Assembly (NCBI GenBank): GCA_030705955.1
Contig: JAUZPL010000001.1
Location: forward strand, 1 to 64,000
Direction: 5' to 3'
DNA from: Bacillota bacterium
Lineage (GTDB): Bacteria; Bacillota; Bacilli; Bacillales; Cytobacillaceae
DNA: 64,000 nt
Under the pieces are notes generated by a model that saw nothing but the letters and a program-made list of their open reading frames with translations, did no database searches and had not been told where the DNA came from. The position numbers were made by a program, and so were the translations under genes. Below, in pieces: positions 1 to 64,000 of this stretch. Within the stretch, counting starts at the first letter, position 1. Every line of letters starts with the position of its first letter.

Positions 1-60
1 AGCGACGAGGAGGCTCCCGTTCCGCCCGCGGAAAGCGAGCGTCTGGAGCGGAAATCAACT
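1..60. repeat. Edge of a GC-rich Bacillaceae-type intergenic repeat
   Basis: The first 60 bases are GC-rich in an otherwise AT-rich window and carry the words CCCGCGGAAAGCGAGC and CTGGAGCGGAAATCAAC. From memory, near-identical words recur in dispersed non-coding repeats of many Bacillus-group genomes. No open frame explains the block and its left side lies outside the window. The family assignment is recalled, not searched. Confidence 0.5.
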
Positions 61-90
61 TGCCCGTTTATGAGGTTTTGCCTTTTTTGT

Positions 91-139
91 CCAAAATAAA
101 AAAGATTGCCGAGAAAAAATACCCCTTTCTCGACAATCT
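91..139 (-). terminator. Rho-independent terminator of rqcH
   Basis: Read on the minus strand, AGATTG.CGAGAAA pairs with TTTCTCG.CAATCT (13 pairs with one mismatch, 9-nt loop), and the hairpin is followed directly by a TTTTTTATTTT run. This is the classic intrinsic terminator form. It lies about 40 nt beyond the rqcH stop and is the second of two hairpins there. Confidence 0.75.
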
Positions 140-141
140 GA

Positions 142-167
142 AATGCCCCCTAACCATTAGGGGGCAT
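142..167 (-). terminator. First hairpin after rqcH
   Basis: ATGCCCCCTAA and TTAGGGGGCAT form a perfect 11-bp inverted repeat with a 4-nt loop, 9 nt past the rqcH stop codon. The minus-strand downstream sequence (TTTCAG) is only briefly T-rich, so it may act with the stronger hairpin at 91-139 or protect the mRNA 3' end. Confidence 0.55.
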
Positions 168-175
168 TATCTTTC

Positions 176-1891
176 TTATAGATTTTGTTTCAATTTTAAC
201 ACAATCTCTTCATCAGGGGTCACGTAGACGGTTTGTTGATTTTCATAAATGACAAAACCAGGTTTAGCTCCACTTGGTTTTTTAACAAATCGTACTTTTG
301 TAAAATCAACTGGAACTGAGCTTGAGTTCCGGGCTTTACTGAAGTAGGCTGCAAGTTTAGCTGCTTCAAGAATGGTTTCTTCATCAGGTTCTTTGCTTCT
401 AATGAGAACATGTGAACCAGGTATATCCTTTGTATGGAACCAGATTTCATCCCGTGCCGCAAGCTTGTTTGTTAAATAATCATTTTGCTTGTTGTTTTTC
501 CCTGCGATAATTTCTATTCCAGTTGAAGAAACATAATGATCTAAAACAGGCTTAGCGTTGTGAATCTTTTTCCCATTTCTCTTTTGCCTTTCTCGAATAT
601 ATCCACCCTCTACAAGCTCCTCACGGATTTCTTCAATATCCTTTGGAGAAGCAGTTTGGACCTGTTGTAATAAGGTATCAAAGTATTTCACTTCTTCAAG
701 TGCTTTTTCAATTTGTTCGTGAACAATGGAAACGGCATTTTTTGCTTTCTGATATTTAGAAAAATATTTTTGTGCATTTTCTGAAGGGGATTTTTTAGGG
801 TCAAGAGGGATTAAGACAGTCCCTCCTAACTCATCATAATAATTGATTACCTCTATTTCCTTCATTCCTCTTTTTCCTAAAAAAAGGTTTGCAGTCAATA
901 GCTCTCCATATCGCTTTAGTTCCTCTGCTTTTTCTGCATCCACCAAAGTGTCTTTTAGCTTTTCAATTTTCTTTTCATTCTTTTCTTTTTCATTGATGAT
1001 AAACCGTTCAATATCGATTGATTGCTGTTTCACACGATCCCGTTCAGCCTTGCCAAAATAATATCGATCAAGCATCAAACTTAAAGATGGAAAAGTTTTT
1101 GTTTCTCCTTTTATATGCTCTAGAGGAAATAGATAAAAAGATTCTTTTCCAAAAGAAATCATAATAGTAGGGGAAATTGAGCCACTTTCAATTTTTTTAA
1201 TCAATTGAATAAATGTATATGGTAATGTTGTTCGATTAGCCAAACCACTTTTGTAGATCACTTCTTTTGCAAATAGAGGAGAGACACCAGCAAATTGGTC
1301 GACGAGCTGAAGATTTAGTTTGCCGCTGTTAAAATCCAGTTTCTTTAAAATATCATCTTGGGTTGCTTGAAATGGATTTTCCTTTTTCTGTTCTGGCGGA
1401 AAAATATAGGGCTGACCAGGTAGAATGGCACGATGAGTGTTCACTGCAAAAGAAACATGCTTTACACTATCAAGAATCATTTGCCGCTCTTTATCCACTA
1501 AAACAACATTACTATGTTTACCCATTATTTCTACGATTAACTGTTTATAGCTAATATCACCAATTTCATTTCGCCCTTTTACTTCAAAAATAATGATTCG
1601 ATCTGATTCCACTTGATAAATATCTTCAAGAAAATACCCTTCAAGATGTTTTCTTAATAACATGCAAAACATTGGTGGTTCACTAGGATTATCATAGCCT
1701 TCGTTTGTTAACTGAACCCTGGCATAGCTTGGATGGGCAGATAAAAGAAGCTTGTGATTCATACCATTTGCCCGAATGGTAAGAATCACTTCGTTTTTAT
1801 ATGGCTGTTGAACTTTATTGATTCTACCGCCTTTTAATGAGCCTTTCAGCTCGTCAACCATTGATTTTGTAAATAAACCATCAAATGACAT
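176..1891 (-). CDS. rqcH: Ribosome quality control factor RqcH (NFACT / Rqc2 homologue)
   Basis: RqcH binds the peptidyl-tRNA-blocked large ribosomal subunit and recruits tRNA-Ala to add C-terminal alanine tails that mark the stalled chain for proteolysis. The 571-aa protein has an N-terminal NFACT-N domain, a charged coiled coil at about 275-420, and a C-terminal NFACT-R domain with the motif FHTKDIPGSHV. The frame can open 9 nt earlier with another ATG, but I start at the MSFDGLF methionine: AAGGATG precedes it, and this numbering puts the Asp-Arg pair at D97-R98, the residues named as essential in the characterised B. subtilis and S. aureus proteins. Older annotations call it a fibronectin-binding protein. 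It is transcribed alone, divergent from yloB, and ends in tandem terminators. Confidence 0.93.
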   Translation of the reverse strand: MSFDGLFTKSMVDELKGSLKGGRINKVQQPYKNEVILTIRANGMNHKLLLSAHPSYARVQLTNEGYDNPSEPPMFCMLLRKHLEGYFLEDIYQVESDRIIIFEVKGRNEIGDISYKQLIVEIMGKHSNVVLVDKERQMILDSVKHVSFAVNTHRAILPGQPYIFPPEQKKENPFQATQDDILKKLDFNSGKLNLQLVDQFAGVSPLFAKEVIYKSGLANRTTLPYTFIQLIKKIESGSISPTIMISFGKESFYLFPLEHIKGETKTFPSLSLMLDRYYFGKAERDRVKQQSIDIERFIINEKEKNEKKIEKLKDTLVDAEKAEELKRYGELLTANLFLGKRGMKEIEVINYYDELGGTVLIPLDPKKSPSENAQKYFSKYQKAKNAVSIVHEQIEKALEEVKYFDTLLQQVQTASPKDIEEIREELVEGGYIRERQKRNGKKIHNAKPVLDHYVSSTGIEIIAGKNNKQNDYLTNKLAARDEIWFHTKDIPGSHVLIRSKEPDEETILEAAKLAAYFSKARNSSSVPVDFTKVRFVKKPSGAKPGFVIYENQQTVYVTPDEEIVLKLKQNL

Positions 1892-1950
1892 TGGAAACAT
1901 CCTTTTCTTTCATTAAATTTCACTTTTATCTGTTCGAAATCTGACATAAT

Positions 1951-1976
1951 CAATTGGCGCTTCCGCTTTTCTTATT
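1951..1976. repeat. Possible repeat remnant in the rqcH-yloB gap
   Basis: CAATTGGCGCTTCCGCTTTTC lies between the divergent genes. GGCGCTTCCGCTTTTCT is the word I recall at the right end of a dispersed Bacillaceae intergenic repeat, and a related end is seen before sucC at 44525-44542. Here only the end is present, so it would be a decayed fragment. It could also be chance. Confidence 0.35.
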
Positions 1977-2078
1977 TTACATCATTCTTTCATAGATAGC
2001 ATTTTTTTGGACGAGGCTGAATAAGCTTTCTGTAGATGAGGCTTGGTTAAATTTTAAATAGGGAAGTGAGAGAATCAG

Positions 2079-4757
2079 ATGAAATACTATGAAACGGAAA
2101 TAGATGAAATTGAAAAAGCGCTATTGACATCTATTTCAGATGGATTATCAAATGATGAAGCAAAAAAGCGAATAAAGCAATATGGTTATAATGAATTAGA
2201 AGAAGGAGAAAAGCAATCGGCTTTGCTCTTATTTTTTAGTCAATTTAAAGATTTTATGGTTCTAGTCTTACTTGCAGCTACATTAATTTCCGGCCTGTTA
2301 GGTGAGTATATTGATGCGATAGCCATCATTGCAATTGTTATTATAAATGGGTTTCTTGGTTTTTTTCAGGAGCGGAGGGCAGAAAAATCACTTCAAGCAT
2401 TGAAGGAATTATCAGCTCCTCAAGTACATGTTCTTAGAGATGGCAATTGGATTAAAATTCCTTCCAAAGAAGTTACTATCGGAGATATTTTAAAATTTTC
2501 AAGTGGTGATCGAATTGGTGCGGATGTAAGAGTTTTCGAGTCTAAGAGTTTAGAAATTGAAGAGTCTGCCCTAACTGGAGAATCTGTTCCAGTTTCTAAA
2601 CATTCGGATAGCATTCGAACTGGTGAATTAGGAATAGGTGATATGGAGAATATCGCTTTTATGGGCACTATGGTCACAAGAGGAAGCGGTATGGGAATTG
2701 TAGTGGCCACTGGAATGAAAACAGCTATGGGCCAAATTGCTGACCTACTGCAAAATGCAGAAAGTGCGCAAACCCCACTGCAGCGCCGTTTGGAAGAACT
2801 AGGTAAGATCTTAATCTTTGCCGCACTTTTCTTAACTATTTTAGTAGTTGTGATTGGCGTTATGCAGGGCCATGACCTGTATACAATGTTCTTAGCAGGG
2901 GTTTCCCTTGCAGTTGCTGCGATACCTGAAGGATTACCCGCCATTGTTACCGTTGCTTTATCACTGGGTGTTCAAAAAATGATTAAGAAAAATGCCATTG
3001 TTAGAAAGCTTAATGCTGTTGAAACATTAGGTTGTGCCTCAGTCATTTGTTCAGATAAGACAGGGACTATGACACAGAATAAGATGACGGTTACTCATTT
3101 ATGGAGTGGCGGTAAAACATGGACGGTGGATGGAGTTGGCTACGAGCCAAGCGGAAGGTTTTATCATATTGATAAAGCCATTCAAGTCAATAATGAAAAA
3201 TCGTTACAGCAAATGTTAGTGTTTGGTATGCTTTGCAATCATTCAGAGTTAGCTTTTAAGGAAGATAATATTATTCTTGACGGAGATCCGACTGAAGGCG
3301 CATTACTTGTTAGTGCCATGAAAGCGGGATTTAATCGTCAGAAATTATTAGAGGACTTTACAATTTTAAATGAATTCCCATTTGATTCTGCAAGAAAAAT
3401 GATGAGTATTCATGTTAAAGATAAACAAGGAAGACATTTTATCGTTACGAAGGGTGCACCAGATGTTCTCTTAGGTGTTAGTGAATCAATCCTTTGGGAC
3501 GGTAAAATGCAATATCTGGCAGGAGAAATGAAAAAAAGGGTTCAAGATGCTATTAATGGATTAGCAGGGAAGGCACTAAGAACGATTGCTATTGCATTTA
3601 AACCAGTTCCGGCAGGGACATTTATACTGTCCGAGCATGAAGCAGAAAAAAAATTAACCTTTATTGGGGTTCAAGGAATGATTGATCCTCCAAGGCCTGA
3701 AGTGAAAATAGCTGTAAAAGAATGTAAGGAAGCTGGAATAAAAACAGTTATGATTACAGGAGACCATGTGGTAACAGCAAAAGCCATCGCAGCTCAACTG
3801 GGTATTTTAACTAGTAAAAGTAAAGTGTTAGATGGTAAAGCCTTAACGAACATGTCCCTAGAGGAGTTAGAGGAAGTAGTAGAGGATGTTTCTGTATTTG
3901 CACGTGTATCTCCAGAGCATAAGCTTAAAATTGTAAGAGCATTACAAAATAGAGGCCACGTAGTAGCAATGACTGGTGATGGTGTAAATGACGCTCCAGC
4001 TATTAAATCTGCAGACATTGGGGTTGCTATGGGGATTACTGGGACAGACGTTGCAAAAGAGGCTTCGGCTCTTGTTCTTTTGGATGATAATTTTGCTACC
4101 ATTAAGGCTGCCATTAAAGAAGGAAGAAACATTTATGAAAATATCCGAAAATTTATTCGGTATTTGCTTGCTTCCAACGTCGGTGAAATATTAGTGATGC
4201 TTTTTGCTATGATATTAGGGCTTCCATTGCCACTTATCCCTATACAAATTCTTTGGGTCAATTTAGTAACGGACGGATTACCGGCTATGGCACTTGGAGT
4301 TGATAGCCCCGAAGAAAATGTAATGAAAAGAGTCCCTCGCAGCCCTAAGGAAGGTGTTTTTGCGCGTGGGCTTGGATGGAAGGTTGTTTCACGCGGTTTC
4401 CTTATAGGAATTGTTACCCTTATTGCCTTTATGGTTACTTACAAAAATGATCCTGCAAGACTGCAATATGCACAAACGGTGGCATTTGCTGCACTTGTTA
4501 TGGCCCAGTTGATTCATGTATTTGATTGTAGAAGCGAAAAATCAGTCCTTGCAAGAAATCCCTTTGGAAATCAGTTTTTAGTTTGGTCAGTGCTTTCATC
4601 TCTTGCTTTAGTGCTTGTTGTTATTTATTATCCGCCTTTACAGCCCATTTTTCATACTCTTCCAATCTCAGTAAAAGATTGGTTTATCATTATTGGATTA
4701 TCCGCTATTCCAACTTTTTTACTTGCAGGTTCATTTTTAGCAAGAAAAAGAAATTAA
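2079..4757 (+). CDS. yloB: P-type Ca2+-transporting ATPase (YloB)
   Basis: This is an 892-aa P2A-type (SERCA-like) pump that moves Ca2+ across the cytoplasmic membrane using ATP. Visible parts in order: an N-terminal cation-ATPase domain, paired membrane segments near 55-95, the actuator motif LTGES near residue 165, PEGLPA in the fourth membrane helix (near 283, part of the Ca2+ site), the phosphorylation motif DKTGTMT with the acceptor at D326, the hinge motif GDGVNDAP near 633, and six C-terminal membrane segments. The length is normal for the family. B. subtilis YloB is a Ca2+-ATPase linked to sporulation and spore properties. A GGGAAGTGAGAG ribosome site precedes the ATG, and the gene ends in a strong terminator. 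Confidence 0.93.
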   Translation: MKYYETEIDEIEKALLTSISDGLSNDEAKKRIKQYGYNELEEGEKQSALLLFFSQFKDFMVLVLLAATLISGLLGEYIDAIAIIAIVIINGFLGFFQERRAEKSLQALKELSAPQVHVLRDGNWIKIPSKEVTIGDILKFSSGDRIGADVRVFESKSLEIEESALTGESVPVSKHSDSIRTGELGIGDMENIAFMGTMVTRGSGMGIVVATGMKTAMGQIADLLQNAESAQTPLQRRLEELGKILIFAALFLTILVVVIGVMQGHDLYTMFLAGVSLAVAAIPEGLPAIVTVALSLGVQKMIKKNAIVRKLNAVETLGCASVICSDKTGTMTQNKMTVTHLWSGGKTWTVDGVGYEPSGRFYHIDKAIQVNNEKSLQQMLVFGMLCNHSELAFKEDNIILDGDPTEGALLVSAMKAGFNRQKLLEDFTILNEFPFDSARKMMSIHVKDKQGRHFIVTKGAPDVLLGVSESILWDGKMQYLAGEMKKRVQDAINGLAGKALRTIAIAFKPVPAGTFILSEHEAEKKLTFIGVQGMIDPPRPEVKIAVKECKEAGIKTVMITGDHVVTAKAIAAQLGILTSKSKVLDGKALTNMSLEELEEVVEDVSVFARVSPEHKLKIVRALQNRGHVVAMTGDGVNDAPAIKSADIGVAMGITGTDVAKEASALVLLDDNFATIKAAIKEGRNIYENIRKFIRYLLASNVGEILVMLFAMILGLPLPLIPIQILWVNLVTDGLPAMALGVDSPEENVMKRVPRSPKEGVFARGLGWKVVSRGFLIGIVTLIAFMVTYKNDPARLQYAQTVAFAALVMAQLIHVFDCRSEKSVLARNPFGNQFLVWSVLSSLALVLVVIYYPPLQPIFHTLPISVKDWFIIIGLSAIPTFLLAGSFLARKRN

Positions 4758-4772
4758 ATTATGTTATAATGC

Positions 4773-4808
4773 AAAAGGTAGTAGAGTGGACTCTATTACC
4801 TTTTGTTT
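4773..4808 (+). terminator. Terminator after yloB
   Basis: AAAAGGTAGTAGAG pairs with CTCTATTACCTTTT (14 pairs including one G-U, 4-nt loop) and runs into TTTTGTTT. It separates yloB from the next gene. Confidence 0.75.
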
Positions 4809-4847
4809 ACTATTAGGCACTTTTTAAAGATTGGATGTGCTTTTTTG

Positions 4848-5723
4848 ATGGTTGTAAGTATGACAGGTTTTGGACGAAGTAAGGTTGTATCTGGGCCTTT
4901 TTCTGTTAATGTTGAAATAAAAACGGTTAATCATCGTTTTTCCGAATATAGCATTCGAATGCCGCGTCAGCTCCTTAAAATAGAAGAAAAAATGAAAAAA
5001 AAGCTTAATCAGCATATCCGCCGAGGTAGAGTTGAAGTGTACGTGACTTTAGAGGGAGAAGGAACAGTAACCCGCAAAGTTCAAGTTGATTGGAAACTTA
5101 TTGAGGAATATTATCAATTCATTCAATCTGTAAAGGAAAGATACAGTATTGAAGGAAGTATATCACTTAATGATATACTTGGCCGTGAGGAGCTTGTACA
5201 TATTGAAGAAAGCGAATTCGGCAATGAGGAGCTTGAAAATGCTGTTATCCGTGCTCTTGAAGAAGCTGTTATTTTACTTAAACAAATGAGGCTTGCTGAA
5301 GGAGTAGAATTGAAAAAGGATATTACGGCTAATTTGTATCAACTAGAGTCCTCTGTTATTGAGCTGAGAAGATATGCTCCTTTAGTTGTTCAGGGGTACA
5401 AAGAGCGGTTAACGAAAAGAATGACTGAATTTTTAAATGGTCAGTATGATGAAGCAAGAATTTTAACCGAAGTGGCTATTTTTGCAGATAAAGCGGATAT
5501 CAATGAGGAAATGACAAGGCTTTGCAGCCATGTCCAGCAATTTTTACAAACTCTTGAAGATCAAGAGCCAATTGGTCGAAAACTTGATTTCCTCGTTCAG
5601 GAGATGAACCGTGAGGTAAATACAATTGGCTCAAAAGCGAACGATTCAAACATAGCAAAAATGGTAGTTGAAATGAAAAGTTTACTTGAGAAATTAAAGG
5701 AACAGATTCAAAATATTGAGTAG
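4848..5723 (+). CDS. yloC: YicC/YloC family endoribonuclease-like protein
   Basis: A 291-aa member of the YicC family. It has the family opening MVVSMTGFGRS, a central charged helical region, and the C-terminal block GRKLDFLVQEMNREVNTIGSK that is the family signature (DUF1732). E. coli YicC has been reported to act in RNA turnover as an endoribonuclease; function in Bacillus is inferred from that. The frame is open upstream to 4803, but MTGFG is always near the N-terminus in the family, so I use ATG 4848, although the ribosome site before it (GGATGTG) is weak. It leads a tight group with remA, gmk and rpoZ. Confidence 0.85.
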   Translation: MVVSMTGFGRSKVVSGPFSVNVEIKTVNHRFSEYSIRMPRQLLKIEEKMKKKLNQHIRRGRVEVYVTLEGEGTVTRKVQVDWKLIEEYYQFIQSVKERYSIEGSISLNDILGREELVHIEESEFGNEELENAVIRALEEAVILLKQMRLAEGVELKKDITANLYQLESSVIELRRYAPLVVQGYKERLTKRMTEFLNGQYDEARILTEVAIFADKADINEEMTRLCSHVQQFLQTLEDQEPIGRKLDFLVQEMNREVNTIGSKANDSNIAKMVVEMKSLLEKLKEQIQNIE

Positions 5724-5782
5724 GGTGGTTTAGAAACGCTTTGACACGGTCAAAATAAATTATTGATGATTGGATGATCATT

Positions 5783-6046
5783 ATGTCAATAAAACTCATA
5801 AATATAGGATTTGGAAATATTGCTTCTGCGGGTCGAATTATATCAATAGTCAGTCCAGAATCAGCTCCAATAAAAAGAATTATTCAGGATGCACGGGATA
5901 AGGGAGCATTAATTGATGCTACATACGGACGCCGCACGCGTGCTGTTATTGTCATGGATTCGGATCATGTTATTCTTTCAGCAATACAACCCGAAACAAT
6001 TGCCAATAGGCTATATGACCGTGATGAAAATATTGATGAAGGGTAG
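5783..6046 (+). CDS. remA: Extracellular-matrix regulator RemA
   Basis: The 87-aa protein contains [19 protein letters not shown] and [23 protein letters not shown], nearly unchanged from B. subtilis RemA (YlzA). RemA is a DNA-binding protein that forms ring-shaped oligomers and activates biofilm matrix operons and some osmoprotection genes. The frame opens 9 nt earlier, but the second ATG (5783) has GGATGAT at suitable spacing and gives the family N-terminus [11 protein letters not shown]. It sits between the yicC-type gene and gmk, its usual place in Bacillaceae. Confidence 0.93.
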
Positions 6047-6057
6047 TGTTTTTATAA

Positions 6058-6672
<615 letters not shown>

Positions 6673-6674
6673 CT

Positions 6675-6881
6675 ATGTTGTACCCATCAATTGACTCACT
6701 TCTTCAAATAATTGATTCAAAATATTCACTAGTTTCTGTTGCGGCGAAGCGTGCGCGAGCTATGCAACAAGCACATGATGAAAGATTGCCGAAATATGTT
6801 TCCTATAAATGTGTAGGTAAAGCTCTTGAGGAGATTTATAGCGGAGAGTTAACTTACCGGGTAGCAAAAAGGGAATCATAA
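6675..6881 (+). CDS. rpoZ: RNA polymerase omega subunit
   Basis: This 68-aa protein is the small omega subunit that helps assemble and stabilise RNA polymerase by holding beta-prime. [10 protein letters not shown] is followed by the conserved helix [15 protein letters not shown] and the C-terminal KALEEI..GELTYR. It directly follows gmk, its usual neighbour, and a terminator lies 30 nt downstream. Confidence 0.95.
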
Positions 6882-6907
6882 TATAAAAGATTGACACAGT
6901 AATGAAT

Positions 6908-6957
6908 AAAAGGTCTGACGCCAAAGGTTGTTTACCTTATGAGTCAGCCTTTTTTTA
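6908..6957 (+). terminator. Terminator after rpoZ
   Basis: AAGG.CTGAC pairs with GTCAG.CCTT across a 21-24-nt loop and ends in TTTTTTT. It splits the yloC-remA-gmk-rpoZ transcript from coaBC, though read-through is possible. Confidence 0.6.
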
Positions 6958-7055
6958 CTTTTGAAAAAGAAAAATAATGTCGAAAGAGATAGTTAAAAAA
7001 GATGAAAAATCGCAACGAATCTATCATAATGGATAAGAGATAGAAAGGAACGAAA

Positions 7056-8276
7056 TTGGGGGTTGTTGGTGTGAAGGATAGAAAAATATTATTATGTGTC
7101 ACTGGTGGAATTGCAGCATATAAGGCAGCTGCTTTAACAAGCAAACTTGTACAGGCAGGAGCACAAGTGAAGGTAGTAATAAGTGAGTCTGCTGCAAAAT
7201 TTGTGACTCCATTAACCTTTCAAGCTTTATCCCGTCATGTGGTGTATGTAGATACCTTTGATGAAAAGAATCCAAAGGTTATTGCACATATTGACTTAGC
7301 TGATTGGGCCGATCTTATTCTTGTTGCCCCAGCAACTGCCAATACAATTGGGAAAATAGCAAATGGAATTGCAGATAATATGATTACGACCATTATGCTT
7401 GCAACAACAGCCCCTGTCTGGATTGCACCGGCAATGAATGTTCATATGTATGACCACCCGGCTGTAAAAAGAAATATTTCAATCCTAGCTGAATACGGCT
7501 ATCAATTTGTAGAACCAAATGAGGGGTATTTAGCTTGTGGATATATAGGAAAAGGCCGTCTTGAGGAACCTGAAAAAATCATTTTGTTAATGAAACAATT
7601 TTTTCAAAAAGATTCCTTGAAACTTAAAGGGAAAAGGTTTGTCATAACGGCTGGACCAACAAGGGAAAAAATTGATCCAGTACGATTTATTACTAATCAT
7701 TCAACAGGAAAAATGGGCTATGCTCTTGCTGAAACGGCAAGAGATGAAGGTGCGGAGGTTATATTAATTAGCGGCCCAACGAATATCCCTGCCCCGTCAG
7801 GAATGAATATAATTAAAGTTGAAAGTGCCAAGGAGATGTATGAAGCTGTACTATCACATTTTTCTTCGGCAGATGTTGTCATTAAAACGGCCGCAGTTGC
7901 GGATTACAGACCGAAAGTGGCTTTTGATCATAAAATAAAAAAACAACCTGGGGAAGCAATGATTGAGCTAGAGAGAACGAAAGATATTCTTTATGAGCTT
8001 GGTCAAAGGAAAGAAAAACAAATTCTGATTGGATTTGCCGCAGAAACAAATAATGCGGAAGAATATGCTCGGGAAAAATTGATCGCTAAAAATGCGGACA
8101 TGATCGTTTCTAATAATGTTAAGTCCGAAGGTGCCGGTTTTGGAACAGATACGAACATTGTAACTCTTATAAAGCGTGATGGAACAAGTTTAAGCTTACC
8201 ACTCATGTCAAAGAAGAAAGTGGCAGAAAAGATTATTGACGAAGCCGCTTCTTTGTTAAAGGAAATGGAAAAATGA
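7056..8276 (+). CDS. coaBC: Bifunctional CoaBC: PPC decarboxylase and PPC synthetase
   Basis: Makes 4'-phosphopantetheine from 4'-phosphopantothenate in two steps of CoA synthesis. The N-terminal flavoprotein half (about 1-185) shows CVTGGIAAYKAA, the active-site His in AHIDLADWADLILVAPATAN, PAMNVHMYDHPAV and the ACG cysteine in the substrate clamp. The C-terminal synthetase half (about 190-406) has ITAGPTREKIDPVRFITNHSTGKMG and ADMIVSNNV. The start is uncertain: TTG 7056 has AAAGGAA upstream, while GTG 7071 has GGGGG and gives a shorter N-terminus closer to the family. I keep the longer form. Its stop overlaps the priA start by 4 nt. Confidence 0.95.
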   Translation: MGVVGVKDRKILLCVTGGIAAYKAAALTSKLVQAGAQVKVVISESAAKFVTPLTFQALSRHVVYVDTFDEKNPKVIAHIDLADWADLILVAPATANTIGKIANGIADNMITTIMLATTAPVWIAPAMNVHMYDHPAVKRNISILAEYGYQFVEPNEGYLACGYIGKGRLEEPEKIILLMKQFFQKDSLKLKGKRFVITAGPTREKIDPVRFITNHSTGKMGYALAETARDEGAEVILISGPTNIPAPSGMNIIKVESAKEMYEAVLSHFSSADVVIKTAAVADYRPKVAFDHKIKKQPGEAMIELERTKDILYELGQRKEKQILIGFAAETNNAEEYAREKLIAKNADMIVSNNVKSEGAGFGTDTNIVTLIKRDGTSLSLPLMSKKKVAEKIIDEAASLLKEMEK

Positions 8277-10684
8277 ATATTGCGAATGTAATTGTTGATG
8301 TTCCAGCAAGGCAAACAGACAAAGCATTTGATTATCTAATTCCGGAAAAGTGGAAAGAGATGATTAAACCTGGAATGAGGGTCATTGTTCCATTTGGTCC
8401 AAGAAAAATACAAGGTTTTGTAACAAGCATTAAAACAGATACTAGCTTCCCTCAATTAAAGGAAATTCATGAGCCCATGGATCTAGTACCCGTGTTGAAT
8501 CAGGAGTTATTAGGGCTTGGGTCGTGGCTTGCGGAGAATACATTAAGCTTTAAAATATTGGCTTTTCAGGCAATGCTTCCAGCAGCGTTAAAAGCAAAAT
8601 ATGAAAAAAAAGTACGGCTAAATTCAAATATAAACGTTGAAAACATATCCCATGATTTACAACAGATTTTTAGTAAAGAAAAAACGATTGCATGGGAAGA
8701 CGCATTGAATAGTGGAATTGCTACCATTCTGCAAAAAGAGGCTGCAAAAGGCAATGTTGAAATCGTTTATGAAGTGAAGGAAAGAGTTAAAAAGAAAAAA
8801 TTAAAATATATTTTGCCAACCGTTTCTGCTGAAGAATTGAAAATAGAGTTTTCGAACATATCGCAAAGAGCGGCTAAGCAAAAAGAACTTATAGGTCTTT
8901 TTATTCAAACGTATGAACCAATTGTACTTAAAAAGCTTCTTTCTGATTTTTCCATTCCTTCATCAGCAATAAAAGCACTAATAGATAAAAAGCTGCTTGA
9001 GGAAAAGGAAATGGAAGTTTATCGAAATCCTTTCGAAAACAAAGAATTTAAAGAGACAAAACCATTTCCATTAACAGATGCACAAAACAAGGCGATTACA
9101 CCCATTCTTAATAGCATTGAAGAGAGACGACATGAGGTCTTTTTACTTTATGGTGTAACTGGAAGCGGTAAAACTGAAGTTTATTTACAATCTATTCAAG
9201 AGGTATTGAAAGAAGGTCGTGAAGCAATTGTTCTTGTTCCAGAAATTGCGTTAACTCCACAAATGGTTAATCGTTTTAAAGGGAGATTTGGTGAACGGGT
9301 TGCAGTTATGCACAGTGGTTTGTCTGCAGGAGAAAAATATGATGAATGGCGAAAAATTCAAAGAAAAGAAGTAAGTGTAGTAGTGGGGGCACGTTCAGCC
9401 ATTTTTGCCCCATTTGAGAACTTAGGTATTATCATTATTGATGAAGAACATGAAACCACTTATAAACAGGAAGAAATGCCTCGATATCATGCACGGGATG
9501 TTGCAATAGAAAGAGCTAAAAATGCTAATTGTCCAGTTGTACTTGGCAGTGCAACTCCTTCATTAGAATCCTATGCAAGAGCACAAAAAGGGGTTTATCA
9601 CGTATTACCACTACCAAACCGTATGAATAATCAATCTCTTCCTACAGTTGAAATTATTGATATGCGTGAGGAGCTAAGAGAGGGTAATCGCTCCATGTTC
9701 TCAAGAAGTTTATTAGAGAAATTAAAGGAGCGGCTTTTAAAAAAGGAACAAACTGTTTTGTTTTTAAATAAACGCGGACACTCTTCTTTTGTTATGTGCC
9801 GGGATTGCGGTTATGTAGTAAATTGCCCTAATTGTGATATTTCCTTGACCTATCATCGGGTGAATGAACGAATGAAATGCCATTATTGTGGCTATGAGAG
9901 CACTGTTCCAAAAAGATGTCCAGAATGTTCTAGTGAATATATTCGTTATTTTGGAACTGGTACACAAAAAGTTGAAGAAGAATTAGGGAAAATCCTTCCT
10001 GAAGCAAGAATTATTCGCATGGATGTAGATACAACGGGTCGAAAGGGTGCACACGAAAGACTTTTGAATGAATTTGGAGAGGGGAAAGCAGATATTCTTC
10101 TTGGGACCCAAATGATTGCAAAAGGTCTGGACTTTCCAAATATTACTCTTGTAGGTGTATTATCTGCTGATACAATGCTGCATTTACCAGATTTTCGTTC
10201 GTCTGAAAAAACATTTCAATTGTTGACACAGGTAAGTGGGCGTGCCGGTCGACATGAATTGCCTGGAGAGGTGGTTATCCAGACCTATACACCAGAGCAT
10301 TACAGTATTGTACTTGCAGGTGATCAGGACTATGAGCCATTTTATCATAGAGAAATGATGATTCGAAAAATCCACCAATATCCTCCATTTTACTTTATTT
10401 CTCTTATTACAATTAGTCATGAACAACTTATGACGGCTGTGTCTATTACGGAGAAAATTACAAAATATGTCCGGTCACGTCTTTCAAATCAGGCAGTCAT
10501 TTTAGGCCCTGTAGCTTCACCTATTCCGCGGCTCAACAATAGATACCGTTACCAATGTTTGATAAAATACAAAAGGGAACCAAATCTAATTGAAACACTA
10601 AAAAAAGTAATCGATCAATATCAAAAAGAGGCATCAAATGGTTTACAGGTTTCAGTAGATGTAAATCCATATATATTGATGTAG
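8273..10684 (+). CDS. priA: Primosomal protein N' (replication restart helicase PriA)
   Basis: PriA recognises stalled forks and D-loops and starts primosome assembly with DnaD, DnaB and DnaI in Bacillus. The 803-aa protein has an N-terminal 3'-DNA-binding domain, Walker A GVTGSGKTEVY from residue 294, the DEEH box at D390, GSATPSLES, and a zinc-binding insertion with four CxxC pairs (CRDC, CPNC, CHYC, CPEC) near 510-560, then helicase motifs V-VI (QVSGRAGR). It starts within the coaBC stop (ATGA overlap), which suggests translational coupling. Confidence 0.97.
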   Translation: MNIANVIVDVPARQTDKAFDYLIPEKWKEMIKPGMRVIVPFGPRKIQGFVTSIKTDTSFPQLKEIHEPMDLVPVLNQELLGLGSWLAENTLSFKILAFQAMLPAALKAKYEKKVRLNSNINVENISHDLQQIFSKEKTIAWEDALNSGIATILQKEAAKGNVEIVYEVKERVKKKKLKYILPTVSAEELKIEFSNISQRAAKQKELIGLFIQTYEPIVLKKLLSDFSIPSSAIKALIDKKLLEEKEMEVYRNPFENKEFKETKPFPLTDAQNKAITPILNSIEERRHEVFLLYGVTGSGKTEVYLQSIQEVLKEGREAIVLVPEIALTPQMVNRFKGRFGERVAVMHSGLSAGEKYDEWRKIQRKEVSVVVGARSAIFAPFENLGIIIIDEEHETTYKQEEMPRYHARDVAIERAKNANCPVVLGSATPSLESYARAQKGVYHVLPLPNRMNNQSLPTVEIIDMREELREGNRSMFSRSLLEKLKERLLKKEQTVLFLNKRGHSSFVMCRDCGYVVNCPNCDISLTYHRVNERMKCHYCGYESTVPKRCPECSSEYIRYFGTGTQKVEEELGKILPEARIIRMDVDTTGRKGAHERLLNEFGEGKADILLGTQMIAKGLDFPNITLVGVLSADTMLHLPDFRSSEKTFQLLTQVSGRAGRHELPGEVVIQTYTPEHYSIVLAGDQDYEPFYHREMMIRKIHQYPPFYFISLITISHEQLMTAVSITEKITKYVRSRLSNQAVILGPVASPIPRLNNRYRYQCLIKYKREPNLIETLKKVIDQYQKEASNGLQVSVDVNPYILM

Positions 10685-10777
10685 CTGATAGTTGTAGGAT
10701 TATGAATATTTTTTTCGGTGAAAATGATAGTAGACTAAATTTTAAGGCGCTTAATTTAAAATATGGAGGAACTTTTT

Positions 10778-11251
10778 TTGGCTATTCGAAAAATAATAAT
10801 ATATCCTAATGAAATTCTTGAAAAGGAATGTAAAGAGGTAACCAAGTTTGATCGTAAGCTTGGAATCATTCTTGATGATATGTATGATACGATGATTAAG
10901 TACGATGGTGTTGGCCTTGCCGCACCACAAATAGGCTTGGATTTACAAATAGCCGTTGTTGATATTGAAGATGAGTCTGGGACAATAGAAATGATTAACC
11001 CAAAAATATTGGAAACCTCAGGTTCTCAAACAGGTCCAGAAGGTTGCTTAAGCTTTCCTGATGTTTTTGGTGAAGTAACTAGACCTTTCTACGTTAAAAT
11101 TGAAGCATTAAATCGGAGAGGAAAGAGATTCACCTTTGAAGCAGAAGATTTTCTTGCTAGGGCAATACAGCATGAAATAGATCACTTACATGGAATCTTA
11201 TTCACATCAAAAGTATCTAGATATTTAGAAGTCGAAGAACTAGAAGGGTAG
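10778..11251 (+). CDS. def: Peptide deformylase (TTG start)
   Basis: A metalloenzyme that removes the N-formyl group from new proteins. The 157-aa protein has all three motifs: [13 protein letters not shown] and QHEIDHLHG (HEXXH). An in-frame ATG lies at 10763, but it falls inside the ribosome site itself: TGGAGGAA is followed 6 nt later by TTG 10778, which gives the usual family N-terminus ([10 protein letters not shown]). I therefore use TTG. The gene is 9 nt before fmt, which adds the formyl group that Def removes. Confidence 0.95.
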
Positions 11252-11259
11252 GTAGTGTA

Positions 11260-12204
11260 ATGGTAAAAATCATTTTTATGGGCACTCCGTACTTTTCTGT
11301 GCCTGTACTCCGTCAAATCATGAACGATGGCTATGATGTGATTGGAGTGGTCACACAACCCGACCGTCCTGTTGGGAGGAAAAGGGTTTTAACACCTCCC
11401 CCTGTAAAAGTAGAGGCACTTAAACATGGAATTCCTGTATTTCAGCCTGAAAGAATTAGAAATAAAGAAGAACTAGAACAAATTCTAGCGTTGAAGCCTG
11501 ATCTGATTGTGACAGCAGCATTTGGTCAAATTTTACCAAAACAGCTGTTAGATGCACCTCAATTTGGTTGTATAAATGTTCATGCTTCCTTGCTTCCGGA
11601 ACTTCGAGGTGGAGCACCAATTCATTATGCCATTCTTCAAGGAAAAAAGAAGACGGGTGTAACCATTATGTACATGGTTGAAAAATTGGATGCTGGGGAT
11701 ATCTTAACCCAAGTGGAAGTACAAATCCATGAAGAGGACAATGTAGGAACACTTCATGAAAAGTTAAGTGCAGCTGGTTCAAAATTGTTATCAGAGACAC
11801 TCCCACTTTTACTTGAAGGGAAGTTGACTCCAATACCACAAAATAACGAAAAAGCGACTTTTGCTTCTAATATAAAACGGGAGCAGGAAAAAATCGATTG
11901 GTTAAAAATGGGAGAAGAAATTTATAACCATATTCGTGGACTTTGCCCATGGCCTGTGGCATTTACCATTTTAGAGGGACAAGTATTGAAAATATGGACA
12001 GCTGAAAAAGTGGAGTGTCATTCTAGTCATGAGGCTGGAACCATTATTCGAATAGAATCCGATGGTTTTGTTGTATCAACTGGAAATGATACTTCAATAA
12101 AGATAACAGAACTCCAGCCTTCAGGCAAAACGAAAATGACAGGTGAACAATTTTTACGGGGAGCTGGCTCAAAAATTTCGATAGGGTTAAAGCTAGGAGA
12201 TTAG
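11260..12204 (+). CDS. fmt: Methionyl-tRNA formyltransferase
   Basis: Transfers a formyl group from 10-formyl-tetrahydrofolate to Met-tRNAfMet for translation initiation. The 314-aa protein opens with [15 protein letters not shown] and has the catalytic region [20 protein letters not shown], with its Asn and His, and the C-terminal tRNA-binding domain beginning near residue 205. It lies between def and rsmB with gaps of 8 nt and 1 nt, so it is almost certainly co-transcribed. Confidence 0.97.
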
Positions 12205-12205
12205 A

Positions 12206-13549
12206 ATGAGTACAAAAAATGTTCGTGAAACAGCACTTGAGATTCTTGAAGCAATTGAAAAGAACCAGGCCTATAGCAATTTGCTTCTTAACCAAACGAT
12301 TAAAAAAAATCAAATCCCTGTGAAGGATATCGGGTTACTAACGGAATTAACCTATGGAACACTTCAAAGAAAAATGACTCTTGATTATTTTCTAACCCCA
12401 TTTTTTAAAAAAAATAGTAAAATTGAAGGTTGGGTACAGATTCTTTTGAGGCTCACCCTTTATCAAATGGTATATCTTGATAAGATTCCTGACCGGGCTG
12501 CTATTTATGAAGCTGTAGAAATAGGTAAAAAAAGAGGGCATAAAGGAATAGCAAGTATGGTGAATGGGGTATTAAGAAGCATCCAAAGAGAAGGACTTCC
12601 TTCATTAGAAGAAATATCTGATCCAATCCAAAGACTATCAATCGAGACAAGTCATCCAATTTGGATAGTGAATAAATGGGTAAATCAATTTGGACTTAAA
12701 AAAGCAAAGGAAATGTGTGAAATTAATTTAACTGCACCTATGCAAACAGCAAGAGTTAATTTAATGAAAATCTCACGCGAAGAATGTATTGCACGACTTG
12801 AACTTGAGGGATTTGAAGTGGAAAGAAGTCCTATTATCCCTGAGGCTATCCAAGCATTAAAAGGGAATTTGGCTAAATCAAACGTTTTTTTAGAAGGTCT
12901 TATTACTATTCAAGATGAAAGCTCTATGTTGGTTGCTTATGCACTTGGGGTAAGGGAAAACGAAGTGGTTTTAGATGCATGTGCAGCACCAGGAGGTAAG
13001 AGTACCCATATTGCCGAAAAAATGAAAAACACTGGTGAAGTCATCTCGCTTGATCTCCATGCCCATAAGGTGAAATTAATAACTGAAAATGCTAAAAGAT
13101 TATCCTTAACAAGTATTCATCCACTAGTGATGGATAGTCGAAAGGCACTGGAGCATTTCGAAAAGGAAACATTTGATAAGGTTTTACTTGATGCTCCTTG
13201 TTCGGGTCTGGGAGTGGTAAGAAGAAAACCAGACATGAAATACACAAAAAAAGAACAGGATTTATCACAGCTAAGGGTGATTCAACAAAATCTTTTAAAA
13301 TCGATTTCACCTTTAGTGAAGAAAAGGGGCATTCTTGTTTATAGTACATGTACAGTGGACCAAGAAGAGAATGAGGATATGGTAAAAGAATTTTTAGCAG
13401 AGAATCCAGAATTTGAAGAGGATTTGACCGTAAAAGAACGTATGCCTGAGGCAATAAGGCCATTTGTAAAAGACTATCAATTACAAATTTTTCCACAGGA
13501 TTTTAGTTCAGACGGTTTCTATATTGCAGTTTTGAGAAAGAAGGGGTAA
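12206..13549 (+). CDS. rsmB: 16S rRNA (cytosine-967-C5) methyltransferase RsmB (Sun)
   Basis: Methylates C967 (E. coli numbering) of 16S rRNA using S-adenosylmethionine. The first 150 residues form a NusB-like RNA-binding domain. The methyltransferase part has the SAM loop DACAAPGGKSTH, the motif DAPCSGLGVVRRKPD and the catalytic-cysteine block LVYSTCTVDQEENE. The 447-aa length is normal. It starts 1 nt after the fmt stop and ends directly against the rlmN start. Confidence 0.95.
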   Translation: MSTKNVRETALEILEAIEKNQAYSNLLLNQTIKKNQIPVKDIGLLTELTYGTLQRKMTLDYFLTPFFKKNSKIEGWVQILLRLTLYQMVYLDKIPDRAAIYEAVEIGKKRGHKGIASMVNGVLRSIQREGLPSLEEISDPIQRLSIETSHPIWIVNKWVNQFGLKKAKEMCEINLTAPMQTARVNLMKISREECIARLELEGFEVERSPIIPEAIQALKGNLAKSNVFLEGLITIQDESSMLVAYALGVRENEVVLDACAAPGGKSTHIAEKMKNTGEVISLDLHAHKVKLITENAKRLSLTSIHPLVMDSRKALEHFEKETFDKVLLDAPCSGLGVVRRKPDMKYTKKEQDLSQLRVIQQNLLKSISPLVKKRGILVYSTCTVDQEENEDMVKEFLAENPEFEEDLTVKERMPEAIRPFVKDYQLQIFPQDFSSDGFYIAVLRKKG

Positions 13550-14644
13550 TTGTTGGAACAATTAAATACAGCTAAGATTGATACAGCTAACGACAATAGA
13601 AAACAATCCGTATATTCTTTATTATTACCAGAATTAAAACAGTGGTTATCTGAAAATGGAGAAAAGCCATTTCGGGCAGAACAAATTTTTGAATGGCTTT
13701 ATAAAAAAAGAGTTTCTTCATTTGATGAAATGAGTAATTTATCTAAGGAATTAAGGGAGAAACTTGAAAGCCATTTTCAATTGACCACCTTAAAAACAGT
13801 CATTCAGCAAACATCATCAGATGGGACCATTAAGTTCTTATTTGAACTTCAAGACGGATATTCGATTGAAACAGTTTTAATGCGACATGAATATGGGAAT
13901 TCCGTTTGTGTGACAACTCAAGTTGGATGTAGGATGGGTTGTACCTTCTGTGCATCCACATTAGGTGGTTTAAAGAGACATTTAGAGGCTGGTGAAATCG
14001 TTGCACAGGTTGTTAACGTTCAACAGGTTTTAGATATGACTGAAGAGCGTGTAAGCTCAGTTGTCATTATGGGAATTGGAGAACCATTTGATAATTATGA
14101 TAATATGCTTTCCTTCTTGAAAATCGTTAATCATGAAAAAGGTTTAAACATTGGAGCTCGGCATATTACAGTTTCAACAAGTGGAATTATTCCAAGAATT
14201 TATGATTTTGCAGATGAAAATACACAGATTAATTTCGCAATATCGCTCCATGCTCCTAATACAGAAATAAGATCAAGATTAATGCCGGTTAATAAAGCTT
14301 ATAAACTTGATGACTTAATGAAAGCTGTGAGGTATTATATCGATAAGACAGGGAGAAGGATTAGCTTTGAGTATGGTTTATTTGGGGGAGTAAATGACCA
14401 AATTGAGCATGCAAGAGAGTTAGCTGCCCTTATAAAAGGAATAAAATGCCATGTAAACCTTATTCCTGTAAATTACGTCCCTGAACGGGATTATGTTAGA
14501 ACACCTAAAGACCAAATTTTTGCTTTTGAAAAGGAATTAGTAAAGCATGGCATTAATGTTACGATACGCAGAGAGCACGGTCATGATATAGATGCAGCTT
14601 GTGGACAACTTCGTGCAAAGGAGCGGAAAGAAGAGACGAGGTGA
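13550..14644 (+). CDS. rlmN: Dual-specificity 23S rRNA/tRNA adenine-C2 methyltransferase RlmN
   Basis: A radical-SAM enzyme that makes 2-methyladenosine at A2503 of 23S rRNA and A37 of some tRNAs. It has the radical-SAM cluster motif CRMGCTFC, the block [26 protein letters not shown], and the C-terminal cysteine in [10 protein letters not shown] that carries the methyl intermediate. The 364-aa protein begins at one of two consecutive TTG codons (13550 or 13553), with GAAGGGG about 5-8 nt upstream. It directly follows rsmB and ends 4 nt before prpC. Confidence 0.96.
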
Positions 14645-14648
14645 AAGA

Positions 14649-15404
14649 ATGAAGATAGTTTATAAAACAGACCAAGGCAAAGTTCGTTCTCATAATGAGG
14701 ACTCCGGCGGGGTTTTTAGAAATCATGAAGGAATTATTCTTGCTATTGTTGCTGATGGAATGGGAGGTCATCGTGCCGGCGATGTAGCAAGCACGATGAC
14801 AATAAATGAAATGAAAACAAGATGGGAAACAGTAACGGATATTAACACTGCAGAAAAAGCCGAGAGCTGGTTAAAAGAAAATATTCTAGTAGTAAACAAA
14901 ATTCTATTTGACCATGCAAAAGACAATGTTGAGTGTGATGGAATGGGTACAACAATTGTTGCAGCCATATGCACTGAAAATTTTGCAACAGTAGCTAATA
15001 TTGGTGACAGTCGTTGTTATTTATTAAATGAAACAGGCTATAAGCAGGTAACTGAAGACCATTCACTTGTTAATGAGCTTGTTAGATTTGGACAAATTTC
15101 TAAAGAAGATGCTGAACATCATCCACGTAAAAATGTTTTATTAAGGGCTTTAGGAACGGAAGAAAAGGTTGAAATGGACGTAAAAACGATCATCTTTGAA
15201 GAAGGCGATTATTTACTTTTATGTTCAGATGGACTATCAAATAAAATTAGTGAAAAAGAAATGAATGAAATTCTCGGCACTTTTGATGCTCTAGAGCAAA
15301 AAGCTGAAAAGCTGATTTCTTTAGCTAATGAGTATGGCGGTGAAGATAACATTACCCTGTCCATTGTTGAGTTTTCTGATAGCAGTGAGGGTGATGAGAA
15401 ATGA
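14649..15404 (+). CDS. prpC: PP2C-type protein phosphatase PrpC
   Basis: Dephosphorylates Ser/Thr-phosphorylated proteins, including PrkC and its targets. The 251-aa PPM fold has the metal-binding motifs RSHNEDS, VADGMGGH, GMGTTIVAA, NIGDSRCYLL, LLCSDGLSNKI and GGEDNIT. I place the start at ATG 14649, preceded by GAGGTG; the longer frame upstream lies in the rlmN coding end. The stop overlaps the prkC start, so phosphatase and kinase are likely translated together. Confidence 0.95.
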   Translation: MKIVYKTDQGKVRSHNEDSGGVFRNHEGIILAIVADGMGGHRAGDVASTMTINEMKTRWETVTDINTAEKAESWLKENILVVNKILFDHAKDNVECDGMGTTIVAAICTENFATVANIGDSRCYLLNETGYKQVTEDHSLVNELVRFGQISKEDAEHHPRKNVLLRALGTEEKVEMDVKTIIFEEGDYLLLCSDGLSNKISEKEMNEILGTFDALEQKAEKLISLANEYGGEDNITLSIVEFSDSSEGDEK

Positions 15405-17368
15405 TGATTGGTAAAAGAATAAATGGTAGATACAAAGTAATGGAAATGATTGGTGGCGGGGGAATGGCTAATGTTTATTTAGCCCATGATATGATCCTTG
15501 ACCGCAATGTTGCAGTAAAGATGTTAAGACTAGATTTAACAAATGATGAAGAGTTTATACGCAGGTTTCATAGAGAGGCGCAGTCCGCTACAAGCTTAAA
15601 TCACCCAAATATCGTTAACATATATGACGTTGGGGAAGAAGATGATCTTTATTACATTGTGATGGAATATGTGGATGGAGAGACTCTCAAACAATACATA
15701 CAACATAACTCTCCACTTCGAGTAGAAGAAGCCATTGGCATTATGAGACAGTTAACTTCTGCAATATCACATGCCCATCAAAACGCCATTATTCACCGAG
15801 ATATAAAACCACATAATATATTAGTTGACCGAAAAGGGAATGTAAAAATTACAGATTTCGGTATTGCCATGGCGTTAAGCTCTACTAGTATTACACAAAC
15901 AAATTCCGTGCTTGGTTCAGTTCATTATTTATCACCAGAACAGGCTAGAGGCGGAATGGCAAATAAAAAATCAGATATCTACTCTCTAGGTATCGTTATG
16001 TTTGAATTATTAACTGGAAGACTGCCTTTTTCAGGAGAATCTGCCATTTCGATAGCCTTAAAACATTTACAGTCAGAAACACCATCAGTAAGAAGATGGA
16101 ATCCGAGCATTCCGCAAAGTGTTGAAAATATTGTACTGAAAGCAACAGCAAAAGATCCTTTTCACCGGTATAACAATGTGGAAGAAATGGGAGAAGACCT
16201 TAGAACTGCGCTTAACCCGGAACGTTTAGATGAGCCAAAATTTGTAGTGCCAATAGATATTGAGGCAACAAAAGCGATACCTGTGATAACAAATGATCGC
16301 CCACTTCAAAATTTGGATGAAACTCTTGTTCATAATCATGAAAAAATAACTCAAAATACTAATGATACTCCAAAAAATGATAATGGTAAGAAAAAACGTA
16401 AAAAGTGGCCAATAATTCTAATCTCAACCTTTATCATTCTTGCATTATTAGGTGTATTAGCTGTGACTGTCCTTCCAGGATTGTTTTCACCTAAGGATAT
16501 AACTGTACCAGATGTTAGTGGGAAAAAATTTGATGACGCAGTAACCGTACTTATTTCAAAGGGATTTTCCATTGGAAAAACAAAAGAAGTAACAGATGAC
16601 CAAATTGCAAATGGTAAAATTATAAAGACAGATCCAGAGGCAGGAACTACGGCCAAGGCAGGCTCTAAGATCATCCTTTATAAGAGTATGGGCAAAGAAA
16701 AATTTGTTTTATCAGATTATGTCGGCAGGCAAATTGATGAAGTTACTGCCCTGTTGCAAAATGAAAATTTCAAGCTTATTCGCCCTAACTCAGTTTATGA
16801 TGACAGTGATCCAGGTACAATTGTTAGTCAAAGTCCTGCACCGGGTAAGAAGGTTGTTCCGGAGGATACAGTTATAAATTTCAATGTAAGTAAGGGGCCA
16901 GAGAAAATTATTTTAAAGGATTTGACCCAATATAATTTACAGGGTGCACAGGATTATGCCACTACTGTAGGGCTTACACTTGATTCCTCCCAACAGCAAT
17001 ATAGTGATACGGTTCCGGTGGGGATGGTTATTTCCCAGTCTCCAGCATCAGGAACAGAAATGCAAAAAGGTGATAAAGTAACAGTCATCATTTCAAAAGG
17101 AAAGGAAGAAAAACCTCCTAAGCCCTTTAAAAGAGATGTTACGATTCCATATGAACCATCCATTCCAGGACAGCCGCAAACTGTTCAAATTTATATCCAG
17201 GATATGAATCATAGTATGACAGACCCTGCACAAACACTTCAAATCACTAAAACTGAAACAGAAACTATAACATTACAGATTCTTCCTGGGCAAACTGGTG
17301 GTTATAAGGTAATTCGTGATAATTCAGTGATTCAGGAAGATAATGTGAATTATGACGACCCAGAATGA
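15401..17368 (+). CDS. prkC: Ser/Thr protein kinase PrkC with PASTA repeats
   Basis: A membrane receptor kinase that senses muropeptides/peptidoglycan and, in B. subtilis, triggers spore germination and controls stationary-phase processes. The kinase domain (about 10-270) has the Gly-rich loop IGGGGMANVY, catalytic lysine K40 and HRDIKPHN with D134. A single membrane helix (about 337-357) is followed by three PASTA repeats (about 366-567) and a C-terminal beta-type extracellular domain (about 575-655). The 655-aa length is close to the 648 aa I recall for B. subtilis. ATG 15401 or 15404 could start it. It precedes rsgA, whose product is a reported kinase substrate. Confidence 0.96.
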   Translation: MMIGKRINGRYKVMEMIGGGGMANVYLAHDMILDRNVAVKMLRLDLTNDEEFIRRFHREAQSATSLNHPNIVNIYDVGEEDDLYYIVMEYVDGETLKQYIQHNSPLRVEEAIGIMRQLTSAISHAHQNAIIHRDIKPHNILVDRKGNVKITDFGIAMALSSTSITQTNSVLGSVHYLSPEQARGGMANKKSDIYSLGIVMFELLTGRLPFSGESAISIALKHLQSETPSVRRWNPSIPQSVENIVLKATAKDPFHRYNNVEEMGEDLRTALNPERLDEPKFVVPIDIEATKAIPVITNDRPLQNLDETLVHNHEKITQNTNDTPKNDNGKKKRKKWPIILISTFIILALLGVLAVTVLPGLFSPKDITVPDVSGKKFDDAVTVLISKGFSIGKTKEVTDDQIANGKIIKTDPEAGTTAKAGSKIILYKSMGKEKFVLSDYVGRQIDEVTALLQNENFKLIRPNSVYDDSDPGTIVSQSPAPGKKVVPEDTVINFNVSKGPEKIILKDLTQYNLQGAQDYATTVGLTLDSSQQQYSDTVPVGMVISQSPASGTEMQKGDKVTVIISKGKEEKPPKPFKRDVTIPYEPSIPGQPQTVQIYIQDMNHSMTDPAQTLQITKTETETITLQILPGQTGGYKVIRDNSVIQEDNVNYDDPE

Positions 17369-17439
17369 GGATGAACGTTTAAACTCTAGATTTCTAAATC
17401 AATGGATTTTCTTATTTCAAAAGGGCAAGGAGTGTAGCT

Positions 17440-18321
17440 ATGCCTGAAGGGAAAATAGTAAAAGCATTAAGTGGATTTTATTATGTATTTCATGACAGGA
17501 AAATGATTCAATGTCGGGGAAGAGGGGTATTCCGAAAAAATAAGGTTACCCCCCTTGTCGGGGATGAGGTAGTTTTTCAGGCTGAAAATGAACAAGAAGG
17601 ATATATTTTAGAAATAAAAGAACGGAAAAATGAATTAGTGAGGCCTCCAATCGCCAATGTAGACCAAGCAATCCTTGTTTTTTCGGCGGTTGAACCAGAT
17701 TTTAGCACTGTTTTACTTGATCGTTTCCTTGTTTTGGTCGAATTTAACCATATCGAGCCTATAATTTGTATTACGAAAATGGACCTGCTAACTTTAGAAC
17801 AGCAAAAGGTAATTCATCAGTATGCTCAGGAATATAAAAAAGCTGGATATCAAGTTATCCTCACCTCATCTGAAAATGAAACAGGAATGGAACAGTTATA
17901 TCCGCTATTAGAAAACAGAATTTCCGTTTTTGCTGGACAATCTGGTGTGGGTAAGTCATCCTTAGTCAATGCATTACGACCAGATCTTTCCTTAAAAACA
18001 AATAATATATCATCCCATCTTGGCAGAGGAAAGCATACAACCCGTCATGTAGAATTAATTGAGGTTGGTAATGGCCTCCTAGCGGATACTCCTGGCTTTA
18101 GCAGCTTAGAATTTACTAATATCGAAGCAGAGGATTTAAACAATTGTTTTCCTGAATTGGCCATGCAAAGTGAATCATGTAAATTTAGAGGATGCCTACA
18201 TTTGAAGGAGCCAAAATGTGCAGTTAAATCTGCAGTGGAGGCAGGAGAGATTCCTTCCTATCGATATGAACATTACCTTGAGTTTTTAACAGAAATAAAA
18301 GAAAGAAAGCCTAGGTACTAA
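17440..18321 (+). CDS. rsgA: Ribosome small-subunit-dependent GTPase RsgA (CpgA/YloQ)
   Basis: A circularly permuted GTPase that acts late in 30S subunit maturation. The 293-aa protein has an N-terminal OB-fold, then the G motifs in permuted order: TKMD (G4) precedes the P-loop [12 protein letters not shown] (G1) and [10 protein letters not shown] (G3). The C-terminal zinc finger is [24 protein letters not shown] site precedes the ATG. In Bacillus the gene follows prkC, and the protein has been described as phosphorylated by PrkC. Confidence 0.96.
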
Positions 18322-18323
18322 AT

Positions 18324-18968
18324 ATGGTGAAAATTGCACCTTCTATTTTATCTGCAAATTTTGCAAAATTGGGCGAAGAAATTTTAGACGTAGAACGTGG
18401 AGGGGCAGATTATATCCATATTGATGTCATGGATGGACACTTTGTACCAAATATCACGATAGGACCGCTAGTTGTTGAGGCTATTCGACCTATCACACAA
18501 CTGCCCCTGGATGTTCATCTAATGATTGAAAACCCTGATCAATATATTAAAGCTTTTGCCGAAGCAGGGGCGAACTATATTACAGTGCATGTAGAGAGTT
18601 GTCGCCACCTGCATCGGACAATTCAGCTTATCAAATCATTCGGAGTAAAAGCGGGTGTTGTTTTAAATCCAGCAACACCGGTTGAAACAATCCAACATAT
18701 AATTGGGGATATTGATATGGTTTTATTAATGTCAGTAAATCCAGGATTTGGAGGACAAAAGTTTATTCCTGAGGTATTGCCAAAAATAAAAAAGGTGAAA
18801 GAATTGGCTGAGACTAAAGGGGTGAATTTAGAGATTGAAATCGACGGCGGTGTTAATGCCGAAACGGCAAAACTTTGTATTGAGGCTGGAGCCACTGTAC
18901 TTGTTGCAGGTTCTGCCGTATATAATGAAAAAGATAGAGCGAAGGCTATATCATTAATTAGAGGATAG
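18324..18968 (+). CDS. rpe: Ribulose-phosphate 3-epimerase
   Basis: Interconverts D-ribulose 5-phosphate and D-xylulose 5-phosphate in the pentose phosphate pathway. The 214-aa TIM barrel shows [15 protein letters not shown], the metal/catalytic block [30 protein letters not shown] and EIDGGVN. It begins 2 nt after the rsgA stop, so the two are one transcriptional unit. Confidence 0.97.
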
Positions 18969-18978
18969 ACAAACAAGA

Positions 18979-19010
18979 GAAGCTAGTAATTTTGCTGGCT
19001 TCTTCTTAAT
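18979..19010 (+). terminator. Weak hairpin between rpe and thiN
   Basis: GAAGCTAG (18979-18986) and CTGGCTTC (18995-19002) can pair with one G-U, and TTCTTAATTT follows. The stem is short and the T run broken, so it could be an attenuating terminator or nothing. Confidence 0.3.
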
Positions 19011-19027
19011 TTGAATGGGGTGGTTTT

Positions 19028-19675
19028 ATGATCATTAATATTGTTGCTGGCGGACCAGAGGAATTTCTCCCTCATTTAAACGAATTTAATGATGAAAACT
19101 GCATATGGGTAGGTGTAGATAGAGGAGTTTTCTATCTTTTAGAAAGAAAAGTCAAGCCATTTATTGCTTTTGGTGATTTTGATTCGGTATCCTCTCTAGA
19201 ATTGCATGAAATTGAAAAACAGGTTGCTCATTTAAAAAGGTTTAATCCGGAAAAGGATGAAACTGATTTAGAGTTAGCAATGAATTGGGCGTTAGGTCAG
19301 AAGCCAACAGAGATTCGCATTTTTGGGGCAACTGGGGGGAGACTGGATCATTTCTTTGGAAATGTTCAACTGTTAATTAAGCCAGTAATGGCGAATCTTT
19401 CAATAAATCTTTCTTTAATCGATAAAAAAAATATTGTTTTTGTGAAGGGCCCCGGAAACTATTCCATTTTAAAGGATCCTCACTTTAAATATATATCATT
19501 CATTCCTGTTTCCTTGCATGTTAGAGATCTAACACTAAGGAGTTTTAAATATCCTCTAAACGATTGTCATATTTCACTAGGTTCCACACTATGTATTAGT
19601 AATGAACTTATTGATGATGTTGGTACTTTTTCTTTTTCGGAAGGCATATTAATAGTGGTAAGAAGCCATGATTAA
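19028..19675 (+). CDS. thiN: Thiamine pyrophosphokinase
   Basis: Transfers pyrophosphate from ATP to thiamine to make the cofactor thiamine diphosphate. The 215-aa protein has the N-terminal GGP..FLPHL, the catalytic blocks FGDFDSVS and FNPEKDETDLELAMNWAL, and GATGGRLDH. It follows rpe in the same order as in B. subtilis. A GGGGTGG site lies just before the ATG. Confidence 0.93.
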   Translation: MIINIVAGGPEEFLPHLNEFNDENCIWVGVDRGVFYLLERKVKPFIAFGDFDSVSSLELHEIEKQVAHLKRFNPEKDETDLELAMNWALGQKPTEIRIFGATGGRLDHFFGNVQLLIKPVMANLSINLSLIDKKNIVFVKGPGNYSILKDPHFKYISFIPVSLHVRDLTLRSFKYPLNDCHISLGSTLCISNELIDDVGTFSFSEGILIVVRSHD

Positions 19676-19762
19676 TTGCTTTTAACTTATTTCATACCTT
19701 TGAATAAGATGATAAGGGTGTAAGAAAAAGTGAAAACGTGTGAAATGGTGAGGAGGGACCAT

Positions 19763-19846
19763 ATGAAATTTTATACAATCAAACTGCCAAGATTTTTAGG
19801 CGGATTAGTCCGCGCAATGATTGGGGTCTTTAAGAAAAACGATTAG
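19763..19846 (+). CDS. spoVM: Stage V sporulation protein SpoVM
   Basis: A 27-aa amphipathic peptide that recognises the positive curvature of the forespore outer membrane and anchors the coat protein SpoIVA; it also affects FtsH. The peptide starts MKFYTIKLPRFLGG and ends RAMIGVFKKND, aligning without gaps to the N-terminal 20+ residues of B. subtilis SpoVM (26 aa). Pro9, needed for the deformed helix, is kept; Lys10 is Arg. AGGAGGGACC sits 3-8 nt upstream. It shows that the organism forms endospores. Confidence 0.95.
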   Translation: MKFYTIKLPRFLGGLVRAMIGVFKKND

Positions 19847-19891
19847 ATTTGCATTTTACAAAATAGAGAGACAACCTTCCTAATAATTTCA

Positions 19892-19916
19892 GCACCCTGA
19901 TAATGGGTGTTTTTTA
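19892..19916 (+). terminator. Terminator after spoVM
   Basis: CACCC (19893-19897) pairs with GGGTG (19905-19909) around a 7-nt loop and ends in a six-T run. The stem is short but correctly placed 46 nt after the spoVM stop. Confidence 0.55.
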
Positions 19917-19936
19917 TTTAACCAAGAAAAAGAAAA

Positions 19937-19959
19937 AGACATCCCATAAAAGGATGTCT
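19937..19959 (-). terminator. Terminator of rpmB
   Basis: AGACATCC and GGATGTCT form a perfect 8-bp stem with a 7-nt loop. On the minus strand it is followed by TTTTTCTTTTTCTT, a good intrinsic terminator 7 nt past the rpmB stop. Confidence 0.75.
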
Positions 19960-19966
19960 CGTCATA

Positions 19967-20155
19967 TTAAACGCGTTCTACTTTACCTGATCTTAACGCT
20001 CTTGTAGAAACCCAAACGCGTTTAGGCTTTCCATCAACAAGAATACGTACCTTTTGTAGGTTAGCACCCCATGTACGTTTGTTAGCGTTCATAGCGTGAG
20101 AACGTGCGTTACCAGTTGTTGTTTTCTTACCAGTGATTACACATTTACGTGGCAT
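19967..20155 (-). CDS. rpmB: Large ribosomal subunit protein bL28
   Basis: A 62-aa ribosomal protein of the 50S subunit. [16 protein letters not shown] is followed by [18 protein letters not shown] and ends in [10 protein letters not shown], nearly identical to B. subtilis L28. It has only Cys5 of the four zinc-binding cysteines of the zinc-containing form, so it is the zinc-independent type. AAGGAGGGAATTC precedes the ATG. It is encoded opposite to its neighbours, as in other Bacillaceae. Confidence 0.97.
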
Positions 20156-20395
20156 ACTGAATTCCCTCCTTAACTAGCAAAAGCTTTTATGCTTTTATAT
20201 ACAAATTTCAGTACATGCTCTGGATAAAGAAAAAAGGCAAAAGCCAAGTTTTCTGACCAAACATACTTTAATAATTTATCATAAAACATGTCTGAATGAA
20301 ATAGTTTAAAAATATGCCTTTCAAGAAAAATACCTTGACATTTAATTTATTTCTAAGTCTGTACCTATACAAAATAAGAATGCCTTTTAAAATTA

Positions 20396-20427
20396 GTTTG
20401 ACTATAGTAAAATGACTGTAGTCAAAC
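20396..20427. promoter_or_regulatory. 12-bp inverted repeat before yloU (operator-like)
   Basis: GTTTGACTATAG (20396-20407) is mirrored by CTGTAGTCAAAC (20416-20427), 11 of 12 positions matching, with an 8-nt spacer. It lies 26 bases before the yloU ATG. The rest of the roughly 300-base rpmB-yloU gap is AT-rich with no ORF I can support and no clear promoter at good spacing. The bound factor is unknown. Confidence 0.4.
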
Positions 20428-20453
20428 AGCAATTTCCAAAGGGGGAACGATTC

Positions 20454-20819
20454 ATGTCCATTGAATTAAAAACAAAGTACGGACAAATTGATATATCCAC
20501 TGAAGTAATCGCTACCATCGCTGGAGGAGCAGCAATTGATTGTTATGGAATTGTCGGTATGGCTTCCAAAAGTCAAATAAAAGATGGCCTAACGGAAATA
20601 TTGCGCAGAGACAACTTTACCCGAGGGGTAATTGTTCGTCAGGAAAACGATGAAGTACAAATTGACATGTATATTATTGTAAGCTATGGAACAAAAATTT
20701 CTGAAGTTGCACATAACGTGCAGTCAAAGGTTAAGTATATTCTTAATAAAACCGTCGGACTTGCCGTTAATTCAGTAAATATATATGTTCAAGGAGTTCG
20801 TGTGACGAACCCATTGTGA
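20454..20819 (+). CDS. yloU: Asp23/Gls24 family envelope stress-type protein YloU
   Basis: A 121-aa protein of the Asp23 (alkaline shock) family: MSIELKTKYGQIDIS, EVIATIAGGAAIDCYGIVGMAS, VIVSYGTKISEVAHNVQSKVK and VNIYVQGVRV. Family members associate with the membrane, but the molecular role is not settled. The frame is open upstream, but ATG 20454 has AAAGGGGGAA at good spacing and matches the family start. It lies 13 nt before the FakA-type gene, a pairing conserved across Firmicutes. Confidence 0.92.
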   Translation: MSIELKTKYGQIDISTEVIATIAGGAAIDCYGIVGMASKSQIKDGLTEILRRDNFTRGVIVRQENDEVQIDMYIIVSYGTKISEVAHNVQSKVKYILNKTVGLAVNSVNIYVQGVRVTNPL

Positions 20820-20832
20820 GGAGGAAAGTTTT

Positions 20833-22515
20833 GTGTCAATTACAACGTTAGATGGAAAACGTTTTGCGGAGATGGTAATCCAGGGAGCCAATTATTTAGC
20901 TGCAAATGCAAAAATGGTGGATGCTTTAAACGTTTTTCCTGTGCCCGATGGTGATACTGGAACAAATATGAATTTATCCATGACTTCAGGGGCAAAAGAG
21001 GTTAAAAATAATGTTCAGGAACATATTGGAAAAGTGGGAGTTTCCTTATCTAAAGGTTTGTTAATGGGAGCTCGTGGAAACTCAGGCGTTATTCTTTCCC
21101 AATTGTTTCGTGGTTTTGCAAAAACGATTGAGAACAAATCATCTATTTCCGGTAGTGATTTTGCTCGAGCACTTGAATTAGGGGTTGAAACAGCCTATAA
21201 AGCAGTCATGAAACCGGTAGAAGGTACAATTTTAACGGTTGCGAAAGATGCTGCCAAAAAAGGGGTACTCGTTTCACAGAAAACCGATGATATTATTGTA
21301 ATTATGGAGGAAGTTTTAACAGAGGCAAAAGCTTCCCTTAAACGTACACCTGACCTTTTACCAGTCCTAAAGGAAGTAGGAGTGGTTGATAGTGGTGGTC
21401 AAGGTCTTGTATTCGTATATGAAGGTTTTTTAGCAGAGTTAAAAGGGGAAACACTTCCAAATACGCCTTCTGTCATTCCGACATTAGAGGCACTAGTAAG
21501 TGCTGAACATCATAAAAGTGTGCAAAGTCATATCCAAACAGAAGATATTAAATTTGGATATTGTACCGAGTTTATGGTCAAATTCGAAAAGGGTAAAACC
21601 AAAAAGAATCCTTTTCACGAAGAAGGATTTCGAACTGACTTAAGTGAGTTCGGTGATTCTTTACTTGTTATTGCAGATGAAGAGCTTGTCAAGGTCCATA
21701 TTCATTCAGAAGAACCTGGTACAGTTTTAAGCTACGGGCAAAGATACGGAAGCTTAATCAATATTAAAATTGAAAATATGCGCCAGCAGCATTCTAATAT
21801 TGTTGGAGAAACACATACACCTCTTGTATCAGACAAAGAGCAAAATCAAAAGGTTCAACAGGAATACGGAGTAGTGACGGTTTCAATGGGAGCAGGTATT
21901 GCAGATTTATTCCGAAGTATTGGAGCAAATGCTGTAATTGAAGGCGGACAAACGATGAATCCTAGTACAGAAGATATAGTGAAAGCTATACGTGAAGTGA
22001 ATGCGAAGAAAGTATTTATTTTACCAAATAATAAGAATATCATAATGGCAGCACAACAAGCATCACAAGTATCGGAAGAAGAAGTTTACGTAATTGAATC
22101 AAAGACTGTGCCACAAGGACTTGCTGCATTGCTAGCTTTTAATCGTGGTTTAGATGTTCAGTCAAACCAAGCTTTGATGAATGAAGCATTGAAACAGGTC
22201 AAAAGTGGACAAGTGACGTTTGCTATACGTGATACTAATATTGATGGCCTTGAAATTGAAAAAGATGATTTCATGGGGATTGCAGAAGGAAAAATCATAG
22301 TGAAAAATAAGGACAAGGTGAAAGCTGCACAGGACCTTCTTTCTGATATGCTTAATGAAGATTCCGAAATCCTAACTATTCTTTATGGCGAGGGTGTTTC
22401 GGAAAATGAGTTGAAGAATTTAACTACATTTATTGAAGAAAACTTTAATCATATCGAGCTTGAAGTTCATAACGGCAAACAACCGCTTTACTCATTTATA
22501 TTTTCCATAGAATAA
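20833..22515 (+). CDS. fakA: DAK2-type fatty acid kinase subunit FakA (YloV)
   Basis: A 560-aa protein. Its N-terminal DhaL-like domain binds ATP (NVFPVPDGDTGTNMNLSM, MGARGNSGVILSQ, DSGGQGLVF) and its C-terminal part is of the YloV family. In S. aureus FakA phosphorylates fatty acids presented by a FakB (DegV) protein, producing acyl-phosphate for PlsX/PlsY. No fakB is in this window. It starts at GTG with GAGGAGGAAAG upstream. The acyl-phosphate link to plsX, about 4.5 kb downstream, is a biochemical connection, not evidence of co-transcription. Confidence 0.9.
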   Translation: MSITTLDGKRFAEMVIQGANYLAANAKMVDALNVFPVPDGDTGTNMNLSMTSGAKEVKNNVQEHIGKVGVSLSKGLLMGARGNSGVILSQLFRGFAKTIENKSSISGSDFARALELGVETAYKAVMKPVEGTILTVAKDAAKKGVLVSQKTDDIIVIMEEVLTEAKASLKRTPDLLPVLKEVGVVDSGGQGLVFVYEGFLAELKGETLPNTPSVIPTLEALVSAEHHKSVQSHIQTEDIKFGYCTEFMVKFEKGKTKKNPFHEEGFRTDLSEFGDSLLVIADEELVKVHIHSEEPGTVLSYGQRYGSLINIKIENMRQQHSNIVGETHTPLVSDKEQNQKVQQEYGVVTVSMGAGIADLFRSIGANAVIEGGQTMNPSTEDIVKAIREVNAKKVFILPNNKNIIMAAQQASQVSEEEVYVIESKTVPQGLAALLAFNRGLDVQSNQALMNEALKQVKSGQVTFAIRDTNIDGLEIEKDDFMGIAEGKIIVKNKDKVKAAQDLLSDMLNEDSEILTILYGEGVSENELKNLTTFIEENFNHIELEVHNGKQPLYSFIFSIE

Positions 22516-22574
22516 ATTAACACTATATTCCTATGGTTAACACTAGACCTTTTGTATATGGAACGAATAAAATA

Positions 22575-22600
22575 GAAGGGAAAACCCTTCTTTTTTTTCG
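22575..22600 (+). terminator. Terminator after fakA
   Basis: GAAGGG AAAA CCCTTC followed by eight T residues. It lies 60 nt after the fakA stop and ends the yloU-fakA unit. Confidence 0.75.
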
Positions 22601-22662
22601 AAAAAAAAATCCAAATTAAACGTTTTCATTTTTGATAACTGCATCAAAGGGAGAGAATACGT

Positions 22663-23325
22663 GTGAAATATAAAAGTGTATTTGACATCATCGGCCCGGT
22701 AATGATTGGGCCTTCCAGCTCGCATACTGCTGGAGCAGCCCGAATAGGACGAGTTGCAAGAAGTTTATTTGGCAGAGAACCAAAATGGGCTAATATTTCA
22801 TTGTACGGCTCATTTCGTGAGACATATAAGGGCCATGGAACAGATGTAGCTATTGTTGGGGGCATTTTAGATTTTGATACAGATGATATAAGGATTATTA
22901 ATGCTATTAAAATAGCTGAAGAACGGGGAATGAAACTAAACTTTATTGAAGAGGATGCGGTAACAGACCATCCAAATACGGCTAGAATCATTATAGGAGA
23001 CGAGCAGGGGGAGCTTGAATTAGTTGGTATTTCAATTGGCGGAGGAAAAATAGAAATTACCGAGCTAAATGGCTTTGAATTAAAGTTGTCAGGAAATCAT
23101 CCAGCAATTTTAGTTGTTCATAATGATCGATTTGGTGCAATTGCAGGAGTATCAAATATTCTAGCGCAATATGAAATAAATATTGGTCATATGGAAGTTT
23201 CCAGAAAGGAAAAAGGGAAGCTTGCTCTCATGACTATTGAAGTGGACCAGAATATAGAAAATAAAATACTAAATGAAATTGAACAGCTGCCACATGTTTT
23301 AAAAGTAACCAAAATCGTAGACTGA
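22663..23325 (+). CDS. sdaAB: L-serine dehydratase, iron-sulfur-dependent, beta subunit
   Basis: With SdaAA it deaminates L-serine to pyruvate and ammonia using a 4Fe-4S cluster. The 220-aa chain has DIIGPVMIGPSSSHTAGAARIGR and a C-terminal ACT domain (about 148-220: ILVVHNDRFGAIAGVSNILAQYEINI), thought to bind amino acids. It starts at GTG with AAAGGGAGAG upstream, 33 nt before sdaAA. In Bacillus the enzyme is split into two chains. Confidence 0.95.
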   Translation: MKYKSVFDIIGPVMIGPSSSHTAGAARIGRVARSLFGREPKWANISLYGSFRETYKGHGTDVAIVGGILDFDTDDIRIINAIKIAEERGMKLNFIEEDAVTDHPNTARIIIGDEQGELELVGISIGGGKIEITELNGFELKLSGNHPAILVVHNDRFGAIAGVSNILAQYEINIGHMEVSRKEKGKLALMTIEVDQNIENKILNEIEQLPHVLKVTKIVD

Positions 23326-23358
23326 TAAGATTAAACGATTTTAGAGAGGGGGAAAGTC

Positions 23359-24237
23359 ATGTTTCGAAATGTATCAGAATTAGTTGACCTCGCAACAAAC
23401 CAAAACAAAAAAATATCCGAAATTATGATTGAACAGGAAATGACAGTGACTGGACGTACTCGAGAGGAAATTTTTTCGCAAATGGATAAAAACCTTCGAG
23501 TGATGGAGGAAGCCGTGGAAAGAGGGATACGGGGGGTGAAGTCTCATTCTGGATTAACCGGCGGTGATGCAGTTCTTTTGCAAAAATATATTGAAAAGGG
23601 CAATTTTTTAACCGGTAAAACAATACTTGATGCTGTGAGTAAAGCGGTTGCCACCAATGAAGTAAATGCTGCAATGGGAACGATTTGTGCTACACCAACT
23701 GCAGGTTCTGCAGGTGTCGTCCCAGGTACGTTGTTTGCAGTACAAAAGAAACTAAAGCCTACACGATCGGAAATGGTAGCGTTCCTTTTTACAGCAGGGG
23801 CGTTTGGATATGTTGTGGCAAATAATGCCTCGATTTCTGGGGCTGCAGGAGGATGCCAAGCAGAGGTTGGTTCAGCAGCAGGAATGGCAGCTGCAGCGAT
23901 TGTGGAAATGGCTGGAGGTACCCCTGCCCAATGTGCAGAAGCAATGGCAATTACCTTAAAGAACATGCTCGGATTGGTTTGTGATCCGGTTGCAGGACTT
24001 GTTGAAGTTCCATGTGTGAAAAGAAATGCAATGGGTGCAGCCAACGCGATGGTTGCTGCAGATATGGCACTTGCAGGTATTACTAGTAGAATACCATGTG
24101 ATGAGGTAATTGATGCAATGTATAAAATTGGTCAATCAATGCCAGTGGCTCTAAGGGAAACAGCGCAAGGGGGGTTAGCGGACACTCCGACTGGTCGATT
24201 GCTTCAAGCAAAGATCTTTGGGATCGTACGCGATTAA
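23359..24237 (+). CDS. sdaAA: L-serine dehydratase, iron-sulfur-dependent, alpha subunit
   Basis: The catalytic chain that carries the 4Fe-4S cluster. The 292-aa protein has SHSGLTGGDAVLLQKYI, the Gly/Ala-rich block TPTAGSAGVVPG, NASISGAAGGCQAEVGSAAGMAAAA and CDPVAGLVEVPC, whose cysteines ligate the cluster. GAGAGGGGGAAAG precedes the ATG. Its end runs to within 1 nt of the likely recG start. Confidence 0.95.
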   Translation: MFRNVSELVDLATNQNKKISEIMIEQEMTVTGRTREEIFSQMDKNLRVMEEAVERGIRGVKSHSGLTGGDAVLLQKYIEKGNFLTGKTILDAVSKAVATNEVNAAMGTICATPTAGSAGVVPGTLFAVQKKLKPTRSEMVAFLFTAGAFGYVVANNASISGAAGGCQAEVGSAAGMAAAAIVEMAGGTPAQCAEAMAITLKNMLGLVCDPVAGLVEVPCVKRNAMGAANAMVAADMALAGITSRIPCDEVIDAMYKIGQSMPVALRETAQGGLADTPTGRLLQAKIFGIVRD

Positions 24238-24238
24238 A

Positions 24239-26287
24239 GTGGTGGATAATCTTAATCAATCAGTCATTGTTCTAAAAGGGATTGGTGAAGAAACAAAAGA
24301 AGCACTCGAGGAAATGAAAATTTTTACTGTTCAAGACCTCCTCGAGTACTTTCCATACCGTTATGAGGACTATTCACTTCGTGATCTGGCAGAGGTCAAA
24401 CATGAGGAAAAAGTGACGATTGAAGGGAAGGTTCATAGTGAGCCTTCTCTTATCTATTATGGAAAAAAGAAATCAAGACTTACTTTCCGTCTTTTAGTTG
24501 ACCGATACCTTATTCAGGTTGTTTTCTTTAACCAGCCATATTTAAAAAATAAAATCATGATGAATGAAATGGTAACAGTCTCAGGAAAATGGGATCAGCA
24601 CCGTCAGACCATTTCTGCAAGTGAATTGAAAAATGGGCAATCCTCCCATTTAACAGAATTCGAACCTATTTATGCCTTAAAGGGCAAAATAACAATGAAA
24701 GGTATTCGTAAGTTTATTAGTATTGCATTTAATCAATTTGGACATCTCATGCGGGAAACATTGCCTGAATCTTTAATGAAAAAGTATAAACTATTAAATC
24801 GACGGGATGCCGTACGAGCCATGCATTTTCCTGACAACGGGGAGAATTTGAAACAGGCTAGAAGGCGGCTGGTATATGAAGAATTCCTTACCTTTCAGTT
24901 AAAAATGCAAGGGCTTAGAAAATTTGAAAGGGAACAATCTCAAGGTAAGGAACAAAATTATCATTTAGAAAAATTAAAAATATTTATCGAACAACTTCCT
25001 TTTCCATTAACAAATGCGCAAAAAAGAGTAGTCAATGAAATTCTTAAGGATTTGAAATCCACTTTTAGAATGAATCGTCTTTTACAAGGGGATGTCGGCT
25101 CAGGAAAAACGGTTGTTGCGGCAATTGGACTATATGCAAGCTTTACAGCAGGTTTTCAAGGAGCATTAATGGTTCCAACTGAAATTTTGGCCGAACAGCA
25201 TATGGAATCATTCCTACATTTACTTGAACCATTTGGAGTAAAATGTGAGCTTTTAACTAGTTCGATAAAAGGAAAAAGGCGAAAAGAGATACTTGAGGGG
25301 GTAGCCCTTGGGGAAATTAACATTTTAATTGGAACCCATGCTCTTATTCAGGATGAAGTAATTTTTCATCATCTAGGTCTGGTTATCACAGATGAACAGC
25401 ATCGTTTTGGTGTTGAGCAGAGGAGAATTCTCCGTGAAAAGGGTGAAAACCCAGATGTTTTGTTTATGACTGCAACGCCAATCCCTCGTACTTTAGCCAT
25501 CACTGTTTTTGGTGAAATGGATGTTTCAATCATAGATGAGATGCCTGCAGGAAGAAAAGTGATTGAAACCTATTGGGCAAAGCATACAATGCTTGATCGA
25601 GTGTTGACTTTTATGGAAAAGGAATTGATAAAAGGCAGGCAGGCCTATGTTATATGTCCACTAATTGAGGAATCTGAAAAATTGGATGTCCAGAATGCTA
25701 TTGATGTACACAGTACATTAACACATTATTTTAATCAGAGATACGATGTAGGTTTGATGCATGGGCGTTTGAGTAATGAAGAAAAAGAAATGGTTATGAA
25801 GGCTTTTAGTAAAAACGATGTACAGTTGCTGGTTTCCACCACTGTTGTTGAGGTAGGGGTAAATGTTCCAAATGCGACAATCATGCTTATTTATGACGCT
25901 GAGAGATTTGGCCTTTCTCAGCTTCATCAGTTAAGGGGCCGTGTAGGACGTGGTAATGAGCAATCGTACTGTATTTTATTAGCAGATCCTAAGTCTGAAG
26001 TTAGCAAGGAAAGAATGAAGATCATGACCGACACAAATGATGGTTTTGTTCTAAGTGAAAAGGATTTGGAACTTAGAGGTCCTGGAGATTTCTTTGGAAG
26101 AAAACAAAGTGGTATTCCAGAATTTAAAGTAGCGGATATGGTTCATGATTATCGTGCTCTAGAAACAGCTAGAAATGATGCAACAGCCATGATTCAGTTA
26201 AACCAATTTTGGACATCTGATGAATACAAATATTTACGTGAAGAACTAATGAAATCAGGTGTGTTTGAGGGAGAAAAGCTTGACTAG
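24239..26287 (+). CDS. recG: ATP-dependent DNA helicase RecG
   Basis: Remodels stalled forks, Holliday junctions and R-loops. The 682-aa protein has an N-terminal wedge/OB domain (to about 270), Walker A GDVGSGKTVVA at about 284, ITDEQHRFGVEQR, FMTATPIPRTLA and the RecG C-terminal signature DLELRGPGDFFGRKQSG. The start is unclear: no ATG lies near. GTG 24239 or 24242, just after the sdaAA stop, or TTG 24218 inside sdaAA, are possible, none with a strong ribosome site. Coupling to sdaAA translation is likely. Confidence 0.95.
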   Translation: MVDNLNQSVIVLKGIGEETKEALEEMKIFTVQDLLEYFPYRYEDYSLRDLAEVKHEEKVTIEGKVHSEPSLIYYGKKKSRLTFRLLVDRYLIQVVFFNQPYLKNKIMMNEMVTVSGKWDQHRQTISASELKNGQSSHLTEFEPIYALKGKITMKGIRKFISIAFNQFGHLMRETLPESLMKKYKLLNRRDAVRAMHFPDNGENLKQARRRLVYEEFLTFQLKMQGLRKFEREQSQGKEQNYHLEKLKIFIEQLPFPLTNAQKRVVNEILKDLKSTFRMNRLLQGDVGSGKTVVAAIGLYASFTAGFQGALMVPTEILAEQHMESFLHLLEPFGVKCELLTSSIKGKRRKEILEGVALGEINILIGTHALIQDEVIFHHLGLVITDEQHRFGVEQRRILREKGENPDVLFMTATPIPRTLAITVFGEMDVSIIDEMPAGRKVIETYWAKHTMLDRVLTFMEKELIKGRQAYVICPLIEESEKLDVQNAIDVHSTLTHYFNQRYDVGLMHGRLSNEEKEMVMKAFSKNDVQLLVSTTVVEVGVNVPNATIMLIYDAERFGLSQLHQLRGRVGRGNEQSYCILLADPKSEVSKERMKIMTDTNDGFVLSEKDLELRGPGDFFGRKQSGIPEFKVADMVHDYRALETARNDATAMIQLNQFWTSDEYKYLREELMKSGVFEGEKLD

Positions 26288-26317
26288 GGCACTCTTCCTC
26301 TGGTGATGAAGTAATTC

Positions 26318-26368
26318 TTGCAATCCTTCATTTCAAAATTTATAATTACTATTAGTACCTAGTCATAA
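26318..26368 (+). promoter_or_regulatory. Sigma-A promoter with FapR operator for fapR-plsX-fabD-fabG
   Basis: TTGCAA (26318-26323) and TATAAT (26341-26346) are 17 nt apart, a strong vegetative promoter. Immediately downstream, ATTAGTACCTAGTCATAA (26351-26368) matches the known FapR operator (TTAGTACC core, inverted TTAG arms) and would cover the transcription start. FapR binding here is released by malonyl-CoA. Confidence 0.75.
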
Positions 26369-26390
26369 GAACGCGGATGGTGTTTTTAAA

Positions 26391-26987
26391 ATGAAGATAA
26401 ATAAGCGGGAACGCCAAAAATTATTAATATCAACAATCCATGATAATCCGTTTATAACTGATGAGGATCTGGCTGAAAAATTTTCAGTTAGTGTCCAAAC
26501 AATTCGCCTTGATCGATTGGAGCTATCGATACCTGAGCTTCGTGAGCGAATTAAGAATGTTGCAGAAAAACGTTTTGATGATCAGGTTCGTTCCTTGCCA
26601 ATTGAAGAAGTTATCGGTGAAATTATTGACATAGAGTTAGATCATAGTGCTATCTCCATTTTTGATGTAAAAGAGGAGCATGTTTTTAAAAGAAACAAAA
26701 TTGCCCGGGGGCACCATGTTTTTGCGCAAGCTAATTCTCTTGCTGTAGCTGTAATAAATGATGAACTCGCATTGACGGCGAAAGCAAATATTCAATTTAT
26801 ACAATCGGTAAAGCAAAATGAACGTGTTGTAGCGAAAGCAAAGGTAGTTAAGATTGATGAAGAAAATGGAAGAACATTTGTGGAAGTTAATAGCTATGTG
26901 AATAAAGAGATTGTATTTACTGGAGAATTTGAAATGTATCGTTTAAGTGCAAATGAAAGGATGGGTGAAGATGAGACTTGCTATTGA
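26391..26987 (+). CDS. fapR: Transcription factor FapR, malonyl-CoA-responsive lipid regulator
   Basis: A repressor of fatty acid and phospholipid synthesis genes that lets go of DNA when it binds malonyl-CoA. The 198-aa protein has an N-terminal helix-turn-helix ([23 protein letters not shown], about 20-45) and a C-terminal hot-dog domain (about 70-188) that binds the ligand. A FapR-type operator overlaps its own promoter, so it is likely autoregulated. Its 3' end overlaps plsX by 17 nt. Confidence 0.95.
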
Positions 26988-27951
26988 TGCAATGGGCGGT
27001 GATCATGCTCCAAGAGAAATTGTGCTAGGAGCCATGAAAGCTGTTGAAGAATTCCCAAATATAAATATTACCCTTGTTGGCGACGAAACCAAAATACTTG
27101 AACATTTAAAACAGCATTCTAGAATTGATATTTTACATACTACGGAAGTTATTTTAGGTACAGATGAGCCTGTTAGAGCTGTGCGCCGTAAAAAAAGTTC
27201 TTCAATGGTTCTTGCAGCAAGTCTTGTAGCCGAAGGAAAAGCAGACGCATGTATTTCGGCGGGAAATACGGGTGCATTAATGGCTGCAGGTCTTTTTGTA
27301 GTGGGAAGAATTGATGGAATTGACCGTCCAGCTTTGTCCCCAACCCTTCCTACCATAGGGGGAGAAGGATTTTTGCTTCTAGACGTTGGGGCTAACGTAG
27401 ATGCAAAGCCTGAAAATTTATTGCAGTATGCCATAATGGGTTCAATTTATTGTGAAAAGGTAAGAGGCGTTGAAAATCCACGAGTTGGGCTGCTCAATAT
27501 AGGTACCGAAGATAAGAAGGGCAATGAACTTACAAAAAATACATTTTCATTATTAAAAGAGGCAAATTTAAACTTTATAGGAAATGTTGAGGCACGTGAT
27601 TTACTTGAAGGGGTTGCAGATGTTGTTGTCACGGATGGATTTACAGGAAACATGGTTTTAAAAACAATTGAAGGAACTGCCATTTCTGTTTTCAATATGT
27701 TAAAAACAGCCCTGATGAGCAATTTAAAAAGTAAGCTGGCAGCTGCTGTATTGAAACCAGACCTTAAACAATTGAAAAATAAAATGGATTATTCAGAATA
27801 TGGTGGTGCGGGATTATTTGGTTTAAAAGCTCCAGTCATTAAAGCACATGGATCATCTAATGCAAAAGCGGTGTATAGCGCCATTCGTCAAACAAGAGAA
27901 ATGGTAGAAAAAGATGTAACAAATCTTATTAAAAAAGCGACAGAAAAATAA
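26971..27951 (+). CDS. plsX: Phosphate acyltransferase PlsX
   Basis: Makes acyl-phosphate from acyl-ACP, the donor for PlsY in phosphatidic acid synthesis. The 326-aa protein has [44 protein letters not shown] and [24 protein letters not shown] 26971 is chosen: AAAGGATGGGTG lies in front, and the family begins [11 protein letters not shown]. It overlaps the end of fapR by 17 nt. Confidence 0.96.
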
Positions 27952-27965
27952 AGTGGGGTGCGAAA

Positions 27966-28913
27966 ATGGGAAAAATAGCATTTTTATTTCCTGGACAAGG
28001 ATCACAAACAGTAGGAATGGGAAAAAGCCTTGCGGAACAACATTCAGAGGTTATGACATTTTTTGAAAAAGCAGATAAAACCCTAAACACAAAATTAAGC
28101 GAATTAATATTTGAAGGTCCTCAGGATGAATTAACATTAACAGTAAATGCGCAGCCAGCTTTGTTAACAACAAGCATTGCAGTATTAGAATATTTCCGTC
28201 AATTTGGAATTGTACCAGATTATGTAGCAGGACATAGCCTTGGAGAATATACAGCATTAGTCGCTTCTGGTGCATTTACTTTTGAAGAAGGAGTATATGC
28301 AGTCCGTAAAAGAGGAGAATTTATGGAAAAGGCTGTACCAAATGGTGAAGGTACAATGGCTGCAATATTGGGTCTTGACCGTGTTATTTTGGGAAATGTA
28401 ACCGATGAAGTAACTGATTCTGGAAATCCAGTCCAATTGGCAAATTTAAATTGCCCAGGTCAAATCGTCATTTCTGGTTCACGAAAAGGTGTTGAATTGG
28501 CTGGTGAAAAAGCAAAAGAAGCTGGAGCAAAAAGGGTAATACCACTAGAGGTGAGTGGCCCGTTCCATTCCTCTTTGATGAAGCCTGCAGCTATCGAATT
28601 AAAGGCAGTCCTTGATGAACTAAATGTTAAAAACGCTCAAATTCCAGTTATTGCAAATGTTTCTGCTGAACCTGTTTTGGATGCATCAGAAATGAAAGAA
28701 AAATTGATTGAACAGCTTTATTCTCCGGTACTTTGGGAAGATTCAGTTCAAAAAATGATTGATTTAGGAGTCGATACTTTTATTGAAATTGGTCCAGGAA
28801 AGGTGCTATCTGGATTAGTTAAAAAAGTAAATCGTGCTGTCAAAACATTTTCAGTTTCTGACGAAGTAACAGCTCAAACTGTAGTAGAAGCATTAAAGGA
28901 GGATTTAAGATGA
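27966..28913 (+). CDS. fabD: Malonyl-CoA:ACP transacylase FabD
   Basis: Transfers malonyl from CoA to acyl carrier protein. The 315-aa protein has [12 protein letters not shown], the nucleophile in [10 protein letters not shown] (Ser91) and the catalytic His in [20 protein letters not shown] precedes the ATG 14 nt after plsX. Its stop overlaps fabG by 4 nt (ATGA). Confidence 0.97.
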
Positions 28914-29653
28914 ATTTAGAAGGACAGGCTGCACTTGTAACAGGTGCATCAAGAGGAATCGGTAGAGAAATTGCTCTTGAACTTGCAAGACTTGGAGCAA
29001 ATGTAGCAGTGAATTATGCTGGCAGTGAAGATAAAGCAAATCGTGTTGTAGATGAAATTAAAGCTCTTGGCAGGGATGCTTTTGCAATTAAATGTGATAT
29101 TTCTAATTCAGAGGAAGTATCATTTATGGTGAAGGAAACCATTGATCGATTCGGAAAACTAGATATTCTTATAAATAATGCAGGGATTACAAAAGATAAT
29201 TTATTAATGAGAATGAAGGAAGAAGAATGGGATGACGTTATAAACACCAATTTAAAAGGCGTTTTTCTCTGTACAAAAGCTGTCACAAGACAAATGATGA
29301 AACAACGCAGTGGAAGAATCATAAATATTGCATCTATTGTTGGTGTCAGTGGAAATCCTGGACAGGCTAATTATGTTGCTGCAAAAGCAGGTGTGATTGG
29401 TCTGACAAAAACGACAGCAAAAGAGCTTGCTTCAAGAAATATTACTGTTAATGCCGTTGCACCTGGATTTATTTCTACCGATATGACTGATAAGCTTTCA
29501 GAAGAAGTAAAAGCAGAAATGTTAAAACAGATTCCGTTAGCACGTTTTGGGGAACCTAAGGATATTGCTAAGGTTACGGCTTTCCTTGCATCAAGTGATA
29601 GTGCCTATATGACAGGACAGACACTGCATGTTGATGGCGGTATGGTCATGTAA
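28910..29653 (+). CDS. fabG: 3-oxoacyl-ACP reductase FabG
   Basis: NADPH-dependent reduction of beta-ketoacyl-ACP in fatty acid elongation. The 247-aa short-chain dehydrogenase has the cofactor loop [10 protein letters not shown] (11-20), NNAG (89-92) and the catalytic S142-Y155-K159 triad (YVAAKAG), ending VDGGMVM. GGAGGATTTAAG precedes the ATG that overlaps the fabD stop. Confidence 0.97.
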
Positions 29654-29662
29654 ATTTTTCAT

Positions 29663-29690
29663 TTGTTTTTTTTATGAAATCATCTATAAT
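29663..29690 (+). promoter_or_regulatory. Possible acpP promoter
   Basis: A perfect TATAAT (29685-29690) lies 23 nt before the acpP ATG with TTGTTT (29663-29668) 16 nt further up. The -35 match is poor, so support rests on the -10 and on acpP in B. subtilis having its own promoter. Confidence 0.4.
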
Positions 29691-29713
29691 AGCTTGAGGG
29701 GAGGTGAACAAGC

Positions 29714-29947
29714 ATGGCAGATGTATTAGAACGTGTAACAAAGATCATCGTGGATCGTTTAGGTGTAGACGAATCACAAGTGACTTTAGAAGCTTCTTTT
29801 AAAGATGATCTTGGTGCTGATTCCCTTGACGTAGTAGAACTAGTAATGGAATTAGAAGATGAGTTCGATATGGAAATTTCTGACGATGATGCTGAAAAAA
29901 TCACCACGGTTGGTGACGCTGTTAACTACATAAATAGCTTAAAGTAA
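29714..29947 (+). CDS. acpP: Acyl carrier protein
   Basis: A 77-aa acidic helical protein that carries growing acyl chains on phosphopantetheine. The attachment serine is S37 in [33 protein letters not shown] is a very strong ribosome site, fitting its high expression. It ends the lipid cluster and is followed by a terminator. Confidence 0.98.
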
Positions 29948-29966
29948 TCGTCTAGAGTTTCTTTGT

Positions 29967-29996
29967 AAAGCTCCGTTTTCAAACGGGGCTTTCTTC
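29967..29996 (+). terminator. Terminator after acpP
   Basis: AAAGCTCCGTT and AACGGGGCTTT pair over 11 bp (one G-U) with a 4-nt loop, then TTCTTCT. The T tract is interrupted but the stem is strong. Confidence 0.65.
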
Positions 29997-30093
29997 TGTA
30001 TTATAGACTTTAGTGTAATTCATTTTTTGCTTTCTAATCAAAAATTTTTTAAACTAAAAAGATATGTAATAACTATGCAAGGTGGAGACTTTA

Positions 30094-30840
30094 ATGCGCA
30101 AAAACGCAATGGATAAGGAAGTAAGCAGAAAAAGCGCAACCGACAATCAATTTAAGGATTTACAAAATCAATTAGGTATTCATTTTGAAAATGAAAAAAT
30201 AGTAAAACAAGCTTTTACGCATTCATCATATGTGAATGAGCATCGCAGAAAGCCTTATGAAGATAATGAAAGGCTTGAGTTTTTAGGAGATGCTGTATTA
30301 GAGCTAACTGTTTCACAATTTCTATTTAAAAAGTATCCTATGATGAGTGAAGGGGAGCTAACAAAGTTAAGAGCTGCTATTGTATGCGAGCCATCCCTTG
30401 TTTCTTTTGCAGAAGAAATATCATTTGGTAAATTTATTCTTCTGGGAAAAGGGGAAGAATTAACAGGTGGCAGGGAACGTCCAGCATTGCTAGCAGATGT
30501 ATTTGAAGCGTTCATTGGAGCTCTTTTTCTAGATAAGGGAATTGAAACAGTTATTGGCTTTTTAGAAAAGGTTGTGTTTCCTAAAATCAATGCAGGTGCT
30601 TTTTCTCATGTGATGGATTTTAAAAGTCAATTACAGGAATTTGTTCAAAGAGATGGGGCTGGGGTGATTGAATATAGAGTCCTTCAGGAAAAAGGCCCTG
30701 CCCATAATAGGGAATTCGTTTCTCTTGTTTGTTTAAATGAGGAAGAATTAGGTACTGGAATTGGCAGATCAAAAAAGGAAGCTGAACAACATGCTGCCCA
30801 AATGGCATTAGAAAAATTAAAAGCTAGAATCGACCAATAA
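30094..30840 (+). CDS. rnc: Ribonuclease III
   Basis: A double-strand-specific endoribonuclease that processes rRNA, the small cytoplasmic RNA and antisense duplexes. The 248-aa protein has the catalytic signature [27 protein letters not shown] and a C-terminal dsRNA-binding domain (about 170-243, [16 protein letters not shown]). I start at ATG 30094 behind AAGGTGGAGA; an upstream GTG (30082) lies inside that site. It precedes smc and ftsY as in B. subtilis. Confidence 0.96.
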
Positions 30841-30870
30841 CCGAAAAGGCAGATTAAGGGAGGATTAATC

Positions 30871-33800
30871 ATGTATTTGAAGCGGTTGGACATCATTGGT
30901 TTCAAATCCTTTGCCGAACGGATTGGGGTGGATTTCGTAAAGGGAGTAACTGCTGTCGTTGGTCCGAATGGGAGTGGAAAAAGCAATATTACCGATGCAA
31001 TCCGTTGGGTTTTAGGGGAACAATCGGCAAAATCCCTTAGAGGATCTAAAATGGAGGATATCATTTTTGCTGGGAGCGATTCTAGGAAGGCTCTTAATTT
31101 TGCAGAAGTAACCTTGACACTCGATAATGAAGATCAAGGTTTATCCATAGATTATAATGAAGTAAGTGTTACAAGAAGAGTATACCGCTCAGGTGAAAGT
31201 GACTTTTTAATTAATAAACAAACTTGCCGGCTTAAAGATATCATTGATTTATTTATGGATTCAGGCCTTGGAAGAGAAGCATTTTCGATTATTAGCCAGG
31301 GGAAAGTTGAAGAAATTCTTAATAGCAAGGCTGAAGATCGGAGAACTATTTTTGAAGAGGCTGCCGGGGTTTTAAAATATAAAAACCGTAAAAAGAAGGC
31401 TGAAATAAAACTTGTTGAAGCACAGGAGAACCTAAATCGTGTAAATGACATTTTATATGAGCTTGAAAGTCAGGTTGAAACTTTAAAAATTCAGTCTTCA
31501 ATTGCAAAAGACTACCTTGAAAAAAAAGATGAACTTGAAAAATTCGAAGTGGCTTTAACAGTTTATGAGGTAGAAGATCTTCATCAAAAGTGGGAACATC
31601 TTTCTAAACTATTAGAAGAACATAAACAGGAAGAACTAAAGCTTTCAACTGACCTGCAAAAGAAAGAAGCAAAAATTGAGCAAACTAGAGATCAGCTGAC
31701 TGCCTTGGATGAATCCATAAGTGATCTTCAAAATGTTCTTCTACACGCGAGTGAAGAGCTTGAAAAGCTTGAAGGGAAAAAAGAAGTTTTAAAAGAAAGA
31801 AAGAAAAATGCCTCGCAAAATAAGGAACAGCTTGAAAAGAACATTGATGAATTTACAGAAAAGCTTTCTTTGCTAACAGAACAGCGCTCAATACTTGAAG
31901 ATAATGTTCGAAATCTTACTGATCAAGCTAATGATCTAAAGAAGCTATTAAATGAAAAACAGGGAAAAATTCAGTTATTTAAAGGAAACCTGGATGAAAA
32001 AATTGAGTCATTAAAAAGTGAATATATTGAGCTGTTAAATTTACAGGCTGCTGCAAAAAATGAGCAAAAAAACATTGACCAGCAATTGGAACAGCAGGGC
32101 AGGAAGAATTTGAGGCTTGATGAGGAAAATGTTAAATTTATTTCTGCTCGTAATGAAGTAGAAGAAAAAAAGAACAAAATCCTGTCAGAATGGAAAGAAA
32201 TCCAAAAAAGCTTGGATCATGAAATTGTTTCCTACAGGGAGAATCAACATAAGCTTGAGTCATTAAAAAATAATTATCAAAAACAAGAAAAGACACTTTA
32301 CCAAGCCTATCAGTTTCTTCAGCAAGCAAAATCCAGAAAAGAAATGCTTGAGGAGCTTGAAGAGGATTTCTCTGGATTTTTCCAGGGAGTAAAGGAAGTA
32401 CTTAAAGAACGTGGTAACAAACTTCAAGGGATTGAAGGTGCAGTTGCAGAGTTAATTCAAGTTCCAAAGGAATACGAAACAGCTATTGAAATTGCTCTTG
32501 GAGGTGCACTGCAAAATATTGTAGTCGAAACAGAGCAAAGTGCCCGTTCGGCCATTCAATATTTGAAACAAAATTCATTTGGTAGGGCTACATTTTTACC
32601 ACTCAATGTAATTAAAGGGAAAACACTTTCCGCTTCTCAATTATATTCTGTTGAATCACATCCATCTTTTATTGGAGTAGCCGTTGATCTTACTCAATAT
32701 GACTCAAAATATCAAGAGGTTATAAATAACCTACTTGGAAATGTTGTTGTAACGAAAGATTTGAAGGGTGCTACCGAAATAGCGAAGATTCTTCAGTACC
32801 GCTGCCGTTTAGTTACACTTGACGGAGACGTTGTTAATCCGGGTGGATCAATGACGGGTGGTGCAGTTAAACAAAAGACATCCTCACTTCTTAGTAGAAA
32901 AGGTGAACTGGATGATTTAAAAGGCAAGCTTGTTGAAATGGAAAGACAGACAGCAAAGCTTGAGATGATTGTGAAATCCCTAAAAGAAGAGATTCAAAGC
33001 CTAGAATCAAATCATGAAGGAATGCGTAGAGCTGGAGAAGAATTAAGGCTGAAGGAACAGGCCTTCAAAGGAAGTCTTCGCGAGGCTGAGTTAGAGGAGA
33101 AAAACCTAAATGACCGCCTCTCCTTATATGATTTTGAAAAAAATCAGTATTCCGAGGAAAAGAATACATTAACCACACGTAAGGCTGAACTTGCAAAATT
33201 ATTAGTTGAGTATACAGATAAAATAAACAAGCTTGAGATGAGCATTGCCAATCTGTCAGAACAAAAAACAATGGATTTGTCATCAAAAGAAGTATTAACT
33301 CTTGAAATAAATGATTTAAAAGTAGAATTAGCGGCTAAGAATGAGCAGCTAATGAATGCGGTTGATCGTTTTGAAATCGTTAAAAATGACTTTTTTGAAA
33401 GTGAACAAAAGCTTAATACGTTTACAGAGGATCTTCACCTCTTAACTTCAGAAATGACAAATAGTTCTTCAGGAGAAGAACAGCTTGATGCAGCCTCTAA
33501 AATGAAGCAACGGGACAAAAACGAAACGATTCAGCTTATTTCATCTAGAAGACAGGAAAGATTGCAGCTACAAGCATCCTTAGAAGATTCAGAATTGGAA
33601 ACAAAAGAGCTAAAAAGGCTTCATAAAGGGTTGGTTGAGGTTTTAAAGGATGAAGAAGTAAAAATTAATCGCTTAGATGTTGAATTGGAAAACCGCTTAA
33701 CCCATTTACGCGAGGAATACTTACTTTCTTTTGAAGGAGCAAAGGAGCAATATCCACTGACAGTTCCTGTTGAAGATGCTCGAAAAAAAGTAAAGCTTAT

Positions 33801-34437
33801 TAAGCTGGCTATTGAAGAACTTGGTAATGTGAATCTTGGTGCAATTGAGGAATATGAACGTGTTTCGGAAAGATACAAATTTTTACTTGAGCAAAAAACG
33901 GATCTTGAAGAAGCGAAGGATACACTTTTCCAAGTGATTGATGAGATGGACGTAGAAATGAAAAAGCGCTTTGAAGAAACCTTTGACGGAATTAGGTCTC
34001 ATTTTGAACCTGTTTTCCGGGCTTTGTTTGGTGGAGGAAGAGCAGATTTAAAGCTTACCGATCCGAAAGATCTACTAAATACAGGTGTAGAAATTGTAGC
34101 ACAGCCTCCAGGAAAAAAACTACAAAATTTAGGACTTTTATCTGGTGGAGAACGTGCGTTAACGGCCATTGCATTATTATTTTCAATTTTAAAAGTCCGC
34201 CCTGTTCCTTTCTGTATACTGGATGAGGTTGAAGCAGCCCTTGATGAGGCTAACGTATATCGCTTCAGCCAATATTTAAAACGATATAGCACTGAAACAC
34301 AGTTTATCGTCATTACACATAGAAAAGGGACAATGGAGGAAGCGGATGTTCTATATGGTGTAACCATGCAGGAATCAGGTGTTTCCAAGCTTGTATCAGT
34401 TCGCCTAGAAGATTCAAAAGAATTAGTGAAATCTTAA
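30871..34437 (+). CDS. smc: Chromosome condensation ATPase SMC
   Basis: The core of the Smc-ScpA-ScpB complex that loops and aligns chromosome arms from ParB-parS. The 1188-aa protein has an N-terminal head with Walker A GPNGSGKS (31-38), a long coiled coil (about 165-500), a hinge (about 505-670, with GGALQNIVVETEQSA and NPGGSMTGGA), a returning coil (about 675-1020) and a C-terminal head with LSGGERALTAIALLFS and Walker B FCILDEVEAALDEANV. AGGGAGGATT precedes the ATG. Confidence 0.98.
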   Translation: MYLKRLDIIGFKSFAERIGVDFVKGVTAVVGPNGSGKSNITDAIRWVLGEQSAKSLRGSKMEDIIFAGSDSRKALNFAEVTLTLDNEDQGLSIDYNEVSVTRRVYRSGESDFLINKQTCRLKDIIDLFMDSGLGREAFSIISQGKVEEILNSKAEDRRTIFEEAAGVLKYKNRKKKAEIKLVEAQENLNRVNDILYELESQVETLKIQSSIAKDYLEKKDELEKFEVALTVYEVEDLHQKWEHLSKLLEEHKQEELKLSTDLQKKEAKIEQTRDQLTALDESISDLQNVLLHASEELEKLEGKKEVLKERKKNASQNKEQLEKNIDEFTEKLSLLTEQRSILEDNVRNLTDQANDLKKLLNEKQGKIQLFKGNLDEKIESLKSEYIELLNLQAAAKNEQKNIDQQLEQQGRKNLRLDEENVKFISARNEVEEKKNKILSEWKEIQKSLDHEIVSYRENQHKLESLKNNYQKQEKTLYQAYQFLQQAKSRKEMLEELEEDFSGFFQGVKEVLKERGNKLQGIEGAVAELIQVPKEYETAIEIALGGALQNIVVETEQSARSAIQYLKQNSFGRATFLPLNVIKGKTLSASQLYSVESHPSFIGVAVDLTQYDSKYQEVINNLLGNVVVTKDLKGATEIAKILQYRCRLVTLDGDVVNPGGSMTGGAVKQKTSSLLSRKGELDDLKGKLVEMERQTAKLEMIVKSLKEEIQSLESNHEGMRRAGEELRLKEQAFKGSLREAELEEKNLNDRLSLYDFEKNQYSEEKNTLTTRKAELAKLLVEYTDKINKLEMSIANLSEQKTMDLSSKEVLTLEINDLKVELAAKNEQLMNAVDRFEIVKNDFFESEQKLNTFTEDLHLLTSEMTNSSSGEEQLDAASKMKQRDKNETIQLISSRRQERLQLQASLEDSELETKELKRLHKGLVEVLKDEEVKINRLDVELENRLTHLREEYLLSFEGAKEQYPLTVPVEDARKKVKLIKLAIEELGNVNLGAIEEYERVSERYKFLLEQKTDLEEAKDTLFQVIDEMDVEMKKRFEETFDGIRSHFEPVFRALFGGGRADLKLTDPKDLLNTGVEIVAQPPGKKLQNLGLLSGGERALTAIALLFSILKVRPVPFCILDEVEAALDEANVYRFSQYLKRYSTETQFIVITHRKGTMEEADVLYGVTMQESGVSKLVSVRLEDSKELVKS

Positions 34438-34458
34438 ATTTTTAAGGAAGTGAAAAAA

Positions 34459-35448
34459 ATGAGCTTTTTTAAAAAGTTAAAGGAAAAAATAACAAAGCAA
34501 ACAGATAGTGTTACTGAGAAATTTAAAGATGGCCTTTCAAAAACAAGACAAAATTTTTCTGGAAAAGTAAATGATCTTGTAGCAAGATATCGAAAAGTAG
34601 ACGAAGACTTTTTTGAAGAATTGGAAGAAATCCTCATTCAAGCAGATGTTGGATTTGAAACAGTAATGGAACTAATTGATGAGCTAAAGATGGAAGTTAA
34701 ACGCCGTAATATTCAAGATCCTAGGGAAGTTCAAAGTGTTATTTCTGAAAAACTTGTGGATATTTATAATAGTGGGGATGGCCAAGACTCCCATTTAAAT
34801 ATTCAAGAAAATGAAATAACGGTTATCCTCTTTGTTGGAGTGAATGGTGTTGGGAAGACAACAACCATTGGAAAGCTTGCTCATAAGTTTAAAAGTGAAG
34901 GAAAATCAGTTATTCTTGCTGCAGGAGATACATTTAGGGCAGGAGCAATTGAACAGCTTGAAGTATGGGGCCAAAGAGTTGGGGTTGATGTCATAAAACA
35001 AGCTGAAGGATCTGATCCTGCAGCTGTTATGTTCGATGCACTCCAAGCAGCTAAATCACGTAAGGCTGATATTTTGCTTTGTGATACTGCGGGAAGACTT
35101 CAAAATAAGGTAAACCTAATGAAAGAGCTTGAAAAAGTAAAACGTGTTATTGAACGGGAAATTCCAGGTGCACCTCACGAAGTTCTCTTAGTTCTTGACG
35201 CTACAACTGGCCAAAATGCTCTTATCCAAACAAAAACCTTTAAAGAAGTAACAAACGTAAGCGGGATTGTTTTATCTAAATTAGATGGAACAGCAAAAGG
35301 CGGAATTGTATTAGCTATTCGAAACGAATTAAAAATACCTGTTAAATTTGTTGGACTTGGTGAAAGAATGGATGATCTCCAAGAATTTGATGCAGAAAAA
35401 TACGTATACGGACTATTTGCAGACCAAATAGAAAAAACAGTGGAATAA
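34459..35448 (+). CDS. ftsY: Signal recognition particle receptor FtsY
   Basis: A membrane-associated GTPase that receives ribosome-SRP complexes. The 329-aa protein has an N-terminal basic/acidic region, the NG domain with GVNGVGKTTTIGKLAH from about 127, DTAGRLQ, LDATTGQNA and KLDGTAKGG. I start at ATG 34459 (MSFFKKLKEKI), with AAGGAAGTG upstream; the GTG at 34450 lies too near that site. It follows smc and is separated from ylxM-ffh by a promoter-containing gap. Confidence 0.96.
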   Translation: MSFFKKLKEKITKQTDSVTEKFKDGLSKTRQNFSGKVNDLVARYRKVDEDFFEELEEILIQADVGFETVMELIDELKMEVKRRNIQDPREVQSVISEKLVDIYNSGDGQDSHLNIQENEITVILFVGVNGVGKTTTIGKLAHKFKSEGKSVILAAGDTFRAGAIEQLEVWGQRVGVDVIKQAEGSDPAAVMFDALQAAKSRKADILLCDTAGRLQNKVNLMKELEKVKRVIEREIPGAPHEVLLVLDATTGQNALIQTKTFKEVTNVSGIVLSKLDGTAKGGIVLAIRNELKIPVKFVGLGERMDDLQEFDAEKYVYGLFADQIEKTVE

Positions 35449-35554
35449 TGTTGATAGGGTCAGCCTCCTACAAAGGGGGATGGCCCTAATCTATGAAAAT
35501 AGGAATATATAAAATTTGCTTTAATTTAGCCGTACTTCCTGTAAACTCCATATC

Positions 35555-35583
35555 TTGACAGGAGTGTTTAACCTGTGTACACT
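35555..35583 (+). promoter_or_regulatory. Candidate sigma-A promoter for ylxM-ffh
   Basis: TTGACA (35555-35560) is a perfect -35, with TACACT (35578-35583) 17 nt downstream. It lies in the 176-nt ftsY-ylxM gap, 42 nt before the ylxM ATG. An imperfect hairpin without a T tract (35457-35488) sits upstream and may end ftsY. Confidence 0.55.
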
Positions 35584-35624
35584 TACATTTGTAAAGGCTT
35601 TTCACTTAACAAGGAGGGGTAAAA

Positions 35625-35957
35625 ATGCTAGAAAAAACGACGCGAATGAATTATTTATATGATTTTTACCAGTCGTTATTAACCCCTAAGCAGCAAAGCT
35701 ATATGTATCTTTATTATTTGGACGATTACTCACTTGGTGAAATTGCAGAAGAATATGATGTTAGCCGCCAGGCAGTGTATGACAATATAAAAAGAACAGA
35801 GACAATGCTAGAGGAATATGAGGAAAAGCTGTTATTATTGGAAAAGTTTCAGCAAAGAATCAAACTTTTAAATCATATGAAAGATTTGATGAAAGAGGAT
35901 TCCCTTTCAAAGACGGAGTTGCTTCAAGTAATTTCCGAGCTTGAGAAATTAGATTAG
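35625..35957 (+). CDS. ylxM: YlxM family DNA-binding protein linked to SRP
   Basis: A 110-aa helical protein with a sigma-factor region-4-like helix-turn-helix: [28 protein letters not shown] (about 31-58), followed by a coiled segment. The YlxM/SMU_1735 family sits next to ffh in many Firmicutes and has been described as an SRP accessory protein in streptococci; a DNA-binding role is inferred from the fold. AAGGAGGGG precedes the ATG, and ffh follows after 12 nt. Confidence 0.9.
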
Positions 35958-35969
35958 GAGGCCGCATGC

Positions 35970-37322
35970 ATGGCATTTGAAGGATTGGCCGACCGACTAC
36001 AAAGTAGTATACAAAAGATTCGTGGAAAAGGTAAAGTTTCTGAATCAGATTTAAAAGAAATGATGAGAGAAGTGCGTCTTGCATTATTAGAAGCAGACGT
36101 TAACTTCAAGGTTGTAAAGGATTTTGTAAAGAAAGTCAGTGAACGTGCGGTAGGGCAGGAAGTATTAAAAAGTTTAACTCCAGGACAGCAAATTATAAAA
36201 ATTGTTAATGAAGAATTAACAGAGCTTATGGGAGGAGAACAAAGTAAAATTGCAGTGTCAAACCGTCCGCCAACGGTCATCATGATGGTAGGCTTGCAGG
36301 GTGCAGGTAAGACAACAACATCAGGGAAATTAGCAAACCTGCTACGAAAAAAATATAATCGAAACCCAATGCTTGTGGCAGCAGATATTTATCGTCCAGC
36401 TGCAATTAAACAGCTTGAAACGCTAGGAAAACAATTGAGTATGCCTGTATTCTCGCTCGGAGATAAGATTAGTCCTGTTGAGATTGCAAATCAGGCAATA
36501 GTAAAGGCAAAAGAAGATCATAATGACTATGTTCTTATCGATACTGCTGGTAGACTTCATGTTGATGAGGCGTTGATGCAGGAACTGAAGGATATTAAAG
36601 AGCTAACTAAGCCAAATGAGATTTTCTTAGTTGTTGATGCTATGACAGGACAAGATGCTGTGAATGTGGCTCAAAGCTTTAATGAACAACTTGGTTTAAC
36701 AGGAGTTGTCTTAACAAAGCTTGATGGTGACACTCGAGGAGGAGCGGCACTTTCTATCCGCGCTGTTACCCAAACACCAATTAAATTTGTTGGTTTAGGG
36801 GAAAAAATGGACGCACTTGAGCCATTCCATCCTGAACGGATGGCATCAAGAATACTTGGTATGGGTGATGTACTTACCCTTATTGAAAAAGCACAGGCTA
36901 ACGTGGATGAGGAAAAAGCCCGAGAACTCGAGAAAAAAATGCGAACTGCCTCTTTTACTCTTGATGACTTTTTAGATCAGCTTGCACAGGTTCGTAAGCT
37001 GGGTCCACTCGATGAGATTTTGAAAATGATGCCAGGCGCTAATAAAATTAAAGGATTAAATAATATCCAGATTGATGAAAAACAAATCGCACATGTAGAA
37101 GCAATCATTAAGTCGATGACAAAGGCTGAAAAGAACAATCCTGAAATCCTCAATTCAAAACGCAAAAGCCGAATTGCTAAAGGTAGTGGACGGCCTGTTC
37201 AAGAAGTAAACCGTTTGCTTAAGCAATTTGAAGATATGAAAAAGATGATGAAGCAAATGTCAGGAATGCAGCTAAAAGGCAAGAAAAAAGGCGGGTTTAA
37301 GTTTCCTTTTAAACCTTTTTAG
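35970..37322 (+). CDS. ffh: Signal recognition particle protein Ffh
   Basis: The SRP54 homologue that binds signal sequences and the small cytoplasmic RNA and delivers ribosomes to FtsY. The 450-aa protein has an N domain (1-90), the G domain with GLQGAGKTTTSGKLA from about 108, DTAGRLHVDE and KLDGDTRGGA, and the Met-rich M domain (about 300-435, GSGRPVQEVNRLLKQFEDM, MKKMMKQMSGMQ). AGGAGG lies 10 nt before the ATG. Confidence 0.97.
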   Translation: MAFEGLADRLQSSIQKIRGKGKVSESDLKEMMREVRLALLEADVNFKVVKDFVKKVSERAVGQEVLKSLTPGQQIIKIVNEELTELMGGEQSKIAVSNRPPTVIMMVGLQGAGKTTTSGKLANLLRKKYNRNPMLVAADIYRPAAIKQLETLGKQLSMPVFSLGDKISPVEIANQAIVKAKEDHNDYVLIDTAGRLHVDEALMQELKDIKELTKPNEIFLVVDAMTGQDAVNVAQSFNEQLGLTGVVLTKLDGDTRGGAALSIRAVTQTPIKFVGLGEKMDALEPFHPERMASRILGMGDVLTLIEKAQANVDEEKARELEKKMRTASFTLDDFLDQLAQVRKLGPLDEILKMMPGANKIKGLNNIQIDEKQIAHVEAIIKSMTKAEKNNPEILNSKRKSRIAKGSGRPVQEVNRLLKQFEDMKKMMKQMSGMQLKGKKKGGFKFPFKPF

Positions 37323-37353
37323 ATATAAAATTTTATGTGTAAAGAAAAATCAC

Positions 37354-37382
37354 TTTACAAATGATTTAATTATTGATAATAT
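37354..37382 (+). promoter_or_regulatory. Candidate rpsP promoter
   Basis: TTTACA (37354-37359) and TAATAT (37377-37382) are 17 nt apart, the latter preceded by TGA as an extended -10. It lies about 40 nt before the rpsP ATG. Confidence 0.45.
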
Positions 37383-37421
37383 ACTATCTTGTGTGAAACT
37401 ATTCGGAGGTGCTTATTAAAA

Positions 37422-37694
37422 ATGGCAGTAAAAATTCGTTTAAAACGTATGGGAGCTAAAAAGACTCCTTTCTATCGTATTGTTGTAGCAGATTCTCGTT
37501 CTCCACGTGATGGACGTTTCATTGAAACAGTTGGAACTTACAATCCAGTTACACAACCTGCATTATTAGACATCAATGAGGAATTAGCTCTTAAATGGTT
37601 ACAAAATGGTGCAAAACCATCTGATACAGTTCGTAACCTGTTCTCAACTCAAGGCATCATGGAAAAATTCCATAATGCTAAATTAAGCAAGTAA
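37422..37694 (+). CDS. rpsP: Small ribosomal subunit protein bS16
   Basis: The 90-aa 30S protein [35 protein letters not shown], the same length as in B. subtilis. A longer frame starts at 37389, but CGGAGGTG sits 14 nt before ATG 37422, which gives the family N-terminus. It is followed by khpA after 10 nt. Confidence 0.97.
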
Positions 37695-37704
37695 GAGTGA
37701 GACC

Positions 37705-37935
37705 ATGAAAGAACTAATCGAAACGATTGTTAAGCCCCTTGTCGATTTTCCGGAAGACGTTCATGTGAGTGTCATCGAAGAAGACGGGCGTGTAACCTAT
37801 CAGCTTTCTGTCAACAAGACTGACATGGGAAAAGTAATTGGAAAGCAAGGGCGCGTTGCGAAGGCAATAAGAACTGTTGTATATGCAGCAGGATCATCAC
37901 AACAAAAGAAAATTTTTCTAGAAATTGGTGAATAG
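37705..37935 (+). CDS. khpA: KH-domain RNA-binding protein KhpA (YlqC)
   Basis: A 76-aa single KH domain with the GxxG loop in GKVIGKQGRVAKAIRTVV. KhpA forms a dimer with KhpB/EloR and has been tied to cell elongation and sRNA binding in streptococci and other Firmicutes. It follows rpsP and is terminated at once, so rpsP-khpA form a unit. Confidence 0.93.
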   Translation: MKELIETIVKPLVDFPEDVHVSVIEEDGRVTYQLSVNKTDMGKVIGKQGRVAKAIRTVVYAAGSSQQKKIFLEIGE

Positions 37936-37946
37936 CTTTTTGCAAA

Positions 37947-37979
37947 AAAAAGGGAGGGATGAATAAACCCTCCCTTTTT
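37947..37979 (+). terminator. Terminator after khpA
   Basis: AAAGGGAGGG pairs with CCCTCCCTTT around a 9-nt loop and leads into a short T run (TTTTT). A strong GC stem 12 nt past the khpA stop. Confidence 0.8.
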
Positions 37980-38045
37980 GCTAACTTTTTTATTTGCATG
38001 ATGATGTATTTTTTTTTAGCTCTTGTAAAAAAGGAGGCCTTTTGA

Positions 38046-38444
38046 ATGAGAATTCTTCAAAATGTTGTGGTGAAACAAGTGCTTACAGAAAATAGTAAAG
38101 AAAACCTGTTAAATCAATACTTTGCAAAAAAAATGCAATATTTAAAAGAATGTGATCAGCTCCAATTTGAATTAAAAAAATTGGAGAAAACGAAAAAATT
38201 TGAAGTTAATGGCCTTAAAAAACATTTTGAAAAAGAAATGCATATGCGAAAAGAAAAAGTAAAATTATTTGAGTTTCAGATTGAACAATTACATATGCTA
38301 CCAATAGGAAGCGAATTAAAGGAAAAAGAAGTACAAGCCATTGTTGAAATCAATGTTGGTGATAAATGGGATGATTCTATAACTGGAGCCACGATTATTG
38401 TAAAAGATGGGATCATTTCAGAGATACGACACGAGGTGAAATAA
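38046..38444 (+). CDS. ylqD: YlqD family protein of unknown function
   Basis: A 132-aa protein with an N-terminal VVKQVLTE segment, a charged coiled coil (about 28-85, rich in Lys/Glu) and a small C-terminal beta part (VQAIVEINVGDKWDD). It matches the Bacillus YlqD family in length and place, just before rimM. No catalytic motif is visible and no function is known to me. AAAGGAGGCC precedes the ATG. The stop abuts the rimM start directly. Confidence 0.85.
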   Translation: MRILQNVVVKQVLTENSKENLLNQYFAKKMQYLKECDQLQFELKKLEKTKKFEVNGLKKHFEKEMHMRKEKVKLFEFQIEQLHMLPIGSELKEKEVQAIVEINVGDKWDDSITGATIIVKDGIISEIRHEVK

Positions 38445-38963
38445 ATGGAAAAGTGGTATAACGTTGGGAAGATTGTGAATACTCAAGGATTAAAAGGTGA
38501 AGTGCGTGTTATTTCAAAAACTGATTTTCCAGAGGAACGCTATAAAAAAGGCAACAACCTTTATTTGTTTTTATCAAAATCAGAAACACCTATTACCTTG
38601 ACAGTTAAAAGTCACCGTACACATAAAACATTCGATTTATTAACCTTTGAAGGTTATGATGACATTAACCTTGTTGAAAAGTTTAAAGAGGGGATTCTTA
38701 AGGTTTCAGAATCACAGCTTATTGAACTAGAGGAAGATGAATTTTATTTTCATGAAATTATTGGTTGCAGTGTCATCACTGCTTCTGGTGAGGAAATTGG
38801 AAAGGTAACAGAAATTTTAACTCCTGGTGCAAATGACGTTTGGGTTGTTAAAGGTAAGGATGGAAAAGAGGTACTAATCCCTTATATTGTAGATGTTGTA
38901 AAAAAGGTAGATATAAAGGAAAAAACCATCACCATTGAACCAATGGAAGGGCTATTGTCATGA
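38445..38963 (+). CDS. rimM: Ribosome maturation factor RimM
   Basis: A 30S assembly factor that binds S19 and helps form the 16S 3' domain. The 172-aa protein has the N-terminal RimM domain ([17 protein letters not shown]) and a C-terminal PRC-barrel (about 95-170, [13 protein letters not shown]). It begins directly after ylqD and its stop overlaps trmD, its usual partner. Confidence 0.95.
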
Positions 38964-39703
38964 TGAAAATTGATGTTCTAACCCTATTCCCTGAAATGTT
39001 CAGCGGAGTATTTGGACAATCCATCTTAAAAAAGGCTGCTGAAAAAGAGGCAGTTGAATTTAATTTGGTCAATTTTCGTGACTTTGCTGATAATAAGCAC
39101 CAATCTGTAGACGATTATCCCTATGGAGGCGGAGCAGGAATGGTGTTGAAGCCACAGCCAATCTTTGATGCAGTAGCAGACCTTACAAAACATACAGAGA
39201 ATAAAAAAACTAGGATTATTCTTCTTTGTCCACAAGGAGAGCGTCATACCCAAAAAAAAGCCGAAGAATTAGCAAATGAAGAACATTTAATTTTTATTTG
39301 CGGTCATTATGAGGGTTACGATGAAAGAATTCGTGAATACCTTGTAACGGATGAACTATCTATTGGCGATTATGTTCTGACTGGCGGGGAGCTAGGAGCT
39401 ATGGTTGTTATTGATAGTGTCGTCAGATTATTACCTGAGGTTTTGGGAAACGAGGAATCCCATATAAAAGATTCCTTTAGTACGGGTATGTTAGAGCATC
39501 CACACTATACACGGCCTGCAGATTTTCGAGGGATGGCAGTACCGGATGTTCTCGTGTCAGGCAATCATAAATTTATTGAAGAATGGCGGGTAAAGGAAGC
39601 ACTTAGAAGAACTTTATTACGACGTCCGGATTTATTCGATAATGTAAATTTAACAGACCAGCAAGAAAAATGGCTGATGGATATTAAAAAAGAATATGAG
39701 TAG
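38960..39703 (+). CDS. trmD: tRNA (guanine-37-N1) methyltransferase TrmD
   Basis: Makes m1G37 in tRNAs reading CNN codons, which prevents +1 frameshifting. The 247-aa SPOUT enzyme has [36 protein letters not shown], the SAM trefoil knot [15 protein letters not shown] and [12 protein letters not shown]. Two consecutive ATGs (38960, 38963) could start it; the first overlaps the rimM stop. Confidence 0.97.
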
Positions 39704-39706
39704 TTA

Positions 39707-39735
39707 TTGCGATAAAGCTTTTGATATGTTAAGAT
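39707..39735 (+). promoter_or_regulatory. Candidate rplS promoter
   Basis: TTGCGA (39707-39712) and TAAGAT (39730-39735) are 17 nt apart, with TGT directly before the -10 as an extended element. It would give rplS a leader of about 100 nt. Confidence 0.45.
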
Positions 39736-39779
39736 GTTACTTGTGACTTTGCTGTTTAAATAGCTAGTCTTATAACGAT

Positions 39780-39840
39780 GTTCCGCTGCACGATAGAAGA
39801 AAGAATATGCATGAGCGTCTGTTGGAAGGAGTTGAAAACG
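39780..39840 (+). promoter_or_regulatory. Candidate L19 leader (ribosomal protein autoregulatory RNA)
   Basis: GTTCCGCTGCACGATAG and ATGAGCGTCTG in the rplS 5' leader resemble the L19 leader described for Bacillus-group rplS mRNAs. CGCT (39784-39787) plus GCA (39788-39790) can pair with TGC (39808-39810) and AGCG (39814-39817), leaving a 3-nt bulge. The assignment rests on recalled consensus and position. Confidence 0.5.
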
Positions 39841-40185
39841 ATGCATAAATTAATCGAAGAAATCACAAAAGAACAACTTCGTTCTGATCTTCCTACGTTC
39901 CGCCCAGGTGATACTGTACGTGTACACGTTAAAGTTATCGAGGGTACTCGCGAGCGTATTCAGTTATTCGAAGGTGTTGTGATTAAGCGTCGTGGTGGTG
40001 GAATTAGTGAAACTTTTACAGTACGTAAAGTTTCTTACGGAGTAGGCGTTGAACGTACTTTCCCAGTTAACACACCAAAAATTGCGAAGCTTGAAGTTAT
40101 TCGCCGCGGTAAAGTCCGTCGTGCAAAACTTTATTACCTACGTAATCTACGTGGTAAAAAAGCTCGTATTAAGGAAATTCGCTAA
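39841..40185 (+). CDS. rplS: Large ribosomal subunit protein bL19
   Basis: A 114-aa 50S protein at the subunit interface: [48 protein letters not shown] and [21 protein letters not shown] start at ATG 39841 (GGAAGGAG upstream); the frame is open back to 39778 through the leader, which is not conserved as protein. It ends in a strong terminator. Confidence 0.97.
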
Positions 40186-40194
40186 TCAAAAAAG

Positions 40195-40224
40195 AAAAGA
40201 GCTTGCTCTGCAAGCTTTTTTTTA
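40195..40224 (+). terminator. Terminator after rplS
   Basis: AGCTTG CTCTG CAAGCT followed by a run of eight T residues, 14 nt after the rplS stop. Confidence 0.8.
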
Positions 40225-40232
40225 TCCAAAGA

Positions 40233-40251
40233 ACCCTTTCCGCTTTTCTAA
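40233..40251. repeat. Short word shared with the repeat end at 1961
   Basis: CTTTCCGCTTTTCTAAAAT in the rplS-lepB gap shares TTCCGCTTTTCT with the putative repeat end near 1961-1972. It is only 12 nt, so chance is quite possible. The rest of the 197-nt gap is AT-rich with no ORF. Confidence 0.2.
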
Positions 40252-40382
40252 AATGTTTCTGAATTTCAACAAATTATTAAAGTTTGATTAAAATGCTATT
40301 CCAATCGTGTTTATTAAGGTGTATTTATGTAAAATAAACTTAAAAGAATATTCTTTTGCAAAAGATTGGTGGGGAACTTTAA

Positions 40383-40919
40383 ATGACAAAAAAGAAGAAT
40401 GAATTATGGGAATGGACAAAAGCACTGTTAATTGCGGTTATTCTTGCCGCAGTAATTAGGTATTTTCTATTTGCTCCGATTGTAGTAGATGGGTTATCTA
40501 TGATGCCGACTTTGAAAGACCAAGACAGAATGATTGTGAATAAATTAAGCTATGAGATTGGAAAGCCACATAGGTTCGACATCATTGTATTTCACGCACC
40601 CGAAGGCAAGGATTACATAAAAAGAGTAATTGGACTGCCGGGAGACAATATTGAATATAAAAATGATACGTTATATGTAAATGGAAAAGCGTATAAAGAA
40701 CCGTATTTAGATGAATATAAAAAACAAGTGGCGGACGGTCCATTAACTGGTTCCTTTAAGGAAAAAGTACCAAAGGGTGAGATCTTCGTTATGGGAGATA
40801 ATCGTCGCTTTAGTAAAGACAGTCGGCATATTGGTCCAGTTCCGTTAAGCAAAGTGGTTGGAAAAACAAGTGTTGTATACTGGCCATTAAAAGATTCACA
40901 TTTTATAACAATTAAATAG
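40383..40919 (+). CDS. lepB: Type I signal peptidase (SipS/LepB type)
   Basis: Cleaves signal peptides from exported proteins. The 178-aa protein has one N-terminal membrane helix (about 12-32), the nucleophile S39 in VDGLSMMPTL, the general base K80 in DYIKRVIGLPGD, and box E GDNRRFSKDSRHIG (the usual family motif is GDNR..S.DSR). It is the single-membrane-span Gram-positive type. In B. subtilis no sip gene lies between rplS and rbgA, so this arrangement sets the organism apart from that species. GGTGGGGAAC precedes the ATG. Confidence 0.95.
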   Translation: MTKKKNELWEWTKALLIAVILAAVIRYFLFAPIVVDGLSMMPTLKDQDRMIVNKLSYEIGKPHRFDIIVFHAPEGKDYIKRVIGLPGDNIEYKNDTLYVNGKAYKEPYLDEYKKQVADGPLTGSFKEKVPKGEIFVMGDNRRFSKDSRHIGPVPLSKVVGKTSVVYWPLKDSHFITIK

Positions 40920-40937
40920 TGTTTGGGAGGTGGCATC

Positions 40938-41816
40938 TTGACGATCCAATGGTTTCCAGGACATATGGCAAAGGCTCGCAGAGAGGTCACAGAAAAATTA
41001 AAACTAGTTGATATCATTTTTGAATTGGTTGATGCGAGAATTCCTTATTCCTCTAGAAATCCAATGATTGATGAAATTATTCAGCATAAACCACGTCTTG
41101 TTTTATTGAATAAAGCAGATATGGCAGATAAAGTAGTCACAAAGGAATGGATTCGCTTTTTTGCTGAAAAAGGTGTTACAGCTCTTGCAATTAATTCACA
41201 GGCTGGAGAGGGAATGAAAGGTATTGTTCAAGCATCCCATCTTATCCTCAAAGAGAAATTTGACCGTCTGAAATCAAAAGGTGTTAAACCAAGGGCTATT
41301 CGAGCCATGATTGTTGGAATTCCTAATGCAGGTAAATCAACCTTAATTAACCGATTAGCCAAGAAAAATATTGCAAAAACAGGCAATACTCCAGGGGTAA
41401 CGAAATCCCAGCAGTGGATTAAAGTTGGTAAAGAGCTAGAATTACTTGATACACCGGGGATTTTATGGCCAAAGTTTGAGGATCAAAACGTGGGACTTAA
41501 GCTCGCTGTAACAGGAGCTATTAAGGATACTTTACTGAACCTCCAGGACCTTGCCGTTTATTCCATGCGTTTTCTTGAAAGCAGCTACCCAAGTCGACTC
41601 AAGGAACGATATAATCTTGCATCAGTTCCTGAAGATATAGTCGAATTGTTCGATCATATTGGACATCTTCGCGGCTGTTTAATGGGCGGGGGACTTGTCG
41701 ATTACGATAAGGTGGCGGAGCTAGTGATAAGAGAAATTAGAAGCGAAAAATTTGGTCCGCTAACTTTTGAAAGACCTGATGATTTCAAATTAGAAAATGA
41801 AGTGGAACAGAAATAA
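40938..41816 (+). CDS. rbgA: Ribosome biogenesis GTPase RbgA (YlqF), TTG start
   Basis: Essential GTPase for late 50S assembly (uL16 incorporation). The 292-aa circularly permuted GTPase shows G4 (LLNKADMAD) before G1 ([14 protein letters not shown]) and G3 ([12 protein letters not shown]). The best start is TTG 40938 ([17 protein letters not shown]), 8 nt after GGGAGGTGG; the upstream frame merely includes that site. The C-terminal ANTAR-like region is intact. Confidence 0.96.
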
Positions 41817-41817
41817 T

Positions 41818-41847
41818 AGCTCTCCTATTGGAGGGCTTTATTTTATA
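41818..41847 (+). terminator. Terminator after rbgA
   Basis: AGCTCTCC TATT GGAGGGCT (8 pairs with a G-U) followed by TTATTTTAT. It lies right after the rbgA stop and may partly separate rnhB. Confidence 0.55.
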
Positions 41848-41885
41848 TAAATAAAACCGATACATAAGGTAGGCAGGTGTAATAA

Positions 41886-42659
41886 ATGGAGAAAAGGTCC
41901 ATTAAACAAATAGAACATATACTAATGACAATTGAAGATGATTCCCATCCATTTTTACTGGAAATAAAAGGCGATGGCCGAAAAGGTGTTCAAAATCTTC
42001 TTTTAAGATGGGAGAAACAGAAAGAAAAGGCAGACGGGTTAAAAAATAAATTTTATGAAATGAATTATTTTGAAAGAAAATTTCGGAATCAAGGATATAA
42101 GCTCATTGCGGGAATTGACGAGGTAGGGAGAGGGCCGCTTGCAGGCCCAGTTGTAGCAGCTGCGGTGATTCTCTCTGAGGATTTTTTCTTGCCAGGGCTT
42201 GATGACTCAAAAAAACTTTCAGAAAAAAAACGGGAAGAGTACGCGTCTTTTATTCAAAAAAATGCAATTTCAATTAGTGTGGCTATGATTGGTCCTCTTG
42301 AGATTGATCAAATAAATATTTATGAGGCTACAAAAAAAGCAATGCTGTCCGCTGTAGAATCCTTAAAGCAAAAACCCGATTTTCTACTCATTGATGCAAT
42401 GAAATTAGATACACCATACAGCTCAGAATCGATTATTAAGGGTGATGCCAAAAGCGTGTCCATTGCAGCTGCTTCCATCGTTGCAAAGGTAACAAGGGAT
42501 CGATTAATGAAGGATTTAGGAAAAAGTTATCCTCCATATCATTTTGAACAAAATATGGGATATGGAACAAAAGAGCATCTTCAGGCAATTGAAAATTATG
42601 GAATAACCCCATATCACCGTAAAAGCTTTGCTCCAATAAAAGAAATGGTATTTGAGTAA
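41886..42659 (+). CDS. rnhB: Ribonuclease HII
   Basis: Cuts RNA in RNA-DNA hybrids, including single misincorporated ribonucleotides. The 257-aa protein has a roughly 70-aa N-terminal helical extension typical of Bacillus RNase HII, then [21 protein letters not shown] (catalytic Asp-Glu), [20 protein letters not shown] and [17 protein letters not shown]. It follows rbgA in conserved order. Confidence 0.96.
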
Positions 42660-42676
42660 TAAGTTTTATCCGTTTA

Positions 42677-42718
42677 TTTGTTGATTTCCCATCTAGATTA
42701 AGAGACCTAATCAACAAA
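42677..42718. repeat. 10-bp inverted repeat between rnhB and ylqG
   Basis: TTTGTTGATT and AATCAACAAA form a perfect 10-bp inverted repeat around a 22-nt loop. No T tract follows on either strand, so it does not look like a normal terminator. Role unknown. Confidence 0.4.
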
Positions 42719-42762
42719 GCGAAAAATCAAGATCCTAACAAAGTCATAAAGAAGGCGAAAAA

Positions 42763-44049
42763 ATGAATCCTATACGTTTACTTCAGGGGATTATAGCACC
42801 AAAGCAAATAAGTAATAATGATCAAACAGGTTTTTCCCTTCGACCAGGTCAAATCATCAATGGCAAGATTTTAAAGCTGTTTAAAAATCAAATGGCTGAG
42901 GTACAAGTAGGCACACAAAAAATGATTGCCAGGCTTGAGGTTCCACTTTCTGCAAATGAACGGTATTGGTTTCAGGTTCAGTCGTCGGAAGGACAAATGA
43001 ATTTAAAATTAATTTCTAAAATAGAAAATACCAATCACACAGAAGGGCTTTTGAATCAATTTGGTTTACCAGCTTCAAAAGAAAATATTGAACTACTGAA
43101 CTTTATCCTTGATCATAAAATACCAATTGAAAAAAATGTATTCCAAGAGGCGTCTGTTTTGTTAAAAGATATAAAGCTGGAGAGTCCCGGAATGAACACG
43201 ATAAAGTTAATGATTGAAAAAGGTCTACCACTGACAAAAAGTATTTTTACATCTTTAATGTCTTTACAAAAAAATGAACCAATCCATCAGTTATTGGAAA
43301 AACTTTTCGTCTTAATCAAAGATAAAGAGCAAACGGACACAACTAGCCAGCTTAGGGAGTTACTAGAAAAACAAATTGGGGTTTTAAATTCTAATAGTGT
43401 TCTGCCATCGCTTGAATCTAGCGATAGTTCAACCTTAAGCAATTATATAAAGCATATGATTCAGGCAATTGGCTATGACTATGAACAAAGTCTGGTTGAG
43501 AAGGGTGCAGATAAAAATAGTGAAATGGAGCTTTCTCTTAAGCCTCTTCTCCTTCGGTTTCTAAATGAGCACCCCCACACGGAACATAAGGCAGTGGCAG
43601 AACAAATTTTAAACCAAATTACGGCACTTCAAATTCTTTCTCACGATACAGGGCCTATACAACAAGTTATCGTGCAGATTCCCCTTTTATTTGGTCAACA
43701 AGGATCTGATTTATTGGTCCAATGGAATGGACGGAAAAAACAAGATGGAAAAATCGATCCAAATTATTGTCGTGTCCTTTTCTACATTGATCTCACACAC
43801 ATTGGAGATACTATTATTGACATGCAAATTAAAAATCGAATAATGTCCATTTCGATTGTAAATGGGAGGGATGATTTAAAAGAAATTGCTTCTCCTTTGA
43901 TTCAATCTTTAAAAGAGGAATTAGAAAAGATGGATTACCATTTGTCATCAATAAAGTTTGCAGAACCATCTGAATCCTCAAACCCAGTATATGGGACAAA
44001 CTCTCTTTATGGAACTAACTCCTATGAAGGTGTTGATTTTCGAATATGA
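42763..44049 (+). CDS. ylqG: YlqG-type protein with FliK-like C-terminal region
   Basis: A 428-aa protein with no signal peptide and mostly helical middle. Its start (RPGQIINGKILKLFKNQMAEVQVGTQKMIARLE) looks like a small beta domain. The C-terminal part (about 302-405: VQIPLLFGQQGSDLLVQWNG, VLFYIDLTHIGDTIIDMQI, then IQSLKEELEKMDYHLSSIKF) has the order of hydrophobic strands and helix seen in the C-terminal domain of flagellar hook-length protein FliK. This is a pattern reading, not a search result. It overlaps ylqH by 4 nt. Function in Bacillus is not known to me. The last 25 residues include a repeated YGTNS. Confidence 0.75.
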   Translation: MNPIRLLQGIIAPKQISNNDQTGFSLRPGQIINGKILKLFKNQMAEVQVGTQKMIARLEVPLSANERYWFQVQSSEGQMNLKLISKIENTNHTEGLLNQFGLPASKENIELLNFILDHKIPIEKNVFQEASVLLKDIKLESPGMNTIKLMIEKGLPLTKSIFTSLMSLQKNEPIHQLLEKLFVLIKDKEQTDTTSQLRELLEKQIGVLNSNSVLPSLESSDSSTLSNYIKHMIQAIGYDYEQSLVEKGADKNSEMELSLKPLLLRFLNEHPHTEHKAVAEQILNQITALQILSHDTGPIQQVIVQIPLLFGQQGSDLLVQWNGRKKQDGKIDPNYCRVLFYIDLTHIGDTIIDMQIKNRIMSISIVNGRDDLKEIASPLIQSLKEELEKMDYHLSSIKFAEPSESSNPVYGTNSLYGTNSYEGVDFRI

Positions 44050-44372
44050 GTAATAAACCATTTGATAAAAGAAAAGAAGCGATAGCTCTTTCCTATAACC
44101 CTAATTATCAGGAGGCACCAACGGTTGTTGCAAAAGGAACGGGCAAAATTGCTGAAAAAATAATTGATACTGCATTGGAGCATGAAATTCCAATTCAAAA
44201 TGATCCAACTCTAGTAAGTCTTTTATCTGAGCTTAATCTAAATGAGAGTATCCCGGAAGAGCTGTATAAAGCAGTTGCAGAGGTGTTTTCATTTATTTAT
44301 AAAGCAGACAAACTAGCAATTCAAAATCATAGAAAAAAAACTATCAATACCTCTACTGAATATTTTGATTAA
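44046..44372 (+). CDS. ylqH: YlqH, FlhB cytoplasmic-domain-like protein
   Basis: A 108-aa protein that resembles the C-terminal cytosolic domain of the type III export gate protein FlhB: ALSYNPNYQEAPTVVAKGTGKIAEKIIDTALEHEIPI, then LLSELNLNESIPEELYKAVAEVFSFIYKAD. FlhB's membrane helices and the autocleaving NPTH motif are absent. It overlaps ylqG translation (ATGA). Such stand-alone FlhB-C proteins are known near rnhB in Bacillus, but their role is unsettled. Confidence 0.82.
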   Translation: MSNKPFDKRKEAIALSYNPNYQEAPTVVAKGTGKIAEKIIDTALEHEIPIQNDPTLVSLLSELNLNESIPEELYKAVAEVFSFIYKADKLAIQNHRKKTINTSTEYFD

Positions 44373-44474
44373 AGGAATTGTTTGCATAATGGTAGACAAT
44401 GTAGGTTTCATTATATAAAATGGAAGCGCAGTCTCATTTTTTTGAAATACCATTAAAACTACAATGAACTTCGA

Positions 44475-44546
44475 GAATTGTCTAGCTCTTTAGTCGGCAA
44501 GGCTCCTAAATCGGGGCTATGCAAGGCGCTAATAGCTTTTCTCAAA
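44475..44546. repeat. Short, degenerate Bacillaceae intergenic repeat before sucC
   Basis: The stretch starts GAATTGTCTAGCTC and ends GGCGCTAATAGCTTTTCTC. I recall dispersed Bacillaceae repeats beginning GAATTGTCTAGCT and ending GGCGCTTCCGCTTTTCT, with a longer middle. TAGCTCTTTAG near the left and CTAATAGCTT near the right are partly inverted copies. The copy abuts the sucC ribosome site (TAGGAGGATG). Confidence 0.5.
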
Positions 44547-44560
44547 TAGGAGGATGGGAA

Positions 44561-45721
44561 ATGAATATCCATGAATACCAAGGCAAGGAAATCCTCAGAA
44601 AATACGGGGTAATGGTTCCAAATGGAAAAGTAGCCTTTACAGTAGAGGAAGCAGTTGAAGCTGCGAAGGAATTGGGCACACAGGTATGTGTGGTAAAAGC
44701 ACAAATTCACGCTGGCGGAAGGGGTAAAGCCGGTGGTGTAAAGGTTGCAAAAAATCTCGATGAGGTTCGTACATATGCAAATGAAATCCTCGGGAAAACA
44801 TTGGTAACACACCAAACTGGTCCCGAAGGTAAAGAAGTAAAGCGTTTACTTATCGAAGAAGGCTGCGATATTAAGAAAGAGTATTATGTTGGATTAGTAT
44901 TAGACCGTACAACATCACGTGTTGTTTTAATGGCCTCTGAAGAAGGCGGTACAGAGATTGAAGAAGTAGCAGCAAATACTCCAGAGAAAATTTTTAAAGA
45001 AGAAATTGATCCAGTATTAGGTTTAATGCCTTACCAGGCACGACGAATTGCATTCAATATTAATATTCCAAAAGAACTAGTGAACCAAGCCGTTAAATTT
45101 ATGATTGGACTTTACACCGCATTTATTGAAAAAGATTGTTCTATTGCAGAAATAAATCCTCTCGTTACTACTGGTGATGGAAAGGTAATGGCATTGGATG
45201 CAAAGCTTAACTTTGATGACAATGCTCTTTTCCGTCAAAAGGATATCATGAGCTATCGTGACCTTGATGAAGAAGATGCAAAAGAAATCGAAGCTTCTAA
45301 GTATGACTTAAGTTATATTTCTTTAGATGGCAGCATCGGCTGTATGGTTAATGGGGCCGGTCTTGCAATGGCTACAATGGATATTGTTAAATACTATGGC
45401 GGTAATCCGGCAAACTTCCTTGATGTTGGCGGCGGTGCTACAGCAGAAAAAGTAACTGAAGCATTTAAAATTATCCTTTCTGATCCGAATGTTAAAGGAA
45501 TTTTCGTCAATATCTTCGGTGGCATTATGAAATGTGATGTAATTGCAGAAGGTGTCGTAGAAGCTGCAAAACAAGTCGGTTTAGAGGTTCCTCTCGTTGT
45601 GCGTTTAGAAGGAACAAATGTTGACCTAGGTAAGAAAATTCTAAATGAATCCGGACTAAACATCATTGCAGCTCAATCAATGGCTGATGGAGCCCAAAAG
45701 ATTGTATCACTAGTTGGATAA
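44561..45721 (+). CDS. sucC: Succinate-CoA ligase (ADP-forming) beta subunit
   Basis: With SucD it converts succinyl-CoA, ADP/GDP and phosphate to succinate, CoA and ATP/GTP in the TCA cycle. The 386-aa protein has an ATP-grasp domain ([32 protein letters not shown]) and the C-terminal ligase domain with [20 protein letters not shown] and [15 protein letters not shown] 44561 is chosen because TAGGAGGATGGG precedes it and the family begins at MNIHEYQ; the frame runs upstream into a repeat. sucD follows after 15 nt. Confidence 0.97.
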
Positions 45722-45736
45722 GAGAGGAGAATTGAC

Positions 45737-46639
45737 GTGAGCGTATTTATCAATAAAAAAACAAAAGTTATTGTTCAAGGGATAACAGGATCAACAGCCC
45801 TTTTTCATACAAAACAAATGCTTGAATACGGTACAAAAATTGTTGGAGGTACTACTCCAGGTAAAGGCGGTCAGGAAGTAGAAGGAGTACCCGTATTTAA
45901 TACTGTAAAAGAAGCGGTAGAAGTAACTGGTGCAACTGCTTCCGTCATTTATGTTCCAGCTCCTTTTGCAGCTGACGCAATCATTGAAGCAGTAGATGCA
46001 GAGCTTGACCTAGTTATTTGTATCACTGAACATATTCCTGTACTTGATATGGTAAAAGTGAAGCGTTACATGGAAGGAAAGAAAACACGCCTAGTTGGAC
46101 CAAACTGCCCAGGTGTTATTACTCCAGATGAGTGTAAAATTGGCATTATGCCTGGATATATTCATACAAAAGGACATGTCGGGGTTGTTTCACGCTCAGG
46201 AACTCTAACGTATGAAGCAGTTCACCAATTAACACAAGAAGGTATTGGCCAATCAACAGCTGTTGGTATTGGTGGAGACCCAGTCAATGGAACCAATTTT
46301 ATTGATGTGTTAAAAGCATTTAACGAAGACCCTGAGACATATGCTGTTATTATGATTGGGGAAATCGGTGGGAATGCGGAGGAAGAAGCAGCAGAATGGA
46401 TTAAAGCCAATATGACAAAACCAGTAGTTGGCTTCATTGGTGGACGTACTGCACCTCCAGGAAAGAGAATGGGACACGCTGGTGCCATTATCTCTGGCGG
46501 TAAAGGAACAGCAGATGAAAAAATTCGCGTGATGAATGAATGTGGAATTAAAGTAGCGGACACTCCGTCAGTAATGGGTGCAACTTTAATTGAAGCATTA
46601 AGAGAACACGGAATATATGAAAAATGTAAAACACATTAA
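45737..46639 (+). CDS. sucD: Succinate-CoA ligase alpha subunit
   Basis: The CoA-binding, phosphohistidine-carrying chain of the same enzyme. The 300-aa protein has a Rossmann CoA-binding part ([26 protein letters not shown]), VGPNCPGVI, and [14 protein letters not shown], whose His is phosphorylated. It starts at GTG with AAGAGAGGAG upstream. A 12-bp-stem hairpin follows. Confidence 0.97.
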
Positions 46640-46646
46640 GACCAAA

Positions 46647-46676
46647 AATAGTCCCTCTACAAAAAGAGGGACTATT
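46647..46676 (+). terminator. Hairpin after sucD
   Basis: AATAGTCCCTCT and AGAGGGACTATT form a perfect 12-bp stem with a 6-nt loop, 8 nt after the sucD stop. The trailing T tract is weak, but the stem is strong. Confidence 0.65.
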
Positions 46677-46707
46677 GATTCAATTTAAAAGGAAATGAGG
46701 TCATTTA

Positions 46708-47575
46708 ATGGAGGAATTTAAACAAAGGCTTATTCATTTATTGCACTATCCGAATATTACTTGGAAAAATGTCTATCAGACAATAAAAACAGACCCAAAT
46801 CTTTATTCCGTTTATCATCTACATCCACAAGGTTTACCCCAACATACCTTTTCACAAATACCCTCTATCAATAAATCCTTCTCTAACTCACAATCAGAAT
46901 TAGTAAATGAACAAATTCGCCAATATAAAACCAATGATATTAGTGTCGTGACTATTTTTGATAAACAATACCCAAGTCTCTTGAAAAAAATATATCAACC
47001 TCCATGGGCATTATTTGCAAAAGGAGATTTGTCACTCCTTGAAAAAGAACCAATGCTTGCCGTTATAGGTTCAAGACAAGCAACCACATATGGAAAAAAT
47101 GCCATCCGATTTCTTTTTCCATCCATGATTAAAAAAGGCATTATTATCGTGAGTGGTCTTGCGAAGGGAATTGATACCTATGCACATGAAAGTGCAATAA
47201 ATAATGGAGGAAAAACGATTGCAGTCATTGCTGGGGGATTATATCATATATTTCCAAAAGAAAACTTACATTTAGCGATTGAAATGATGAAAACTCAACT
47301 TGTTGTATCAGAATTCCCTCCAGACACAAAAGTGGCATTTTCCGTCTAGAAATCGAATAATAAGTGGCTTGTCAGCCGGAACATTAATTATCGAAGCAAA
47401 ACAAAGGAGTGGTTCATTAATTACAGCCAATTATGCTTTAAATGAAGGAAGAGAGGTCTTTTCTTTACCAGGAAGTATTTTTAATCCATTTTCAAGTGGA
47501 ACAAATGATTTGATTCAGCAAGGGGCGAAGCTTGTAACTAGACCAGAGGATATTTTTGAAGAGATTAGATTATAA
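46708..47575 (+). pseudogene. dprA: DNA processing protein DprA (Smf), interrupted by a frameshift
   Basis: DprA loads RecA on incoming single strands during natural transformation. The first frame (46708-47349, 213 aa) gives the N-terminal domain and Rossmann core: VIGSRQATTYGKNAIRF, VSGLAKGIDTYAHESAI, TIAVIAGGLYHIFPKEN and SEFPPDTK, then stops at TAG 47347. The rest of the conserved motif, KWHFPSRNRIISGLSAGTLIIEAKQRSGSLITANYALNEGREVFSLPGS, continues in the next frame to 47575. The two join near the AAAA run at 47328-47331. The total size, about 289 aa, is near the family norm. It is either a true mutation, a sequencing error, or a slippage site. Downstream is a 323-nt non-coding gap. Confidence 0.88.
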
Positions 47576-47647
47576 CTATAATAAAAGAGAAGGGAATCAG
47601 TCAATAAATCGTACTATTATCTTTAAATAGACTAAAAATATCCATTT

Positions 47648-47681
47648 TTTATAAGTTTTTTTCGATTTTATAAGTTTTTTT
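47648..47681. repeat. Two 15-nt direct repeats before topA
   Basis: TTTATAAGTTTTTTT occurs at 47648-47662 and again at 47667-47681, period 19. They lie in the dprA-topA gap. The sequence is low-complexity, so weight is modest. Confidence 0.5.
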
Positions 47682-47726
47682 AATAAAAAAGGTTGAAATT
47701 ATTTCCGTTATGTTATACATTTGCCA

Positions 47727-47775
47727 ACAGGTAATTCGAAAAGTTTAAATAAAAAAAGTGAAAACGTTTACCTGT
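47727..47775. promoter_or_regulatory. Inverted repeat with a cre-like site before topA
   Basis: ACAGGTAA (47727-47734) and TTACCTGT (47768-47775) are perfect 8-bp inverted copies 33 nt apart. The right copy overlaps TGAAAACGTTTACC (47759-47772), which fits the CcpA cre consensus TGWAANCGNTNWCA except for the last base. AAAAAGTGAAAA followed by TTTAC occurs a second time at about 47788-47804 without the CG. A -10-like TATAAT lies at 47843-47848. The rest of the 323-nt gap is AT-rich with no ORF I support. Confidence 0.4.
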
Positions 47776-47898
47776 ATTACTGCTAATAAAAAGTGAAAAT
47801 TTACATTGGATAATTTATTTTTATAGAAAACATCATGTTGATTATAATAGGTCTATATAGTGATGGAAAGAATTATCCCTCTTAAGGAGGATGAGTGG

Positions 47899-49974
47899 AT
47901 GTCGGAATTTCTTGTTATCGTGGAATCACCAGCGAAAGCGAAAACAATCGAACGCTACCTTGGAAAAAAATATAAGGTAAAAGCGTCTATGGGTCATGTC
48001 AGGGATTTACCGAGAAGCCAAATGGGTGTAGATGTCGAACATAACTATGATCCAAAATATATAACAATTCGTGGTAAAGGGCCAGTATTGAAGGATTTAA
48101 AAACCGCCGCAAAAAAAGCTAAAAAGGTTTTTCTGGCAGCTGACCCTGATCGCGAAGGAGAAGCAATCGCATGGCATTTAGCCCATAGTCTTGATGTGGA
48201 TATTAATTCCGATTGCCGGGTCGTATTTAATGAAATTACGAAGGATGCTATTAAAGAATCATTTAAGCATCCACGTGCGATTAATATGGATCTGGTTGAT
48301 GCCCAGCAGGCTAGAAGGATACTGGATCGACTAGTAGGCTATAATATCAGCCCACTACTTTGGAAAAAAGTCAAAAAAGGGTTAAGTGCGGGGCGGGTAC
48401 AATCTGTTGCTGTTCGATTGATTATTGATCGGGAAAAAGAGATTCAGGAGTTTAAACCCGAAGAATATTGGACCATTCATGGTGAATTTTTAAAAGGCAA
48501 AAATAACTTTACTGCTTCTTTCCATGAAGTTAAGGAAGAGAAATCAGAATTAAAGTCAGAAGAAGATGTCAACGAGATTTTAAAACAAATAAAAGGGAAT
48601 AAATTCAAAGTCATTTCGGTTTCAAAAAAAGAACGGAAAAGGAATCCAGCATTGCCTTTTATCACTTCATCCTTACAACAGGAAGCTGCTAGAAAGCTCA
48701 ATTTCCGTGCCAAGAAAACCATGATGCTAGCACAACAGCTTTATGAGGGAATTGACCTTGGTAAAGAAGGTACAATAGGCCTCATTACATACATGAGAAC
48801 AGATTCTACCCGTATTTCGGAAGTTGCTCAAAGAGAAGCAGCAAGCTATATTACAAATGAGTACGGTGCGAGCTATGTTAAGGAAGATCAACGTAAGGAA
48901 AAGAAGCAAGCAAATGTGCAGGATGCCCACGAAGCCATCCGGCCAACTAGTCCCCTTCGTGACCCAAATAGTGTGAAAGATTTCCTTTCAAGGGATCAAT
49001 TCCGGTTATACAAGTTAATTTGGGATCGTTTCTTATCAAGTCAAATGGCACCAGCGGTAATGGATACAATGAGTGTTGATTTACAAAATGGAAAAGTCAT
49101 TTTCCGCGCCACTGGTTCAAAGGTAAAGTTTCCAGGATTCATGAAGCTGTATGTAGAGAGTACAGATGATCAAGAAGAGGAAAAAGAGAAGATGCTGCCC
49201 GATTTGAAAGAGGGCGATGAAATTATAAAGAAGGATATTGATCCTAAACAACATTTTACTCAACCACCGCCAAGGTATACGGAAGCTAGACTAGTAAAAA
49301 CCCTTGAAGAGCTTGGAATAGGCAGACCATCCACCTATGCTCCTACTCTTGATACAATCCAAAAAAGAGGATATGTAGCGCTTGATAATAAACGTTTTAT
49401 TCCAACAGAGCTTGGTGAAATTATTATAGATTCAATGATTGAATTTTTTTCAGATATTCTTGATGCTGAATTTACTGCGAAGATGGAACAGGGTTTGGAT
49501 GATATCGAGGATGGGAAAGTTCGCTGGGTTAAAATAATTGATGAGTTTTATCAAGATTTTGAAAAACATCTTATTTTAGCCGAAAAGGAAATGCAGGCAG
49601 TTGAAATTAAGGATGAACCCGCGGGTGAAGATTGTGAACTTTGCGGAAATCCAATGGTTTTTAAAATGGGACGCTACGGGAAGTTTATGGCCTGTAGTAA
49701 TTTTCCTGACTGTCGAAACACAAAGCCAATTGTTAAAGAAATTGGTGTTAAGTGTCCTAAATGTAAAGAGGGCAATATAATTGAAAGAAAAAGTAAGAAA
49801 AAAAGGGTTTTTTATGGATGTGACAAGTTTCCTGACTGCGATTTTATCTCCTGGGATAAACCACTGCCAAGAAGCTGCCCTAAATGTGAGGGTTTATTAG
49901 TGGAAAAGAAGCTTAAAAAGGGTGTTCAGGTACAGTGTGTTGAATGTGACTACAAGGAAGAGCAGCAAAATTAG
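47899..49974 (+). CDS. topA: DNA topoisomerase I
   Basis: A type IA enzyme that relaxes negative supercoils. The 691-aa protein, the length known for B. subtilis, has the TOPRIM domain ([34 protein letters not shown]), the active tyrosine Y298 in TYMRTDSTR, and three C-terminal zinc ribbons (CELC..CSNFPDC, CPKC..CDKFPDC, CPKC..CVEC). The frame opens at 47860, but ATG 47899 directly follows AAGGAGGATGAG and gives the family start. Confidence 0.97.
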
Positions 49975-50002
49975 GGTGGGCTAAGCTCAGCTCACCTCTT
50001 TT
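49974..50002 (+). terminator. Terminator after topA
   Basis: GGTGGGCT and AGCTCACC pair (8 bp, one G-U) around a 6-nt loop and end in TCTTTT, at the topA stop. Confidence 0.6.
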
Positions 50003-50130
50003 GCTTGCAATAAAACAAATGAATAGTTAAAAAAGAATAGTAAAAAACATTGCAGCAATTTCTGTGATGCTTCATTCTATTTAAGGAAAAAGTAAATGTT
50101 AAGTGTTAATATAAGTCTGGAGGTTTAAAA

Positions 50131-51438
50131 ATGAGTGAAGTTACGGTAAATGTTATCGGCGCGGGATTAGCTGGAAGCGAAGCTGCATGGCAAATTGCCG
50201 AAAGAGGGATAAAGGTCCGTCTTTTTGAAATGAGACCTGTTAAACAAACACCAGCACATCATACAGACAAATTTGCTGAACTTGTTTGCAGTAATTCATT
50301 ACGTGCTGATACCTTAACGAATGCAGTCGGTGTATTAAAAGAGGAAATGAGAAAATTAAATTCTGTTATTATGGCTTCTGCAGATGCCTGTTCTGTTCCT
50401 GCAGGTGGTGCACTTGCTGTGGACCGACATGAGTTTTCGGATAGAATCACGCAATTGGTGAAAAATCACGAAAATGTTAGTGTAATTAATGAAGAAGTAA
50501 TAAAGATACCCGAAGGTCCTACTGTAATTGCCACGGGTCCATTGACGAGCCCAGCTTTATCAAAACAGTTACAGGAATTGACCGGGGAGGATTATTTATA
50601 TTTTTATGATGCGGCTGCACCTATTATTGAAAAAGATAGTATAGATTTGGAGAAGGTTTATTTAAAATCGAGATATGATAAGGGTGAAGCGGCTTATCTA
50701 AATTGTCCAATGACTGAGGATGAATTTAATCGATTTTATGAAGCTCTCATTTCAGCAGAAACAGTTCCAGTGAAAGAGTTTGAGAAGGAAGTTTTTTTTG
50801 AAGGATGTATGCCCATTGAGGTTATGGCAGCACGGGGTAAAAAGACGATGCTTTTTGGTCCATTAAAGCCAGTAGGTCTTGAAGATCCTCATACTGGAAA
50901 AAGGCCATATGCTGTTGTTCAACTTCGCCAGGATGATGCTGCAGGTACCTTATTCAATTTAGTAGGCTTTCAAACACATTTAAAGTGGGGTGCGCAAAAA
51001 GAGGTCTTTCGTCTAATCCCTGGTTTAGAAAATGTTGAGATTGTAAGGTATGGGGTTATGCACCGTAATACATTTATTAATTCCCCTAAGGTTTTAAAGG
51101 CAACCTATCAATTTCGGAATCGAGAGGATCTCTTTTTCGCCGGTCAAATGACAGGTGTTGAAGGGTATGTTGAATCAGCTGCAAGCGGCCTTATTGCTGG
51201 AATTAATGCTGCTAGATTCGCAAAAGGACAGGAAAGAATTGAATTTCCTGCAGAAACTGCAATGGGAAGTATGGCAAAATATATTACAACGACAAATTCT
51301 AAAAACTTTCAACCGATGAACGCTAACTTTGGGCTATTTCCAGAGCTGTCTGTTAAAATAAAAGGGAAACAAGAAAGAAATTTAGAATATGCAAATAGAG
51401 CGTTAGAAACAATTCAGAACTTTGTGAAATTTTTGTAA
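50131..51438 (+). CDS. trmFO: tRNA (uracil-54-C5) methyltransferase TrmFO (folate/FAD-dependent)
   Basis: Makes ribothymidine at tRNA position 54 using methylene-tetrahydrofolate and FADH2. The 435-aa protein has the FAD-binding [38 protein letters not shown], the catalytic-Cys region [19 protein letters not shown] and [21 protein letters not shown]. It was once annotated Gid. CTGGAGG precedes the ATG. It lies between topA and xerC as in other Bacillaceae. Confidence 0.96.
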
Positions 51439-51498
51439 AATCGGTTGCAAGTGCTAGTGAAGTATGGTAATCTGTATTAGCCTTGCGAGGTGATCATA

Positions 51499-52398
51499 AT
51501 GGCAAATGAGAATGTTTTTATAAAGGTGTTTATAGAATATTTACAAATTGAAAAAAATTACTCAAAATACACAATTGAACATTATCAACGTGATATCAGT
51601 GATTTCTTCGTATTTATGGCCGAACAATTACTTGATCACCCAAATGATGTTCAATATTCGGATGCAAGATTGTTTTTGACTCACCTTTATGAAAAAAAAC
51701 TCTCTAAAAAAACGATTGCGAAAAAAATATCATGCTTGAGAAGTTTTTATAAATATTTGCAACGTGAGAATGTAGTTGAGGAAAATCCATTTGCCCTTGT
51801 TTCTATTCCAAAGTCAGAAAAAAGGCTGCCGGAATTTTTCTACGAGGAAGAAATTCAATTATTGTTTCAATCATGTGAAGTAAAAACACCACTAGGTGAT
51901 CGAAACAAAGCTATATTAGAATTTCTTTATGCTACCGGGATACGGGTGAGTGAATGCTGCCAAATACAAATGAATGACTTAGATTTCTATCTTTCGACGG
52001 TTCTTATACATGGAAAAGGTAATAAAGAACGGTATGTACCCTTTGGTAAAATAGCGAAGGATTCCATAGAACATTACATAAATAATGGTAGAAATAATCT
52101 TATGACCAATAAAAAAGCTCATCATTTTCTATTTGTAAATCATCGAGGTGAGCCCCTTACTGCAAGAGGGGTTAGAAAGATTTTAAATGGAATGATTGAA
52201 AAGTCTGCCCTAAATGGAAAAATTCATCCCCATATGCTAAGACATACCTTTGCGACACATATGTTAAACAATGGTGCTGATTTACGATCTGTTCAAGAGC
52301 TGCTTGGTCATGCTTTTTTAAGTTCTACACAAATTTATACACATGTAACGAAAGAACATTTGCGTAAAACGTATATGTCTCATCATCCTAGGGCATAA
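51499..52398 (+). CDS. xerC: Tyrosine recombinase XerC (CodV)
   Basis: With XerD it resolves chromosome dimers at dif. The 299-aa protein has an N-terminal SAM-like core-binding domain and the catalytic domain with ATGIRVSECC, HPHMLRHTFATHML and LGHAFLSSTQIYTHV (Arg, His-x-x-Arg, His, Tyr). I use ATG 51499, behind GCGAGGTGATC. In B. subtilis it is the first gene of the codV-clpQ-clpY-codY operon, and the same order holds here. Confidence 0.95.
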   Translation: MANENVFIKVFIEYLQIEKNYSKYTIEHYQRDISDFFVFMAEQLLDHPNDVQYSDARLFLTHLYEKKLSKKTIAKKISCLRSFYKYLQRENVVEENPFALVSIPKSEKRLPEFFYEEEIQLLFQSCEVKTPLGDRNKAILEFLYATGIRVSECCQIQMNDLDFYLSTVLIHGKGNKERYVPFGKIAKDSIEHYINNGRNNLMTNKKAHHFLFVNHRGEPLTARGVRKILNGMIEKSALNGKIHPHMLRHTFATHMLNNGADLRSVQELLGHAFLSSTQIYTHVTKEHLRKTYMSHHPRA

Positions 52399-52518
52399 AT
52401 GGAAACAAATATTTATAAAAGTTAGAATTTTTTCGACCATTGATCGTTGGTATTCAATATCGTAAGATTTTAATTATATATCAAATTTCTTGAATTTGAT
52501 TTTAAAGGAGGAACTTAC

Positions 52519-53061
52519 GTGTCTGATTTTCATGCTACCACTATATTTGCCATTCAACATAAAGGGGAATGTTCTATGGCTGGGGACGGTCAAGTAACAT
52601 TCGGAAATGCAGTAGTAATGAAACACACAGCAAGAAAGGTAAGAAAAATATTTAATGGTAAGGTGCTAGCAGGGTTTGCAGGTTCAGTTGCGGATGCTTT
52701 TACTCTATTTGAAATGTTCGAAGGTAAATTAGAGGAATACAACGGAAATCTCCAAAGAGCGGCAGTTGAGCTTGCAAAAGAGTGGAGAAGTGATAAGGTA
52801 TTAAGGAAGCTTGAAGCAATGTTAATTGTCATGAATCGGGAACATTTACTTTTAGTTTCAGGGACAGGAGAAGTAATCGAGCCTGATGATGGAATTTTAG
52901 CAATTGGTTCTGGCGGAAATTATGCTCTTGCTTCAGGGAGAGCGTTAAAACAATATTCTGGTGAACATTTATCTGCAAAAGAGATCGCAAGGGCTGCTTT
53001 GGAAATAGCTGCAGATATTTGTGTTTATACAAATCACAATATTATCGTTGAAGAGATATAG
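52519..53061 (+). CDS. hslV: ATP-dependent protease subunit HslV (ClpQ)
   Basis: The peptidase of the HslUV (CodWX) complex. The 180-aa protein reads [39 protein letters not shown] and [16 protein letters not shown]. coli HslV uses an N-terminal Thr; in Bacillus the mature protein begins with Ser and works as a serine-type protease, and Ser2 here would be the equivalent. It starts at GTG behind AAAGGAGGAAC and precedes hslU. Confidence 0.95.
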
Positions 53062-53082
53062 CGGGAAGGAGTAATGAAATTC

Positions 53083-54489
53083 ATGGTAAAAACAACGAAT
53101 TTAACCCCCCGGCAAATAGTGGAACGACTAGATCAATTTATTATTGGACAGAAAGATGCAAAAAAAGCAGTGGCTGTTGCCCTTCGAAATAGGTATCGCC
53201 GCGGCCTTTTAAATGAAAAGCTCAGAGAAGAAATCATACCTAAAAATATTTTAATGATAGGACCAACTGGTGTTGGGAAGACCGAAATAGCCAGAAGAAT
53301 GGCAAAGCTGGTTGGTGCTCCGTTTATAAAGGTAGAGGCAACAAAGTTTACAGAGGTTGGTTATGTTGGTCGTGACGTAGAATCAATGGTTCGTGATCTG
53401 GTAGAAACCTCTATACGCTTGGTAAAAGAAGAAAAAATGTTGAGTGTAAAGGAACTTGCTGAAGAAAACTCCAATCGCCGCCTTGTTGACTTACTTGTTC
53501 CTTCTGCTAAAAAATCAACGAGTTATAAAAATCCACTTGAAATGTTATTCGGTGGAGGAAACTCACAAAATGACGAAGAACCTTCACATTCGGATGATTA
53601 TTCTGTAAATGAAAAACGAAAAGTGATTAAAGAAAAACTAGCTCTAGGACAATTAGAGGGTGAATTAGTAACGGTTGAGGTTGAAGAACAAAATCCTTCA
53701 ATGTTTGATTTACTCCAAGGTTCTGGAATGGAACAAATGGGTATGAATATGCAGGATGCTTTAGGAAGCTTAATTCCTAAGCGACGAAAAAAAAGAAAAT
53801 TAACTGTCCGAGAGGCAAGAATTCTACTAGCCAATGAAGAAGCTGCAAAGCTTATTGATATGGATGAAGTAACACAGGATGCGGTTTATCGGGCCGAACA
53901 GACAGGTATCATCTTTATTGATGAAATTGATAAAATTGCAAGTAAAAATTCTGGTGGATCAACTGCAGATGTTTCTCGTGAAGGAGTGCAACGAGACATA
54001 CTTCCAGTAGTAGAGGGTTCTACCATTGTAACGAAATATGGTTCTGTAAAAACGGATCATATACTGTTTATAGCTGCTGGTGCGTTCCATATGGCAAAAC
54101 CATCAGATTTAATTCCGGAGTTGCAGGGAAGGTTTCCAATTAGAGTGGAGCTAACGAAACTAACAGTGGACGATTTCTTTAGAATCCTTACTGAGCCTGA
54201 TAATGCCCTAATTAAACAATACAAGGCATTATTAGAGACTGAAGGTATACAAATTGAATTTTCTGACGATGCTATTCGTAGAATTGCAGAAGTAGCCTTT
54301 GAAGTAAACCAAAATACTGACAATATCGGGGCTAGACGTCTTCATACCATCTTAGAAAAACTTTTAGAAGATCTTTCTTTCGAGGCATCAGACATTACTA
54401 TGGATAAAATCACCATTACACCACTGTATGTTGAAGAAAAGCTTGGTGCTATTTCACGAAATAAAGATCTAAGCCAATTTATCCTTTAA
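53083..54489 (+). CDS. hslU: ATP-dependent protease ATPase HslU (ClpY)
   Basis: The AAA+ unfoldase of the HslUV protease. The 468-aa protein has [17 protein letters not shown], Walker [10 protein letters not shown] from residue 60, an intermediate domain (about 110-245, with [18 protein letters not shown]), Walker [10 protein letters not shown], the sensor region GRFPIRVEL and the C-terminal SQFIL that docks in HslV. ATG 53083 fits the family start; ATG 53074 sits too close to the GGGAAGGAG site. Confidence 0.96.
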
Positions 54490-54583
54490 TGATTTTAAAA
54501 ATATTTTTACACAGAAATAATTGATCTAGGACATTTAAATGATACCTAACAATTGTTACAGTTAAATTAGGAGGAAGAAACAC

Positions 54584-55363
54584 ATGGATTTACTTACAAA
54601 AACAAGAAAAATTAACTCATTACTACAAAAGGCCGCAGGAAAACCAGTTAATTTTAAAGAAATGGCTGAAACATTAAGTGAAATTATTGAATCGAATATT
54701 TATGTTGTAAGCCGCCGTGGTAAGCTTTTAGGCTTTGCCATTTACCAGCAAATTGAAAATGAACGTATGAAAAAAATGTTTGAAGACCGTCAATTCCCTG
54801 AGGAATACACGAATGGATTATTTAATATTCGAGAAACTTCCTCTAACCTTGACATTGAAAGTGAGTATACAGCATTCCCTGTAGAAAACAGAGATTTGTT
54901 CCATGAAGGATTAACAACCATCGTTCCAATCATCGGTGGAGGAGAGCGTCTAGGTACCTTAATTTTGGCTAGACTACATGAAAAGTTTCATGATGATGAT
55001 TTAATTTTAGGAGAATATGGTGCAACTGTTGTAGGAATGGAAATTCTTCGTGAAAAAGCAGAAGAAATTGAAGGAGAAGCACGAAGCAAAGCGGTTGTTC
55101 AAATGGCTATAAGTTCTTTGTCCTACAGTGAATTAGAAGCTATTGAACATATTTTTGAGGAACTAAAAGGTCATGAAGGTCTATTAGTGGCTTCTAAAAT
55201 TGCAGATCGTGTTGGAATTACCCGTTCAGTCATTGTGAATGCTTTAAGAAAGCTTGAAAGTGCTGGAGTTATTGAGTCAAGATCACTAGGTATGAAAGGA
55301 ACTTATATTAAGGTATTAAATGATAAGTTTCTTGTTGAGCTTGATAAATTAAGATCAAATTAA
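54584..55363 (+). CDS. codY: GTP- and branched-chain-amino-acid-sensing regulator CodY
   Basis: A global repressor of stationary-phase and nutrient-limitation genes, active with GTP and isoleucine/leucine/valine. The 259-aa protein has an N-terminal GAF domain (about 1-155) and a C-terminal winged helix (about 200-255; [26 protein letters not shown]). The sequence is close to B. subtilis CodY throughout. TTAGGAGGAAG precedes the ATG. It directly precedes the flagellar operon, which it represses in B. subtilis. Confidence 0.98.
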
Positions 55364-55371
55364 AACATACG

Positions 55372-55412
55372 AAAAAACCCTGATTGAAGTAAAATTTCAA
55401 TCAGGGTTTTTT
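55372..55412 (+). terminator. Terminator after codY
   Basis: AAAAAACCCTGATTGAA pairs perfectly over its length with TTCAATCAGGGTTTTTT, 9 nt after the codY stop, and ends in a T run. It should stop read-through into the flagellar operon. Confidence 0.85.
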
Positions 55413-55600
55413 GTTTTAAAACATATATTTCGCAAATGAAAATTTAACGTTTATTGATATTTAAAAGCCACTAAAAGAAAAAAAAGGAAAAAAAGTCAAC
55501 AAATATGCTTAATCTAACGTTATATTTCATAAAAAATTTAAAAAAATTAGGGATATATGCCCAATTTTTTTTTGTATAAATATATTAATATGGAAAATAA

Positions 55601-55627
55601 AGTCGAAAAATAAATTCATTTTCGACA
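55601..55627. promoter_or_regulatory. Inverted repeat with candidate Spo0A boxes
   Basis: GTCGAAAA (55602-55609) and TTTTCGAC (55619-55626) form an 8-bp inverted repeat. On the minus strand the right arm reads TGTCGAA (55621-55627), a perfect 0A box; the left arm reads AGTCGAA (6 of 7). A further perfect box is at 55814-55820. Confidence 0.45.
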
Positions 55628-55651
55628 AATTCTTTCTGAGTTAAAAAATGC

Positions 55652-55666
55652 TAAATTGTGAAAATT
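55652..55666. promoter_or_regulatory. Weak candidate CodY box
   Basis: TAAATTGTGAAAATT matches 11 of 15 bases of the CodY consensus AATTTTCWGAAAATT, including the whole right half. In B. subtilis CodY represses the fla/che promoter. In such AT-rich DNA the match alone is weak. Confidence 0.25.
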
Positions 55667-55684
55667 CTAAAGAGAAGGGGAATT

Positions 55685-55753
55685 ATGGCTATTTTGGATA
55701 ATAAAAATTATTGGGCTCTAGATAGACAACTTATTTCAATTTCATTACAATGA
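55685..55753 (+). CDS. Possible 22-aa leader ORF before flgB
   Basis: A 22-codon frame (MAILDNKNYWALDRQLISIS, then LQ and TGA) begins at ATG 55685, with AGAGAAGGGG ending 4-5 nt upstream, a ribosome site as good as those of real genes nearby. It lies in the 470-nt codY-flgB gap. Its end overlaps a perfect palindrome. I do not recognise the peptide and chance is possible. Confidence 0.3.
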   Translation: MAILDNKNYWALDRQLISISLQ

Positions 55754-55757
55754 AATT
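55738..55757. promoter_or_regulatory. Palindrome in the codY-flgB gap
   Basis: AATTTCATT and AATGAAATT form a perfect 9-bp inverted repeat with a 2-nt centre, about 80 nt before the flgB start and 32 nt before the likely promoter. The short spacer suggests a dimeric-repressor operator rather than an RNA hairpin. The binding protein is unknown. Confidence 0.4.
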
Positions 55758-55788
55758 ATAGATTGATAAATTAAGAGGAATTTCTACA

Positions 55789-55820
55789 TGATATACTATT
55801 TTTTTCTTGGAATTGTCGAA
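55789..55820 (+). promoter_or_regulatory. Candidate fla/che promoter (extended -10) with Spo0A box
   Basis: TGATATACT (55789-55797) is an extended -10 for sigma-A; no good -35 lies at 17 nt (TTGATA is 23 nt away). A perfect 0A box TGTCGAA (55814-55820) lies at about +10 to +17 of the expected start, where binding would repress. Confidence 0.4.
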
Positions 55821-55834
55821 AAGAGGCGTTATAT

Positions 55835-56230
55835 TTGAAGTTATTTTCTGATACCTTTAATACATTGAATCAAGCTCTAAATTATGCTTCATTAAAGCAA
55901 AAAGTAATTTCTCAAAATATTGCAAATGTTGATACTCCAAATTATAAAGCGAAGGATGTAAGTTTTAACTCCATCTTTCAGAATGAACTAAGCCAGGGCT
56001 TTAGCACGTATAGGACCGATAAGCGGCATATTGATTTTTCAAGTGATTCATCAAGTCAACCGGAAATAATTACTAAACAGAACGTTCAATACAATAATAA
56101 TGGGAATAGTGTTGACATGGATCAGGAAATGTCAGATTTAGCCACAAACCAAATCTATTACGATGCCCTTGTTCAACAGCTAAATAGCAAGTTTTCCAAT
56201 TTACAGGCCGTTATAACAGGAGGGAAATAA
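55835..56230 (+). CDS. flgB: Flagellar basal-body rod protein FlgB
   Basis: A proximal rod subunit. The 131-aa protein has the flagellar rod N-terminal motif SLKQKVISQNIANVDTPNYKAKDVSF and a C-terminal helix (LATNQIYYDALVQQLNSKFSNLQAVI). It starts at TTG behind AAGAGGCG. It is the first gene of the fla/che operon, with flgC 2 nt downstream. Confidence 0.95.
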   Translation: MKLFSDTFNTLNQALNYASLKQKVISQNIANVDTPNYKAKDVSFNSIFQNELSQGFSTYRTDKRHIDFSSDSSSQPEIITKQNVQYNNNGNSVDMDQEMSDLATNQIYYDALVQQLNSKFSNLQAVITGGK

Positions 56231-56232
56231 AG

Positions 56233-56688
56233 ATGTCAATCTTCCAAAGTATGAATACAACAGCCTCCGCTTTAACAGCACAGCGTCTTAGGATGGATGT
56301 TATCTCTTCTAATATGGCTAATATGGATACCACACATGGAAAACTTGTTGACGGTAAGTGGGAGCCCTACAGACGTAAATCAGTAGTATTCCAACCAAAA
56401 GATGGTTCTTTTTCTTCCGCACTACAAACTGCGATAGGATCAAGTGATTCGGCTGGAAATGGTGTAATGGTTTCCAGTATTCAAGAAGATACATCAACAC
56501 CGTTTAAGATGGTATATGATCCTTCGAATCCGGATGCAAATAAGGATGGGTATGTTGAGCTTCCTAATGTTGACCCACTACGGGAAATGGTTGATTTAAT
56601 GAGTGCTACCCGCTCCTACGAAGCCAACGTTACCGTTTTAAATGCAACTAAAGGTATGATGATGAAGGCTTTGGAAATCGGTAAATAG
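56233..56688 (+). CDS. flgC: Flagellar basal-body rod protein FlgC
   Basis: A second proximal rod subunit. The 151-aa protein has TASALTAQRLRMDVISSNMANMDTT and the C-terminal rod/hook signature EMVDLMSATRSYEANVTVLNATKGMMMKALEIGK. AGGAGGG lies before the ATG. It sits between flgB and fliE. Confidence 0.96.
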   Translation: MSIFQSMNTTASALTAQRLRMDVISSNMANMDTTHGKLVDGKWEPYRRKSVVFQPKDGSFSSALQTAIGSSDSAGNGVMVSSIQEDTSTPFKMVYDPSNPDANKDGYVELPNVDPLREMVDLMSATRSYEANVTVLNATKGMMMKALEIGK

Positions 56689-56702
56689 AGGAGAATAATA
56701 AA

Positions 56703-57014
56703 ATGAATACAATTAACTTTCCATCTGTTCAACAAGTTTTTGCATCAGGAAATGGGGGCACGAATAATTCATCTGCTACATCATTCGAATCACAGAAAAG
56801 CTTTGCGTCCGTATTAAAGGATTCGATTAATAGTGTTAATGATTCCCAGGTGGAAGCTGATTCGATGACTGACAAGCTTGCAAAAGGTGAAAATGTGGAC
56901 TTACACCAAGTTATGATTGCTCAGCAAAAAGCTAATATTACTTTACAAGCCGCTATTGAAATTCGGAATAAGGTCATTGATGCTTATCAAGAAATGATGA
57001 GAATGCAAGTATAA
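56703..57014 (+). CDS. fliE: Flagellar hook-basal body protein FliE
   Basis: Joins the MS ring to the rod and is needed for export of rod proteins. The 103-aa protein has a low-complexity N-terminal part, then SFASVLKDSINSVNDSQVEAD and the C-terminal LHQVMIAQQKANITLQAAIEIRNKVIDAYQEMMRMQV, the family signature. AGAGGAG precedes the ATG. Confidence 0.95.
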   Translation: MNTINFPSVQQVFASGNGGTNNSSATSFESQKSFASVLKDSINSVNDSQVEADSMTDKLAKGENVDLHQVMIAQQKANITLQAAIEIRNKVIDAYQEMMRMQV

Positions 57015-57075
57015 AACTGATGAATGAAGCGGTTATAAACTGCCACTAAATAGACAGAGTAACCGGGGGAAAATC

Positions 57076-58674
57076 ATGAATGAAACCGTAATGACTTACT
57101 TAAATAAAATAAAACTTTTTTGGATGAGCCAGACAAAAAAGCAAAAATTGAATTATATGGGGTTACTATTACTCTTAGCCTTAGTTATAGGTGTTTCGTC
57201 TTATTTTGCTACAAGGACAACACTTGTTCCTTTATATAGTAATCTTTCTCCATCTGAAACTGGCCAAATTAAACAGAGTCTAGATGCAAAAGGTATTCAG
57301 AACCAGATTGCTGATGGGGGTTCTACTATTGAGGTGCCGGATAATGTGGTGGATTCCTTAAAAGTGCAGCTTGCGGCGGAAGGTTTACCGAAATCAGGAA
57401 GTATTGATTATTCCTTTTTTAGTCAAAACGCTGGTTTAGGTACAACAGATAATGAGTTTAATGTTTTGAAGCTAGATGCAATGCAGACAGAACTCTCCAA
57501 TTTGATCAAAGGGATTGACGGGGTACAAGATGCAAAGGTAATGATTACCCTTCCTGACAAAGGAATTTTTGTCACCGATAAAGATCAACAAGCGTCAGCC
57601 TCAGTTGTTTTAAACTTAAAGCCAGGCTATCAATTTCGTGATGATCAAGTAACAGCACTTTATAATTTAGTTTCAAAAAGCGTTCCAAATCTCCCTACTG
57701 ATAATATCGTCATCACAGATCAATATTTTAACTATTATGACTTAAATAAAAATAAAAATTCTGGAGTAGATGGATCGACATTTGCAAGTCAAGTTGAAGT
57801 ACGAAAACAAGTTGAGAGAGATGTGCAGCAACAGGTCCAAACAATGCTCGGAACTCTAATGGGACAAGGAAAGGCAGTTGTTTCTGTTACTGCTGATGTT
57901 GATTTTAACCAAGAGACAGATACCGAAAATCTTGTTGAACCTGTTGATAAAGATAATATGAAAGGAATTGCTATTAGTGCAGAAAACATTTCGGAGACCT
58001 ATAGTGGTACAGGAAATCCAGTTGGCGGTACACCACAGTCACAAAGTACATCAGATACGGGAACAAGTTATGTAGCTGGAAGTAACTCGAATGGGGATTA
58101 CGAAAAAATAGATAATAAAGTTAATTATGAAGTAAATCGAATCCATAAACAGATCGTACAAAGCCCTTACAAAATAAGAGATTTAGGAATTCAGGTAATG
58201 GTTGAACCTCCAAATCCTAAAAATCCTAAATCCCTTCCGAAGTCAACAGTAAATGACATTACAAAAATTCTAGGAACAATTGTTCGAACATCTGTTGATA
58301 AAACAGAAACAGGAAAAGCGTTAACGAATGCAGATATAAAAAATAGAGTTGTTGTATCTGTTCAACCGTTTAATGGAAAAACAAATTTTACGAATCAAGT
58401 AGCTCAAACAAGTATTCCTTGGTGGATCTACCTTATTGGTGGGTTGCTGCTTCTAGTCATTGTACTTCTTTTGATCTTATTTATGAGAGCTCGAAAGAAA
58501 CGTAAACTTGAGGAAGAAACACCAGTTATTCCAGAGGTGCCATTATATGTCCCTGATGTAAATGAAGAACAAGAAAATGAAAATTCATTAAGGCGAAAGC
58601 AGCTTGAAAAAATGGCTAAGGAAAATCCAGAAGACTTTGCTAAATTACTTCGAACTTGGATTGCTGAAGATTGA
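57076..58674 (+). CDS. fliF: Flagellar MS-ring protein FliF
   Basis: Forms the membrane ring on which the motor and export gate are built. The 532-aa protein has two membrane helices (about 25-45, LLLLLALVIGVSSYF; and about 452-475, WWIYLIGGLLLLVIVLLLILF), ring-building RBM domains between them (LVPLYSNLSPSETGQIKQSL; GVQDAKVMITLP), a Ser/Thr/Gly-rich loop (about 310-345) and a cytoplasmic tail ending FAKLLRTWIAED that binds FliG. ACCGGGGGAAA precedes the ATG. Confidence 0.97.
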   Translation: MNETVMTYLNKIKLFWMSQTKKQKLNYMGLLLLLALVIGVSSYFATRTTLVPLYSNLSPSETGQIKQSLDAKGIQNQIADGGSTIEVPDNVVDSLKVQLAAEGLPKSGSIDYSFFSQNAGLGTTDNEFNVLKLDAMQTELSNLIKGIDGVQDAKVMITLPDKGIFVTDKDQQASASVVLNLKPGYQFRDDQVTALYNLVSKSVPNLPTDNIVITDQYFNYYDLNKNKNSGVDGSTFASQVEVRKQVERDVQQQVQTMLGTLMGQGKAVVSVTADVDFNQETDTENLVEPVDKDNMKGIAISAENISETYSGTGNPVGGTPQSQSTSDTGTSYVAGSNSNGDYEKIDNKVNYEVNRIHKQIVQSPYKIRDLGIQVMVEPPNPKNPKSLPKSTVNDITKILGTIVRTSVDKTETGKALTNADIKNRVVVSVQPFNGKTNFTNQVAQTSIPWWIYLIGGLLLLVIVLLLILFMRARKKRKLEEETPVIPEVPLYVPDVNEEQENENSLRRKQLEKMAKENPEDFAKLLRTWIAED

Positions 58675-58696
58675 TTTTTAGGAGGACAGTAGAAAT

Positions 58697-59713
58697 ATGG
58701 CAAGAAAAGAACAGAAAGAGTTATCAGGTAAACAAAAAGCAGCCATCCTCCTTATTTCTCTCGGGCCCGACGTATCAGCTAACGTCTATAAGCATTTAAA
58801 TGAAGAAGAAATTGAGAAGTTAACATTGGAGATTTCTGGTGTAAAAAAGGTTGATTCGTTGTCTAAAGAAGAAATCGTTGAAGAATTCCATAATATTGCC
58901 CTTGCTCAGGATTTCATTTCCCAAGGTGGAATTGGATATGCAAAAACAATTCTTGAAAAGGCATTAGGTGCTGAACAAGCTTCGGTAATTATTAATCGTT
59001 TAACATCTTCACTTCAAGTGCGCCCTTTTGATTTTGCTCGAAAGGCTGATCCAGCACAAATTCTTAATTTTATACAAAACGAGCATCCGCAAACGATTTC
59101 ATTAATTCTTTCATACCTTGATCCAACACAAGCTGGTCAGATTCTATCCGAACTGCCTCAGGAAATGCAAGCAGATATTGCTAGGAGAATCGCGGTAATG
59201 GATAGTACATCGCCAGAAATCATTAATGAGGTTGAACAAATTCTAGAAAGAAAACTTTCCACAACTGTTACACAAGATTATACACATACTGGTGGAATTG
59301 AAGCGGTTGTAGAAGTTTTAAATGGGGTTGATCGTTCCACAGAAAGAACCATTCTGGATGCTTTGGAGATTCAAGATCCAGAACTAGCGGAAGAGATCAA
59401 GAAAAGGATGTTTGTATTTGAAGATATCGTCACGCTTGATAATAGAGCTATTCAGCGTGTCATTCGGGATTGTGAAAACGAGGATCTTATGCTTTCTCTT
59501 AAAGTTTCTAGTGAAGAGGTTAAAGAGATTGTCTTTAAAAATATGTCCCAGCGGATGGTGGAGACATTTAAAGATGAAATGGAGTATATGGGACCTGTAC
59601 GACTTCGAGATGTTGAGGAGGCTCAAACTCGTATTGTATCCGTTATTCGTCGTTTAGAGGATGCCGGTGAAATCGTAATTGCCCGTGGTGGAGGGGATGA
59701 TATCATTGTCTAG
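58697..59713 (+). CDS. fliG: Flagellar motor switch protein FliG
   Basis: Links the MS ring to the switch and takes torque from the stator. The 338-aa protein has the FliF-binding N-terminal domain, the middle EHPQTISLILSYLDPTQAGQIL (EHPQ motif) and the C-terminal charged torque helix with RAIQRVIRDCENEDLMLSLKV and MSQRMVETFKDEMEYMGPVR. TTAGGAGGAC precedes the ATG. Its 3' end overlaps the likely fliH start. Confidence 0.97.
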   Translation: MARKEQKELSGKQKAAILLISLGPDVSANVYKHLNEEEIEKLTLEISGVKKVDSLSKEEIVEEFHNIALAQDFISQGGIGYAKTILEKALGAEQASVIINRLTSSLQVRPFDFARKADPAQILNFIQNEHPQTISLILSYLDPTQAGQILSELPQEMQADIARRIAVMDSTSPEIINEVEQILERKLSTTVTQDYTHTGGIEAVVEVLNGVDRSTERTILDALEIQDPELAEEIKKRMFVFEDIVTLDNRAIQRVIRDCENEDLMLSLKVSSEEVKEIVFKNMSQRMVETFKDEMEYMGPVRLRDVEEAQTRIVSVIRRLEDAGEIVIARGGGDDIIV

Positions 59714-60467
59714 ATTAATTAAATCGCAATGGGCAAATCCATCAAATGAAAAACAAAAAGTGATTTCAATTAAAATGCTTCAAATGAATAATGATAATGA
59801 ATCAGTAATTTACGAGTACAATCCTGAGAAAGAAATTATATTACTAGAAGCCCAACAAGCTGCGGAAAATTTATTAAAACAAGCTGAAATAGACGCAAAT
59901 ACCATTCATCAGCAAATAGTAAATGAAAAATTGTCCTGGGAGCAAGAAAGGCAAGTTTTTCTAGATCAAGCAAAACAGGAAGGCTTTGAAATGGGTCTTC
60001 TTGAAGGCAGAAATCAAGGATACAAGGAATTTGTTGACACAATTTCTATAGCAAAAGAAGTTGTGAATTCAGCTAAAAAAGATTATCAACAACAAATTCA
60101 AATGGCTGAAAAAACGATCCTTAAATTAGGTATGAAGGTTGCTGAACAAATTATTGGTGCAAGATTGGAAGAAAATGAACAAGCCTTCTTAACCATTGTG
60201 AAGAGAGCTCTTAAGGAGGCGCGGGATTATAAGGAAATTCAAATACATATTCATCCAAGCCACTATGGATTTATTTTATCGCAGAAAGAGGAACTTTTAG
60301 CAATATTCCCTAAAGAAACGGATTTTTATATTTATCCAAATGAGGATTTGGATCATGGAAGTTGTATGATTGAATCTGCTAATGGAAGAATTGATGCAAG
60401 TATTGACAGCCAATTAGAAGAAGTAAAAACTAAGATGCTGGAAATTCTGGAGAGTGAAATGGAATGA
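59706..60467 (+). CDS. fliH: Flagellar assembly protein FliH
   Basis: Negative regulator and stator of the export ATPase FliI. The 253-aa protein has a long Gln/Glu-rich coiled coil (about 40-130) and a C-terminal FliH/V-ATPase E-like domain (AEKTILKLGMKVAEQIIGARLEENEQAFLTIVKRAL). I favour TTG 59706, 9 nt after GAGGGG, overlapping the fliG stop; ATG 59697 directly abuts that site and is a poor start. It overlaps fliI by 4 nt (ATGA). Confidence 0.9.
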   Translation: MSRLIKSQWANPSNEKQKVISIKMLQMNNDNESVIYEYNPEKEIILLEAQQAAENLLKQAEIDANTIHQQIVNEKLSWEQERQVFLDQAKQEGFEMGLLEGRNQGYKEFVDTISIAKEVVNSAKKDYQQQIQMAEKTILKLGMKVAEQIIGARLEENEQAFLTIVKRALKEARDYKEIQIHIHPSHYGFILSQKEELLAIFPKETDFYIYPNEDLDHGSCMIESANGRIDASIDSQLEEVKTKMLEILESEME

Positions 60468-61780
60468 AAGCAGAAGGTCTTCTCGAACACATTCACCAGA
60501 TTGATACTTTTAAACGATATGGAAGAGTCAAAAGAGTGATTGGTTTAATGATTGAATCACAAGGACCCGCAAGCTCGATTGGTGACGTATGCTATATTCA
60601 TGTAGGAAATAACGAAAAACGTAAGATTCAAGCGGAGGTAGTCGGTTTTCGTGAAGAAAATGTTGTATTAATGCCCTATACGACCGTACAGGATATTTCG
60701 CCTGGATGCCTTGTTGAGACTACTTTAAAGCCTCTAGAAATTAAAGTAGGCACTGGTTTAATAGGAAATGTTATTGATTCTCTAGGATACCCCCTTGATG
60801 GCACTCTTTTACCAAAAGGGTTAAAGGCGGTTCCAACTGAATCAGTACCACCAAATCCAATGAAAAGGCCACCGATAAGGGAATCGATAGAGGTGGGAGT
60901 TAGGGTAATTGACAGTCTTCTTACAGTTGGGAATGGTCAGCGTGTTGGTATTTTTGCCGGAAGTGGTGTGGGAAAGAGTACTTTATTAGGTATGATTGCA
61001 AGAAATACAAAAGCTGATATCAACGTGATTGGTTTAATTGGTGAACGTGGTCGTGAGGTAAGGGAATTCATTGACCGGGATTTAGGTGAAGAGGGACTAA
61101 AGAGATCTATAGTTGTAGTTGCCACATCCGATCAACCGGCTTTAATGAGGATAAAAGGTGCGTTTACTGCAACGGCTATAGCTGAATATTTTCGTGATAA
61201 GGGCTTAAATGTCATGCTGATGATGGACTCGGTTACTCGAGTTGCAATGGCACAACGGGAAATAGGATTAGCGATTGGCGAACCACCAACAACAAAAGGG
61301 TATACTCCATCCGTTTTTTCTACTCTTCCGAAACTATTGGAACGAACAGGTACTAACGAAAAAGGTTCTATAACAGGATTTTATACGGTTCTTGTTGATG
61401 GGGATGATATGAATGAGCCCATAGCAGATACGGTTCGAGGAATATTAGATGGGCATTTTGTTTTGGATAGAGAACTAGCGAACAAAGGCCAGTTTCCAGC
61501 GGTTAATGTCCTGAAAAGCATCAGCAGGGTAATGAATCAGATTGTTCCTAGAGAGCATGTAAAAGCCGCAGAAAAGCTAAGAGATATGTTAAGTACCTAT
61601 ATTAATTCAGAGGATTTAATTAATATTGGAGCCTATAAAAAGGGATCCTCCGTGGAAATTGATGATGCAATTAAAATGTATCCCAAGATTATCTCCTATT
61701 TGAAGCAGGAGATAGATGAATCGGTTTCTTTAGAGGAAGGGGTCAGACATTTATTTCAGTTAATAGGAAGTGGTGAATAG
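60464..61780 (+). CDS. fliI: Flagellum-specific ATPase FliI
   Basis: The hexameric ATPase of the flagellar type III export apparatus, F1-beta-like. The 438-aa protein has Walker A GSGVGKST at about 166-173, LIGERGREVREF, Walker B-type NVMLMMDSVTRVAMAQRE and the export-ATPase segment IGLAIGEPPTTKGYTPSVF. It is coupled to fliH by a start/stop overlap and followed by fliJ after 3 nt. Confidence 0.97.
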   Translation: MKAEGLLEHIHQIDTFKRYGRVKRVIGLMIESQGPASSIGDVCYIHVGNNEKRKIQAEVVGFREENVVLMPYTTVQDISPGCLVETTLKPLEIKVGTGLIGNVIDSLGYPLDGTLLPKGLKAVPTESVPPNPMKRPPIRESIEVGVRVIDSLLTVGNGQRVGIFAGSGVGKSTLLGMIARNTKADINVIGLIGERGREVREFIDRDLGEEGLKRSIVVVATSDQPALMRIKGAFTATAIAEYFRDKGLNVMLMMDSVTRVAMAQREIGLAIGEPPTTKGYTPSVFSTLPKLLERTGTNEKGSITGFYTVLVDGDDMNEPIADTVRGILDGHFVLDRELANKGQFPAVNVLKSISRVMNQIVPREHVKAAEKLRDMLSTYINSEDLINIGAYKKGSSVEIDDAIKMYPKIISYLKQEIDESVSLEEGVRHLFQLIGSGE

Positions 61781-61783
61781 ACC

Positions 61784-62233
61784 ATGGTGTTTCAATATAA
61801 ATTTGATAAAATCCTTCAAATTAAGGAAAAAGAAAAAGGCGAGGCACTGGCGGTTTACCAACTGGCTGTCCAAAAGTTTGAAGAGGCCGCAGAAAAACTT
61901 TACGAGCTATTAAAGAAAAAAGAAGATATGGAAAGCCATCAATCTAGTAAGCTTCTAAGTGGTGTGCATGTACAGGAAATTCGAATTCATCAGCATTTCA
62001 TTGGGAATTTACAAAAAAGTATTGAACATTATCAAAAGATGGTAGTCAATGCACGAAACCGAATGATGTTTTATCAAGAAAAATTACTTGAAATGAATAT
62101 TGAAGTGAAAAAATATGAAAAAATGAAGCAAAAAGATTTTCACATATACTTTGAAGGCTTAAAACTCATTGAAGGTAGGCAAATGGATGATATCTCAATC
62201 CAACAATTTATGAATCGAGAAAGTTGGGTGTGA
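61784..62233 (+). CDS. fliJ: Flagellar export protein FliJ
   Basis: A coiled-coil stalk protein in the FliI ring, similar to the gamma subunit of F1. The 149-aa protein begins FQYKFDKILQIKEKEKGEALAVYQLAVQKFE and is helical to its end (MKQKDFHIYFEGLKLIEGRQMDDISIQQFMNRE). Low sequence identity is normal for the family; position between fliI and ylxF supports it. Confidence 0.93.
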   Translation: MVFQYKFDKILQIKEKEKGEALAVYQLAVQKFEEAAEKLYELLKKKEDMESHQSSKLLSGVHVQEIRIHQHFIGNLQKSIEHYQKMVVNARNRMMFYQEKLLEMNIEVKKYEKMKQKDFHIYFEGLKLIEGRQMDDISIQQFMNRESWV

Positions 62234-62241
62234 GGGAATAA

Positions 62242-62841
62242 ATGGATAATGAATTAGAAGCAAAACAAACAAAAAAGGGTAAATCCATTCAATGGTTCAT
62301 ATTTGTTGTATTAATTCCACTTTTATTTACCGTTATAGTTGCCTTGATCATTTGTTTTATTGCCGGAGTAAATGTTTTTGGAATAGCGAAGGATATAGGG
62401 CAAAAAATCCCATTTATAGAGAACTCTAGTCAAAATAACGCTTCCAATCAAAAGAGTGCAAGTGAGAGTGATTTAATTAATTTACAGGCTCAAATAAAAG
62501 ATCGAGAAGCACAAATAGAAGAGCTAAAGACAAACCTGGATAGCAAGGATAAAGATATAGAGCAGGCCAAACTTGATAACCAAAGACTACAGCAGCAAAT
62601 AGATGATTTAAATGCAAATAAAAAAGCAAGTAATTTAGCTTTTAAAGATATTATAAAGACCTATGAAACGATGTCTCCAAAAAAGGTTGCTCCAATCATT
62701 ACAAAGATGGATGATACTGAAGCCATAAAAATACTAGGGGACCTTAAAGCAGATGCACTGGCAGCCATTATGGAAAACATGAATCCAAAGGATGCTGCAA
62801 AATATACACAACTTCTTTCAAATGAGACTGCGACAAAATAA
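62242..62841 (+). CDS. ylxF: YlxF, MotE/MgtE-N-type flagellar operon protein
   Basis: A 199-aa protein with one membrane helix (about 14-42), a coiled coil (about 75-130) and a C-terminal MgtE-N-like domain (IIKTYETMSPKKVAPIITKMDDTEAIKILGDLKADALAAIMENMNPKDAAKY). Related MotE proteins in other bacteria act as chaperones of stator or export proteins; the role in Bacillus is unclear. It lies between fliJ and fliK as in B. subtilis. Confidence 0.88.
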   Translation: MDNELEAKQTKKGKSIQWFIFVVLIPLLFTVIVALIICFIAGVNVFGIAKDIGQKIPFIENSSQNNASNQKSASESDLINLQAQIKDREAQIEELKTNLDSKDKDIEQAKLDNQRLQQQIDDLNANKKASNLAFKDIIKTYETMSPKKVAPIITKMDDTEAIKILGDLKADALAAIMENMNPKDAAKYTQLLSNETATK

Positions 62842-62896
62842 GGTGAAAAGTGTTTTTAGTTTTAAATTTACGCTTTACTTGAAAGGAGGTGAAAAA

Positions 62897-64000
62897 GTGC
62901 AGGTCAGCGGTATTGGAATGACTAGTTCGATAGCTGTAGGTGAGAAAAGCGCCATTTCTTCCAAGGGTACTAATTTTTTGGGACTGTTTGGCTCATTGTT
63001 GAATACCTCAAATAAATCTCAAGAAACAAACTCCTTGAATGGTTTATTTACTAGTTTATCTGGTCAGGACTTAACTAGCTTATTAAGCTTTTTAAAAACA
63101 AATGATTGTTTGGATTTAAATGGTGGGGCCAAGCTTCTAGGCAAGGAATCCGATATGAATAATCCGGAGTTATTGCAAACGATAACTTCATTTCTTGGTT
63201 TAAATGAACAGGACTTAAAAAATATTCTTGAAAAATTAAAATCTTTATTATCGAATGCTTCAGTTGCAACCCCTCAACAAATTGGTAATGAAAGTGATAC
63301 ACTGAATAGTCAATTGAGTCCCTCAATAAAAGATTTAAAAGAAAATAAAACGGATCAGGCAAACAGTCAAAATCGTTTAGAAAATGAACCTCTGAAAAAA
63401 GAGACATCAAGTTTAGGATTAATGGAAGAGTTGATTGCAAGCTTGAATCAAATTATGACATTGCCCATTCAGGATATTTCAAAATTCATTAATCATGACT
63501 TTGTGGAAGGTACAAAGGTTGTTAAATTATATGAGCTTTTGACGAACAACCAGGGCCAAAATGCAACTGACAGTAAGTTGTCACAGGTAATAACTGAAAC
63601 CATTCAAAAGCTTGAAACAATTGTGAATCAAAGTAAGGATGCATCAAGTACTGTATATTTGCAAAAAGCTTATCAATCTATAGCAGAGGATGCGCAAGCT
63701 ACGAATCATACAGTTCAGAATAAAAAGCTCATTACGTTCAAGATAGATAATGGAAGCAGCATCATTCAATTTCAGCAAATGTCTAAGCCGGAACAATTAA
63801 CTATTATGCTTGATAAGGGTGGAAAGCCAGTGTCAGCCGAACAGTTCATTCAACAATTTGAAAATATTTTAGCTAAGAGTCAATTTTCAAATACTGGGGG
63901 AACTCAAAAGCTTTTTATAAAATTGAATCCTGAAAACCTTGGATCTATTCGAATTGAGCTTACACAAAAAGATTCCGGTCTAGTAGCAAAAATAATGACA
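62897..64000 (+). CDS. fliK: Flagellar hook-length control protein FliK (cut by window end)
   Basis: The secreted ruler that fixes hook length and switches export specificity through FlhB. Translation from GTG 62897 is open to the window end (368 codons). AAAGGAGGTGAAAAA directly before it is the strongest ribosome site in this operon. The middle is low-complexity and Ser/Asn/Gln-rich, as expected. Near 339-355 it reads LFIKLNPENLGSIRIEL, matching the FliK C-terminal domain (LxPExLG). The 3' end and the rest of that domain are outside the window. Confidence 0.93.
   Translation, partial: MQVSGIGMTSSIAVGEKSAISSKGTNFLGLFGSLLNTSNKSQETNSLNGLFTSLSGQDLTSLLSFLKTNDCLDLNGGAKLLGKESDMNNPELLQTITSFLGLNEQDLKNILEKLKSLLSNASVATPQQIGNESDTLNSQLSPSIKDLKENKTDQANSQNRLENEPLKKETSSLGLMEELIASLNQIMTLPIQDISKFINHDFVEGTKVVKLYELLTNNQGQNATDSKLSQVITETIQKLETIVNQSKDASSTVYLQKAYQSIAEDAQATNHTVQNKKLITFKIDNGSSIIQFQQMSKPEQLTIMLDKGGKPVSAEQFIQQFENILAKSQFSNTGGTQKLFIKLNPENLGSIRIELTQKDSGLVAKIMT

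Follow-up and report, generated by a model that had tools for sequence, protein, structure and literature searches.

YlqG and YlqH, a FliK-family protein and a free FlhB C-terminal domain encoded together, as a likely accessory pair of the flagellar export switch

The closest described counterpart of YlqH is FlhX, represented by HP1575 of Helicobacter pylori and Cj0848c of Campylobacter jejuni. The title of a study on HP1575 reportedly calls it a 'spare part' for the FlhB C-terminal domain. In excerpts of other reports, flhX is named together with fliK in Nitratiruptor (PMC9321776), and the flagellar gene sets drawn up for Actinobacteria and Leptospira include FlhX (PMC10746217, PMC4758666). 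The export switch itself is best approached here through Salmonella. According to excerpts of a 2026 paper (PMC13344023), early substrates dock at the cleaved FlhB domain, which is lost in a FliK-dependent manner at the switch, and the hook-protein fusion tested is not exported by cells without this domain. Parts of PMC10965912 and PMC13344023 indicate that switching by Salmonella FliK depends on its last five residues and on the fold or core of residues 301-350. The substrate-docking pocket of Salmonella FlhB comprises A286, P287, A341 and L344, as given in a portion of PMC9307174.

The names ylqG and ylqH are those of the preliminary description of this DNA, and other gene names given without a search rest on recognition. 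We take COG2257 to be the YlqH family, and in Bacillus subtilis ylqH presumably adjoins ylqG. COG2257 appears in a portion of a 2006 phyletic study among the families possibly linked to flagella, and excerpts of PMC11523185 show that ylqG exists in B. subtilis. The B. subtilis clones with ylqG P457Q in those excerpts (PMC11523185) were not used as evidence, because other mutations are also present. No title found for ylqH concerned Bacillus flagella, and no title or abstract opening on FliK and FlhB paralogues described a pair of the YlqG-YlqH type. A search that left most subscription papers outside its reach returned nothing on a FliK-type partner of YlqH in Bacilli, on an OB-like domain or on a flagellin-linked copy.

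In the window, meaning the whole stretch of 64,000 nucleotides analysed, ylqG and ylqH are flanked by rnhB (RNase HII gene) and sucC (ATP-grasp/CoA-ligase gene). The following features are used below.

42750 to 42755, plus strand: AGAAGG, probable ribosome-binding site of ylqG, inferred from the sequence
42763 to 44049, plus strand: ylqG, 428 aa, probable FliK-family protein with an OB-like N-terminal domain, a helical middle, a FliK-type switch domain and a disordered tail (basis: open reading frame, AlphaFold2 model, bridging homologues)
42841 to 43023, plus strand: YlqG residues 27-87, predicted five-stranded OB-like domain
43036 to 43638, plus strand: YlqG residues 92-292, predicted helical middle, of variable length among relatives
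43657 to 43968, plus strand: YlqG residues 299-402, predicted FliK/PscP-type substrate-specificity switch domain
44026 to 44032, plus strand: GAAGGTG, probable Shine-Dalgarno sequence of ylqH within the end of ylqG, inferred from the sequence
44032 to 44046, plus strand: VDFRI, the last five residues of YlqG, at the end of the disordered tail; the E. coli FliK counterpart is VDIFA
44046 to 44049, plus strand: ATGA, start/stop overlap of ylqG and ylqH
44046 to 44372, plus strand: ylqH, 108 aa, soluble FlhB C-terminal-domain protein (FlhX type) without NPTH
about 62792 to 64000, plus strand: operonic fliK, running beyond the window (the frame is 485 aa in L004), used as comparison

The preliminary description had placed the two genes as frames with a 4-nt overlap, about 12 kb ahead of the operon that carries fliK. 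Both points were confirmed: the coordinates are correct, the frames share one strand, ATGA lies at 44046-44049, and the operon begins with flgB at 55835 (Flg_bb_rod match), 11.5 kb past ylqH, with fliK further downstream. That the pair lies outside the flagellar operon holds for the window but not in general, since in locus L229 the pair immediately precedes flagellar genes, namely two of the FlgE/F/G rod type followed by flgA, flgH and flgI. Other pairs were found near a seryl-tRNA synthetase-like gene (named by recognition) and elsewhere in L193 and L201. A strict search pattern found no sigma-D-like promoter near ylqG, the only such site in the window being at 60852. Separately, dprA of the window (46708-47575) is split into two overlapping frames (213 and 91 aa), which cover adjoining stretches of one Pfam model, and is frameshifted or mis-sequenced.

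YlqH is a free FlhB C-terminal domain. It matched Pfam Bac_export_2 (PF01312) above the cut-off, over the last 74 positions of the profile (262-335 of 335; E 7e-20), and NCBIfam TIGR00789 flhB_rel with E 1e-31 (108.9 bits, under the cut-off of 117.35). All nine PDB sequences matched at E<=0.01 were FlhB or its injectisome counterparts. With 108 aa in total and a PF01312 match that opens at position 262, the protein has no N-terminal transmembrane domain. Its earlier classification as soluble and FlhB-C-like is supported. In the PDB matches, YlqH residue 12 pairs with residue 274 of full-length FlhB chains, which indicates that YlqH begins about where the self-cleaved FlhB C-terminal domain begins.

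The self-cleavage site and the spacing of conserved residues set YlqH apart from FlhB. None of 171 YlqH-like frames contained N.TH (the NPTH self-cleavage site), while NPTH was present in the flagellar FlhB of all 31 loci, which argues that YlqH does not compensate for a broken FlhB. The stretch from G31 to P70 is one residue shorter in YlqH-type proteins, with 39 residues in 165 of 168 sequences versus 40 in 31 of 31 Bacilli FlhB. The shorter stretch was found in 39/40 primary copies, 18/18 flagellin-locus copies, 78/80 named loci and 30/30 sequences from another phylum. Such a constant shortening points to one old subfamily rather than to repeated decay of FlhB. Much of the docking pocket is retained: the positions of A286, P287 and A341 are kept in 38, 40 and 39 of the 40 primary copies, respectively, and at the L344 position 21 copies have F, 18 have L and one has M. 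Among flagellin-locus copies, the A286 position is A in 12 of 18.

We determined how often YlqH is accompanied by a YlqG-like frame. An upstream partner frame was present for 57 of the 58 YlqH copies examined, a count that includes L129-L131, where the upstream frame is uncertain (L130 and L131 were left out of the YlqG tree). The exact 4-nt overlap was found in 44 of these 57 pairs (the window, L005, L068-L082 and L113-L152). It was also found in 73 of 80 named loci, the best 80 of 579; five of the remainder differ and two are without an overlap partner. Given these two counts, the overlap is more than chance. The pair lies between rnhB and sucC in 65 of the same best 80 of 579. The titles of two records with the pair are doubtful: L185, titled Chryseobacterium sp. 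ISL-80, has a typical Bacillaceae rnhB-ylqG-ylqH-sucC region, and L176 bears the title Bacillus subtilis DE0224 yet shares 86% identity across 9.4 kb with a record labelled Lederbergia (L183). The YlqG of L176 is only 433 aa long. Long frames in L284, L285 and L289 looked like natural YlqG-YlqH fusions and were rejected, being GC-rich readings that precede a normal YlqH start.

The further FlhB-C match follows FlhB in the Bacilli genomes sampled. FlhB was found in 147 of 200 Bacilli genomes, and among the matches listed a further FlhB-C match was present in 132 of the 147 and in none of the other 15; these counts were made by hand from tables, and the further matches listed were mostly short frames. 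Among the matches listed, none of the 53 genomes without FlhB had a TIGR00789 match. Three weak PF01312 matches in genomes without FlhB (G032, G164 and G188; E 8e-5 to 6e-4) were discarded, as none had a TIGR00789 match. A profile of the YlqG C-terminus was present in 10/10 tested genomes with YlqH, and absent from 15/15 flagellated genomes without YlqH and from 22/22 tested of the 53 without FlhB. Weak matches to this profile in G002, G033, G043 and G085 coincide with operonic FliK. Since 15 flagellated Bacilli genomes are missing the pair, it is dispensable. The genomes are related, so that the counts are not independent, and the joint loss of YlqG and YlqH is weak evidence because one deletion removes both genes. 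In one genus, two genomes without the pair (G180 and G199) have operonic FliK proteins of 711 and 728 aa, versus 475 aa in G052, which keeps the pair.

Two other phyla contain equivalent pairs. In the phylum of genome G200, whose locus L229 is titled Proteobacteria, 83 of 148 genomes had a match, 54 with two and 29 with one. Both matches lie in FlhB-length frames in G231 and G310. G246 and G316 have the short-type match only, without FlhB, though either genome may be incomplete. The best 30 loci of this phylum included 22 with an upstream frame, one of which (L264) is unlike FliK, and eight with none. In the phylum of genome G201, 63 of 100 genomes had a match (40 with two, 23 with one), and all of the best 10 loci had an upstream frame, each matched by the bridge profile described below.

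The evidence that YlqG carries a FliK-like end, as first proposed, varies with the comparison made. The direct match is sub-threshold: residues 340-405 matched Flg_hook (Pfam) with E 0.052 and 13.8 bits, against a cut-off of 29.8, and no Flg_hook match at E<=0.1 was found in the Bacilli YlqG proteins of L115, L181 and L183. Reciprocal searches with HMMs of named Bacilli YlqG and operonic FliK gave 0/30 and 0/71 matches. An hhalign comparison of 71 YlqG with 30 operonic FliK C-termini gave a probability of 14 (E 0.002), with seven unrelated controls at 1.2 or below. A more diverse YlqG profile of 41 rows matched operonic FliK in six genomes (E 2.7e-7 to 4.5e-4). In some Bacilli, for example G103, G114, G136 and G147, the ORF that immediately precedes YlqH exceeds the Flg_hook cut-off, as do YlqH partners in three MAG genomes with Nitrospirae in the title. 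All 10 partners tested from the G200 phylum matched Flg_hook, five of them over the cut-off and the weakest with E 0.0037.

These bridging partners, the equivalent pairs from two other lineages, connect the two families. A profile built from 25 of them, with L264 left out, matched 71/71 YlqG and 30/30 operonic FliK proteins. One wrong frame (L103) had been excluded from the FliK set, and four rows that are not YlqG or are fragments (L191, L204, L214 and L216) from the YlqG profile. Together with the predicted structure, the bridging homologues support the assignment of YlqG to the FliK family. Other Pfam and NCBIfam matches of YlqG (SIP1, FolD and choice_anch_R) were far under their cut-offs and were rejected. 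A search of viral contigs for YlqG gave eight pattern matches and no relatives.

The AlphaFold2 model of the window YlqG (pLDDT 85.1, pTM 0.83) consists of a five-stranded N-terminal domain, helices at 92-292, an alpha/beta domain at 299-400 and a disordered tail at 406-428, where pLDDT is under 50. With the whole model, Foldseek returned no match at E<=0.001, the PscP SS domain ranking fifth and the FliK C-terminal domain 19th. Realignment of the whole model to 997 chains with VIA gave these two the best Z-scores (6.2 over 75 and 6.1 over 73 residues, respectively). When the C-terminal piece was searched alone, PscP SS (5cuk) ranked first and FliK-C second, both with a Foldseek probability of 1.00 and with E-values of 0.015 and 0.11. 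VIA Z-scores for this domain alone were 5.9 (75 residues) and 5.7 (74 residues), level with those of unrelated folds, and the full range of 5.7-6.2 is middling. The modelled C-terminus thus bears the structural likeness to FliK that the preliminary description had expected, at weak E-values and middling Z.

The N-terminal part of the protein appears unlike FliK. The N-terminal domain aligned to OB folds with a Z-score of about 5. A profile of this OB-like domain matched 36/40 primary YlqG proteins, 9/17 flagellin-locus copies and 20/26 bridging partners, and it matched 0/30 operonic FliK proteins and gave no match in E. coli FliK. A disordered N-terminal ruler of the FliK type is absent, the window YlqG being modelled with the folded OB-like domain followed by helices.

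At the extreme C-terminus, YlqG and FliK end in a similar pattern. The motif [VILMF][DSNTE]xx[AVILM] closes 50/57 YlqG proteins of the mixed set and 77/77 named YlqG proteins (L191 was left out of this count), as well as 15/22 partners from the G200 phylum and 24/30 operonic FliK proteins, versus 9/532 other long frames. Asp stands four from the end in 55/57 and 73/78 YlqG proteins, 10/22 G200-phylum partners and 7/31 operonic FliK proteins. The Gly codon preceding the terminal Val-Asp is GGA or GGG in 62 of 66 YlqG genes, and the Gly-Val codons double as the putative ylqH Shine-Dalgarno sequence. This overlap weakens a reading of the terminal GV motif as pure protein conservation.

A second pair was found at a flagellin locus of the same assembly. 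On contig C149 (L005:5677-18444), which is presumed to belong to the same organism as the window (contamination estimate 4.53), YlqG2 (779 aa) and YlqH2 (96 aa) overlap by 4 nt. The pair has a flagellin on either side, and the surrounding cluster also contains FliW, FliD, FliS and FlaG genes and one more gene of the flagellin family. A FliS paralogue and a flagellin directly follow the pair, and a sigma-D-like site is located at the end of YlqH2, ahead of fliS2 and the flagellin. A gene for a DUF327 protein (L005:8867-9304) comes after the flagellin of this module, and relatives of it lie near the pair in L075, L077, L079, L080 and L081.

The arrangement recurs in other families of Bacilli. 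Among 17 flagellin-type loci (L005, L068-L082 and L137, the last assigned to the group by its neighbours), a FliS paralogue and a flagellin follow on the same strand in 15. The exceptions are L068, with its flagellin on the other strand, and L079, with no flagellin in the stretch. The sample took 15 of the second copies listed; G036 and G138 are among those left out, as are the second YlqG proteins of G104 and G062. The flagellin-locus copies formed one group in the YlqG tree (17 rows, 100/99) and one group in the YlqH tree (92/76, or 98/94 with L137). The flagellin-locus copies of both partners thus group jointly, which would be most simply explained by duplication or relocation of the two genes as one unit. 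YlqG2 proteins of one family (L070, L074 and L082) reach 1345-1936 aa, with repeated helical units between the ends as judged by eye. A relation of YlqG2 length to its flagellin, as expected of a ruler, was rejected for want of correlation (rho -0.15, p 0.60, 14 loci). In L075, a lone YlqH-type gene (5947-6258), for which no YlqG partner was detected, lies just upstream of the complete second pair.

The distribution and the second copies in flagellin loci support a flagellar role for the pair, which, judging from these sequence comparisons, is most likely a widespread accessory of the flagellar export switch and not a local oddity. The preliminary interpretation, a spare regulatory pair that tunes the switch or a repurposed interaction module, is borne out in part, namely in the two identities and the flagellar role. 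The joint encoding of a free FlhB C-terminal domain and a FliK-type switch domain suggests YlqG as a binding partner of YlqH that would determine when YlqH fills the vacated site. We consider it slightly better than an even chance that the pair is a conserved accessory working in this way, with YlqG controlling whether and when YlqH occupies the export gate. Binding would involve the switch domain and terminal residues of YlqG. YlqG would then set the time at which YlqH takes its place at the gate, most likely once the cleaved domain of FlhB itself is gone, and would thereby tune the transition from exporting hook to exporting filament. The flagellin-locus copy may have become dedicated to a single flagellin together with the FliS chaperone of that flagellin.

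A bolder version of this proposal is a 'reload cartridge', in which YlqG brings YlqH into the site vacated by the action of FliK. This would create a third, flagellin-tuned specificity state or make a switch regarded as irreversible reversible, and flagellin loci would hold a version of their own, fitted to a single FliS and a single flagellin. We regard this extension as possible, though on balance rather unlikely.

The most probable alternative makes YlqH a cytosolic decoy or brake, which would hold the switch domain, either that of YlqG or that of FliK, and prevent early switching until YlqH is titrated away and YlqG acts. Translational coupling through the frequent overlaps (44/57 and 73/80) would give a balanced ratio, as for mutually neutralising partners, and YlqH has neither a membrane part nor NPTH. 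However, a pure FliK decoy would not obviously need the docking pocket, which YlqH largely keeps, and the one-residue difference from FlhB in 165/168 sequences suggests a specialised site of its own. We judge a decoy unlikely.

It is more doubtful still that the pair consists of plain spare parts, with YlqH replacing lost FlhB C-terminal domains, as proposed for HP1575, and YlqG a redundant second FliK. The reported title of the HP1575 work and the start of YlqH close to that of the cleaved domain fit this explanation. Redundant parts should decay, yet the match persists beside FlhB in 132 of the 147 FlhB-carrying Bacilli (among the matches listed) and also in two other phyla, many of whose genomes have it; NPTH is intact in 31 FlhB loci, and the duplication at flagellin loci would be left unexplained. 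A non-flagellar job, in which the pair was repurposed for the rnhB-sucCD housekeeping region, is highly improbable: it agrees with the placement between rnhB and sucC in 65 named loci of the best 80 of 579, but not with the lack of TIGR00789 in 53 Bacilli without FlhB (matches listed) and of YlqG in the 22 tested, nor with pairs at flagellin loci, before rod/ring genes, near the seryl-tRNA synthetase-like gene and in L193 and L201.

In the accessory reading that we prefer, both halves of the export-switch contact are encoded free, in two adjoining uncharacterised genes. The FliK-dependent loss of the FlhB domain, as described in excerpts of PMC13344023, raises the fate of the empty site, and a free FlhB C-terminal domain with a FliK-type partner makes this fate testable. 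Because ylqG is a named gene of B. subtilis, the question is open to a laboratory model. From the flagellin-linked copies it seems that the export switch can be adapted to an individual flagellin.

Compared by their descriptions, FlhX and YlqH are both soluble homologues of the FlhB C-terminal domain that occur beside a complete FlhB. In the excerpted FlhX literature, a FliK-type partner in Bacilli, an OB-like domain and a flagellin-linked copy are not described. YlqG shares with FliK the predicted fold of the C-terminal switch domain, the disordered tail and the terminal five-residue pattern; unlike FliK, it has an OB-like N-terminal domain and, in the modelled window copy, a middle that is folded, and operonic FliK is encoded by a separate gene. 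The best Foldseek match of the YlqG C-terminus is the SS domain of PscP, an injectisome protein (5cuk, rank 1). YlqH has domain homology and docking-pocket residues in common with the C-terminal cytoplasmic domain of FlhB and SctU, from which it differs in having no membrane domain, no N.TH in 171 frames and one residue fewer between G31 and P70.
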